Source of the DNA: Cucumis sativus
Lineage: Eukaryota > Streptophyta > Magnoliopsida > Cucurbitales > Cucurbitaceae
Direction: 5' to 3'
DNA length: 64,000 nt
NCBI RefSeq assembly: GCF_000004075.3
Contig: NC_026656.2
Location: forward strand, 434,001-498,000
Below are positions 1-64,000 of the stretch, in pieces. Position 1 is the first letter of the stretch; every line of letters begins with the position of its first letter. The notes below the pieces were generated by a model. That model did not search any database. It was not told the origin of the DNA and saw nothing but the letters and a program-made list of their open reading frames with translations. Both the position numbers and the translations under genes were made by a program.

Positions 1-74
1 ATGGTCTAGGGACAAAATTATCACTAGTTCAAGCTTGAATCAAAACGAGATTATTCGAATAGAAGATGACTTAC

Positions 75-176
75 TACAAAGAAGCCCCAATTTTGGCAGG
101 CTTCATGAAGGATAGAGAGAGTATTTCCCCTGTTGTCTTCATTGAGCTGTTTGAAATCAATGGTGGGGATCTTCAT
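75..176 (-). CDS. ACC-oxidase-like 2OG-Fe(II) dioxygenase, exon 1 only (partial)
   Basis: This is the first coding exon of a minus-strand gene whose remainder lies off the left edge. It encodes 34 residues from MKIPTIDF to CQNWGFFV. The pattern 'IPxIDF..LN......L..I..AC..WGFF' is the N-terminus of plant 2-oxoglutarate/Fe(II) dioxygenases, and is closest by eye to 1-aminocyclopropane-1-carboxylate oxidases, which make ethylene from ACC. The exon ends in phase 0 at a perfect GTAAGT donor (minus strand, 69-74), where ACO genes commonly have intron 1. I chose the ATG at 174-176 because the family starts directly with this motif; an upstream in-frame extension to 248 has no family match. A TATATAAA box lies about 60 bp upstream. 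The catalytic HxD...H and RxS motifs are outside the window, so ACO rather than another dioxygenase subfamily is an inference. Confidence 0.72.
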
Positions 177-233
177 AGCTACTTTTATCGATTGGAAGTG
201 AAGATATTGAAGAAGAATGGTGAAATAATGGAG

Positions 234-241
234 TTTATATA
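234..241 (-). promoter_or_regulatory. TATA box of the ACO-like gene
   Basis: Minus-strand TATATAAA about 60 bp upstream of the ATG at 176. The spacing suits a transcription start near 205-210 and a short 5' leader. Confidence 0.5.
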
Positions 242-248
242 GGCCCAA

Positions 249-2592
249 CGTTTAATTGGATATTAATAATTTTTAGTCATAATTTTTCTTTTGAATTGAA
301 CGAAGGGGTCAGATTCTTTGAAGATTACCCTTTTGGTGATAATTCACTTGCAATTTTATATTGTTCATCCTTTTGATTTTTTAATTATCTCTTTGGGCTA
401 TTAACCAAATTCTTGTAAATTAAGCTTTGAATGCCTCTTTTTTTTTTTTTTTTCTTCAAAATTTCTTTGCTTAATTTAAGCATTTGTCTACTCATAAAGT
501 TTGGTTTTACTTTTCCCCATTTCTCTACTCATTAAAAAGTAAATGTTTAAACTTTTTTTAAGGGGTTTGAGCTTAATTTATAGTTATTAATAAATCAAAA
601 GCAATATTTGAACACTTTTTTTATTTATTGTTATAATTCAGTCCAATAAAATTGTGAGTGAAAGTATTTTTAAATAAAATGAAATATTAAAATATTGTAT
701 AGTTGAATGGTGTATGGGGATGTGCTTCATATGGTTATAATCCCACCTTCCCCTAATAATTCTGTGTGCTGGTAAACAAAACTACACATTGAAAAAGGAG
801 AAAAAAGAAAAAAATAAACCCTTCAATTTGCATTTTAATAAAAGGTTAGGTTAGCAAAAACGATTATAGTTGTAATTATACCTTTAAATTAGTAAAAGTT
901 TGAGATTAATTTAGAATCTAATTTTTGTAATTATTGTAAATCAACTAAATAAGTTGTGAGAATTCAATTAATCCTATTTTTAAATGTGAAGTAAATAGAA
1001 TTGGTAGTTTGAAGTGAAAAGTAGAGGTAGAAAGGGTATTATATCACATGCCTTCAGCCTCACGATCCTCATTTGTGCTTTGGAGTGACAAATTTCGAAA
1101 CATTGAATTATATTTTGGCTTTGATTCATCCTCTCCTTTTGGAATTTATGTGCACTTTTTTTTTTTAAATTGGAAATAAAATATATAGATCTAAAAACAT
1201 TGCATCATTTAATTCCATCGCCCATAGTCTTACAATATGTATATTGAGAATTCCACACGGTTTTCATCAAATACTATTTCTTCTTCCTATGATTTGTGTG
1301 AATTCTCGCTTATTATTATTATTATTAATTTTTTTTTTGAAAGACTCTTTTTCAAGTTCTTTTAAATGCTTCCGTTAGAAGTTTGTTTTTTCATTTTCAC
1401 GTTACAATATTTGTAATGACATATACGATGAGACTCTATCTTTATTCTACTCAATCTGATTAATCGATTCTTCAAAAGATCTATCAAACTATGTATGATG
1501 GAGTAAATGATTTGATTAATGAATATTTGATTCTTTTTTTAACTTGGAGATCTTGGAATCGATTCACGACAATTCGTTCATTTTTATATATAATCTTATA
1601 TATCTATATAAATATAAAAAATAGAGATTCGAGTTGTCATTAATCAATATAGTATTTCAGTACGTAATAAGTTTATCTTTCATCGTTTCTGGAGTTTCGA
1701 TGGAAGGATTCATTCCTTTACTAACGCAACGTCGTCAACTCCATTTGTTAGAACAACTTCTTCTTACTTTCTATATTTTTTATTTTTTTGAATAAATATC
1801 AATTTACACCATGAACCATGAACTAAGAATGTTGTTTCATATTTAAATCATAAACTTTCACAAATGTGTCAAATTAAACCTTGAAAAACTTTAAAACCAC
1901 AGAGTTTAAATTGTATAGTTAGTAGTTTATGAATTAGACTTGTATAACTTTTATAGTTTATAGTGTAAATGGATATTTTTCATTTCTTTTTTTCTCTACG
2001 AGTATTTATTGAAGAAAAATATTCCATTTTTTTCACTTTAAAATAACAATTTGTTTTTTACAAAATTTGTACGGCTTTCGCACTTCATTATATCTAAAGT
2101 CAATACTTGAAATTTGTTTAGAGACGTTTGAAGAGTTGAAATGTAATAATGATAATTGAAAAATAAACAAATATTAAAATATGTGGATTTGAAGTTGGAT
2201 TCATAAAAAGTAAAAACTACAAAAAAAAAATATAAAAAAAAATGGTTTAATTGAAAGGTATTAGAACTAAATAAGTTTAATATTGGAATTGAGTGTATCC
2301 AAACATTAATTTTAGATTACCATTTGATTGTATTTCAATTCTAATTTTGTTACGAGTGTTCAAACACACTTTTAATTCTCACTAAATGCTCTTTTTCTTA
2401 CTTTCAAATGCTTTCCTACACAACTTTTTTTTATCTCTCTCTAACTAAGTTCTTCACTTCAAACATTTTTATTTTTACATCATTTTTTTTCTAGAAAGGA
2501 TTAAATCAAAACCTAAAATTTTATGGCTTTCAAATATTTTCTCTTTAAAATATCCCTTTTATCCCCTTTAAGATAACAAAAACTGAACAGCA
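249..2592. other. Divergent intergenic region, AT-rich
   Basis: This region separates the minus-strand ACO-like gene from the plus-strand PPR gene, so it must hold both promoters. It has many A/T homopolymers and a short ATT run near 1313-1325. I see no coding sequence, RNA gene or clear transposon. Confidence 0.6.
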
Positions 2593-3969
2593 ATGTCTTC
2601 CTCCATTCCCTCTCATGCCACGGTAAACTCCACCGCTACTACCAATTTCAAATCTCGAATACTTCCATTTCATTTTCCGGTCCTCAAATCCTTCCGATCG
2701 ACACTCTTGTCCACCAATGCTCTCTCCAATTCCCGTTTTCGGAAGTCTGCCCACCAGTACGACGCTCAAAGCACCACGAACACTCTCTCCAAATCTCAAA
2801 ACCGAACCAGCGATTCTGTCTATAGTCTTCCATCGACGGTGGATTTACTGGCTCTGTGCGAGGAGGGTAAGGTAATTGACGTTCTGGAATACATTGGCCA
2901 AGGTGCTAAAGTCGACTATGGCGTTTTTACTGCTTTGTTGAATTCTTGTTGTAATTTGAAGCTGCTTGAGGCTGGAAGAAGGGTGGATGGGCTGTTGAAG
3001 GGGACGAAATTTCGTGGGGATTTGGAATTGAACAATCGGTTGATTGAAATGTATTCGAATTGTGGCTGTATGAAAGATGCACGTAAGGTGTTTGATAAAA
3101 TGGCTAACAAGGATACTAGCAGTTGGAATTTGATGATCAAAGGGTATGGAGATAATGGGGAAGGGGATAATGGGTTGGCATTGTTTGAGCAAATGAAGAA
3201 TGCTGGTTTGCAACCAAATTCAGAAACGTTTCTGGTGGTTTTAGCTGCTTGTGCCATGGCTGAAGCTGTGAAGGAAGGTGTATTTTACTTCAAAATAATG
3301 GCAAATGAATATGGAATCAATCCTGAAATTGAACATTATTTGGGAGTTGTTGATGTTCTTGGAAAATCTGGTCATTTGATTGAAGCTGAGGAGTTCATTG
3401 AGAAAATGCCCATCAATCCCACAGCTAAAATTTGGGATGCCCTTAGAAACTACGCTCGACTCCATGGAAACATGGAGCTTGAAGATCGAGCTGAGGAGTT
3501 GATGTTCTCTCTTGACCCGTCCACGACGTCCACAACTATCAAACCATCACTCCCTCCACGGAGGAAGCAATCGAGCACGAACATGTTGGAGGAGAAGGAC
3601 AGGGTGAGGGAGTTTAGGTGTGCAATGCCTTATAAGGAAGAGGGTGAAGGGAGGCTGAAAGGATTGAATGGACAAATGAGAGAAGCAGGGTATGTTCCAG
3701 ATACAAGATATGTGCTACACGACATTGATGAAGAGGCCAAACAGCAGGCTTTGCAATACCATAGCGAGCGGCTAGCTATTGCTTATGGGCTGATCAGTAC
3801 ACCAGCAAGAACGACACTGAGGATCATCAAGAATCTTCGAATTTGCGGCGATTGTCATAATGCAATCAAAATCATGTCAAAGATTGTTGGGAGAGAGTTG
3901 ATTGTTAGAGATAATAAACGTTTTCATCACTTTAAAGACGGCAAATGCTCTTGTGGGGATTACTGGTAA
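2593..3969 (+). CDS. DYW-type pentatricopeptide repeat protein, organellar RNA editing
   Basis: Intronless gene of 458 residues. The first roughly 60 residues are rich in Ser, Thr and Arg with few acids, consistent with a mitochondrial or plastid transit peptide. Residues about 110-305 hold a short array of PPR-like helices, for example '[20 protein letters not shown]' and '[21 protein letters not shown]'. The C-terminal part (about 340-458) is a DYW cytidine-deaminase domain with all zinc and catalytic signatures: HSE at 390-392, CGDCH at 418-422, paired histidines at 445-446, CSC at 452-454, and terminal DYW at 456-458. DYW proteins bind organellar transcripts and help C-to-U editing. Few repeats before a full DYW domain place it with the short DYW group (MEF8, DYW2 and At1g29710 type in Arabidopsis). 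Which member is orthologous, and its editing site, cannot be told by eye. Confidence 0.92.
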
Positions 3970-4880
3970 ACACATCAACTGTATTATACACGTTGATTTT
4001 CTGTCCACTTTGGTGATTTACTTGATTGATTATCTTTTTTTATCTTCTCCTTGGTTTTTCTTTTATGATAGAAAAGAAAGGTGAAGATTAGAGAATTAAT
4101 TAAAGTGTACATTGAAAGATGAAGATTCGTAGTGAAAATAAATAACTAGATTTTGAGTATTCATTGGGTTCCAAACCAATATGTCAGTATAAGCACAATT
4201 CCACGATAATTGATGAAATTGAAGAGATTCAAATTCTCGTGTTCCATTTGTATTCAGTTAAAATAATCATCCTCATAGCTACACGTAGTTAAAAAAAATT
4301 CCAAACCATGAAATATGTGATCCCTTTTAAAAAAAAACTATGAAGGAGATGAATTGGATAAATTTTAGGAGTTCTTTTCATTCCAAATTATTGATGAGTA
4401 GCATTATGTAACAACTTCACACTCAAAAAGAAAAAAAATTGAGAGAAAAAAAGTGTAGTATTGAGAATTCAAACTGATGAAAAAAATGTTATTAAAATAT
4501 ATAAATAACAAAACCTTTTTCACAATGGAATAACAAGTTTAATGATGATTCATTCAAGGTTAAAAGTTTGATTTTTCACCTTTATTTGTACTAAAAAAAA
4601 TATTTTTTTTCATAGAAGTAAATAAATAAGATTAATGAGTGAAATGTTGTTTGAGGTAGAAAGGATTTTCGGGATAATTTACTAACTTTTTTTTTTCTCC
4701 TAAAATTTCATTTTATCATAAAAATTAGTCGAACTTACATTTTCTTTTGGATAATTATAATAAATAAGAATGATGTATACTTCTAGTTGATTATATTTAT
4801 AACTATTCATTATTCATTTTCAATTTTGGGCTTTTAACCCTCGCAATTACTAAAATACTCCTGCTCATTTTAGGAAGGAG
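3970..4880. other. Intergenic, 3' region of PPR gene and upstream DNA of ATP synthase g
   Basis: AT-rich DNA with A and T homopolymer runs. A TGGGCC element at 4891-4896 and AAGCCCAC near 4952-4960 lie just beyond it and probably belong to the next promoter. I see no gene inside. Confidence 0.5.
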
Positions 4881-5152
4881 ATATTTTGTTTGGGCCTAGG
4901 TCAACATCCAAAAGCCCACGGTTTATTTGAGGAATAGGCCTTAGTTTTGCAAAAAGCCCACAAACTATGGAAGAAGTCTTCGCTTCTTCACTCTTCTGTC
5001 CATTGAAATTCTCAAAATCCCAAAGCTTTTCTTCTCTCTCTTCCGCACAGTCTCGGAGCTCCTCTTTCTTCCTCCAACTAGCGGCCAGAGAAAAGCATCC
5101 ACTTCCTTTCTCAATCTTCTCCCTCACCGTCACTTTCCCTATTCCCTCAAAG

Positions 5153-5840
5153 GTGAACGCCTTTTACATTCTCTTCTCTCTTCTCTGATTTGCAACTTTT
5201 CACCCTCCTTCGTTTCAACCACGTTTGATTTGATCCTCGTTTCTTGCCTTTACATGTACTGTGTGTTGTTCTCTGGTTTATTGGTAATCTATTTATCTAC
5301 TCTCTGAGATTGGTTTTTTTCCTATTTGTATAAGACTGGAATTCTCGTTTCTTGTTGATGTTTGGATTGTAGTTGCGGGTATGATACTGGAAATTGACTA
5401 GGGTTTTAGTCTTTAATTAGACGGAAATTGTTTGTGATTTGGGGAGCTATTTGAAGCCTGAAGGCCGAATGGTTTCTCCGGATCTTCCTTACCGACAGTG
5501 TGTGTATCGGTAGCGAAATTCTAATTCCCTGATTTAGCTGCTCTCACCACCTAGATGTTAATTTGTGTTCGATGAAGAAAATTATGTTCACACGCAGTAG
5601 TGGGTTTTCCAGATCTCTCATTACCTCTGATTTTTTTTTTTACTGAGAAACCATTTCAGAAACTTTAAGAAAATCGAAGTGTTAGTGAAGAAGGGGAGTT
5701 TATTAGGCTTTCCTTAGTCTCGATTTTCCTTGGATGTTTTGTAGAGGCTGATTAATAAGTTCTTGTTTTCTGCATTGAGGGAGAATTGTTTTTTTTTTTT
5801 TCCTTTAATTTTTGAATTTTTCTTTATGTCTTGGGTGCAG
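5153..5840 (+). other. Probable 5'-UTR intron of ATP synthase g gene
   Basis: CAAAG|GTGAAC at 5153 and a pyrimidine-rich acceptor ending GTGCAG at 5840 frame a T-rich segment before the ATG at 5867. Leader introns are common in plant housekeeping genes. This is inferred from splice-site form only. Confidence 0.5.
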
Positions 5841-5866
5841 TTTTTCTTTAGCTTTGTGTTGAATTG

Positions 5867-7134
5867 ATGGCGTCCAAGTTGCATCAGTTGCAATCCAAGG
5901 CTTGTCAAGCTACTCAATTTGCTTGCAAACACGGGTCTTCCTATTATAAGCAGTTACTGGAGCAGAACAAGCAATATATCCAAGAGCCAGCTACTGTGGA
6001 AAAATGCAGCTTGCTTTCAAAGCAATTGCTTTATACTCGGCTTGCTAGGTTATTACCTTCATACTCTTATTATCTTTGCATTATTATAATATGGTTCTGG
6101 AAGAATTTCTACTGATATTATTTTCATGTCACAATTCATCATGCTTTTAGGACTTTTCCTATTAGATTAGTTTGAGTATCTTACAATTACAACTAACTTC
6201 TGTGATTGTGTGGTTCGTGTTTTCTTTTGTTTCTAGTTTCTTTCAAGACTGTTCCTGGTTTTTTCTAATCAAGCCACTTTTTCAATATCACTCATGAGAA
6301 TCCAAGTTTATTCATTTATTTTGATTCATGGAATATGCTTACATGATCGGTGTGGAAATGAGTCAAAATATTAACTGTAGCACCACCTTTATTATGGTAG
6401 CACCTCTCTTTTTTTTTTGAAAAGGGAAGCATAGATGTTTCTATTATCCCCATGAAATTCGATATCATACTCTGTCTGAATAAGTCTTATCTTATCACAA
6501 TCTCTCTAATCTTTTGAGCTTTGTATCATAATGTCTTCGATATATAGTCCTCTCCCGTGTGTTAGGTTACATAATCCCTTTCCTTCTAGCCTTTTAATAC
6601 AAACAAATATAATCCCTCTCTTTATCTTAAGCTAGTTAAATTTCAATGGTATTTACCACTATCTGCCCTTCTTTATCAGACCAACCATCCAACCTAAAAT
6701 TCTAAACCTATCATGGGTTGTTTTAGTGGTGAATGAGTGCTAGGTTGTCCTGTGAGAATTTTCTGAGGTGCATGTGAGATGGACCGGACACTCAAAATTA
6801 GATCCGAAGCACAGTGCTTACTTGGACTCGAGTGTGCTGATGTACTTCTTTGCATACGGTGCATTGCATATGACAAACAATACTTGTCCTCAGGATGGGA
6901 TTCATTTCTTTATTTTCTGACATTTGGTTATTACATTGATTATGCAGCATCCCAGGTCGTTATGAATCATTCTGGAAAGAACTTGATTACGTGAAAAACT
7001 TGTGGAAGAACAGACAGGAGCTGAAAGTTGAAGATGCCGGCATTGCGGCCTTGTTTGGGCTGGAGTGCTTTGCATGGTTTTGTGCCGGTGAGATCGTAGG
7101 AAGAGGGTTTACATTCACAGGTTATTATGTCTGA
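5867..7134 (+). CDS. Mitochondrial F1Fo ATP synthase subunit g
   Basis: Two coding exons, 5867-6058 minus the intronic tail: exon 1 is 5867-6048 and exon 2 is 6948-7134, giving 122 residues. Exon 1 begins MASKLHQLQSKAC and contains SYYKQLLEQNKQYIQEPATV; exon 2 reads IPGRYESFWKELDYVKNLW and ends GRGFTFTGYYV. This matches plant ATP synthase subunit g (ATP20), a small inner-membrane Fo subunit involved in complex dimerisation. The junction AG|C restores a Ser codon, and exon 1 is followed by a GT donor. An in-frame TTG directly precedes the ATG and is not the start. A 5'-UTR intron is likely (donor near 5153, acceptor ending 5840), with a leader exon around 4960-5152 preceded by TGGGCC. A possible alternative 3' exon is described in the findings. 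Confidence 0.93.
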
Positions 7135-7980
7135 GATCGTCCTCAGTAATTTATGGAAGGGATAATGACAATGACAATGACGACTTCCCTTTTCTTTTCT
7201 GGCGGGTACTCCGCATACAATTTTTTTTCCTATTAATTGAGGATTCTGTGAGCAACTCTTAGTAGATTTAATAATAATCAATGAATTCCGAGGGACCATG
7301 AGGGATCCTAGCGTTGTTTTCAGTAATTTGCATATTCTTGGTGATCCAGTTTTGAATTCTAATTTACTAGTTATGGATTATTCTGCAAATTCTCAGCATT
7401 TTATGAACATTCAACCATATGATCTGCAGGTGGTTATTGGCTGAACAAGAAGTTTATACTAATGCAATCTTAGGTATGTTCCAATCTAATACGTCATACC
7501 CATATCCCTCTTGTTTGGGTTTGGTTGAAACACAGCCTGCTCGTAGCAACGAAATTATCAATGAAATAGATGAATGAGAAAGACGGCCCTTTCATTAGAA
7601 ACCAAATATTTCAGTTTATTACTCTTTAAGATTTAAATTCAACCTTCTAAATAATATAGATCAAATCTGGATGTTTAGTATGTTTGAGAGAGTGATTTCA
7701 CATAAAATCACTTAATCAAGTCAATTTAAACTTTCAAATGCATTTTATCTAAAATGAATTAAAATGAAACTAAGACTCAAATTTTTATTTTACACAAAAT
7801 TCTAATATGTATAATTCATTCATTTATTTAAAAAGAAAATTGTATGTTTAATTATCTTGACGTTCATAAATTAATATTTTGATCAAAATTACAATTGAAA
7901 TGGTTGCTTCCCTTTTAAGCATTAAAAATGAAATGGTGATTATGAGTGTGTGTGTGTGTCTTTTTTTTTAAAATATAGTA
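7135..7980. other. Intergenic, ATP synthase g 3' region to PLA2 promoter
   Basis: Holds the 3' UTR and a possible extra 3' exon near 7437-7473, then AT-rich DNA with a (GT)n run near 7947-7960. No separate gene is seen. Confidence 0.45.
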
Positions 7981-7990
7981 ATGATATAGA

Positions 7991-7998
7991 TATAAATA
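7991..7998 (+). promoter_or_regulatory. TATA box of the PLA2 gene
   Basis: TATAAATA about 110 bp upstream of the ATG at 8107, in an AT-rich stretch. Position and sequence are plausible, but alternatives lie nearby. Confidence 0.4.
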
Positions 7999-8106
7999 TA
8001 GAACAATTGAAGAAAAAATAATATAAGTTGATATTGCGAAGTCAAGCGAACGGGAGAGACACGGAACAGAAGAACTTCGTCGGAGGAATCTCTGTAGCCT
8101 GAGAAC

Positions 8107-10130
8107 ATGGCCCGCAACACCATCATTTCCATTCTCCTTCTCCTCCTTCTTCTCACCGTCGTCTCCCACTGTTCCAACAACGAATCCCGGGTAATTATCT
8201 CAACCTGTAAGCATTAGAATCTTAGATCCTTCAATTTGGATCTTCACTTTCCTTCATTTCTTTCTTTCTCTCAATTGGTTCAATCCCGCAACCTCCATGT
8301 GATTTGAAATTCAGCTTCTCATTGATTTCTACGTTAATGTCAAATTTTCGTTGCTTGATAGGTTGAATGTAGCAGAACTTGTGTTGCAATTAACTGCAAT
8401 AGTGAGTTTATTTTGTAATTTATGTGAAATTCATCTTCTTCTGTTGTTACCTTTTTCTTTTATAAAAAAAATTTAGTTTCTTCTTTACGTATTTATCTTG
8501 CTCATTTGTCTGAAATTTAGCTGTTGGGATTCGGTACGGAAAGTTTTGCGGAGTTGGATGGACGGGTTGTGCTGGTGAAAAGCCTTGCGATGATCTTGAT
8601 GCCTGTTGCAAAGTTCATGACGAATGTGTTGAAAGAAAAGGTTATTGCCAATCTATAACTACGTGGCCTTAATATTATGGCCTTTCCTTCCTTCGCATTG
8701 TTTGCCATTCCTCATAACTATACTTGCATAGAAAGTTGTCCCATCGATCTACAATCCTGTTTTACTTTTTAGTTGTTGTGAGGTCTAATAGGGTGAAATC
8801 CTGTTGCTGTATCAACCTTTTTTTTTTGGGACATTATTGGTATGTTCTATGCTGCATACTTTGCAAAAAATACGTATGAGATTCAAATAGTCAACTAGAG
8901 TTTCCATCCCAAGAAAGGGTAGCAGCAACCAGTTTTCAACAAACCAAAAAATTGGGTGTTCGTATCTAACAGGTATGGAAGGTAGATTATAAGAAGCGAA
9001 TATTACTTTCTCAACATGATTTTTATGGATAGAGGTATCAACAGTGATTGGCAAGTGGGAATAGATAACTTCCCCCTTGTTGCCAATTTTGGTCATGAGC
9101 CCAAAGAATTTGTTTTTTTTTAAAAAAAAAATTCACCCAAAGTACCATACACTAATGGAGATGGTTCTCCACACATTTACCTAAGATATTCTCCTCAATG
9201 TGGGACTTTTGTTGCTTTCCCAACTATCCTCTTCTTAAATAAACTACCATGGAGCCTCTCTTGTTTTAAGGCTCACCATTTGGCTTAGTCTCAAAGAGAG
9301 AGAAGAGTGAATGAAAGTAGGCGATCATAAAAGTACCATAAAATAGGACACTGAAAACAATATTAACTTACAATACAACTGAACACCACAGCAAATGAAT
9401 AAAGATAAAGTTGTAACAAGCTCTTCACAATCAATCAACTCTCTTAATTAACACTTTTGGCTTCTAAATTTGCTTTTGTTGTTGAGCAAGAAATCAGTGA
9501 ATCATGAAACTCTAAGCCACCAATCAAACCCTACCCACATACATCAGTGCATCCCATACAAACCTACCCACAGAGATTGGCTACTTACTCACGAGGGAAC
9601 TGCTCTCATATGGTTTAGTCCATACTTATGAGTTGCTGGGTTGGCCGTAGTTATACTAATAATGATCAATTGGCATGTTAAACACAAAGGGGACTATGCC
9701 AATGTCTGGTGTTGGTAAATTCTAGCTCTATCTTAGATGCTTGTGATTTATCTGAGATACTACATATTTGAAACATGTAGCATTAGATTAGAGAAGGAAG
9801 CTTAGCAATTTATATATATCGGTCTATCCTGTTTTGTTTCATTTCTTTACGCTTCATCATGATTTGGGTGGTATTATAACAATTGGAACTTGGGAGTCAC
9901 TTTGTTCAATATGTTTGAAGGCCAATAACCTCTACCACATGGGTTTTTCAGGTTTAACTAATGTAAAATGTCACGAGAAGTTCAAGAGTTGTATTAAGAA
10001 AGTGCAGAAATCTGGAAAGGTTGGTTTCTCTAACGACTGCCCTTATTCCACAGCTGTTCCTACAATGGTGCAGGGTATGAATTTGGCTATCATGTTCAGC
10101 AAATTTGGTAACTCAAAGCTTGAGCTCTGA
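8107..10130 (+). CDS. PLA2: Secretory phospholipase A2 (plant beta/gamma type)
   Basis: Four coding exons: 8107-8190, 8362-8401, 8521-8640 and 9952-10130, giving 140 residues with all phases consistent. Residues 1 to about 22 form a leucine-rich signal peptide. The mature part has the Ca2+ loop YGKFCGVGWTGCAGEKPC and the catalytic motif CCKVHDECV with its His-Asp pair. I count the 12 cysteines expected of plant sPLA2 in the mature protein. The enzyme hydrolyses the sn-2 acyl ester of phospholipids, in the secretory pathway or apoplast. The C-terminal exon (LTNVKCHEKFKSCIKK, then NDCPYS) resembles Arabidopsis PLA2-beta and -gamma, which sit next to ATP synthase g in Arabidopsis too. Family members often have Pro where this one has Ala in GCAGE. 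Intron 3 is 1.3 kb and may contain repeat-derived DNA. Confidence 0.93.
8641..9951 (+). other. Long third intron of the PLA2 gene
   Basis: This 1,311-bp intron is less AT-rich than other introns here. The stretch at about 9110-9600 does not look like ordinary plant intron sequence and includes AATGTGGGACTT near 9198, a word common near the ends of some plant repeats. I could not assign it to a family or find clear terminal repeats. Confidence 0.35.
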
Positions 10131-10966
10131 TACCCACTTCGGTCGGTAACTCACTCCTTCGTCCACAGCCACAGTTCATGCCATCAATTATTGCATATGG
10201 GAAAACTTCACACAAATGATTCATTCATTGAAATAATGTTCTACAGAATTAAGAAATGTCAAACAGAAGATTAAATCCTCATTTTTGTCCTGGTTAGTTG
10301 TAAGTTGGACCATCTGAATTTTTAGGGATGCTTCTAGCTTAGTGAAAGAAGATACCCCATATACTTCATTATTTTTAGGCTCCTTCAATAGTTGTTAGAG
10401 GTTGGTTTCCCCGCAATTCATTTTTAAGTACTCACCATTGGGCAATACATTTTTTAGAGTCTTGCTGATTGTCTTTAGATGTCATCTCTCTTTTCATTTT
10501 AACGCTACTTTTGTTGCTGTTCTAGTGCTGTCCTACACATGGAGATTCAATGTATTGTTTTATTTAGTGATTCAATTTTGAATGATATGTTCGAATGAAG
10601 TCACTCCATGAGATTTCTTATTTATTTATTCATACAATAACTATATCACCCAAATGTTTGTAACATATTGATCAATATAGTCTTGTATCATTTGAAATAA
10701 TATAAAAAATATACTAACAAATGATGAAATGTTAAGCATTTTTATATTCGTTGCCAAATTACAATATTACATCACCTTTCATAAATGTTTTTAAATTATT
10801 TTATTAGAATATTAGACAAAAATTAAAACCGTAATACGTTATGAACTAAAAAGTTATAGTAATTTATTAACAAAATTCTAGTAAATCTCTATTTTGAAGT
10901 GGTTTTATGAAAAGTAATTAATTTCAAAACACTTACAATAAATATAATATAAATGAAAAGAGAAGG

Positions 10967-10971
10967 AAAAA
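10967..10971 (-). terminator. Pol III T-run terminator of tRNA-Pro
   Basis: A TTTTT run on the minus strand just past the tRNA 3' end, the usual RNA polymerase III stop signal. Confidence 0.6.
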
Positions 10972-10975
10972 TAGA

Positions 10976-11047
10976 GGGGCGTTCCGAGAATCGAACTCGG
11001 GACCTCTCGCACCCAAAGCGAGAATCATACCACTAGACCAAACGCCC
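10976..11047 (-). tRNA. tRNA-Pro(UGG): tRNA-Pro, anticodon UGG
   Basis: On the minus strand a complete 72-nt cloverleaf can be folded without an intron. The acceptor stem is GGGCGTT paired with AACGCCC and followed by discriminator C. The anticodon arm is CTCGC-TTTGGGT-GCGAG with anticodon TGG. The T arm is CCGAG-TTCGATT-CTCGG. A T5 run on the minus strand (10967-10971) begins about 4 nt past the 3' end and should terminate RNA polymerase III. It lies antisense between PLA2 and eL28. Confidence 0.95.
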
Positions 11048-11111
11048 TTTTTGTTTAAGATAAGTAATGACTAACTATACGGATGCAGGTTTTGTCTTTT
11101 AAATTATTAAC

Positions 11112-11150
11112 TTAGGGTTTTTTTGGCAGTAAAGCTTCCACTATATATAA
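11112..11150 (+). promoter_or_regulatory. eL28 promoter: telo-box and TATA
   Basis: TTAGGGTTT (telo-box, reverse orientation) at 11112-11120 and TATATATAA at 11142-11150 precede the predicted leader. Telo-boxes are enriched in plant ribosomal-protein promoters. Confidence 0.6.
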
Positions 11151-11411
11151 TATCAGTTGGGGCTCAAGAAAGCGGCAGACGGAACCGGCGTCCTCTCTTC
11201 TGCTTCACCATCTCCCTCCATTCGTTGCACCGCAGGTCTGTTAGTTAGTGGCCTTTCAGATCTCCATTTTTTCTGATTTTTCATCGTTTATATCTCGCAT
11301 CAACTTCCATCTTTACTTTTGTTATTGATCTCCGTCATCAATCTTCGAAATAGATTTTTTTCTTCTTCATTGGGTGATCTTTTTTAATAAATAAAGTAAG
11401 TTGTTTTGTAG

Positions 11412-13904
11412 ATGGCGAACGTTCCGGGGCAGTTGGTATGGGAAATCGTTAAGAAGAACAGCTCTTTCCTCGTTAAAGAGTTTGGCAGAGGCAATGCCAG
11501 TGTTCAATTCAGCAAAGAGCCTAACAACCTCTACAACCTCAACTCCTACAAGCATTCTGGTAAGATCCAATACTTTTATCATTTTGAATAGTTAAACGTT
11601 GGAAATGATTGACCTTTTTGTTATATACTTTCTTATTGAGGAGGAAGTATTTTATCTTGCTTTTGTTTTAGTGTGTTCGGTTTGTTACTAGTTTGGTTAT
11701 GGAACTTCATTTGGGTGTTTTTTTCAGGGTTGGCAAATCGTAAGACGGTGACCATTCAGCCTGGAGGCAAAGATTTGTCAGTATTGCTCGCCACGTCAAA
11801 GACGAAGAAACAGAACAAACCAGCAAATTCGCTTCACAAATCCGTCATGAGGAAGGAATTTCCTCGCATGGCCAAGGCTGTGATTAATCAGGTAACTAGC
11901 GTTTCCAGGTTGTCTCGTTTATGCCCATCGAGATGAAATTTGTGTTTCTGAAGTCCGATCATTCTTTACATGTTGTCAATACTTCCTGTAGTTGTCATTG
12001 GCCGTGTATGGTTTGTCATCTTGTAATTATTCTGCTGAATATTCTGTGACATTTTCCCGTTCTTCAATCTTTTGATACAAGATCCGAGATTCAATTCTCA
12101 TCAACTTCATCATGTTAACACTTTGGATGCTATGCTTTTCTTTCTCCTTTTAGGATTAAGATTAAGAAGTAGTCAGTAATGTATTTCTGTTTTATTGTTT
12201 TATTAGAAATTGGATTTGATACAAATATGATATTGAATGTGCATTGTTGCAGTGACGAGAAGCTAACATGTAAGAAGGGCTGCTTTTGTAGCGGCATCTT
12301 CTATGAAATATATTTGTTACGCTTGGCTTCTGAGCACAAATTTTCATTTTCTACCATGTTAAGACTGTTTTCATGTAAGGAGGTGACTTCTATTGTGTAT
12401 TTCTGATGAAATCTATTTCTTACGGTTGGCTTCATCTGTTTTACCCAAATCTTCCTAATGTGGCATAATGTGAAACTTCTATTAGCAGAAATTTAATGGA
12501 ATGACTTGGGGTGGGCAAACATTTTAGTTGAACCTTGTTTTGTGATGATGAGCTGCTAACATGTTAGAAGGGGTCACTTTTGTAGTGGCGTCTTCAATGA
12601 GATATATTTGTTACGCTTGGCTTCTGAGCATTATTCTCATCTTGGCTGTAAGCAGCTTCTATCTTTTAATGGTTTTGCGTGATTGATGTATCCCTGATTA
12701 TATTCCTTAGAGCTTTGTTGTTGGAAGTTTTTCTCATCATCCCATTGTCGCACTAACTCTCCTCTTGGCCGAAAACAACTTTTACTCTTACTGTGATGAT
12801 GAGCTGCTAACATGTAAGAAGAGGTCACTTTTGTAGTGGCGTCTTCAATGAGATATATTTGTTACGCTTGGCTTCTGAGCATTATTCTCATCTTGGCTGT
12901 AAGCAGCTTCTATCTTTTAATGGTTTTGCGTGATTGATGTATCCCTGATTATATTCCTTAGAGCTTTGTTGTTGGAAGTTTTTCTCATCATCCCATTGTC
13001 GCACTAACTCTCCTCTTGGCCGAAAACAACTTTTACTCTTACTGTGATGATGAGCTGCTAACATGTAAGAAGAGGTCACTTTTGTAGTGGCCTCTTCAAT
13101 GAGATATATTTGTTACGCTTGGCTTCTGAGCATTATTCTCATCTTGGCTGTAAGCAGCTTCTATCTTTTAATGGTTTTGCTTGCTTGATGTATCTCTAAT
13201 TATATTCCTTAGAGCATTGTTGAAGTTTTTCTCATCATCCCATTGTTGAAGTTTTTCTCATCATCCCATTGTTGCACTAGTTCATCTCTTGGCCGATAAC
13301 AACTTTTACTCTCACTGTGATGATGAGCTGCTAACATGTAAGAAGAGGTCACTTTTGTAGTGGCCTCTTCAGTGAAATCTATTTGTTACGCTTGGCTTCT
13401 GAGCATTAATTCTCCTTTTGGCCGAAAACAACCTCTACCTTTTATTTGTTTTGCTTGATTGGATCTCTGATTATGTTCCCTAACGCTTGCTTGATGTAAT
13501 TTGCCATAACTTCCTGTAGCATTATATCAAACTTAAACTGTTACTGCAATGATGAGCTGCTAACATGTAAGAAGGTGTTGCTTTTGTAGTGGCATCTTCA
13601 GTGAAATCTTTTTGTTACGCTTGGCTTCTGAGCAATAAATTATCAAATGAATGTGGTTAAGAGTCTTTATTCTAGTATACTAGTGAAGGTTTGTATATTG
13701 TTATCTTCTTATTGTTACTTCAGTTAGTTTGTTGCTAAACTTGGAGTGCACTTAATTATTTTGCAGGTCGCTGACAACTACTACCGCCCAGACTTGAAGA
13801 ATGCTGCCCTTGCTAAGCTAAGCGCAGTGCACAGGAGCCTCAAGGTCGCCAAATCAGGTGTGAAGAAGAGGAACAGACAGAGTGTTACCCGCGGTAGGAA
13901 GTGA
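11412..13904 (+). CDS. RPL28: 60S ribosomal protein eL28
   Basis: Three coding exons: 11412-11559, 11728-11891 and 13767-13904, giving 149 residues. The protein begins [20 protein letters not shown], continues [20 protein letters not shown] and ends RQSVTRGRK. This is cytosolic large-subunit protein eL28, basic and of normal family length. A 5'-UTR intron probably ends directly before the ATG (acceptor TTTGTAG ending 11411, donor CAG|GTCTG near 11235). The second coding intron (11892-13766) is 1,875 bp, unusually long for this gene, and carries six tandem snoRNA-like blocks. The promoter has a telo-box and a TATA box. In Arabidopsis the orthologue (At2g19730, from memory) lies in the same neighbourhood as several genes of this window. 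Confidence 0.96.
12248..12336 (+). ncRNA. Box C/D snoRNA-like copy 1 (diverged)
   Basis: An 89-nt block in the eL28 intron. Box C is GTGACGA (12252-12258), with one change from RTGATGA, and box D is CTGA (12330-12333). The antisense element ACGCTTGGCT ends one base before box D. TGC at the 5' end pairs with GCA at the 3' end. The internal hairpin is GCTGCT-TTTGT-AGCGGC. It is the most diverged copy, and its imperfect box C may weaken function. Confidence 0.65.
12541..12630 (+). ncRNA. Box C/D snoRNA-like copy 2
   Basis: A 90-nt block with box C ATGATGA (12545-12551), box D CTGA (12624-12627), the invariant antisense element ACGCTTGGCT before box D, and the internal hairpin GTCACT-TTTGT-AGTGGC. 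Together with its spacer it forms a 251-bp unit that differs from the next unit at about two positions. Confidence 0.78.
12792..12881 (+). ncRNA. Box C/D snoRNA-like copy 3
   Basis: A 90-nt block with box C ATGATGA (12796-12802), hairpin arms at 12824-12829 and 12835-12840, guide ACGCTTGGCT (12864-12873) and box D CTGA (12875-12878). It is the clearest reference copy. The base expected to direct 2'-O-methylation, fifth upstream of box D, is G12870. Confidence 0.8.
13043..13132 (+). ncRNA. Box C/D snoRNA-like copy 4
   Basis: A 90-nt block nearly identical to copy 3. Box C ATGATGA, box D CTGA, hairpin and guide are all kept, while its downstream spacer has an extra internal duplication and several changes. 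The block is therefore better conserved than its surroundings. Confidence 0.78.
13316..13405 (+). ncRNA. Box C/D snoRNA-like copy 5
   Basis: A 90-nt block with box C ATGATGA (13320-13326) and box D CTGA (13399-13402). The guide and hairpin are unchanged. The box C'-like segment here is GTGAAAT instead of ATGAGAT. The spacer after it is largely different from those of copies 2-4. Confidence 0.78.
13545..13634 (+). ncRNA. Box C/D snoRNA-like copy 6
   Basis: A 90-nt block with box C ATGATGA (13549-13555), box D CTGA and the invariant guide. TGC/GCA ends can pair. The internal hairpin is GTTGCT-TTTGT-AGTGGC, still paired through G-U wobbles. It lies about 130 bp before the 3' splice site of the intron. 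Confidence 0.76.
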
Positions 13905-14866
13905 AACAATGGTTCATAAGGAAATTTTCTTCTATTTGAGTTTTTTTTTAACCCTGTTTTCTATTTTATAGAGAGACATCTAGAGGGCTTTTCTTTAATT
14001 TCAAATTTTCTGTACCCTACTTGAAAATTGAGATTTTTGACGATTTTGGTTTATCTTTGAGCACTTGCCCTTTGGATTTTTGTTAATTTCTTGTAGTCTA
14101 AAAAGAATTGGTTAAATTATGAAATATCGATAGCAAGATATACTCTTTGGCTCAGCTTTTATCTTAATTCTGAAACTTTTCTCTAAAAATGACTTTATTT
14201 CCCGATCTTTCTATCTATAACAAATAGATCACAGTATTCGTTCATTCTTGGTGGTAGTTAAAATTTTGACTCCATTATTTGATGTTGTATTAACTATCCC
14301 ATCACTAACGCATGCATGTGTAGAAGAAAAATCTTATTCTTTATCTTTTGCCTTTTTTTAGAAGAGAGAAAAGAGTCGAAACAATATGTCTATTTTAACT
14401 AATATCTCTAAATTATATGTCAATTCTACTTCATTAAAGAAATAACAATAGTCGTAAACTTCATTCAGCTCAGTGTGCATTTAGTAAAGTAAATGATTTG
14501 TTCATTACCAAAGAGTGTATATCAGTAATACGAGTACTTTTGATTTTTTAATCCGCATGTATACCATTATACATAAAATCACAAATTTAGGGTTTTATTA
14601 TGCACAAACCAATTGGTAACTCTTGAAGGCACATAGCACATGGTTTATAGTTGTAGACTTGTTAGATATTTTTAAGAAAATAAAATATCAAATACGTGAG
14701 ACTACTAACTTTCAATAAATTAGATACCTTATTTACAATTCTCTATACAAGTTCGACTTGTAATTTAAAGTATAGGAAAGAACTTGTAATTTAAAGTAGC
14801 AATAATAATAAAAATATTTATTGAAATGAGTCATAGTATTTAAAAGTATAAATGGGGCAAAAACCA
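13905..14866. other. Intergenic, eL28 3' region to HAT1 promoter
   Basis: AT-rich DNA containing the eL28 3' UTR. I see no coding sequence or RNA gene. Confidence 0.5.
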
Positions 14867-14877
14867 AAAGAACCGGA

Positions 14878-15049
14878 TGGGCGGCCCAAAAGTTGAACCG
14901 GTTTTTGACAGCAACTTAAAACCCACGCTATGAAGAATGAAGAAGAGATGACACGGACTCTTTCAGTATATATAGAGCTCACTCCTTTCGGTTTGTGTTA
15001 ACGAATTTCCCGCGCCTCGTCTTCACTTTTCCCGCTCACTAAACCCTAA
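14878..15049 (+). promoter_or_regulatory. HAT1 promoter: site II pair, TATA and telo-box
   Basis: TGGGC at 14878-14882 abuts GGCCCA at 14883-14888. TATATATAG lies at 14967-14975, and AAACCCTAA at 15041-15049 sits 7 bp before the ATG. The same motif classes occur at the ribosomal-protein genes of this window, which suggests growth-linked expression. Confidence 0.6.
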
Positions 15050-15055
15050 TCCAAT

Positions 15056-18000
15056 ATGGGTCAGAAGCAACAACTCTCCGCTGATCCACGCCCCGACACT
15101 AAGAAAAAACGTCGCGTTGCCTTCTTCAACATCGGTAACTTCTCCTCGCTTTCTTTCTTCTTCTCCTTTTCACTCAATTTCCCTCCTTCATTTCGTTCAT
15201 TTACAGCTTCTCCTCTCCCTTTGGTAGCTCACCGGAACATTTTCCGTTTTCTCTTTCTGTCTATGGGTGTCGCGCAGATACTGGTATTTCAGCCAAAGAC
15301 TGCATCAAAATTTATCTAGGTATAGTTATTTCTCTTTCCAAGCACTTCGATTCGAAATCTATTTATTCGTCTGTTTCGTTTTTGAACTTCTTGCATTTTT
15401 TTGGAATCCATGTGGGTCGGTTGATTGAGTATCTTAGAGTCGTGTAAAGGGTTGGGCATGTGTGTGTTTTTGTGGAATTTGTGCCGGGTTGGGTTCTAAT
15501 TTGAAAATTATTACTGCATTTTTTTGGTTGGCGAGGAAATATGTGCTCTTCCTTAGTTCCAGGCCCTTCACCCGAAAAATTACATCACGCATGAAGTGTT
15601 GGTGTTTCTAAGTCTTCTTTTAGTGCTTAAGGTTGCTAGAAAATTATTATTTCAATCTACAACTAGTTGGTTTGTATATTTTTTATTTCTATGTGTATGC
15701 GTTGTTGCAGTTTGTACAAAAGAGGAAGTGGGAAGTACAGACGGTCTCTGTATTGACCCTGTTGACTTGAATAGCTTCTTTGACGATGAGGATGGAAAGA
15801 TATATGGTTACCAAGGTTTGAAGGTAAACACTTGGATCTGTAATTTAGAATGCATCTTTTAGCTCGTAGTATGTATGTGGAATTATATATATCCCATGTG
15901 GATTGAGGTTGGCTCAGGCTGTATAATTAAGTTCTATGTTTATTGCAGATAACTGTATGGTTCAGCATTGTCTCATTTCGTGCCTATGCAGATATTGTTT
16001 TTGATAGTACATCTGATGTAAGTGATAAAGCGTTTGCTACTCTGTTTATTGTCCTAATTTGATAAGGATAATCTCTCTCACGCACACTGTTTGTTCTTGT
16101 TTTTGTTTTTTTCCCTTCCCCCTTGAATGTAGTAGTTCTTCCTGTTCTGTTTTTAGACGTTTGTGAGTATTTTTTTCTTGTTGCTTGTAATAGGGCGGTA
16201 AGGGTATTACAGATCTGAAGTCTGCACTTCAGGTGAACATTTTTAAGTACAGATCTTGTAGTCCAGTTATTTATTGGTGCTTGAAGATTATTCTTATAAT
16301 TAGAGTGATTTTTTAACAGAATATATTTGCTGAGACTCTTGTGGACAACAAAGATGACTTCCTTCAAACTTTTTCGAAGGATGTCAATTTTATTGGGTAA
16401 TTATCAATCTTTGTTACTACTTTTCTTTTATGGAGATCTCTTCTCTTTTAAAAACTTTAACTCTTTACGCCGCTGTCATCTTCTTGTCATTGGTTCATTT
16501 ATTATCAGATGATGTATTGTTCCCTTTTGTAAATAATATTGCAGATCCCTTGTTGCAGATGGAGAAGTATTACATCCCAAAGCTTCCTCCAATGGAAAAT
16601 CTAATGATTCTAATTTTCATTTACAAGCAGCTAATTCTGATTTGGAGGTGCTTTCCTTGTTCGAGTTACTCTGCTTTGGTGATTTTTTTTTTCTTCAATG
16701 TTATTGTAGAAGTTGTCCAGCATATTTTTATGCTGCAATTGGTATTGTTTTTTTCATTCTCAGATTCTTAATTCTCTGTAATTTTACAATCATTTTTCTT
16801 CCCAGGTTCACAGTAGTATATTAAAGCAGACCTATTTTCAAGATTAATTAAACACTGTCAACATTCATGTGCATTTGGGACACATCCAATATGGTTGTAC
16901 TAATCATCCAGTGACCTATCCCCATGCATTTTTTTCAATTGTCCGATATTCCTTTAGAACTCAAGACACACATCTACAACCTATAGAATAGATCGTGTAC
17001 AAGTGTACAACCTGTAGTCTGATATTCTTTTAAAATTCAATATCATTTTGCATCCAAATGATTGGGAAATTTCTTGTTTCTTTCGGTCTTCACGTTCATT
17101 TTCACTCATGCTTCTAATCCCACTCTTCTTTTCCCTAAATTCTGTGCATGTTTTCTTTCTGGGAAGAAAATTTCAAAGAACGTTTTAGAATTCTGCAATT
17201 GCAAATTTACTGTTTCTTGGGAAGGATATGTCAGACCATGTTAGAATCTGCAAATTTACTATTTTTTCTCTCCTTTATTATGCTAGCTAATGGTTTTTAT
17301 CCTCCTGGCTATGGAACATGGTTCTTAAGAGCAATTTATAGTATCTCTCTTCCTTTGTCCCTCACTTGTAGCTAATTAATTGATCAAGAGAAACAATGAT
17401 ATTAGAAAAAAGCAACATCTGCTGTTTTTTCAGGTAAATCTTTTCTTTGACATGGTCTGTGAATCTGTAATTACCTTCTGATCCAGGTCATTCGATTGCC
17501 TATGGACAATATGGCTGGAAGAAACCTTTATAGTCACTTGGTACCTCTTGCTCTACTTCTTATTGATGGTATGGTATTTCTTCTCTCGTTTGATGTCTTA
17601 TTTAATTTTGTCATTGGAAATTTATTTTAATGTTGCAGACACTGATGAAGTAGCCTAAACTGTCCTTTTTTTTTCTATAATTTATTTAGGCAGCAGCCCT
17701 ATCGATGTAACTGATCCAAGATGGGAGTTGTATGTTCTCACTCAGAAGACCAATGATCAACTGGGGCAAACTTATCCCACATTACTTGGATTTGCTGCCC
17801 TTTATCGTTTCTACCACTATCCCGATAGTTCTCGCTTGCGTCTTAGTCAGGTTAAGTATATTATAATTTCATCTGTTACTTCCCGGAGTTGAGTCTAGTG
17901 GTGGACTTTTGGTGTTTGTGCCTCTATTCATTTTTGTTGTCCTTGCATAGTATATACTGATGTCTGGCATTTGATCAGATACTTGTACTTCCTCCTTACC

Positions 18001-18608
18001 AGCGTAAGGGTTTTGGGCGCGTCCTTTTAGAGGTGCTGAATAATGTTGCAATATCAGAAAACGTTTACGACTTTACCATTGAAGAACCATTAAGTCAGCT
18101 ACTGCAGTTGCGAACCTGCATCGATGTTAAACGTCTGCGGGGGTTTGGCCCCATCCAAGAAGCTGTAGAATCTGCCGTGTCTCAATTTAAATTTGGAAGA
18201 CTATCAAAGAAGGTTTCATTCCCTCCGCTTTTACCCCCATCTGAGGCTATCGAAGCTGTTCGGAAAAGTTTGAAAATCACAAAGGAACAGTTCTTACACT
18301 GTTGGGAGATACTAATCTTTTTAGGTATCGAACCTGACAAGCACATGGAGGATTTTATTCTTGCAGTTTCAAGTAGAATGCGGAATGATCTGATAGGTGA
18401 AAGCTCAGATGCGGAAGGGAAGCAGGTGGTTGATGTTCCTACTGATTATGATCAAGAGATGTCATTTGTGATGTTCAGATCAACAAATAATGCAACCGGG
18501 GTTGAGACAGATGAATCACGAGCAAATCAAGAGGAACAGCTGAAAAAGTTAGTAGATGATAGAGTGAGTGAAATCAAATTGATTGCACAGAAGGTATCTG
18601 CAGATTAA
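15056..18608 (+). CDS. HAG2: Type B histone acetyltransferase catalytic subunit HAT1/HAG2
   Basis: Ten coding exons: 15056-15134, 15278-15319, 15711-15823, 15949-16017, 16194-16232, 16320-16396, 16545-16647, 17487-17568, 17690-17850 and 17979-18608. Together they encode 464 residues, close to the Arabidopsis HAG2 length. The basic N-terminus has KKKRR near residue 18, a possible nuclear signal. The HAT1 N-terminal region contains KIYGYQGLKITVWFS. The GNAT acetyl-CoA motif is QRKGFG at residues 263-268, preceded by the strand ILVLPP. HAT1 acetylates newly made histone H4 (K5, K12) before chromatin assembly, with an RbAp/MSI-type partner. Exon 2 is a 42-nt small exon. A second acceptor 14 bp inside exon 7 would break the frame. 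The next gene downstream is the PQQL protease, as in Arabidopsis. Confidence 0.95.
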
Positions 18609-19744
18609 GTCCCAAGCATTCTGAGGCTTATTCAAGCTCACTGTTTTCACAAGAATCTGTTCTTAATTTAAGCACTGGCTAGCTTATTTGTAATCGGTCC
18701 CGGAAATGAACAGATTATCATGATTTTCTGGAATCTAGTGAAGTTTGGTATAACTGTCTGAGTTCGCCTACCTGACTTAAAAGTATAACACTTCCTTGTA
18801 TCATATAAGTGATATTCGCCCACCCCTGATAGAGATGTAGCCTGTATTAGGATATATATGTTTTCCCCTCTTGTTGGGTATTTGCTTCAAATGGATCCTT
18901 CTTAATAGATACACCCATTTTGCCCCAATATTATTTCTCAAGTAACTTTTACTTGTTTTTATGTAAGCTTTTGGATGAGTTTCGGTTCTTTTTCTATTTA
19001 TAACATACAATGTTTTTGTTTTTCTCCCAATAACATTACATTTCATCCGCTGATACCTGGCTTGTGCAACCAAATCCATTTATTGTTTGTCTTTATGGTC
19101 CAACACTCATTTTCATTCAAATTGAAATATCATAACTCTAGTGTTTGAGCAAGGTTGCTGGTTTGTTGGCTTTAACTTAATACTGCTTTAGAATTAATTC
19201 ATTACAAAATTTGAGATTTGAGTTAGGGAGTGGTATGTTTTAGAAAGATTAACATAGTATTTATTTTAAATGATAAAAAGAGAATATTTATCAATACAAT
19301 AAAATATTAACGTGGTATATATATATATATATATATGTTCGGATTTATATTTTTGTTTCATTTTGGTTATATTAAAAAAGAAGTGAAATTATTAGATATA
19401 CCTTGCTTTGGCAGATTTATAATGAAAATGGAATAAATGTTTCCTCACTCCATTCATCTCCCAAATGATATATTGTTCCCTGCTATTAAAGAGATACAGA
19501 TAAAATTGGAGGGTAAATTGTGGATCATAATTCAACAACCAACAAAGTACCCAATTGAAATCATATTGACAAATCAACAACAAACATAGCATCCCCCCAT
19601 TTCTGGGCATTTTCCATAGCGGTTTTTCTCGTGTGAGAGTTCTTCCTTCACTTTTCACCCTTCTTCTTCTCTCCTATTTCAGTAACCTAAATCTTTCCTT
19701 CTTCTATTGGACTCTTCCATAAACCCCATTCCCCACTGCTGTTC
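18609..19744. other. Intergenic, HAT1 3' region to PQQL
   Basis: Contains the HAT1 3' UTR and a (TA)n run at about 19316-19336. No telo-box or GGCCCA motif is evident upstream of the PQQL start, unlike its neighbours. Confidence 0.45.
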
Positions 19745-22700
19745 ATGGATTTGCTTCCCGCCGAGACTTCTCACGCAATCAAACATCGTTTCAGGTCTCT
19801 CAAATTGGTTACTATCGATTTGAACGCTACCCTTTCCGAGCATCCCTATGGTGTTCGCTATGGCCAGCTTCATAATGGCTTGTCTTATTATGTTCGATCC
19901 AATTCCAAGCCCAGAATGAGAGCGGCTCTTGCGCTTGCTGTCAAGGCCGGGTAATTCTTTCCTTCTCTATCTATCTAACTTTTTACACCGGATCCCCTCT
20001 ATGTTATTAGGTAATTTGAATTTCACTTACGGATTACGGAATTCCAGTTACCATAGAAGTTAGAAAATGAAATGTTGATTGAGCGTTGTGTGTGTTCTCT
20101 CCCTTCTTGAGTTCCTTTTATTGAGAAATGAACGTACATGTTAGGAATATCGATTGCATTTAGTAGTTTTTATCGAACTATTGGGATACTCCTTTTCTTT
20201 TCTTTTCTTTTCTTTTGAGAAAATTTCGTAATTGTATTCGTAATTTTCTTTTTTTCTTTTGAGAAAATTTCGTTGATTACTATATATTCGTAGGGCCTTG
20301 CCAATTGCCACCAAAAGCATAGGTATGGCAATTGGCTATAATCGTCAGGGAACTTAAGTAAATATTAAAATAAAATGATTAGAGTGAGAAAGAATTAAGT
20401 GGAGTCCAAAAAAAGGCCGCTCCGGTTACCTTCCTTAAGAGAGTGTTAAATGTTTCGGACCCCTTTGAAGAAAAGCATAGATGCTGCAATCTTTGGTCAT
20501 ACAAAAAGCTGGAAGGATGGAGCTCTTTAAACTATTAGGCCACATGAAACAATAGGTGAACGCCTCTAAACGTGCCCGCCAAAGCCATTTATTACTGGCA
20601 CTCAAGGTATATGTGCCAAACCGATTTCTTTTCGGCAAAGGACAAAGTGATAATGGTATACTCCGCAATGGCCAAAAGATGGGACATAATGGAAGCTTGG
20701 TTACTGGCTAAAAACCCAGATGAATAAGAGACTCAAAAAAGGTCTAAAGTTTGAACTAGAATTGTACTAATGAGATGAACTTATACTCCTGTGCTTCAAG
20801 TACAAAAGGAAATAAACTTTGTCTGATTCAATTACCACTAGTACGTTCTCACATCCAAACATTCTCTTAGAACTTCTTTATTTAGATTTTAACAATTCTC
20901 TTGTCAATTATCATCCCACATGGTTAATAGGATTATTCTTCTTTTCATTTAAACTAAAAGATATAAATTAGTCACAGACATACTAGTGAAACAAGCTGAA
21001 TTATCAGGCTTCTGACAGATCAGTTCTGGAAGAGGAGGATGAGCGTGGAGTTGCTCATATAGTTGAGCACCTTGCTTTCAGTGCCACAAAGAAATATACA
21101 AATCATGATATTGTCAAGTTTCTTGAAAGTATAGGAGCGGAATTTGGAGCTTGTCAAAATGCAGCCACATCTGCTGATGATACAGTATATGAGTTATTTG
21201 TACCAGTTGATAAGCCAGGACTATTATCTCAAGCCATATCAATACTTGCTGAATTCAGTTCTGAGGTACCTTGATTGATTATCCCCTTCACTTTTTTTTC
21301 TCCCTTTGAAATTTCTCTTTTCTGACAACCAACTTTTATAAAGATTCGAGTTTCTCAAGATGATTTGGAAAAAGAAAGAGGGGCTGTTATGGAAGAATAC
21401 AGAGGGAACCGCAATGCTACAGGAAGGATGCAGGATGCACATTGGGCTCTGATGATGGAAGGTTCAAAGGTAGTGCTTCATCTTCTTCTTCTCCTTCTTG
21501 CATCATCATCATCATCATCATCTTCGTCTTCTTCTTCTTGTTTTTGGGGCCAGTAGGCAGTGTTCCTTGATTTGCCATTGATCCATTCATTTTTCTTTTA
21601 TCTTTTTTTTCTTCCCTTTTTTTGTTTAGGACTACAAGAATAGTATTTCCATCTGTCTCTGCTAACTTTGGTGTTATGTGTTTTATGTTGTCTCTAATGA
21701 AGTACTTGTATGATGGCAGTATGCTGATCGCTTACCAATTGGCTTGGAAAAAGTAATTAAAACTGTGTCTGCTGAGACTGTGAAGAAATTTTACAGGAAG
21801 TGGTATGATCTGCATAATATGGCAGTGATCGCAGTTGGAGACTTTTCTGATACTGAGGTGTGTTTCTTTTGTCATTGTATAAGTTTCTATATTGAAATCA
21901 CAAGAGAATGTTTCCATCTGAAAATATCTAATGGTAACTTTTGACATCTTTAGAGTGTTGTTGAGATGATAAAAGAGCATTTTGGGCATATACAATCTGC
22001 ATGTGAACCTCCCCATGTACCAACGTTTCCTATTCCATCACGTGAAGAGCCACGTTTTTCCTGTTTTGTTGAATCTGAAGCAGCTGGGGTTAGTTCACCA
22101 TTAAACCATGATTTTATTCCTGCAGAACTACGAGCTCAATAATTTGTCATCTGAAATAATTTATTAATTCTTTTTTTTCCTTGGTCATTTAATAGTCAGC
22201 TGTTATGATTAGCTACAAAATGCCAGCAGACGAGCTGAAGACAGTGAGAGACTACAGAAATTTACTTGTAGAATCCATGTTCCTTCAGGCACTAAATCAA
22301 AGATTTTTCAAAATATCTCGTGGCAAGGATCCTCCATTTTTTTCATGCTCAGCTGCAGCAGATCCTGTTGTTCTTCCACTGAAAGCTTTTATAATGAGCT
22401 CATCCTGTAAGGAAAAAGGAACTGTGAAGGCACTGGAATCTATGCTGACTGAGGTGAGACTGGTGCTCTGACTTAAACTTCAACATCTTCCTCTTTTGGT
22501 ATTATATTTTTCATATGATAGTATATACTTTCAATGACCCATGTGGCCACGTCCCATTATGCTTTAGGTTGCAAGAGTACGACTGCATGGGTTTTCAGAA
22601 CGTGAAATATCTATCGTTCGAGCTCTACTGATGTCAGAGATTGAATCTGCCTATTTGGAACGTGATCAGATGCAATCAACAAATTTGCGAGATGAATATT

Positions 22701-25700
22701 TGCAGGTTCCTTCATGATGAGATTTGGTGTATGTTAATACATATATCATTACTCTGTTTAATGTAGTTATCTTGTTTCTTTGAGCAGCATTTTCTACGGA
22801 ACGAACCTGTGGTTGGGATTGAGTATGAGGCCCAGCTTCAAAAAACTCTTCTACCTCGTTAGTGTTCTTTTTTCCTTGGTAAAATCTAATGATGTATTAT
22901 ATACTACAAACTTCAATTTCTCTGGCATATTACTTTTGCTCACAGATATATCAGCAACAGAAGTATCCAAGTATTCAGCCAAGTTAACATCATTGTGCAG
23001 CTGTGTCATCAAGATAATAGAGCCCCGTGCTTCTGCAACCATTGATGATTTAAAAAATGTTGTCATGAATATCACCTGTCTTGAGAAAGAGAGAGGCATT
23101 ACTCCTTGGGATGAAGAAAACATCCCCGAGGAAATTGTCAGTACCATGCCAAATCCAGGGTAATTTATAATTCCTATAACTTCTCTGCATTGTGTATGTT
23201 GAAACATTAAAATCTGAAGAGCCTTGGTTCCCACATCCTTACTGTTTTATGAAACTCAATAGAACTATGTTTGAATAACTATTGTTTGAAGTTCCCTTTT
23301 TTTCACGACAGCTAATGAAATGGTTAATCTTTCCAAGTCCATTAATAATGTTTTCAAGTTATTCAATAACATTAGATTTGTTTGATATTCAATGGTAGTT
23401 CATAAAAAGAATTTTAGGCAGAGACTAATACAAATTGAGTGAAAGGAGTCACTCGATTAAAAAAAAAAAGAAGAATATTGCATTTTATTCGTTTTGTTTA
23501 ATTTCTTGTGCCAAACTCCTCACTTCACTTTGTGAAGTTTTGCTAACTACACTGTTGTAATATTGTTTCAGGAATATTGTGCAGCAGAAAGAATATCCAA
23601 ATATTGGCGCTACTGAAATATTTCTATCCAATGGCATGCGAGTGTGCTACAAGTGTACAGACTTTCTTGATGATCAGGTGACTTGTTTATTTGATATTGT
23701 AATTTCTGCTGCTAGTTTTATTAGCTGTCAACCAATGAATCTTAATTTAATATTTGCTGATGACATCACATCCAATCTTGACATGAAAAAATTTCTTCCT
23801 AACACCCGAGGTGTAAAAAGATCGAGGAGTAATTCGCTTGCCCTATTTAGTTCAGAACATATATCATCTTAGAAGGTTATATCATGCTTGAAGAGATTGT
23901 GAAACATGAAAATCAGCATTCTGTTTTTACTTCTGTTCTTTCACAAATCTGTTAAAATTACTTCTCATATGCAATGGTCAATTAGATCTGAATAGGTCAT
24001 CTTCTAAGTTTCTCCACTACGTCTATATAACTTAATTTTATCTTAACAGGTAATATTTACAGGGTTCTCTTATGGGGCCTTATCTGAACTTCCAGAGAGA
24101 GAGTATAGTTCTTGCTCCATGGGTTCAACCATTGCTGGAGAAATTGGAGTGTTTGGTTATCGACCTTCTGTACTGATGGATATACTGGCCGGTAAGAGAG
24201 CGGAAGTTGGTACAAAGCTTGGAGCCTATATGAGAACCTTTTCCGGTGATTGTTCACCGTCGGATCTGGAAACTGCCCTGCAGGTTTGTTTCCTGTTTTC
24301 ACCAAATTAAGTAACTCCAGTTCTCCAATCTCCTTTACGTGTTATATAGCCTTTGAACGAAAGAACACAATAAAATATTCGTTCCAAAACAACATGGTAT
24401 GATTATGCATTATCCCCCTGGATTTCCTCTATCAGTGATTTGATGGTCTATACAACTTACTGTGCTTTCTTTTAACCTGATTTTCCAAGAAAAGCATTCG
24501 TGATGCTATTCTGTTTTTCCTTTATCATGTGGGTTTTGAAGTAATTGACCTAAGATGACGTTGTGCCTCCTGCTTGTGCATGGACGCGTCTCCAAGTCTT
24601 TTTCTTGATTTCAGTTCTGGGCCACCTGTTTCTTATTCCATTCTCACCGTTCTTTGTTTTTATGTTTATTGTTTGTCATGCATATGGCATACAGCTAATT
24701 GCAGTTTATGAGGTAGTCCCACTACTAATACCCTATATTATTGTCTAATGACTGTGATAATAATAAGTAAAAATAAAAATAAAAAAATAAAATAAAACTG
24801 CTTTAACGTGAACAAATAATCTTTTATGAAGGATTCAGTCAATGTTCAAGCAGCATACATAGATGTAATTTAATTTTAATGTACTTTCAGACATTGATTA
24901 TAAGGGTTTTTCCCATTATAGACCATTTCCTTACATTTTGTTTTACCCGCAGTGACCACATTCTGTTTCTCTGCAGCTTGTTTATCAATTATTCACGACA
25001 AATGTGATACCAGGGGAAGAGGATGTCAAAATTGTAATGCAAATGGCGGAAGAAGCTGTTCGTGCTCAGGAGAGGGATCCTTATACTGCATTTGCAAACC
25101 GTGTGAAGGAGCTTAATTATGGAAACTCCTACTTTTTTAGGGTATGCTCGTTATAATGCTTCTAAATTTATTATTACTATTACTACTACTACTACTACTT
25201 TTCCATAATCTAAACTTTTCATTTCTTATTCTAAAGCCAATTAGGTTAAGTGACCTTAAGAAAGTTAATCCACAAAGGGCCTGTGAATATTTCAACAAGT
25301 GTTTCAGAGATCCTTCCAATTTTACTGTTGTAGTTGTTGGGAATATTAATCCTTCAATAGCACTTCCTTTAATACAGCAGTATTTGGTAAGTGTAACTTT
25401 ACATTGTCTGCTTATGCACAGCAAAGCTACCTTGGTCGTCACTGATATTTAAGGTTTTGATTTCCTTGAGCAGGGTGGAATACCAAAACCTCCTGAACCT
25501 ATTATGAACTTCAATCGCGATGACCTAAAAGGCTTGCCATTCAAGTTTCCTACAAGCATAGTTCGGTATAGTGCAGTAGACCTTGTATTCAACTGAATGA
25601 TAATAGAAAAAGCATGTTTACCTAGTGCGTGATATTATTCATCAGGGGAGCGTAGTGAAAACAAAACTAAAAGAATTACGTCTCATTCTTTGTTTTTCAT

Positions 25701-28305
25701 CTGCTGGATTTCTTTTCTTTCTTTCTTTCCTCCATTCCTTCCTTCTGTGTTTACCTCCATATGTTGTTAGTTAATGTGTCGAGAATGAATTTGCATATTC
25801 TTTTCCGATTCATACATTTGTTACATTTGTTTGGGACTTCCCTTTCTTTAAGCATGTTTAATGTTCTTGCACTTTAGAGAAGTGGTATATAGCCCGATGG
25901 TTGAAGCCCAATGTTCAGTTCAGCTATGCTTTCCAGTGGAGCTTACTAATGGAACCATGGTATTTCTCTCTCTTTAATTGTCAATTGGAAGGGTAGACTG
26001 TAAATTAAGTGTCATGTTTGTACTTTTTCTTCATGATTCAGAATATAAAATCAGAAAAAAAATTGCAGGTTGAGGAAATTCATTACGTAGGGTTTTTGAG
26101 CAAATTGCTTGAGACTAGAATGATACAAGTTCTGCGTTTCAAGCATGGGCAGGTGTGTGTATTTTGGAAGTTTTCTGAGTATTTGTTTTCTGTTAATCAT
26201 TTGCTCATGGGTGCTTCTCTGTTCTAGATCTATTCTGCTGGTGTTTCAGTATTTCTTGGAGGTAACAAACCTTCAAGAATTGGTCCTGTTCGTGGTGATA
26301 TTAGCATAAACTTTTCTTGTGACCCAGAAATCTCATCGAAGCTGGTATATACATTATCACAATCAACCTTTTACTTTATTTCCATTAGCAAATTCAGCTG
26401 ACGCATTTTTGTGATCCTGAAATTTTAATAGGTTGATCTTGCATTGAATGAAATATTACGTCTTCAAGAAGAAGGGCCAACGGATCAAGATGTTTCATCT
26501 ATCCTAGAGATTGAACAGAGGGCTCATGAAAATGGACTGCAGGTTAGTTTTCGTTTATAAACGTACTTTTATTTCATGAAGAGTATCCTGCAAATAGTTT
26601 CACTTCAAAGATATCTTTAACACCTCTCCTCATCACTTGTTTTCCTCACATACGCACATACAATGTTCCAACCATCAAATTTTTAGCAACATCTCTTTTA
26701 GACTTCTTAGTATTTATTTTGTTAATGATTTATGGGGAGGGAAGCCTGGGTGCCACTGGCACATGTGGCATTCTCCAGTTGGAAAAAAACTTCGTCTTCA
26801 AATGAAAAAATATGTCTACTTGCTCATGCTTCAACGTGTTGTTTATGTTTACCCTTACCAAGAGTGCAGTCAGAAATCTTGTGATCCGTCGTGTTGTCGA
26901 CATCCATAAAGAATATGAGCTGGTTTTCAGTTGTTCGTAGTCTATATTTTACTGTTCTTGTACACGACCAGTTTACTGATTTCTGGTTTTCATTTCCAGG
27001 AGAATTATTACTGGCTGGACAGGATTTTACGCAGCTACCAGTCAAGGATATACTCGGGTGATGTTGGATCATCTTTTGAGGTTAGTGTCACTTAATGAGT
27101 TTTTCTCTCCACTTTTTTCTTCATCAATACATCAAGTTGTTTAAAATATCTAAGAAACGTGGCTTTCTCCACTTGTTATTTATTTATTTATTTATCAGTT
27201 AAGTTCTCAATGAAGCATTTGAGTTTTCTTGCAAAGTTATTTAAAAGATCTATGAAATGTGGCCATCAAATGTAAACATTATATCTATCTTAAGAATTAA
27301 GAAAACATGGTTAGTTTCACTTTCACCGGGCAATGCCTTGGAATGCTAACTGTATAGGTAAATATGAACTTTGATTTTCTCCGAAGAGAGATAAATTGGT
27401 ATCACTTTTTCCCATCATTTTTTGTAAATCGTTCTCATTTTAAAGCAGATTCAGGATGAGGGACGTTTGAATGTCAGAAATTCATTGACACCATTGACAG
27501 CACAGTTGGCACTACAGAGGATACTTCCATTTCCTTGCACAAAACAGTACACTGCAGTAATTCTATTGCCAGCATCCTATCGGTTCAGGAAACTGAAATC
27601 ATTCTTACGACTTGGTCTATCAAATCCTGGAAGAGACTCAAAGGTTAGTTTCATTCCAGTGCTTGTTATTCGCTGAGTTCATGTCATAACGCCATACGAT
27701 TCTTGTTGTGGCAGAAAACGCAGTGTTTGAAGAGTTTAGGCCATGTATCCATTTTGTTTTTTTTAAAATGTACTTGGTCTTATCACCATTCTTTTAGAGT
27801 GAATTTTCATTTTTTTGTATGGAAACATTTGAATTCATAGCATAGTCAAATTACGAAAACAAAAAAAAAAGTCTTCAAAATTTGGCTTAAAATGTAGGTG
27901 GTCATAGAATTTATAAGTTTCATTTTCAAAATCAAATGGCCGTCCAACAAACCTAAACCGTTGAACTTTCTATTTTGATTTGATATATGTACACAATCCT
28001 TTCGTATATCTAAATGAAAGTTTTGGCTTAAAACAAAACCTTTATGATTTCTTGATCTTGTACGCAATTATTAGAGCTTTCTGCCCTTCGTTGCAATCAC
28101 TGTTGTTTTTTTTCTTTTTTTTCCTTTTAAATCTTTGTGAAATTCCAACCTTAGCAGATACGTTTCACAATTTTTGTTGTATTACTTTCAAAGAATTACA
28201 TATAGGCGCTCTTTTTCTTTGGCTGAGCAGATTTTAGTCGGCCTAGCCAGTGTAGCAGTTTTGACTTTCAGCTTATGGAGATATTGGAGTACTAACAAAT
28301 CCTAG
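19745..28305 (+). CDS. PQQL: M16 zinc metalloprotease, PQQL-like (pitrilysin/insulinase family)
   Basis: Twenty-one coding exons encode 1,007 residues: 19745-19950, 21019-21265, 21344-21469, 21720-21857, 21954-22088, 22196-22453, 22568-22705, 22788-22857, 22946-23159, 23572-23677, 24050-24283, 24977-25141, 25237-25386, 25474-25565, 25878-25959, 26069-26152, 26228-26344, 26432-26542, 27000-27080, 27449-27643 and 28231-28305. All junctions are GT-AG and in frame. The inverted zinc motif HIVEH is at 82-86, and the third ligand is probably E162 in KERGAVMEE, 76 residues further on, so the protease looks catalytically complete. Repeated M16 domains follow, including GEIGVFGYRPSVLMDILAGK. The last exon encodes a hydrophobic span (ILVGLASVAVLTFSLWRYW), a probable single C-terminal membrane anchor. 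The match is to Arabidopsis At5g56730. Substrate and compartment are unknown; I see no strong transit peptide. Confidence 0.94.
20285..20760. other. Atypical low-AT block inside PQQL intron 1
   Basis: Intron 1 (19951-21018) has a middle section that is clearly less AT-rich than the rest and than other introns here. Frames on both strands are interrupted or short, and none looks like a family I know. It could be an old insertion or an exon-derived relic. No terminal repeats are evident. Confidence 0.4.
21475..21540 (+). repeat. Trinucleotide microsatellite (TTC/CAT)n in PQQL intron 3
   Basis: TTC-type units flank a run of about seven CAT units at 21501-21522, just after the exon 3 donor. Confidence 0.9.
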
Positions 28306-29490
28306 GTTAAATTCATTGCGCTTTGGGTTGTATCAAGTTACATTCTTCCCGTACATATTGTGATGAATTGTTGAGAATGAGGGACATCAACGGAGCTAAA
28401 ATTGTACAAATGGAGGTTCCAGATATCTTCGGCTAGAAGTGTAATTTACGGCATCACCATTCACCGCTGACTTAGAAGACACAAGAGCTGATATTATCCA
28501 ATATCTCTGTGGAAGAAATTATTGTAATAGATTGGAGAGGCAATGGCCAGACTCATAATTACCTGCAACATTTGGAGATTCTTTCAAGTTGGGGTCTTCA
28601 TTTGCTTCTTGTTTAACCCATTCATTTCTTCGACTGGAGGTTTCTCATCTGTCTTTACATTTGTTATAGATTTGGACATAGTTTGTTTTCTCTCATCTTT
28701 GTATTTCTACTTCTCTAGACTTTACCTAGTTACGGAGCTTTCCATAGAGATGCATCTTTACCTAGTTGAACCTGTTTAGATTGACAACCATTTGATCCTC
28801 TCTATTGTTGATTTTGTTTCACCTTTTCTTCCTTGATAAGTGAAAACAATAGTAGAAATGAGTATTTTTTTTTTAGAAATGGAGATGATTTGCTGTTGTT
28901 AGATAATAAAATATTAAAAAAAAAAAATTAACTCAAGTTGATTTCCTACCTACTAATAATTAGTTCAACCACGTATTTTATTTATCCTTCAAATTGATTT
29001 TTTAACTCAAGTTGATTTCCAAAAATATTGTACCTTTGTTTTGCAAATAAAACATGGCAGTGGATGTTAGAATGACTTAGCCAAACTCACTTCAGCCTGT
29101 CCAAATTATCTTTTTTGTTTTTTTAATCTAGTGTTTAACATTTTCAGATAGTGGTATCGTAATGTATATTCTTCTATTTGAGTTCAACACATGGAGAGTA
29201 GAAACTCGATATTATCCCAACAATAAATATTTGAAAGAAAAAAAAGTGTTACCTATACAGTTCTAAAATAGCTCTCTATTATAGTTATCAAAATTAAAAA
29301 GGGTGTTTTCAAATACTCTACAATCAATCAAAATATATATAAGATATAGTTATCAAAATTAAAAAGGGTATTTTCAAATAGTCTACAATCAATCAAAATA
29401 TATATGATATAATGAAAGACTTCTATCAAACGTAAAATCTGATTTTGAGCAGTTTTACAATTTTTAATCATTACCAAAATTTAAAATATG
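28306..29490. other. Intergenic, PQQL 3' region to eL31 promoter
   Basis: Holds the PQQL 3' UTR and AT-rich spacer with one short tandem duplication (listed separately). No gene is seen. Confidence 0.45.
29281..29410 (+). repeat. Two-copy tandem duplication, 65-bp unit
   Basis: Units beginning ATAGTTATCAAAATTAAAAA at 29281 and 29346 are nearly identical and end in AATCAATCAAAATATATAT. This looks like a simple recent duplication. Confidence 0.85.
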
Positions 29491-29496
29491 CTTAAA

Positions 29497-29667
29497 TGGG
29501 CCCATTTGGATTCATTCCCCCGACGCATTGTCACATTCATCGGTCCATCTGCAGGCCCAAATGGAGAAATTTTTATGTGGGCTTTTGCCAAACGAAATAT
29601 AGGCGGTTGGCCCAATAAGAAGCCCGCGATAATTTAAAACCTTATATAAATTCAGCATTAGGGTTTT
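29497..29667 (+). promoter_or_regulatory. eL31 promoter: site II, TATA and telo-box
   Basis: The palindrome TGGGCCCA is at 29497-29504, GGCCCA at 29609-29614, TATATAAA at 29643-29650 and TTAGGGTTTT at 29658-29667. This is the site II plus telo-box layout typical of plant ribosomal-protein genes. Confidence 0.65.
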
Positions 29668-29728
29668 CTCCTGCCCCTGAAGATCATCTCTTTCCTCGGA
29701 GGCCAATCTTCGCGTAGCTCAACTCCAG

Positions 29729-30022
29729 GTCTCTACTTGTCAACTCTCAATGTCTCTTCTCAATTATTAGTTCTGTACTTCGTTTTCCAATTCTTGAAGC
29801 TCTGAAATTTGGAAAAATCGTTAACATTTTTGCTTTTGATTACCGTTTTTGTTTTTGCATTGATCGCCTTACCCACTTCCTCACATTTCTATCATGTTTT
29901 ACTTATGAATCTTGTAATCAGATGGTGCATTCGGATTTCCTGCATCGTAGAATTTAGGATAGCCGAAATTTTTCTGATTATGTTTATTTATATTGATTGG
30001 CTTGATTGACTTACTGGTACAG
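29729..30022 (+). other. Probable 5'-UTR intron of eL31
   Basis: Donor CCAG|GTCTCT near 29729 and acceptor GGTACAG ending 30022 lie between the promoter and the ATG at 30045, with T-rich sequence between them. Confidence 0.55.
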
Positions 30023-30044
30023 GAGTTTCTGAAGAGCTTTAAAA

Positions 30045-31098
30045 ATGGTGGAGAAGACCAAAGGAAGGAAGGAGGAGGTAGTTAGCAGAGAGTATACTAT
30101 TAACCTCCACAAACGCCTCCATGGCTGGTACGTTCATTTAATCTACCTTTCGTATGTGTTTTTTGCTTTTTAATGTTGTTGTGTATGTTTTAACTTATTT
30201 TACGTAGTGTTCTTTATGCGGGAGGAGTAACCTCGTTTTAGTGGATTTTTTTACTTTATTTGGAAGTGCGTGCTATGAATTTAATGTTGCTTCATTTGTC
30301 ATAGAACAATGTAGATCGTTTAATATTGGTTTTACGTCAAATTTAGTTTTTACCGTCTATCGAACACTGTGGAAAATACCCCAGAGTCTATGTAGTTTGA
30401 TGTTTGGAATCTGTTCTTAATTGAAGCTGTATTCATTGTTAGGCAACGACCGTACTTAATTAACTGGCGTTTCATTTAGGTACTGACCGAGTAAGAACTC
30501 GAAACTAGTTTTGTGTACGAATAGCCAGAATAACCATAGTTTCGCATATAAACATGTATTTTTTTTTAATTTAGAAGTTCTAACCGGTGCCTGTGACTGG
30601 GCTTGGTTTGTTGCCATATATGGGCGCTGTTACTTTTACTGATATGTTGATTTTTGTTTATACGTTGATTTTTCTATGTAATAGACTATGATTGACGGTG
30701 TATAGTCATAGCCTCATACGTTCATCTCTACTCTATCTTCATAATTGTATGAGTAATGAGTAACCAAAAGAAGGTGTTGTGTAGTACTCATTAGCCCTTA
30801 CTGTTTGTGAATGAACAGCACGTTTAAGAAGAAGGCTCCCAAGGCCATCAAGGAGATCAGGAAGTTTGCTGAGAATGCCATGGGCACAAAGGATGTGAGA
30901 GTAGATGTGAAGCTGAACAAGCATATATGGAGCAGGGGAATCAGGAGTGTGCCCAGAAGAATCAGAGTTCGCATTGCTCGCAAGAGAAACGATGATGAAG
31001 ATGCCAAGGAAGAGTTGTACTCTCTCGTAACAGTTGCAGAAATCCCAGCAGAAGGACTGAAGGGACTTGGGACTAAAGTCATTGAGGAAGAGGATTGA
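30045..31098 (+). CDS. RPL31: 60S ribosomal protein eL31
   Basis: Two coding exons, 30045-30127 and 30819-31098, give 120 residues. The protein begins [20 protein letters not shown], continues [19 protein letters not shown] and ends TKVIEEED. It is the basic large-subunit protein eL31, located near the peptide exit tunnel. The junction TG|C restores a Cys codon. Length and sequence are normal for plants. The intron is 691 bp; I searched it for a box C/D pair like that in the eL28 intron and found none. Confidence 0.96.
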
Positions 31099-31930
31099 TT
31101 TGTCATCTGTTTTCGAGAAGAGGTGGTAAGATGAGATTAGGGTGTAGTTTTGATTTGTTGAATGAAAGAAGACTTGTCATGCTTAATTGTTGTGTTTGGA
31201 GATTTTTGTTTTAGTTAAAGTAACTTATACTATTAAGTTCACATGTTTTTGGGTTACATTAACCGATCTTGTTAGCTCTTCGGCAAATCTTATCCGTGTT
31301 ATGTAATTTAATCTGAAGACCAAGAGCATTTTTCCTTTTTATTGAACTAATGTTTTTTGTTTTCTCGAGCATGCGAAGGATTTTTATTTCCCGTTCTCAA
31401 AAAAGAGAGAATAAACAGTTTATCTCCAATCGGGTTAGGGAGGAAGATGATAATTACAACTATTCTTCATGAGAGAGAGAGTAAATTCTTGTTTCCATTG
31501 CAACTATCAAATTTCCACTCATTCTTTTTTATAAATGCACTCTATGGTTGAGCATCGGCCAGTTGATGTTGGTCTCCACTACCAATGTGTTGTTTTTCCT
31601 TCCAACATCATGAATCGTGAATAACGCAATGCATGCTTTTGATGGATGTATGTATATGGCCTCCTCCCATATATTCACTCTTTTTCTATTGAACTTTTTT
31701 TTTTTTTACGTAACCCCTCAACTATTTTTATGCATCACTTGATGGGAAATTTTAAAAAATGAACAGTATTGAATATTTTGTTGGCACATTTATATTGAGA
31801 TTTAACATCCATGGAGATGTAACCTCTGTGAGTTATTGCTTAGATAAATCTACACAGCAAAGACAACAATATATCCATATAATAGAAGCAAAATAGAGTG
31901 TGGAATGTTTGAAGTTTTTTACCAAAAGAA
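31099..31930. other. Intergenic, eL31 3' region
   Basis: Contains the eL31 3' UTR followed by AT-rich DNA. No gene is seen. Confidence 0.4.
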
Positions 31931-31934
31931 ATAT

Positions 31935-32720
31935 TCTAGCGTCAAAACTGATCTTCGATGTTTTTTATATGTTTTTGTCGTGCACCTTTTGAGTTCAATG
32001 AATGTGCACTAATAAGTGAGATTGTATCTTTAGAATAGTTTATAGCACAAGAAAATGAGGTAAATGTTGTGAGATTGTATCTTTATAACAGTTAATAGCA
32101 CAAGAAAATGAGCTAAATGTTGTAACTGGCTCCTTAGTGGTAGACCAAGGTGACACCCAAAACGTTTGAAAAATGGTATAACTTACAAAAAATAAAAAAA
32201 CATCCAATTTTGACTAATATCAGACGTCCAAAAGATTTACATCTAACTATTATATGATTTTTTTTAGAAAATTTGAAGTTTCTTCTCACAAAATTGATTG
32301 GTGAAGTTCTATACTCCGTTTTTATTTTTTGTGTCAAAACTAGTTCTCCGTTTTTATTTTTTGTGTCAAAACTAGTTCTTTATTGTTTTTTATATGCTTT
32401 TATCCTACACATCTTTAGTCCAATGTTTGGATTTGATGAGTAGACTCATTTTTGTATGGTCTAGTACACGGAAATAATTAGAGTTGCAATTGGTGCTCCT
32501 TAGTGGTAGGTAAGGTGACACCTAAAATATCCCTAAATTTTATATATAACTAGTAAGTCGTCTCATTTTATTGAAGTTGATTTTTTTCTTAAAAAAATAA
32601 AATAGTGATGCTCTAAACTCTATGTTTTGTTTATGCATCAAAATTAGTCGTCCAACTGTTTTTCTTTATTTGTTTTGTCTCGCACCTCTTTGTTTCCATG
32701 ATGGCCATAAAATAGTTGTG
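31935..32720 (+). repeat. Degenerate repeat family, three diverged copies plus local duplications
   Basis: Three related segments begin near 31935, 32330 and 32636. They share a core like GTCAAAACTNGTTC, then TTTTTATATGYTTTTRTC and a CACCTCTTT-like word. The first two continue to CTCCTTAGTGGTAG and AAGGTGACACC (near 32130 and 32490). Inside are a 53-bp duplication (32016-32121) and a duplication of about 31 bp (32315-32377). This looks like an old nested repeat; the family is not recognised. Confidence 0.6.
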
Positions 32721-32861
32721 AAATCTAATGAGATGAAACACATGACACAAATTAAAGAGTACAAGTTAACACTAAAAGAGATTTGTAGTTGTAATCTTAT
32801 TTTATTATTAGAATCATTTTAAATAAATAAAAACAAAATTTTGTTTGAGTTAAGAGAGATT

Positions 32862-32945
32862 TGGGCCAATCTCATATTGGATGGGCCGCCCACGTTAACT
32901 AACCCACTACTATATATATATGTTGGTCCTATACCCTAACCCTAA
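32862..32945 (+). promoter_or_regulatory. eS30 promoter: site II pair, TATA and double telo-box
   Basis: TGGGCC occurs at 32862-32867 and 32882-32887, a TATATATATA run at 32911-32920, and ACCCTAACCCTAA at 32933-32945, a doubled telo-box core. The arrangement mirrors the eL31 promoter. Confidence 0.65.
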
Positions 32946-33018
32946 TCTTTGCCAATTTGCGTTCTTAGTTTCTAGGAAACGAAGCCGACAAGTCAGTCCA
33001 CCGCTTATCAGATTCGCC

Positions 33019-33396
<378 letters not shown>

Positions 33397-35674
33397 GAGA
33401 CTCGAGAATTCGGCTGAACAGCCAATTTTTTTTCATGTTATTTGGAGATATTTTATACTTTCTTTAGTTCTTTTTTGATGTGGTTAAGCTGACAATTTAT
33501 CTTGACGATGATAGTATTATTTCTTTAAGAAGTTATCTGTTTCATCATTTGATAATTGGCTTATGTTTTAGCAATCTGAGTTTTGTTCTGTTGTTTCGGT
33601 AGAAATTATTACTGGGAAACTGCTTTTGGAATCGTGTCCTTGAAGTGGGATATAGGATCAGTTAGAATTGATCTATTTCTCGTTATTAGGAGGTGAATTT
33701 GAAATTATTTGTATTTTAGAGTCAATTCCGACCACTCCTAGACAAGAACTCTGAGACGCAGGTGTAGCCGACTTAGTTTAAGGAACTCCACCGCTGAAAA
33801 CTTCCTTTTTGGTGCTTTGAAGCATTGATTCGATTAATTCTCCCACCATTTTCTAGTTGTATAAGAGGTGCTGTTAAGTGGTCCGTTTGAGGGGGTGGAC
33901 AAGGTTATTGCTATCATAGACCTTAGTTCATCATTCTTAGGATTCTTCGTTATTTTGTCATTATATTTGTACATACAGGGATTGAACGCTTGAATCGTAA
34001 TTGTTTGTACATTCATGCATTCATTCATTCTGAAGAACTATTCTTGGTCGTAGTTGTGAACCAATTAGTTGTTGGGGATTGAAGAAGAAAGTGTTTTAAA
34101 CCCTTGGACAATAACCCCATTGTATGTTCTCAGAAACAATATTTGGGTCTAGTGGTTGAAGTCTATATTTTCTTATGATATTTTCTCATAAGTAATTATA
34201 GGCTATAGTTCATCCGCAGGTTGCTTTTTCTTTTTTATTCCCTATCTTACAGTTCATCTTGGCCCTCGTTAATAACCATGTTTTAACTTCATACTACGAT
34301 CTTAACGACTCATTTATACCATTGGTGTTTTTGTTTTTATTAATGTTTTGGGTGCTTCTTAGTCAACCAAAGATTTATCCCACATTTATTAGGCAAAACA
34401 TGAATCCATAGTCTAAAGAAGTTAAGAGCAAAAGCATCAAAAGAAGCCGCTAGATGGCTAATTTGGACACTAAATAGAGAGAGGCATGTGTAGCTTATTT
34501 TCTTTTTCTCTAGACATTTCCAACGAGATCCCACACTTATGGTCCCCATGTATTTGGGATCTATAAAGGTCAGAGAAAAGGAAAAAGATTTAGATGTTAT
34601 TAGATGTTAGATTTTCAAGTCTTTTTCAAACTTGCCAAAATATGGCTATATTTTTGTAGGCTATCATATCATTTGCCATTTTACAAATGTTTTGGGTGCC
34701 TCTTTAATCAACCACTGAAGCATCAATCTAGACTTATGCAAAAATACAATCTCTTTTATACTGTTGGATATTAGATAATAAATTTTAATTAATAGAAGGG
34801 CCAAATTGCAAACTCAAAACAACAACTAAGTCTAGGATTTTACCAGTCAATTTTATTTTTTGGACAAAACTTCAACGTTCTTTGAATTGAAATTGTGTAC
34901 CTTTAGATAACGTCAGAGAGATGAGATATATGATCAAGTGATAAAATGTTTTCTATTTCAACTACAGTAAGTTTTCAAAGTTCCAATTTTTAAAATTTAT
35001 CAAGAATCTAAAAAAATGAGAAAACAAAAATCGAAGCGAACATTTAAAAAATAGAAGTTTTTCTTTTTTTCATTTAGATTATTTTCTTACTCTCAAATGA
35101 ATATTCAAATTTCAGTATGATTTTCTTGATTAAAAATAGTTGCAAAAGACCACTTATCGGCTACTTCTACTTCGTTTAGATACTTAATTTCAATCCTTGA
35201 AAGTTTCAAAATTCATGTTTTTTTCTTTTTGTCGTTAAAAACAAACAAGTTGTAGAAAACGAATTAGGAGCTCATGAATTGAATAATTACACATAACAAG
35301 ATTTTTAAATATATAAGAATGACGCGTTCTTATATATTTGCCAAAGGGGTGAAGAGTTTGATTGGAAGTTTTAAGAAAAAGATGACACGTTCCGCAAAAT
35401 GGAAAGTATATAAATAAAAATGTTTCAATCACAATTCCAATCATTTAGTCAACTTTATATACACTGTCTCGCTTCAAGGAATACTAATAATTCGTATAAA
35501 ATTTTAAACACTCATACCAAGGATTTCTTTGGATGATGATGCACACAATCATGTCGTGATCCCCATTTTACCTGGCCAATTACCAATCAAAACTCCGTTA
35601 CAACAAACACAACTTGCCTTTTTCTATTAGTGTGGAACTCAAATAAAAAAAAAAAAAAAAAAAAAAAAACCTGT
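33397..35674. other. Convergent intergenic region, eS30 to SNF7
   Basis: Both neighbouring genes end toward this region. Words like GTTTTGGGTGCNTCTT followed by TCAACCA recur at 34345 and 34688 and resemble the reverse complement of the repeat at 31.9-32.5 kb, so old repeat copies may lie here. No gene is seen. Confidence 0.4.
35645..35669 (+). repeat. A25 homopolymer just past the SNF7 stop codon
   Basis: Twenty-five A residues on the plus strand, so the SNF7 mRNA has a U tract starting 5 nt after its stop codon. The length is prone to variation and assembly error. Confidence 0.9.
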
Positions 35675-38404
35675 TTAGAGTGCCATCTCAGCTTGCAGAG
35701 CAGCGAGTTCGTCCTCTTCAGCAGTTCTCTTTTGAGGAGCAGGGCGTGCAGGAACTCGGCCTCCCGGGACTGAGACAGGTGCAGCAGGAGCTGTTGATGC
35801 TGGTTGCAGCAGTTGCTCTTCCAACTCCGCACTTTCTAGATCTTCAAGCTCTGCCTCCAATTCATCCTGAGTACCACCACAACCACATCCTTTATTGAGA
35901 TGAGATAATATATAAAAGCTTACAAACCTCAACATACTATTCAAAGATTAACTACCTCATCGAAATCAGCTGCAGCACCAATTGGAGCTGATAACGCTTC
36001 CTGTATCTGTTTCATATTCTCAGTCTGCTCGTTGATCTCATCCATCGTCTTGTCTACATCATCAATATTCCTGAACAACAAAGCTCCATATAAGATGTGC
36101 ATGTCTAACACTTCACGATAAAAACTTTACACAAAATTTCACAAGCATTTTTCAAAAGCTGCTGTCAATCGAAGCCTGTTAGCCTAATATCAATAAGTTC
36201 AGGTATGTTGTAAAGCTTTTCTTTTTATAATCCGGCAAAGTAAAAAGAAAAACCAACAATAAACTAGGATCTACAGTAAACCAAATGAGCGAAAGTAAAG
36301 CAGGCGTACGTTGCTTTCTGCATTGCCTTCATTGCAGATGCTCCTGTTCGGAGAGCATCTACAGTCTCCGTTGTAGCTTTTGCCCCTTCTAACATAATCA
36401 TCTGCAAAAGTAAGAAATTTTTTTTATAAAGTTAACAAACACTTCCATGAATTGTAGTTATAGGGAGTAAAAGAAAGAAATTGATGTCTCATCAATCTGT
36501 AAAAATAACAACATCAACTCACTTGATCATGGATGCGCAATTGGAAATTTCCAAGCTGCTCTATTTGCTGTTCATAAAGCCTTTTTCTCTTCAAACATTG
36601 TATAGCCGCTGGAAACAAATTATAATGAATAAGAATGGACACTCCTAAAAACAGAAGCCAAATAGAACATAATAATATACTGAATTACATAAGGTTTGAT
36701 CTATGATGGATATTTTATATAATTCAGTATCAGTAATCTATTAGGTCCAATCTAATTAATTAACTATGTAAACTCGATTTTTATATATAACCTCTAAGAT
36801 TTACAAATAGTTGATTAATTTTCAGACGTTAATTTTTGTATAGAACAAATATTTAATTCCTAAACATAACTATTCAATATCCAAGGCCTCTAAGATATGG
36901 ACAAAAGGTAAAATAGGGAGTTGAGGATAAGCAAAAACAATGGTAACAATGATTCTGATAAAAATATATAAAAAAGAAGAATGAAAAGGGAAAATATAGA
37001 TTAAAAAAAAGGCAAACAGAACAATCTCCAAAGCTACAGTTCTCAACAAAAGAGACAAAGAACAAAAAAAATTAAACTGTTTGAAAACGATCACCCAAAG
37101 CTACTAATAATGATAAGAACAAGGCAAATCTAAAAAAAAATCCAAAATGGACAGAAAGCGAAAACGAAGCATTGAAGTAATCAAGGCTACAAATCTTAGC
37201 CATACACAACCCTATTATAAAGGAAATAGAAAGGTTACAGTTCAACTGCAAGCCATAAAGACAGTAGCAAAAGCCAGAAAAGCACAAGGCAGAAAGACCA
37301 ACCATGCAAGCCTATCTAGCAATTTTACTGATATAACAGTAAAACCTTGACTCTATACAGAGTCCTGAGATTAACATGGACAATTTTCATACGATCAAAA
37401 TTAATTTCATTGAGATACAGAGTCGAAGGATTCCTTGAAAGATTCTCCTAATAATAATGAACAAAACTGTATACGAAAGACAGCATTAAAAAGTTTCTGC
37501 AGATTATCACATTGCAAAGGATTGACATATGCACAAATTGCAATACCAAATCATGAGAAAACAGATATGGTGCTACCAAAAATTTTACACCTAAGAGCGA
37601 ACAAGATAGGTATTAATGAAATCTTATTCACACGTCACACATATAAGAAATGCTAACAAAGCAAAAAATCCATACTGCTACTGTACTCACAATTTCAGAC
37701 CATACCTCGTTTATTCTTCCCTCTTGTGAATTCTTTTGCTCTTTCGACCTCTGCAGCTGCCTTCTTCACAAGAACATTCTCTTTCTTCTCCAGCATTTCA
37801 AGTGTCTAAACAGAGAATTACAGACAATAAAAAAGAGTACCCAGAAACATTGGAATCAATTACGAAAAACTTTGCAAGACTACAAAAGTCTATGCAATCA
37901 CAATTACAATCATTTCGGACATGATTTCAATTATCTATTCTTTCATTATGGTAGCATAGAAAAATAACAAACAATTAACTTACATAAGTGTAATTTCACC
38001 TAAAACATATCGATTACCATTCGCAAAACAAAAAAAACAAAAAAAAGTAACAATTAATCCAATTCAAACACGGAAAAATTTTCAACCGGAAACCACCACT
38101 TGACCAAGTAAAAACCAAATAAACACTAATACACGGTCAAGGAGACGTGAGAACTAATCAAACCGATGTCCTAAACACTGCCATTTAGAAAAGATGAATG
38201 ATCGAGAAGTCAAGCATACATCAAAATTGTTGAAATAGAACAAGAGCTCAAAACAAACGACACACAAGAAAATATCGTTTCCATGAAAAGAATATCAATC
38301 TAAAAAACTAAAATCACAAAATGAGGCCGCACCTCGCTTAGCTTTTCTAACGTAGCCAAAGCATTGGCTTCTTGTTTAGGTTTACCAAAAAGCCTGTTAA
38401 ACAT
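35675..38404 (-). CDS. VPS32: ESCRT-III subunit SNF7/VPS32
   Basis: Six coding exons on the minus strand, in order 38333-38404, 37706-37805, 36523-36608, 36310-36401, 35956-36070 and 35675-35866, encode 218 residues. The protein begins MFNRLFGKPKQEANALATLE, has a basic N-terminal helical half and an acidic C-terminal half (DELEAELEDLESAELEEQLL), and ends DELAALQAEMAL, which resembles a MIT-interacting motif. SNF7 is the main filament-forming ESCRT-III subunit in multivesicular body sorting and membrane scission on endosomes, disassembled by VPS4/SKD1. Length fits the plant family (about 213-220). All splice junctions are in phase. The promoter to the right carries several GGCCCA/TGGGCC motifs. 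The matching Arabidopsis gene, At2g19830, lies near the OZF1 and MIOX2 genes. Confidence 0.95.
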
Positions 38405-38819
38405 TGTCGATGCAAAGCAAATGGAATCCTCTCTCGATCTTCTACAACAACGAACAAAATAAGATTCAAACGCTTAGTTTCAACCTGCGGATTCAACATC
38501 AAGAATAAGGAAAAGGAAAAGGAAAAAGTAATCAATGTGTACCAAAAATCGAGAAACCAGGGAGATTGAAACAGAAAGATGAGAATCCAAAAGGAATTCA
38601 CAAAACGGAGAATGAATCGAAAGATTCAATGAAAAGATTTGAAGTAGAATTGTAGAAAGGGTTTGTCAGACGCTCCAGAAAACGGAGGTCGAAGATTTGG
38701 AGTTCCCTTTCTCTTCAAGTCGCTGTTTCTTCTCCACGCGGCAATCTACTTATTGGTTTCCGTTCATCAAATCAAAACTCCCAATTTTCACTCCGCCAAT
38801 TCTATTTAAATGAGAATTT

Positions 38820-38935
38820 GGGCCGAGCTCAATACATATTTTCATTACAGGCCGACTATGAATCGGCCCAAACTCCCAGTTGAGCTCCTGGACATGTATA
38901 TGGGCCGAACTAGTTAGCATACCTACAAGCCCACT
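38820..38935 (-). promoter_or_regulatory. SNF7 upstream region with clustered site II-like motifs
   Basis: TGGGCC near 38820, GGCCCA near 38866, TGGGCC near 38902 and AAGCCCA near 38928 cluster 400-530 bp upstream of the start codon. They match the TGGGCC-type elements of the ribosomal-protein promoters. Confidence 0.45.
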
Positions 38936-40332
38936 ATGAACTAGCAAATAATAATCAATTCAATGAAAAAATAGATCACTCCACTTAGTCTCATGAATAA
39001 GTTATAACCTTCAATAAACTTTTAGAATTCTAGGTGGAATAGACCCTGTATTTCTCTCTACTCCTTCGCGCTCAATGACATACCAAGATGCTCGATTAGG
39101 AGAAATAGGGTAAAACATTGAATGATTTACTAACCGTTTAACCTCAAATCACTTCGGTTATATTCATAACCCTTCCAAAGTTTGTTATTAATCATTACAA
39201 ATCAGTTTAATGTTTCGCTCTCCACTAATAAACATTATTTTGCATACCACCCTAATATTGAATAACTAATTAAAAGTATCTTTTCAAATAAGTATCAACA
39301 TGTGATGGGAAAAAAAAAAAAGGAGGAAGAAGAAGAAATATGATAAGAATGTATATGATCGTAAAAGGTGATGATGAAGGATGAGAATTGAAAAGAAAAA
39401 TGATGATAAAAGGTGGAAGAAAAAAATAGGGAGGAAAGTAGGAAAAAGAGAGCATCAACTTTGGCAAAAGGGAGAAAGGAAATGGGATGATAACGACGAG
39501 AAGAAAATAAAAATCAAAATGTCTTCCACTGCGATTAATTAAAAGAAAATTTGTTGGAGGTTTTCATATAGAGTATGGTATATAATATTATAAAAGTAGA
39601 CGTGACAATAATTTGAAATCTTAAAAAGCTTTGTAATAGAAGTTACCAATAATGTCAATTAACCATAGTCTTGAACCATCATGTGTGTTTTAAAAAAAAA
39701 AAATCAACAAGGATATACATATGCTTTGTAAAGTTGAAAATCGTAGTCAAATAGTATAGATCATATGAATTTAGTTGCTCGTTGTTTCGCTTAGGGTAGA
39801 TAGCCATTAGTCGAGGAAGTTTTATGGGTGTTCTTTGATGTGTGGAACCTTGTTTGTGTGTGTTTGTGTATGTTTTCGCCTTTTTCAATTATAAGTGTAC
39901 ACACAATTGAGTTAGTATATTAAGTTTAATGTGCTTCAAACTTGTATCATCGTTATAACTAGAAACCAAATAGTGACTTTTCTGAACGGTTCAAATGTAG
40001 TTAAATTACTCTTCAAATATTTTATCGAAACCCAACGTTAAAAAGTTCACTCTTTTAATGAATTGTAGAGTAAATTTCGTATTATATGTTTTCATTCTTT
40101 AAGAACAACAAAGGTTGATTATCTTCTAAAATTTCATGACTTCCACATTCTTTAACCATGCATAAATTTGTTTATTTTGCTAAGTCACATTTTGGATGCA
40201 TGGTTTTCTTTTTAAAAAAATCATTTATTCTAATATAATTTTTTTGACAATTAATTTAACAAAAACAAAATTTATAACACTTTAAGTGTCAATATTTTGT
40301 CAAATGTTCGGTTTTTATAAGCTCCCTAAAAC

Positions 40333-40360
40333 TTATTATTATTATTATTATTATTATTAA
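40333..40360 (+). repeat. (TTA)n microsatellite
   Basis: About nine TTA units in AT-rich intergenic DNA. Confidence 0.9.
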
Positions 40361-43324
40361 ATTAAAATATTTACAAGTTAGTAAAGTTTTGGATTATATC
40401 GATGATAGAAATTGATTTCTATCACTATCTATTAATTCTATGATGTCTATCAATGTTAGAATTTGAAAACTTTGATTTATGTTGAAAATATTTTTTTCAA
40501 ATTTGCTTTTTTGTAGGGTTCTTCAAACCTATGTAAAATAAAATTTTGTTGTGTAGAAAACGGTGAATTTGAAATTCTGAATAGATGAAAATTGACAAGC
40601 ACTAGAGTTACCGAAGGTGACCGTAACTTCATGACTCAATAATCTCCATCACCTTCTCTTCCTTTCCTCGTCTATCTAATCACTTTTCTTTGACTCTTAA
40701 ATTAACCTAACCTTTTCTTATAACTTTGCATTGTCATTTTTTTCTTTTTTCTTTTTTGTCTCTTTGGTAAACTCTCCTACCTACAAATCCAAATCATTTC
40801 ATTTTGGGATAATAAAACTTGTGTTCTTTCCCTTTAATAACAAAAATAGTTCTTTTAATAGCAAAAATGTTAAAGAAAAGAAAAAAACATTTATCCACTA
40901 CTGACAAGAATAAGTGAGAAAACAACTCATACATTAAAAAATAACTTTCAATCAAATGGATCGATAATACACGTTACAAATTGAAATGTAATATATGTTT
41001 TAACGTGTTAAGTTATGTTGAAGTTGATATCGTCGAATCAAAAAAATATGTTGATTAATAATTTGTTTTGTTAATTAATTAATTATGTTAAATTGGAATT
41101 TGATTAATGCAAACATGATTGAACTTAAATTCAATCACTATCCATGTAAAGTATAATAATAAAAGAGAGAAAGAAAACAAAGAAGGAGAGGGCGGCTTAG
41201 AAAAAAATAGAATTATGATGATTATAAGTGCTTATTTGGGCATGGCTTTTGGACCATAATTTGGTCTTATTTGGCTTTATTATATACTCTCTTTTGAAAG
41301 AGGGTTTTAATCCCAAAATCAAACTTAGTATTTCAATTTGGTGTTGACACGTTTTGATAATATTTAATTAAGTGATGGCTTTTCAAAAGTTGGTCCCTTT
41401 TTTGTGGTAACTTTGGCCAAAATGCCAAATCAATCAATCAAACTACCATTCACTACTACCACCTCTAATAATAGGATAATATTACTTGTGAATAGTGTCA
41501 TCATAATTTTATAAATATACACATAAGATGCAAATTATTATACCATTAATCACAAAGTTTAATTAACTTTGAAGTTCAATTATACGAAGTTATGGTTACA
41601 CTTTATGCATCTTGAGTGTTGTGCTAGAGCTATGATTTAAGAAAAAGAAAATGAAAGTTTCCAAATGACTACTAATCAATATGGAAGTTTGAATGTAGAG
41701 ATCGTATGAAATTAATTGTTTAAAATTATAAGTTTATTCACGAAAAAATAGTATAACAACAAAATTAGTTTAATCAAGAAGTGTTGAAAAACATGAGTTA
41801 TCAAGGACAAAACGAAAATGAGATTGTAAAGCATGAAAACATTTTTAAAAAAAATAAAAGAGTTGGAATGAGTTTTATATTACAAATTAGATCCCAACTC
41901 CCAACGTTCTATCCAAACATGGGTTTGAAATTACATAACATTACAATTTCATACTATTACCGACCACTAAACACCCTTAAAGATTTAAGGGGCATTTGGA
42001 GCAAGAATTATCTTAAAACTATATAAAATATAATCATCTTTTGCTACATTCAATACTACTCTATGCATTTTCCAATTCACTACATTTAACATCATTATTT
42101 CAAAACTTACATTTGCTATAGGTATCACTACTTTATATTCATCGTTTTGTATTTTTTACTATAGTACTTATTGTTTCATTCTCAAACTAAGATAATCTAC
42201 ATCACCTGAAACACATACTATTATAACTGAAGCTGAAATAATGTACTCTTAAACACTATATAATAACTTTTTGTTTGGAATCGTACATTAAAAGTTCGTG
42301 TAACTTAACATGAGATAATTGAATTGAATGGAATGGAAGAAGATATAAAAAGAGTTGGAGTCAAAGTAAGAGTCAAAATAGGTTATCACTTATTTGGTTG
42401 CTCTCTTTTTTTTTGAAAGCAATAAGAATGAATGAGAACCGTATGATTCTAATCTTCGTTCTCATTGATCATTCAAAGTCTTTGTCAGTAAGGCTTTCCC
42501 AATTCTCAACCGCACAAATTTCAGTCTCCCTATGGCCCAACAAATTCACATACATTTCTTTTTCAAACTAAATCTATTTCTTTTTCTTTTATATATATTT
42601 TTATATTTAAAAGTTTATTCAATTTTAGCGTGTGTAATTTTAATTAAATTATCCAATTTTAGTATTCCTACCTTCTATAAATCTTAAATTTAATTATTGA
42701 TTTTAGCTCTAAAATGGTTACATTCTATTATGAGTATTTCAAATTATAAGTAGGAGGGATTTTAGACTAAATAACATAATCTAACACTTGAATACAAACT
42801 ACACTCTAAGATTCAAATGGTTTTGGAGGTTGAAATTTCCTAGTGGCCTTGACTAAGACTCTCATTTTGTGGGATAGATAGGCGTGTAATAGAATTTAGT
42901 GTAATCTTATTATAAAAGAAAGCTAAATTTCACTCTCAAATGTGTTGTATTAGGCATTAGAGAGATTGTAAGGAGCACAATAACACACCAACAAGTTTTC
43001 CTTTTGATTACAAATCATGTATTTCTCCTTTCTCTAAACAAATCAGTCGAAGTTGTAACACAAATGGAAGGGTAATGAATTGAATTTGTGGTAATAGGGT
43101 TGTATAAACTCAATAATTGATTTTAAATTAGAAGAAAAATGGATGGGTTAGAAAGTGGTGTTGAATTATTTAGCATAATGAGAATTGAGGGGCACCAAGA
43201 AAATGGGCAGAAGAAGAAGATATGAAGAAAGATTTTGCAATCAAGAAAGCATTCCCCACATCAATTAAATAAAATAAAACAAAAGACTTTGTCTAAAAAT
43301 TGAGCAAATTAATGTATAATGATG

Positions 43325-43354
43325 GAAGAAATGAAGAAATGAAGAAATGAAGAA
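43325..43354 (+). repeat. (GAAGAAAT)n minisatellite
   Basis: Three full 8-bp units and a partial fourth in tandem. Confidence 0.85.
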
Positions 43355-46300
43355 AAGAAAAAGGGGACTTAAATGCAACTGTCCCAAACATAGCCTAACT
43401 CCAACTCCATTATTTACTTTTTGTCAGTTGAAATCAAGACAATCCTAATTGGTCTTTGACTACTCACCTCACCCATTCATACTTTATCCTCAACACTTTC
43501 TTCTCTTTTTTTTTTTCCTTTCTTTCTTTTAATATAACAATTATTTTAATTCATTCAATAAACTTTGTACTCTTGTTAATTATACATATTTAAAGTTATT
43601 TCAGACTTATTTATAACATTAATGCTTTCATTTCAAAAAGAAGAAAAAAAAAATGTAGGATTTGACCAAAACAAAAGGAAAACTACAGAAAAAGTTTGTT
43701 TGTTTTTAGCAACATCTATCACTATTGGTTGTAAAGATATTGTTGGCACATATTTGGTCTTACCTTCTAGTTTGTTCTAAAATCACCTTCAAAAAAAACT
43801 TCCATTTGTTCAGTATTCTTTTACACTTTTAAATTCGTACACTTAAAGTGTTTGGTTCAACGAACCACACCACATCTTATTTATCTTTTGTATGAAATTA
43901 TCTACAAATATTGTTCAATTTTGACAATGTTAGTGTCGTTTTGGCGTAACTTGATTATCACCCCTATAATTAACTCGGTAACCTAAGACTTAAGGTTGTA
44001 TGACTTCTTATTTTAGAATCAAACTTTAAAGTATCTTACATTTATGTTTGATCGGAATATGTATCTTTTCTTAAACGAATACATTTGTTATTAAAAATTA
44101 AAAAAATTTGGACTGAAACAGATAAATGTTAATGGATAAGTTTGAATAGATAAAAGGCAAGTAAGTCAATACTAATATTTATTACATTCCCACTAAGAGA
44201 GATTTTCGTTTCTTATATTGCTCTTAAACGATAGGATTGAGATATAATTATAGTGAGATTAAATACTAATTATAGAAATCAATTTAATGCCATATTGATT
44301 ATTTCTTTTGGTATAAGTAAGAAAAGGGAATAGGGTAGGAATGAGATAACAATTGGTATTTGAATTTGCCAAAATGATTCAATTTGATGTCGAATATGGA
44401 TGAATCTAGTTTTCTATGTTACAAAAATAAAAAATACACTAAATACACTAACAAACAAAATTATTCTACCTTCATTTTATTTTTTGTCAAACATAAACCT
44501 AGAATAACTATGAAACGTTTAATTTAAATTAAATGAAAAAAAAAATGCGACGACGAAGACTTTCAAGTGTTTAAGTGTGAACCCTATCTAATTTTCGTAA
44601 TATATTAAAATATTTGAAAAATATCTGTTTTAAGTTAAGTCTAAACCCTTTGTTATAAGTTAAATGTGTATACTAAGATTATAATATCATAGGTTAAAAA
44701 TCATACCATAACAAACCCTTTGACTAGAGGATTGGTTTATTGCTATACAAAGCCAATATTCATTCACATAATATAACAACTTCTATATGACTCAAAAATC
44801 TTATTTTGTCACTTAGTAGTTAGTAACAATTTCAATAAAACTATGATTTAGTATTGGTTAATTAAATTATTTTGAAAGTTTAAAATAAAAATTATTTGTT
44901 TTCTAAATTTGATTTTTTCTTTCTTCTTTTTTCAATTTTTACCACATCGAGAGATCGTACCCTTAAATACTTGATTTACTAATCACAAAAATATGATTTA
45001 TAAGTTTTGCTTACATTATAATTCACTATTCCATTACGTGAATGTACTAGGGATGATTATGCGTATCAGTTTTTTTTTCTCGCTGTTATTTTTTTTTCTT
45101 TTGAAAAAAACGAATATCCTACCGTCATCACGATATGATCACCCTAATGCAATACGTAAGATGCAACATGAACAGTGAGTTATTGAGAAAGTTATAAATC
45201 ATACTTTTGTAAGGAGTGAGTTGTCAATCATAAATAGTCTCGGGAGGGTCATTAGTACAAAAGAGAGTTCTCCCTCTCTCTTGTATATATGTGTACTTAT
45301 TCGTCCCATTTGGTCATGCGTTAGTCTAATTCAAGCTACACATTTTCATACAAAATGTAAAAGAAAAACTTGTTTTAGAAAAGGAAAACTTACCCATTTC
45401 TTTTTTCTTCAACAAATCTTCACAACATTCTTGTTTTTTTTTTCTCTCTCTCACATATAACTTATTTTTCTTCTCCTTCTCCATCTTCCTATTCCTCACC
45501 CTTTTCTTTCTCTTATCCAATCCTAGTTTGAGTACCATAACTCTAAATTTTTATTTCTCTAGTATATAAACATATCATTTTGTTAAAATAAACTTGTATC
45601 AAATGAAATATGATTAAAATATGATATTGAAACACGATCACTCCATATAGTCCCAAATTGTACAACAAAATGAAAAGTTAACACTTTTTTTAACTTGATA
45701 AATTTCTAGTAAGAGAATTAAACATTGTCTTATTTAAAAATTACACTTTAATTAATTTAAGAATTAAACTTTAATTAATAGTGTTTAGTACCTGAGTTGA
45801 ATGAGATGAAATTAATATTTAACATTTAAAAATTATTTTTTTTAAAAAAATGTGAACAAATTTTGAGGACCCAAAATATACTTTCATTAATGTGGTTACC
45901 AAAGTTTGAATGAAAATGTGGGACTCACACTAAACCCTAAAAATTTAATTACAAATTCAATTCAAATAGACATGATGGATCCTATTGTTTTTTGACTCTT
46001 ATATTTTAATTTTTAAATATTAGATATGAGTTTTTTTATTATTAAAAGTAAAATTGTTCAATTCAATTCCAATCCCATTCCTATTCCTTTTGGATTGGGA
46101 TCTTAAAAAAATCTTTTTGTACTTTAGGCAAAAGAGGATTTAAGTAAATGTGTCACCCCAATTAATGCCTTAATTATGGCTACTAACCCAAATTATCACA
46201 AACATTCATTATAATTTATCAACTTAATTAATGAGAATTAGTTGTACAAAAAAGAAGAAAACAAAAATTGAAATTACAGTAACAACATCATTAGCATTTC

Positions 46301-46862
46301 AATACATTTATAAATAATATATATATATATATTGTTAATCTTCTTTTTTTTTCCTTAATACAATCATAAAGAGTTTACAACTCCACAAAATACAGTAATA
46401 ACGATTGAAGTGTGTGAATTTGCTAAGACCCTGTACAAAAAGAAAAGAAGATACCCATTCCTTTTCTTTTCTTCTTCTTCTTCTTTTACTTTTCTTTTTT
46501 TCTTTTTTTTTTTTTTGAACTACCTCCTTCTTTTGATATATGTTCATCTTGAAAATTCCCCAAGAAACATAACAGATTTGATTCTCCAATCTCTCAATCC
46601 ATTTCCACACCCATCCCCCCTAATTTTTAATATTTACAGAGAATCTTAAAAAAAAAAAAAACTTAGCATGTTCTTCCAAATTGAAAAGATTCAAATTCTT
46701 CTCTATCTGATTCTGATACTGTTATAATTATAATCATGAAAACAAGCGGAAGAAAGCTTGGTTTTAATGGAGCCAAAATGGAATCAGAGACGAACCTTTT
46801 TCGTTTTCTTTTCATTCTTTTTTTTTTTTTCTTTTTGTTTCTGTCAGCACCAATGGTTTGAT

Positions 46863-48053
46863 TTACTGGAGGAGCTCTGAGATCCAATCGACATCCAGAC
46901 CTCCGGCACCACTGCTGTTTTTGTCCTGATCACCGCAGCCAACGGAGTTCTCCTTCCTTAATTTCTCGAACATTTTTGCACGAAGGTCTCTTCCGGACTC
47001 CACTCGCTCCATTGCCGGTTCCTCTCCGGTACCCAGGTCCCAGAAATCGAGATATCGGATACCTGGAGGAGTTGAAGTTTCTGGAAGGGTAGATAAACCG
47101 GGTCGAGTGGTGGATTCCTTTGGAGATCCGAATACAGGAGATCCGACTTGAACATTCCACGAGGAAGAAGAAGAAGAAGGAGATGGTAACTTACAGAGTT
47201 CCTTATTGAGTTGTAAATTTCGAAGTGATGCAACCATTTCTTTGATCGAACTTGGTGCGTGAGGTCGATTTAGTGATTTAATAATCGGTGATTGAGGTGG
47301 AGATTCAATTCGAGGAGATACTGGTGGCGATGTTCCTGGAGATGATAAATAGGGCATTTGTTTTGCACAGGCCTCGATTGCTTGTCGGAGAGGCGATCCA
47401 TCGTACGAAGGGATAGAGCTCGTACTCCGAGGACTTTGTTGAGGCAAAACCCTAAGTTGCTCCGGTGTATGAGCAAAGAAACAAACTCTCCTCCGGCAAC
47501 TCGTCCCATCCTTGCACGGCTGAGTCCGATAACGAGCCGGATGAAGCCAGCACTCAAAAACTCCATGAGCAAACTCACACGCATCCCCTTTCACACAGCT
47601 TCCCTTCCGAAAATCCGCACACGCCGTACCTGAATAATAATACCTCCTCGGATCTCGCCGGCGAGCCTTCTCGCCAGGATGAGCAAACGGACACTCGGTC
47701 CAGTCATGCGATCTTCCTCTCGTACACTTTTTAATTTTAAACTCATACATTCGAAACTGATCAGAGGAGTAGGCATCCAACGGAGAATCTATCTCCTTAC
47801 CCGAAACATCAATATCCGAGTCCATCTCCGCCTCATTAGACGGAAGATACCGCTTCAACATCGCTAATGCTTCCTGTAGATAATAAGGAGAGTACCCACC
47901 ACCGCTAGAACATCCGTCACACTTGACAGACCCGCTGCTACCACCACTTCCCGGCGAATGACTGTACACATCCATCCCGGAATCCTCCAGAAACGACCAC
48001 TGTGGAATCTGAACCGTTGGATTCGTGCGCTTGGGCTGCTCGCCAACGATCAT
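46863..48053 (-). CDS. Arginine-rich tandem CCCH zinc-finger protein (OZF/TZF type)
   Basis: Intronless, 396 residues. The N-terminus has [14 protein letters not shown] and [11 protein letters not shown]. The plant RR region C-x5-H-x4-C-x3-H spans 110-125, followed by two CCCH fingers: C-x7-C-x5-C-x3-H at 145-163 and C-x5-C-x4-C-x3-H at 180-195, separated by 16 residues. This is the plant RR-TZF layout. The conserved segments [11 protein letters not shown] (274-284) and [16 protein letters not shown] (344-359) match Arabidopsis OZF1/OZF2 (AtTZF2/3), and At2g19810 lies in the syntenic interval. Such proteins bind AU-rich RNA, shuttle between nucleus and P-bodies or stress granules, and act in ABA, jasmonate and oxidative-stress responses. 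All zinc ligands are present. ABRE-like motifs lie upstream. The protein is slightly longer than the Arabidopsis ones because of Ser/Pro-rich and Gly-rich stretches. Confidence 0.94.
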
Positions 48054-48163
48054 TTTTGCCTTTGTTTTCTCTTAGATTTTGTTCTTTTCTTCTTCTTTAG
48101 CTTCTGTTCCTTCTTGGGGGAGAAGAAGGAGATTGTTGGCTAATCCACCGGCATGGTCCCTTC

Positions 48164-48170
48164 ATTTATA
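48164..48170 (-). promoter_or_regulatory. TATA box of the CCCH gene
   Basis: Minus-strand TATAAAT about 110 bp upstream of the start codon, giving a pyrimidine/purine-biased leader of roughly 80 bp. Confidence 0.5.
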
Positions 48171-48401
48171 ATAAATAAATTAATATATCAAAAAGAAAAA
48201 TAAAAAAGAAGAAGAAGAATTGAATGAACTACGATACTAACCGTAGTTAGTTTCTACCCAACCATGGTTAAAAAGATATATATCTCTTTTACGTTGTTTT
48301 TCTTTTTCTTTTTCTTTTTCACCACGGTTAATCCGTACATGTGGAAACGCCTTAACGACACCGTTTTTCTTTAAAGTTAAGACAACGGCTTACAATACCT
48401 C

Positions 48402-48448
48402 CACGTGTCAAACCTTATGATATAGCTGGGCCATTCCTTTGACGTGGC
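48402..48448 (-). promoter_or_regulatory. ABRE/G-box pair upstream of the CCCH gene
   Basis: CCACGTGTC (G-box core 48402-48407) and GACGTGGC at 48441-48448 lie 350-400 bp upstream of the start codon. Two ACGT-core elements this close form a classic abscisic-acid response unit, consistent with known stress induction of OZF-type genes. Confidence 0.55.
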
Positions 48449-51256
48449 CTCATATAATTCGAACGATATGTCGTATTATGTATCCTTTTTACCCGTTTTG
48501 ATGGCTAATTCTTGCTGATTCTTTCCAAATCTATAACCATAATCACACGTTAAAAAGAGGTTAACCATTTCAATTTCATTCCTTTTTTTACTTAAGTTGG
48601 ATAATTAACCCATCTTTGTTAGTTTTTTGCTTCATACTTTGCATTAACAATATTAAACAACTCATAAGCACTTTAACTATTTATTGCATTAATAGTGTCC
48701 TAACATCATAAATGGCTAATTAGTTTATACCATTTGAAATTCTAGTTACTTAACATGTACACACAACAACTACTAGAACCGAATATAGAAAGAGTGTAAA
48801 CTACCATTCTTTTAATTGATAAAAAAAAAAGAAAATTAAGCATTTTTTAAGTTAAATTTTGTCAAGTAATCCATTATGAATTAATACGCCAAATATGACT
48901 TCATTTTTCACTTTGCGTTTGATGTTAAGATTGATTTGACATAGAAACGATATAAACGGGAGAAAATATATTAATATATAATAAGTCTAATGAAATAGGT
49001 TGTTTTAGATTAAATTAGTCTATGCAGTAGTAATGAAGATAAACTTTTATGGTACTAAAAATAGGGGATGAGAATAATTCCTTCAATTTCAAAACATCTC
49101 ACTAATATATGGTTCAAAAGCACCATTATACTTAGAAACCTATTCCCATAAAAAAAGTAAAAATAAATAAAACTTTAATAAAGAGCATATATATCTTCAA
49201 AAACCACAATCTACTTTTAATAAATAACATTCCTATATGTATATATTTCTCTTGGAAATTGTTGCAAAATAGAATCTCCTTCCAAAATTCTTCCCACTAC
49301 ATTCCAAACTTTATTAAAAAAATAAAATAAAATAAAAATTAGACTAAATTGAATTAAATTAAATTATTTATATTTTCTTTTACTATTCACCTATTTACAA
49401 TTTTTCTCAACCATATCAATATGTAGCTATGTTATCTATTTTTAGGGATTTTCAAAGGGAGAAACTTTTTGTTTCCCTTTATGCCCCTGTGAATTTGACA
49501 TAAATTCTAAAGTAGTTGATGGACATCAAAAGAATATCTTTGAAAATTCATTCTAATGTGACTTCATTCATCTCTCTCAGTCTCTTTATCATAACCAATA
49601 AATCAGTTTGTATCAATCAATGGAAAGGGTTACTATAAGAGTAAAATAATTTACTCGTGTATAATAAAATTATTTGACGCATCATTCATCAATTGTTTTG
49701 TATTTAAATAATTATTCAATTTGTTTAAATTTTTTTATTGTATACATACTTATGCTCGAAACTCACTTAGATTTGTCATTGTTGCAAACCATAAGTGAAT
49801 GTATAATTGACACAATAAATAATGTTAGGACTCACTTGCAAATCTTTTTTGGAGTCAAGGTTCAACTAAGCACATGTTGTTATGCGGTAGTTTGGCCATG
49901 GAGGTTCGTTTCTAGTGTTTAGGGATGCATAGTATTAGATTGAGTGCAAGATGATTGTTTTCAAATAGTGCATATTTACGAACTTATTTGATTGACTCAA
50001 ACTCCGAGACTTTTTTTTTGTTAGAGGAATATGTGTGTTTCCCTATGGTTTTTTAAGTTTAATTTCCTTTTGGTATAGGTCTACTTGTAACTTTTCTTGA
50101 GCAATCGTCGTCAACCTATTTTATCTCCTTATATTTAAGTAAACTTAAATTGTTATTTTATTTTTAAAAAAATTGGCATGGATAGAAAAACAAACTATTT
50201 ACAAAACATTGTAAAAAGCTTAAAATTGCTGCATATCTTCATTTAATGGATTTTGCCACCATACTTTTATTTCCATTCATTTCCACCATTATTTAATCTA
50301 TAACACAATAATAATTAAGAAAATTTATTTAAATAACAAAACTTTCAAAATATTTATAAATGTAGTAAAATATCATATTCTATAGTGAACACCCATAATT
50401 ATCGTTGTTTAATATAGATACACAGTCAAATTTTGTTAGAATTTAATTTAATTTTATATAATTGAAAATAACTTCAAAAATGAATATATATAAAAGTTGT
50501 GTATATGGAAAAGAAATAACATGTGAAAAAGAATTCAAAATTGCCATTGTTGGTCATAACATTATCCGAATGCTTTCATGGATTGCTCTCTACACATTAA
50601 TGATAGAAATAATTGTTTATATTAATTAGTAGAGTCCTTCGTATTCAGGACTTGTATGTAAAGAGTAAGCATTTTTATTCTTTTTTTCTAAATTATTAAA
50701 TAAGGACACCAGACACAAAATACCAAATCATTTTATATTAATTCCTCTGTTCAAATGATGGATTATAGTTGGTTGAATTATAAATTTAATTTAGTTTACT
50801 GGACTAATTTAAACATAGTGTAGTTAAATAAGTAATTTAAAATAATAAAATGGTTGTATTTTATATTTTTATATACAAATTTAATAGCAAATTTAAGGAG
50901 ATGGTATATTTAAATATAATTATGCATTTCAAATTTTGAATGCATTGACAGTCTAAACACAAAATTTAAAAGAAGAATTTAGAAAGTAAAATCCACTTGA
51001 TCTACGAAGGATGTATAAACTCATATTCACTAAAATATAATAAATATGAAAAACATAAGACATAATCTAATTTTATCACTTATATAAATTTTTTATAACA
51101 CCAAATTTTGGAGGCAATATTATTATTTTTGACATTGGAGAATTCCTTTTGGTACAAAAATAAAGCGGTGAATGTGAGAGAGGGAGAGAGGGGTAAAGAT
51201 GGCATGAAGTGATTTTAAATAAATAAAAGCAATGGAATTTGGTACCGCTCTGTACA

Positions 51257-51283
51257 CGTGGCACTTTTATGTGGAGTGCCACG
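51257..51283. promoter_or_regulatory. Inverted repeat with G-box core
   Basis: Arms CGTGGCACT (51257-51265) and AGTGCCACG (51275-51283) are perfect 9-bp inverted repeats around a 9-bp loop. The left arm overlaps CACGTGGC. No gene is adjacent, so a role is uncertain. Confidence 0.4.
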
Positions 51284-51519
51284 CGTCTCTCTCCTCAAAG
51301 GGTAAATTGGAATTTTCTCACTTCTTCTATTTTTGCAGCTTTTTTTATGTATATATATATTATTCTTATAGATTAAAAAATATTTGTTTCTTTTTGTTTT
51401 ATATCCAAACAAAATTTACGCTATTTACTAATTTAATTTATTTATTTATTATTTATACCAAAAATAGTTTATATTTAAAACATAAATGATTGTAAATAGT
51501 TCTAAAATATTACATTTAT

Positions 51520-51712
51520 TTCAATTCACTCACTATAATAGGGAAATTTAAACAAATAAATTTGGATAAAATTTTGTAATTTTTAATTTTATCAATAATA
51601 GACACTTATATGCTTGAGGGTGATATGTTGATATAATTCTAAATAAATTTTACTATAACTTGTAAATACTTTTATTTATTTTATTGTATTTGAAAATGTC
51701 TTATATCCTGAT
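51520..51712 (+). repeat. Dispersed AT-rich repeat, copy near 51.6 kb
   Basis: Shares ATTTTATCAATAATAGA, GATATAATTCTAAA and TTTTACTATA..TTGTAAATA..TTTATTTATTTT with the segment at 58.44-58.62 kb. A short non-autonomous element is likely, but no terminal repeats were identified. Confidence 0.5.
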
Positions 51713-53957
51713 ATCAATCAACTACCAAACAAAAACATAATAAAACAATTATAAATTTACTATCCTTCTTTTTTTTTCTCTTTCTTCTTTTAGACATTTA
51801 TAATAATAAATTGAAAAGGAAAAAGAAAACAAGAATGAAAATGGATGAAGGTTCTAATCAATGTCACAAGGTCACTTCTTGAGTGTTAGAGTTAAAATTG
51901 ATGGATTGTGTATGATTGCCCAACTTTGGAGGCAACCCTACACACACCAATAGTATATATTGTAATATAGTATGGTTGCTAGAAATAAATTCATGTATTT
52001 ATGGAGAAGTTTTTTGTCACGTGGTATGTCCCAAATTCTTTTAACAAGATCCACCCTTTTTCTAATTTATTATTTGAAAAAAATTGAATTTCTCACACGT
52101 AAATCAATAGTTGATTTGATCATCCTATTGTTCAAATTCGTCATTATTAAACTTTCATATAACTTATATTCATTCCAAATTTTGATGTAATACTTAAATG
52201 AAGCGTTATTGAAAATTTGAAATGTCATACATAAACTTCACACACTATGACACCATACTACACTAATTTTTTTAAAAATATATTTGATCAAATTCCTCAA
52301 TTAAAGCCCTACTGTGTGTTACCTTATATATTCTTGTAACTACGTGAATTGTAAACTAGCAAGATCTTAGGATATCATTGTTATACACACATATGTAGAC
52401 ACACCCATGCATCTTTTATAGTAAAATTAATTAAATACACACAAAAAAGTTCACGTTCACGTGATGGACAACACTTTTTTTTTTATTTAATAAATTGACT
52501 TAATATTTAACATTATGCATACTTTTTATATATATATTGTTTTAGTTTTGATGAGTTGAGTAGACTTGGTGAATGTGAGTAGTCAAAACCTCACCTCTTA
52601 AGAAGCTGACAACAGGGAATCTTGGTATTGACAATAATTCCAAACCCACTCTCGTATTTATCCTCTCAATCAAATATTCAATAAAAACAATTGTAATACG
52701 ATTCATGCTAAAATGATTACACTTTATTTTGTGACCTAAGACCATAGACCTTGGGAACATCTCATATATCTCAGAATTCCATGTCACTCTAAGAAAAGTC
52801 CTTAGTTAATAAGTTGGGATATCTGTTAGGAATGAAGGAGAGGGTGGAAACAAGAGTTGGTTACTATTAGAATGGAGAAAAATAAAATAGGATTGAAAAG
52901 AAAGGAAAAGGATGAATGGGAAGAGAAATGATGAAAAGGTAGAATAGGGAGCAGAAAGAGGAGAGTACAAAAACGGCGGGGGAGTGAAGGGGAGAGAGAA
53001 TGAGAGGGAGACGTGGGGGAATATGAGGGGCGTTGAATTAAAGAAGTGAGGAAGGGAAGAAGGCGACAAAAGAAAGGCCATTACTGTGCACACCGTACAA
53101 CTAATATTACATACCATTCTGTACGGTCTTCTCTTTTCTCTTTTTTCTTTTTTCTATAGTTACAATTCTTTTATACGATTTGTGGTTTAAAGGTCACCAT
53201 TCCTTTAGTTCTTATCCATTCCAATCTGGCCGTACACGTATCATTTTTGTCCTCTTCCTCCCCCTACACGACGCTACTATCTTATACCATACACCTAACC
53301 TCTCCATCCGCCACGTGTTCTCATCTCCCTATTCCTACTTCTATCTCTTACTACACACTTTTCAATCCATTCACTTCTTTTTTTTATTTATTTATTTACT
53401 TTTCAAAATGTTTTATTTATTCTCTAAATTTTATGTTCAAATTTTACAATAAAAAATAAAATCAATAGTTTCTAAAGTAGAAAACTTGAATTCGTAAACA
53501 AAAGATTCATAATACGTTGGTGTGATGGGATATTAATCACACTCCAATTGTATACAGAAATGTATTATTTAGCTAAACATATACAATAAGCTTGAGATGG
53601 AATAATTTATAATGTATATATGTGATTAATTTTAATGTCGGGTTGTTTTCGATGTTTAAGGTTGCAAGGCACCAAACTAAGTAAAACTCTATTATTTACT
53701 AATTGACGTATAAATTTACTGATTTGACTAATCGACCTTAACTTCAAAACTCTAATTTTTTGTTTTGACGCAAACTCTACTATAGGTCTTCCTCCTCAAT
53801 CAACGTATCTATTAAATAAGTTGTCAATAAATCTAATGTTTAAATTTTGGATGTTTTAGATTTACGAAACGCTATTGTTTTTTCATTGAGATTTATATTG
53901 TTTTATTACATATGCAACATTGTTTAAGAAATTAAATGGCTTGGTGTATCTTCACCT

Positions 53958-53991
53958 TATATATATGTGTGCGCGCGCGTATATATGTACA
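53958..53991. repeat. Alternating purine-pyrimidine tract with CG core
   Basis: Thirty-four bases alternate strictly between pyrimidine and purine: TATATATAT, then GTGTGCGCGCGCG, then TATATATGTAC. The (GC)n core makes it a candidate Z-DNA-forming site. Confidence 0.85.
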
Positions 53992-55029
53992 ACATGTGTT
54001 TTCCTAACTCTTTAATCAATAATTCTCATTTCCTTTGTAGCAAAGCATCATGTTGGGCAGTAATTAAAAAAGAAATGATCCTTTTTAATCAACTTGGAGT
54101 TTTAAAAAATACATCATTTTTATTTATTTATTGTTTGTCACATCACATTTTTTTAATCGGCACCACGTACGATACGACACAATCAAATAAAACAAGATAA
54201 TTAATTAATTAAAAAAAGTAAAGGAAAAAGAGAATGATAAAAAAATTTAAATGACATACAAATGATTGAATTATTGAATTATACTTCTAACCATAAAATT
54301 TGTATTAATCTAGTCTGTAAAATTTTAAAAATGTGTAATGTTTTGTTTATACAAATTTTAAATATAACATTATTAGAAATGTATGGATTAAATTATAATG
54401 AAACCAACTATTAGTTAAATTAAATTTAGTGGGTTTAGTAGAAATTGAGTTGTAATATTGCATGATTTAAGGAAATGAAAAGAAAAAAGGTGAAAAAAAT
54501 GAGTGTGATTATGAAGGGGAAGAAGGTAAGGGGACGGAGAACATGGCAATGTTATTAAATTAAAAAGGTCAAAAGAAAATATTGGGAGAATCAATGATAG
54601 AACTAATTGTATCCACAACTATATACTAAATAAATAAACGTGAATTTAACTTTACAATAATTGAACTTCAATAATGCTTTCATTTAATATGTCTATATAA
54701 TTATTGTGTTTACAAAAAAAAACGATCTACACAATTCAAAATAATAAAATTTTGCTTTATTACTTTCTAGCTTTATTACATTTTTTTAAAGTAAAAGCGT
54801 AACGAGTGTCGTAGAAGACTATACGATCAAAATCTGTAAAAAATAAATGGTTTGATTTTATAATTTATTTGACAGATTTTGAATATCTAGTCTTTGGATA
54901 AATTTATAACGTTGTAACAAATTTTGCTATATTTACAAAAAAAAAAAAAAAAGAATGTTGTTATATAATGTTGATATTTTGAATTTAATTATCATGTTTG
55001 CAACTATCTCTAAAGTTTTTATAGAGATA

Positions 55030-55262
55030 ATCATTGTTGTACAAGAGTCGAGATTGAAAACCGACCTAGTCAGTTTATACTAAAAAAAACCTACGTATGA
55101 TATTGAGCGGATCGATTTCAATCAATTTGGTCAGTTGCGGGTAATAAAGCAATCGATTTTTCAATACCTATCAATTAAAATGAACATTGACCATACTTTT
55201 ACTAAAAACGACTATTGAATGTGGATACGGTCGTTCGAATCGATTTGTGTGCACCCCTAATT
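55030..55262. repeat. Degenerate dispersed repeat relic
   Basis: Contains AAACCGACC, GCGGATCGATTTCAATC and an end like TGTGTGCACCCCTAA. Similar phrases are common in old plant repeats, but I cannot name the family or set exact ends. Confidence 0.35.
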
Positions 55263-57196
55263 TTAACAAAGGGGCCCACTTCTTTTCTTAGCCTTGTATG
55301 AATTTGAAGACCACTTGCCCGTTGGGCTTTCTTTGTGTGGGCTGTGGGCCAGACTTCAAAAACTATTGTTTATTTTCTTAAAAAAAATGGTGACATTTAT
55401 TCTTTCTTTTTCTTTTTTCTTTTACTTTTAAATACCACATCTTAAAAAATATATATTTCCAACACTTTATTAGTAATACATATACACACATACACATATA
55501 TTTTAAAAAATACATGAAGTTAGTTTTCTATTTTGTGAGTTTTATTGAATATATTATAAGGTTTCAACCTTTTTGTTTTTAATAAAACAATATGTAATTT
55601 CACGTTTTCAGAATATTTTAGTCATATAAGTGTGTGTATTGAGCCATTGTTATATGATATACAATTTTAATTTTTTATTATTATATTACTATTATTCTCA
55701 ATTACTTTTTTAAGAAAGGAGTTCTTTTTATATTAAAAAATATTTTTTTTTCATTTTTCTATATTTACAAATATACTTTTTAACTATAATTTCCTTTCCT
55801 TTCATTAATTTCACAATTATAATAATATACTAGTTATAGTTTTTGTTTTCAAACTATGTATTTATTAATATTATTATTTAAGAAAAATACAATTCTGCTC
55901 CTTTAAATGATTTTTAAATTAATTCGACTATTCGTTGACTAGTGAAAAAAGAACGGATGTATTCATATTTACCGATGATTTATTATTATTTTGTACCAAA
56001 GTGTATGCAATTTTCTTTCTTCATCTTAAAACTTTTAATTTTCATAGCTTAATACATATACTACCTATCTAAATATAAACATTTGTTATTCTCGACGTTT
56101 AAATCTAATATTCTCTATCTAAAGGTTGAAATACACGAATAATTGATATTAAAAAAAAAAACGAATCTACATTAATTTTGTCACAACTTAAATACAAAAA
56201 ATAGAAGATAAAAAGATATAGAAAAAAAAAAAAGTGGACAACAAACTTTTGGAAAAGTTGTCAATTGCATGATTATGTATGGGAGAGGAAATCAAAAAGC
56301 TAGTATGGTGGATTCATTTTTGCCCTATTTTTTATTGTTAGATATGCAGAAGCATTTTGACCGTTCTCCTGACCTGTTATGACACGATAAAGTATTTGCA
56401 TGAACACTTTTACGATTAACAATTAAGAATATAACAACATTTTAAATTGACACTACATATATATAGCAAAATCTATTATAGTAAATTTCTCTCTATATAT
56501 ATATAAGAGATTCTTGCAAAAATAGCAAAAAAATTGACGATAATAGAGTCAATGTTACAACGTTTTCTTAAAGTGATCACTTTTTGATAGTGCTATGGTT
56601 ACTGTCTAATATGCAAAAAAAAAAAAAAAAATGGTGTTATGAACTGCTTTTTCTAAATGTTTTCATCATTTGATGCAATTTTCCTATATATAATCGATCA
56701 TTGAGAGACTTATGGAGTTGAATCTAAATTTTGCTATAATATGTAAAGTTCTTTACACTGTGTGTATATCTACAAATGCTTTAAATTTAATTATTATATA
56801 TTTGGAAACGTGTATCGTATGATAGTTTACGTTTTCAATGTCTAGAACCCCACGATAAAACATATACATTTGAAAACTTTTTGACATGAGTCTACAAAGT
56901 GAAGTTATTTTGTAATCATTGTCTTTTATAATTTGTAAGTATGACTAAAACAGTACCATTAACTCTATATTATATTGTTATGAAAATGCCTCAATTTATT
57001 AAGTTAATTAGATTGAAATTTTGTGGTTTCACATCCAATGAATTATAGAAACCAATAAGTACTTTTAGGATTAATTAGCACATCTACTACTAATTAGGGT
57101 TTAATCGAGCACGTGTGCATGTTAAAAAGAAAGGGCAAAACTGTCATTGATGAGAGATCTCAATGAAGTTCTAACAGAAGAGGGAACAAAAATGGA

Positions 57197-57204
57197 TATA
57201 AAAA
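57197..57204 (+). promoter_or_regulatory. TATA box upstream of the small frame at 57.3 kb
   Basis: TATAAAAA followed by AGGGCATAAGC, about 95 bp before the ATG at 57297. Its presence supports real transcription here. Confidence 0.45.
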
Positions 57205-57296
57205 GGGCATAAGCATAACCCTCTTACCCACCCCAACTAGAAACTTTCTTGTTCATTATTATTATTGTGTTATTCTTGATTGAGGGATCTTCTTCA

Positions 57297-57530
57297 ATGA
57301 TGAACAAGTTGTTTCTTGAGCCCTTCCGGAAGTTGGCGAGCCGCCGTGGTGGTGGCTGCTCCATAAAGCCTGTCCATGACTGGCAATTCACTCATCCTAA
57401 TATTTCTGCATTTTTGCCTTCAAATGGCTTCTTTTCTTCTTCCTCAGGTTTAATTACCCTATCTCTTCTTCATTTTGGTATCATTAAGTTTGCCCTTTTC
57501 CTACTTAGTTTGTTCGGAAGTTGGAGATGA
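57297..57530 (+). CDS. Putative small protein gene, unassigned
   Basis: A frame starting MMNKLFLEPFRKLASRRGGG, with two adjacent ATGs, continues for 77 residues if unspliced. It ends in a hydrophobic stretch (LITLSLLHFGIIKFALFLL). The first 50 residues are less AT-rich than the surroundings and look coding, and a TATA box lies at the right distance. A donor (TCAG|GTTTAA at 57448) follows SSSS. With the acceptor CTTAG ending 57508, the product would be about 96 residues ending at 57648, but that intron is only 61 bp. Splicing to a distant exon is also possible. I do not recognise the family, and a non-coding RNA cannot be excluded. It lies 5 kb upstream of MIOX on the same strand. Confidence 0.4.
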   Translation: MMNKLFLEPFRKLASRRGGGCSIKPVHDWQFTHPNISAFLPSNGFFSSSSGLITLSLLHFGIIKFALFLLSLFGSWR

Positions 57531-57923
57531 GTTACACATGTGTCCATGCACACGTCTCATTATACTCTACTTTAACAGCAACATGTTGAACACGAAATGT
57601 CCATTCTCCATAAAACACAAAAGTCAGAAAAGTCACACATGCTACTGAATTAGAAAGGAACAGTGATAACTAACAAAAGTAAGTCATTATAACATTTGAG
57701 AAAGCTAGCTATCATACTCATGGGGAATCGAATTAGAATTAAAGTTTGGGTTTGAGTAATGTTTTAAAGGGAAACAATAACATGTTTTTCTGTCAGCTTT
57801 CAATCATTTCTTCTAAAACAAAAGTTGGATACATTTAAGAGGAGTCCTAGCTAACTCATCCTTTTAGTGGTTGATCCATTCAAACAGAATCAAATTGAAC
57901 TAGTTATACACCCTACCACCTTT

Positions 57924-57952
57924 TATATATATATATGTGTGTGTGTGTGTGT
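57924..57952 (+). repeat. (TA)n(TG)n dinucleotide microsatellite
   Basis: TATATATATATAT followed by a GT run, strictly alternating pyrimidine and purine over about 29 bp. Confidence 0.85.
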
Positions 57953-58434
57953 TTGTTTTAGTGGGGTTGTAGTTGTATTTGATATGGATATAAATTAAGT
58001 ATGATTGTTTCATGATTTTTGAAGCTTTCTGACGTTTGCACTAATTATGAGGATGGAAAGTTATTATAATCATTGTTATATTTTTATACTCTTCTACCCT
58101 TTTTCAGTTGAATATTCTACATATAGAGATCAAAAGTGAGTGTGTGATGAGAAAGCTAAGTAAGAAACATATAAAACTTGATTGGATAATTTTAGTGCCT
58201 TTTCTTTTATTATTATTATTTTAACTTTTTCTTTTCAAGTGTGAAAATATATTATGACAAACGCTTATGAATCTCTTCTAAAATTTATTTTGTTAAATAA
58301 AAAATTTCTCTAATGATCAGTCTATGCTTCTAATATCCATATTAAATTATGTGTTTAGTTAGTAAACTTTATAATTTATGTCTATTTTTGTATCTTAATA
58401 TCTAGAAATCTTTAAAGAAAACCATAAAAAATAA

Positions 58435-58625
58435 TAAACTTGACAAAATATTTACAACACATAGCAGAATTTCAAATTTTATCAATAATAGAAATTGATA
58501 AACACGGATATGTTTCTATAAGTAACATTGATAGACAGTCTATTAATTTATATCATTGATATAATCTAAAATTTTACTATAGTTTATAAATATTTTAATT
58601 TATTTTGCTATTTTTAAAGATTTCT
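58435..58625 (+). repeat. Dispersed AT-rich repeat, copy near 58.5 kb
   Basis: Shares ordered blocks with 51.52-51.71 kb, including TTTTATCAATAATAGA and TTTTACTATAGTTTATAAATA. The phrase 'ATTGATAGACAGTCTAT' resembles a repeat I associate with cucurbit genomes, which is a weak hint of origin. Confidence 0.5.
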
Positions 58626-61600
58626 CGATTTTTAATTTGAGAAGTCTATAAAGTTTTAATTAGTTTTGTTTAATAAATGTTTGAATTTATAATTTTGTGT
58701 CTTATTGATTGTTAACTCATTTACATGTAATTAATTTTACATATAGTAAATTCTTTACTTTGTGTTAGTAATTTTCTCTTCCGTACCTATATACCAAACA
58801 ATTATGTTTTTTTTTAAAAAAATTGATTTAGAAACCTCAAACTAAGAAAGCAATCATACAAAATATCATAGTGGTTTTTTCTTTCAAAACTATTTATAAG
58901 TCTGTTGTATTGTCAAATCAAAACAAATATCTTTCACCTTAGAAAAGCAATTGTTCCATACTTTTATCAAATTAAAGTGGATATATTTCAATATTTAACA
59001 TCACATTTAATTTGTCATGATCGAACATATCATTTAGAAATTTTAAATAATTTGAGTTGCAAGTTATTTTGCATATTGGCTATATGATATATCTTGATTA
59101 TGCTACGAATTAAAATTTATAAAATACAAAAAGAAAAAAACAAAATAAAAAAAAAAGAAAAAAAAAAGGAGAGGGAGGAAAGAGGGGCAGAAACTTTTGG
59201 AAAAGCTTTTCAATAGCATAATCATGCATGCAAGAGGAAATCAAAAGTGGTTTTATATGGTGGATTATTATTATATTCATGATCTTGTCAAAAATAAATA
59301 ATAAAATTGAACCAATTGACATGACATCTATTCAAATTTGTTTTATTTTGGATTTTTTTCAAGAAAAATAATTAATACTTTAAATATATTCATCTCTTTA
59401 ATTGCTTCTGAAATTGGAGAAGGGGAATGACAACTCTCGTCATGCCACGTCATCTATAAATAAAATAAAATTAATAAATAAATGAACCATTCATAACATT
59501 CTTTTTCATCAATAGCATAACATAGTTTGTTAATACGATTGCATAACTTTTGAAAGTATACGACTTGAAAAAATTAGGTTGGAGTTTAGTCCATATACTT
59601 TCAAAGGTTAAAGTGTTGTCTCTATGGTTGGATAGAATTTCATTACATAGTATCTATATATATATAGATGTTTATAGGAGATGTTTATAGAATTATAAAA
59701 ACTAAAGTGACGTAAAGGCCAAACTTGTAGTTTAACCTCTTTGATAGTTAAAGTGGGAAGAGGAAAAAATAAGGTGAAAGGAAAAGGAAAAGAAGAAATC
59801 AATTATATGAAATAAGGAGAAGTGGGAAAAAAGAAAAAGAAAAAGAGGAGTTTGTGATATCGAGATAACACGACCGTTGATGGAAAGAAGTAGAGCATAG
59901 AGAAGGGAGAAAAAGGAGTAGGTAGATATATATTTATGTATATAAGCATAAAGTTAAAGTGTTGACATGAATCAAAATGTTACCAAATATATCAAAAATT
60001 GTAGGGATATACAAAAGCATCAATATTAGTTAGGGTTTGTTGGATTGTGTTGATTAAGTATAGGGATATCAAATTGATATATTACATGGTATGGACCAAA
60101 AGAAAGAAAGAAAAGATGGTGATTATGGTGATCTCTTAAGTTTGGATAGTGATATGTGGGGGAAGGGGAAAAGTTTGTTGGACTCGAATAGTGAAACCAT
60201 TATTGAAATATGGACTTATTTTGTTCAAAATAATAAAAGAGAAAACCTTGACCAATCTAAGTCCATTCAAAACTCATGGGTCACCTCTTGAGTTTCAATT
60301 ATACATATATATATATATATATAGTTTTAGTTAAGGTTAGAATATGATTTTGAGTTTGAAATTTTATGTTTTATTGTTAAATCTAACATTGCTTTTGAAA
60401 TGTACAATTAATAAATATTCTAAAAGTAGACTTTGTTATATTTTGTTACAAGTATATATATAAACAAGTTTCAATTAATTAATACCATTGGTTTACTTTT
60501 ATTTATTTCATTTGAAATCAACAGCTTCACCTAATTAGTAAATTTAACTTTCTCCCAAGACTAATAGGTTATAAAATATGAGAAAAATAGAAAATAGAAA
60601 ATTCCTAGTTTTTTATTTTTCACTCATTTTAAATTGTTTAATTTGTTAGTCAACTATTAAAAAAAAGTGGTTTTCTTTAAAAATAAATAGATAATAATAA
60701 TAATAATAAATAAATAATCTAAATTTTACATTTTCCATATGAAAGACTATTCTATATTATATATATATTTCATTATATTTTAAGGTACAACGGTTAAGAT
60801 CGAGAGATTTAAACCCTCAAATGTATAAACTTCTAACCTTGATATTGATTTAATGCATATTGCTCGAACTCGAACCTTTTTCTTTTTTAATTTGGAACCC
60901 TTTAAAGAAAATTGGTAATGAAATTAATTTAAGCATATAATTGGATAAGTACATTTAACTACGTGTTAAACTTTATAGATAAGGTTCGTTCTCCGTACAT
61001 ATATGTGAAAATAATGACGTGGTATAATATAGATCGTTAAGGTTTTTCTTTTTTTAGTATACTTTTAATGGAATTCTAAATTATGGAAAAAAAAATAAGA
61101 AAGAATTTAATGCACCTTAGAATTTAATTAGCTGCCAAAGTTTCATTAAAGATAATGTTAATCCTCGTTTAGCTGACTCATTTTCCTCTCTAATGTTTGT
61201 TAATAATTTTTATTTGCATTTCAGTACTTCACCTATTGCCTTTTTTTTATAATAATAATAATTATTAATTAATATCAAAACTGCTGTATTTATTTTTATC
61301 CGATAACCTCTTAGTTAATTTAGTTACTAATTGATATGTTTTATAAAGAAAAGAAAAAGACATTTTAATTGAGTTTTCATGTTTTAACATGTAATTATGA
61401 GTCAATATAAACATAGTTTACCTTTTGAATACGATAGTAACTTTTATCAAAGGTTTGAGATTTCAATAATAACTTGCACGTGTGAATAATAGATTTGAAC
61501 TTTTGATCAAAGATGTGTCTCGATTTATTCTAGTAGTAGTAGGTTAACGATATAAATGCGAATATTTCAAATGAATTTTTTAATAGCTTTAAAAAAGAAG

Positions 61601-62375
61601 CTATCAAATCATGACATGCTTTTTTAAATGTTAATTCATTCATTTGTATGTGATAATTATTATTTTTTGTATACTTTTATTTACTTACAATAAAATGATA
61701 TATATAGAGATAGAAGTATATAAATTAAAGTATTGGTTGTTGAGGCCAATAATCTTGAGTTTGTTTAATTTCAAGTTGTGTATGTAATCCTCTTAAAGAA
61801 ACTATACTCTAACATTTCAACAGTAATGAAATAAAATAGGAAAAGTAAAAGAAATATCAACCTTTCATGTGTTTGTTGGATAACAGCTTTGTTTTTATTC
61901 TAAACACTGCAATCGATTTTTGTAAAAGAGCAAAATTTAGTTTTTTCTTTTTAATTAGATTTTCAAATTTTAACTTACATTTGTTAAAACATTAGATAAC
62001 AAAAACAAGAAACTTGGAATTGATTTTTATAAATTTAACTTTCAAAAACAAAGCACAAAGCTATATATTATATATTACAAAGTATATTTAACCCAAAACC
62101 ATTACTGCATAAATTCATTAAGAATAACAAAAAAGTCATCAATAATAATACTTTTTAATTAATTCTCTAATATATGAAGACAACTATGATGTATTTCATG
62201 AGTTTTAATGACAATTCAATGATAAGAGTTTGATAAAATTAGTGAGTGAATTAAGAAACAGAGATGAAAGGGAACAATAGAAAGAAGAATATCTAAAAAT
62301 TAAGTAAACGTACGTGGCAGAGCCGTATTGGCGGATGGGTTTTGTTTTGAACGTTTCCTTTGGATTAGTTTAGTT

Positions 62376-62403
62376 TTAGGGTTTAGAGAGAGAGAGAGAG
62401 AGA
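62376..62403 (+). promoter_or_regulatory. Telo-box-like word and (GA)n tract upstream of MIOX
   Basis: TTAGGGTTT at 62376-62384 runs directly into an (AG)n tract at 62385-62403. GA repeats near plant promoters can recruit GAGA-binding BBR/BPC factors. Confidence 0.45.
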
Positions 62404-62521
62404 AAGGGAGATTTTAGTAAATCCAATAAAGAATTAACCTTTTTTCGTTTTGTGTTTACGTAATTTTCAGTTGAGGACTCGGAGAATTATCAAATCGCCG
62501 GCAAGGACTTGTCTACGCCAT

Positions 62522-62529
62522 TATATAAA
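62522..62529 (+). promoter_or_regulatory. TATA box of MIOX
   Basis: TATATAAA about 100 bp upstream of the ATG at 62626, which places the transcription start near 62555. Confidence 0.6.
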
Positions 62530-62625
62530 CGCCTGAATTCTGAGTCCAAATCTCACAACACCAAAATTATCAATCCAAAATCTTCTCGTCGTTTTCCATC
62601 GTTTTCTTCTTCCATTCGCAGATCA

Positions 62626-63546
62626 ATGACGATCCTCATCCCTCAACGCCAATTCGGTACGTACGCCCATTTCTTTCCATTCCTATTCCTAATGCTTTAT
62701 TCATTTGGATTCCAATGTTATGTTCCTGATTTCTCTGAATTTTCTCTGTTATTCATATTGCGATCATATCTTCATTGTTTTGTTATAAACCCTCTCTTTG
62801 ATCTTTTCATCACTTTCCAATCTTAATTCATGATTCTCTTTGTTTATTTTATCGTTAACTTTCATCCAGTATAAATCTAATATTTATTAGTTTATCGATT
62901 ATTTTTTAAATCTTTTATTTACCATTTTGAGTGTAAATCTTGAAAACATATATATTTCCATACTATCTTTCAAAAGTTATATTATATTCTTTTAAAGTGA
63001 CAGATGGACTACTGAACTTGCATCGTTCAACGTTTAACTTTTACGAATTATATTTCATAAAATTACAAATGACTTTGAGTTTTTTCTTCTTCTTCGTTTT
63101 ATCTATATATATATAAAATAAGAGAATATATGCCTATATATATATACATTTATGAACTGAGATATGATCAAATTTACAGCATCGGAGGCTGGGACTCAGG
63201 CGATCTCCTTGGATAGTAATGAGTTGGTATTGGACGGTGAGTTTGTGAATCCAAAATCTTCACCAAACGACGCAGGTTTCTTCGCCCCCGAAATCAACTC
63301 CTTTGGCCATTCTTTCAGGTCATTTAGTTTCACGATCATCTCAAAAAACGGATTGTTATTGTTAGGACTATAATAGTTAAGTAGAAAAATAATTAAAAGA
63401 AGATGAGATCAACCAAATAGAATCCAATATTCGGTTTGATTTTATTTGTGTGTTTTTGTAGGGATTACGATAATGCAGAAAGCGTAAGGCAAAAGACAGT
63501 TGAAGAACTCTACCGCTTGAATCACATCAACCAAACATATGATTTT
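62626..63546 (+). CDS. MIOX: myo-Inositol oxygenase, first three coding exons (partial)
   Basis: Coding exons 62626-62656, 63180-63318 and 63462-63546 give the first 85 residues; the gene continues past the right edge, and the window ends in intron 3. The start MTILIPQRQFG matches the plant MIOX start MTILI. After a variable acidic segment come APEINSFGHSFRDYDNAESV and then VEELYRLNHINQTYDF, hallmarks of MIOX before its HD-type di-iron domain. MIOX cleaves myo-inositol to D-glucuronate in the cytosol, feeding UDP-glucuronate for cell walls and possibly ascorbate. The iron ligands lie outside the window. Arabidopsis MIOX2 (At2g19800) is next to OZF1 (At2g19810), as the orthologues nearly are here. 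Confidence 0.92.
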
Positions 63547-64000
63547 GTAAGTTCAATACTAATTAATTATCATTAATTCTTAGTTTAAGTTACAAAATTT
63601 GATGCATATGCTTTTAAAAATTAAAATAAAATAAAGTTGCAAATTATTAATTTTATAATTTTAAAATTTAAATCGATTTGTATGGATAAATTAAGAATTA
63701 TTATAAATATAGAGAATAAAACCCAATTTTACTTTTTAATAACTTTTTTTATAAAGCGAATAATTTCCAATATCTAGAAACATAAGTGCTTTTTGTGAAA
63801 TATTTTCTAAACCGACCTAAAAGTTTATACTTTGTTGTTCCTTATTCTGAATTTTATTGATAAATTAAATATAAAAAACCAGTTTCAAATATTTTTATTT
63901 TCTAAAGCTTATTATGGTAAAAAAATTGAATTATTAACCAAATTAAAAGAAAAAAAAAATTACAAACTTGGTTGGCGGATAATGAAATGTGTATATATAA

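Follow-up and report, generated by a model that had tools for sequence, protein, structure and literature searches.

A tandem array of predicted snoR24 box C/D snoRNA genes, six intact and one decayed, in an intron of cucumber eL28

Box C/D snoRNAs are stable, fibrillarin-bound RNAs of about 70–120 nt, marked by a box C (RUGAUGA) and a box D (CUGA) near a short terminal stem. An antisense element upstream of box D or D′ recognizes the target, in which the base opposite the fifth upstream nucleotide is methylated. Within a 64,000-nucleotide stretch of the Cucumis sativus genome (hereafter ‘the window’), an initial annotation proposed that six recurring blocks in an intron of the gene for ribosomal protein eL28 form a tandem cluster of such RNAs. 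This raises the question of what these blocks are, which RNA they would guide upon and how so many came to lie side by side.

The host gene is well defined. Three coding exons, joined over GT-AG introns, encode a 149-aa eL28; the protein shares 100% identity with cucumber 60S ribosomal protein L28-1 and matches Pfam Ribosomal_L28e (E 6.3e-35):

11412..11559, plus strand: eL28 coding exon 1 (joined ORF; 100% to L28-1; Pfam Ribosomal_L28e)
11728..11891, plus strand: eL28 coding exon 2 (joined ORF)
11892..13766, plus strand: eL28 coding intron 2, which spans 1875 nt and carries the predicted snoRNA array (GT at 11892, AG ending at 13766)
13767..13904, plus strand: eL28 coding exon 3 including the stop (joined ORF and sequence)

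The cluster (12248–13634) lies entirely inside coding intron 2 (11892–13766), where the initial annotation had placed it. A tRNA-Pro gene (anticodon TGG; 10976–11047, minus strand) lies a short distance ahead of the eL28 gene, on the other strand. Elsewhere in the window, positions 2593–3969 of the plus strand hold a single ORF of 458 aa with a C-terminal DYW, whose sequence suggests a PPR-DYW protein.

Covariance-model searches assigned all six blocks to a known Rfam family, snoR24 (RF00132), which each of them matched over the full model (1–92 of 92) at 73.3–83.6 bits. The gathering score of this family, at or above which we counted a sequence as a member, is 38 bits.

12248..12336, plus strand: snoR24 copy 1, the most divergent intact copy, box C GTGACGA (RF00132, 83.6 bits)
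12541..12630, plus strand: snoR24 copy 2 (RF00132, 74.5 bits)
12792..12881, plus strand: snoR24 copy 3 (RF00132, 77.3 bits)
13043..13132, plus strand: snoR24 copy 4 (RF00132, 78.0 bits)
13316..13405, plus strand: snoR24 copy 5 (RF00132, 73.3 bits)
13545..13634, plus strand: snoR24 copy 6 (RF00132, 77.3 bits)

The reading as a tandem box C/D cluster of 89–90 nt blocks was thereby supported, now with exact coordinates and family matches of 73–84 bits. One copy measures 89 nt and five measure 90 nt, with start-to-start distances of 293, 251, 251, 273 and 229. Given E-values between 6.5e-14 and 1.8e-11 in the 64 kb search, chance similarity of the six blocks is excluded. A search of the whole cucumber assembly (226.6 Mb, 88 contigs) returned at least six RF00132 matches at E ≤ 0.001, and those reported were the six array copies; the count is a lower bound, as 55 of 148641 first-look candidates were scored. 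The initial annotation did not recognize such a six-copy amplification of one guide in eL28 as known, but the guide belongs to a known Rfam family with a published Arabidopsis target. The description of the copies as homogeneous likewise applies in part: it fits copies 2–5 (93–99% pairwise identity), but not copy 1, which is 83–88% identical to the others.

Several other assignments were considered and discarded. A snoZ278 match over copy 6 scored 20.9 bits against a gathering score of 36 (E 0.49) and was taken as chance. The cucumber genome has another eL28 gene (C3:35918484-35919807), and a snoR24 copy there was rejected, with no RF00132 match up to E 1 across 3501 bases (locus L011). Exact-match scans of viral and genome contig collections with the 22-base guide-to-box-D pattern revealed no relatives of the array.

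Inspecting the copies for the hallmarks of the class bore out the features initially described. Box C reads ATGATGA in copies 2–6 and GTGACGA, with one mismatch to RUGAUGA, in copy 1; box D is CTGA in all six. The pairing ends are TGC (copies 1 and 6) or TGT (copies 2–5) with GCA, yielding a terminal stem of three pairs in every copy, the third pair being U-G in copies 2–5. While 19 of the 90 columns in the six-copy alignment vary, the stretch before box D is indeed invariant: columns 67–90, comprising guide, box D and terminal stem, are identical throughout.

13109..13132, plus strand: invariant block, copy 4 as the example (guide, box D CTGA and terminal stem; columns 67–90)

The notion of different guides in different copies was ruled out by this invariance, and the Rfam snoR24 consensus line carries the same guide and box D as the cucumber copies. 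Variable columns were fewer in columns 66–90 (1/25) than elsewhere (18/65), a difference whose p value (Fisher, 0.019) is merely descriptive, since the block was picked after viewing the alignment and the copies are not independent.

The guide points to a specific site on ribosomal RNA. Its longest contiguous Watson-Crick pairing with rRNA spans 10 bases in the 3′ part of the LSU, identically in all six copies, and places the D+5 position of each on an LSU cytidine that is followed by the A-loop U at a distance of 85 nt and by the U35 site at 123 nt. These positions refer to a stand-in eukaryotic LSU rather than to cucumber 25S, with landmarks set by short motifs; the contig supplying it (L020) covers the first 1408 and the last 671 LSU bases, without the middle, plus 18S and 5.8S. 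In the part of the Arabidopsis modification map available to us, SnoR24 is the guide assigned to 25S C2837, and U2922 in the A-loop and C2960, assigned to U35, follow C2837 by 85 and 123 nt (Wu and others, PMC8053127). Two other papers, likewise accessible in part, number the AtU35 site C2949; as this reflects another numbering, that of Wu and others is used throughout. Because both distances agree with Arabidopsis as mapped there, we identify the target site as the C2837 equivalent.

It is this register match to the published site, and not complementarity as such, that constitutes the evidence: among 1000 shuffled guides, 33 also reached a contiguous run of 10 pairs at some position of the four rRNA parts, which makes complementarity alone weak. 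With G-U pairs allowed, copy 6 reached 11 bases both in 18S and in the 5′ LSU part, with runs that start nine bases from box D, miss D+5 and thus lie out of guiding register. Judging from pairing and register, the snoR24 copies very probably guide rRNA methylation.

Two observations were made alongside the target search. Two bacterial MAG records, L019 and L020, each contain an exact match to a 38-base piece of eukaryotic LSU rRNA. Of these, L019 is best classed by Rfam as bacterial LSU and L020 as a eukaryotic rDNA unit; the presence of the latter in a bacterial MAG is probably contamination. We also considered snoR24 as the plant counterpart of U35 (the yeast snR73/human U35 site) and rejected it, as cucumber carries its own U35 match, whose guide differs. 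That match (snoZ161_228, RF00328) occupies positions 1501–1596 of locus L012 (C3:37520456 onwards), and snoZ105 (RF00145) follows at 1700–1770, beginning 199 nt after the U35 start, which makes a two-member cluster of different families.

Folding of the copies predicted an internal hairpin of 10–12 pairs between box C and a weak box that we read, from its sequence, as a putative C′. The hairpin appeared in the predicted fold of all six intact copies.

13069..13097, plus strand: predicted internal hairpin, copy 4 as the example, between boxes C and C′ (12 pairs, columns 27–38 with 44–55)

Across the hairpin columns, 95.8% of cells pair, as compared to 41–66% when the partners are slid by 1–3 columns. 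Two of the 12 pairs change on both sides and seven never vary, a covariation equalled by 113 of 500 shuffles of these six sequences; the hairpin is thus compatible with the data and unproven by covariation. With z-scores ranging from -0.01 to -2.80 in the six copies, fold energy alone is no evidence. Taken together with the shared prediction, we regard the internal hairpin as likely. The copies also share a conserved UAACA (columns 17–21), able to pair with UGUUA (columns 69–73) immediately before the guide bases that pair with rRNA, and both motifs are upper case in the Rfam snoR24 consensus line. As these columns never vary, the alignment is uninformative on this pairing, which may be a reason why invariance extends past the 10 bases paired with rRNA.

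Between copies 1 and 2, we identified a seventh, decayed copy that was missing from the initial annotation:

12350..12442, plus strand: snoR24 relic with no box D, a degenerate box C, two guide substitutions and no predicted internal hairpin (RF00132, 33.7 bits)

Its RF00132 score (E 0.002) falls under the gathering score of 38, and we therefore call it a relic and not a family member. Its descent from the array is nonetheless apparent in a local alignment score of 70 against copy 5 (maximum among 200 shuffles, 38) and in a match of 27 bits (rough E 0.00055) to a model, R1, made from the six copies. Against the 3′ LSU part, the relic’s guide forms a run of no more than 6 pairs, and the fold of the relic has a z-score of 0.49. 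Of the seven non-core stretches of the intron, the remaining six showed nothing that exceeded their own shuffles. The searches thus support a tandem array of snoR24, a plant box C/D snoRNA, with six intact members and a decayed seventh, as far as sequence can tell.

The spacers retain a record of how the array grew. Over 251 positions, units 2 and 3 show 2 differences, which both lie in the core (2/90); the spacers following copies 2 and 3 are identical (161/161), as are the 150 bases upstream of copies 3 and 4. Between copies 1 and 6, in contrast, the cores are 88% identical, whereas the downstream flanks (for copy 6, the 160 bases that follow) are 51% alike, against 51% when shuffled. Near-identical recent units combined with an old likeness confined to the cores imply recent whole-unit duplications on top of older ones, and core-to-core gene conversion is a possible contributor. 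The initial annotation had described constant cores amid diverged spacers, which is true of older pairs such as copies 1 and 6, but does not hold for the youngest, where the spacers are identical and the cores differ at 2 positions.

The explanation that best accommodates these data, and in which we place high confidence, is that the eL28 intron carries six functional-looking snoR24 copies that guide methylation of the C2837 equivalent and that have multiplied by tandem birth and death. Family, location, boxes, complementarity with its register and the duplication record are read directly from the analyses above, and for transcription, processing, protein binding and methylation we draw on established knowledge of C/D snoRNAs. 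By analogy with that class, the array would be transcribed together with the eL28 gene; after splicing, the cores of about 90 nt would be trimmed to the C/D kink-turn and would associate with the common C/D proteins, fibrillarin among them. The guide before box D would then direct a 2′-O-methyl group onto the 25S cytidine equivalent to Arabidopsis C2837, in the numbering of the Arabidopsis map (PMC8053127). Local tandem duplication would have occurred repeatedly, with gain and loss of copies: copies 2–4 would be the youngest, copies 1 and 6 would date from earlier rounds, and one has decayed. Points against this explanation are the weakness of complementarity taken alone, the longer G-U-containing runs of copy 6 elsewhere in rRNA, the location of the target site on a stand-in LSU, the imperfect box C of copy 1 and the core of the youngest pair, which is no more conserved than its spacer.

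The strongest alternative concerns the number of copies and not their function. Unequal crossing-over in a tolerant intron may have set copy number neutrally, with one or two functional copies sufficing and the rest decaying; we judge this to fall just short of an even chance. It is compatible with the best explanation and disputes dosage only. The presence of a decayed copy speaks for it, as does the near-identity of the youngest units through their spacers, which is expected of recent duplication on which selection has had no time to show. Copies 1 and 6, however, have cores that remain 88% identical and a guide block that is invariant although their flanks resemble shuffled sequence, a contrast implying that at least several copies have long been kept functional, or else have been converted core to core. 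The earlier claim of selection on the core accordingly stands for the older pairs and the relic, but not for the youngest duplicates, which show no excess core conservation. The relic, in which loss of box D goes with a damaged guide, speaks more strongly for maintained function of the intact six than does the contrast between core and spacer.

An alternative of a different kind, which we consider improbable, holds that the snoR24 guide also or mainly addresses U2 snRNA, with D+5 on C29. Counting G-U pairs, the invariant segment can form 12 uninterrupted pairs with U2 positions 28–39, across the branch-point-recognition stretch, and the same duplex with D+5 on C29 forms in all six copies; this length was reached by 4 of 2000 shuffles of one guide. 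Several of its pairs are, however, internal G-U pairs. The best-energy duplex with U2 (-12.6 kcal/mol) is weaker than that with the rRNA site (-19.3), and 159 of 2000 shuffles did as well or better. The U2 gene used (L014) was matched over only 100 bases and may be a truncated copy; it is one of six U2 loci fetched out of 23 U2 matches and was picked for its canonical branch-point stretch. The best-scoring U2 match in the genome is another locus, L013 (C6:24840908), at 103.9 bits. Its branch-point-recognition stretch departs from the canonical one, and the locus may represent a divergent or nonfunctional U2 gene.

Published Arabidopsis assignments cut both ways. In the portion of the map available to us, U2 C29 is methylated and U2 A39 is listed as a further SnoR24 target, but C29 is assigned to SnoR101 (PMC8053127). 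For A39, the three longest duplexes per copy include none with a CTGA-like box at the right distance; over the longest duplex that covers A39 (12 bases, G-U allowed), box D would address C29 instead. On these pairings, U2 C29 as a second snoR24 target is a weak lead. More doubtful still is an extension of it, in which selection for dosage has amplified a guide with two targets: one invariant antisense element would direct methylation of both the 25S C2837 equivalent and U2 C29, next to the branch-point-recognition sequence, with supply tied to eL28 transcription. If this were true, ribosome and spliceosome modification would rise together.

Least probable, and in our view barely credible, is a plain intronic tandem repeat with an old snoR24 likeness and no present function: the tandem structure of copies 2–4 does take in the spacers, but boxes C and D, the terminal stem, the guide and the predicted hairpin are preserved in all six intact copies, whereas loss of box D in the seventh goes together with a broken guide and the absence of that hairpin from its predicted fold. 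The assembly search, whose count of six is a lower bound, listed no RF00132 match outside the array, so that cucumber without the array would seem to lack snoR24.

We thus return to an array of functional-looking rRNA guides and to its place among known plant systems. Arabidopsis SnoR24 (RF00132) resembles the cucumber copies over their whole length and shares their target register, that of the published C2837, and the available part of the map marks it as having multiple gene variants (PMC8053127). The cucumber family is arranged as six tandem copies and a relic, all in one eL28 intron. Plant snoRNA families are described, in the accessible portion of the literature, as having multiple paralogous members in clusters and genome-wide, with clusters such as U15a-U15b-snoR7b-snoR18b, U36Ia-U36IIa-U36IIb and snoR22a-snoR23-snoR22b (PMC5122169). 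These, too, set members of one family side by side (three in the case of U36), but they contain two or three members of a family, as compared to six intact copies plus a relic in cucumber. For rice, intronic gene clusters with several snoRNAs in introns are described in general terms, with a single-family array of the cucumber kind unmentioned in the portion of that article available (PMC8351944). Among the literature matches listed, drawn mainly from open papers and covered as titles and abstract openings, none described a six-copy snoR24 array in eL28. Guide, target and paralogous plant snoRNA clusters are known already, and the locus is no new kind of system. New are the six-plus-one array, the hairpin predicted in the six copies and not in the relic, and the weak U2 C29 lead.

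For the biology of this snoRNA family, the locus means that a single intron preserves a clean record of snoRNA birth and death, in which recent, old and decayed copies adjoin one another and the spacers serve as a built-in yardstick. The array would also permit testing whether snoRNA copy number alters the degree of rRNA methylation.
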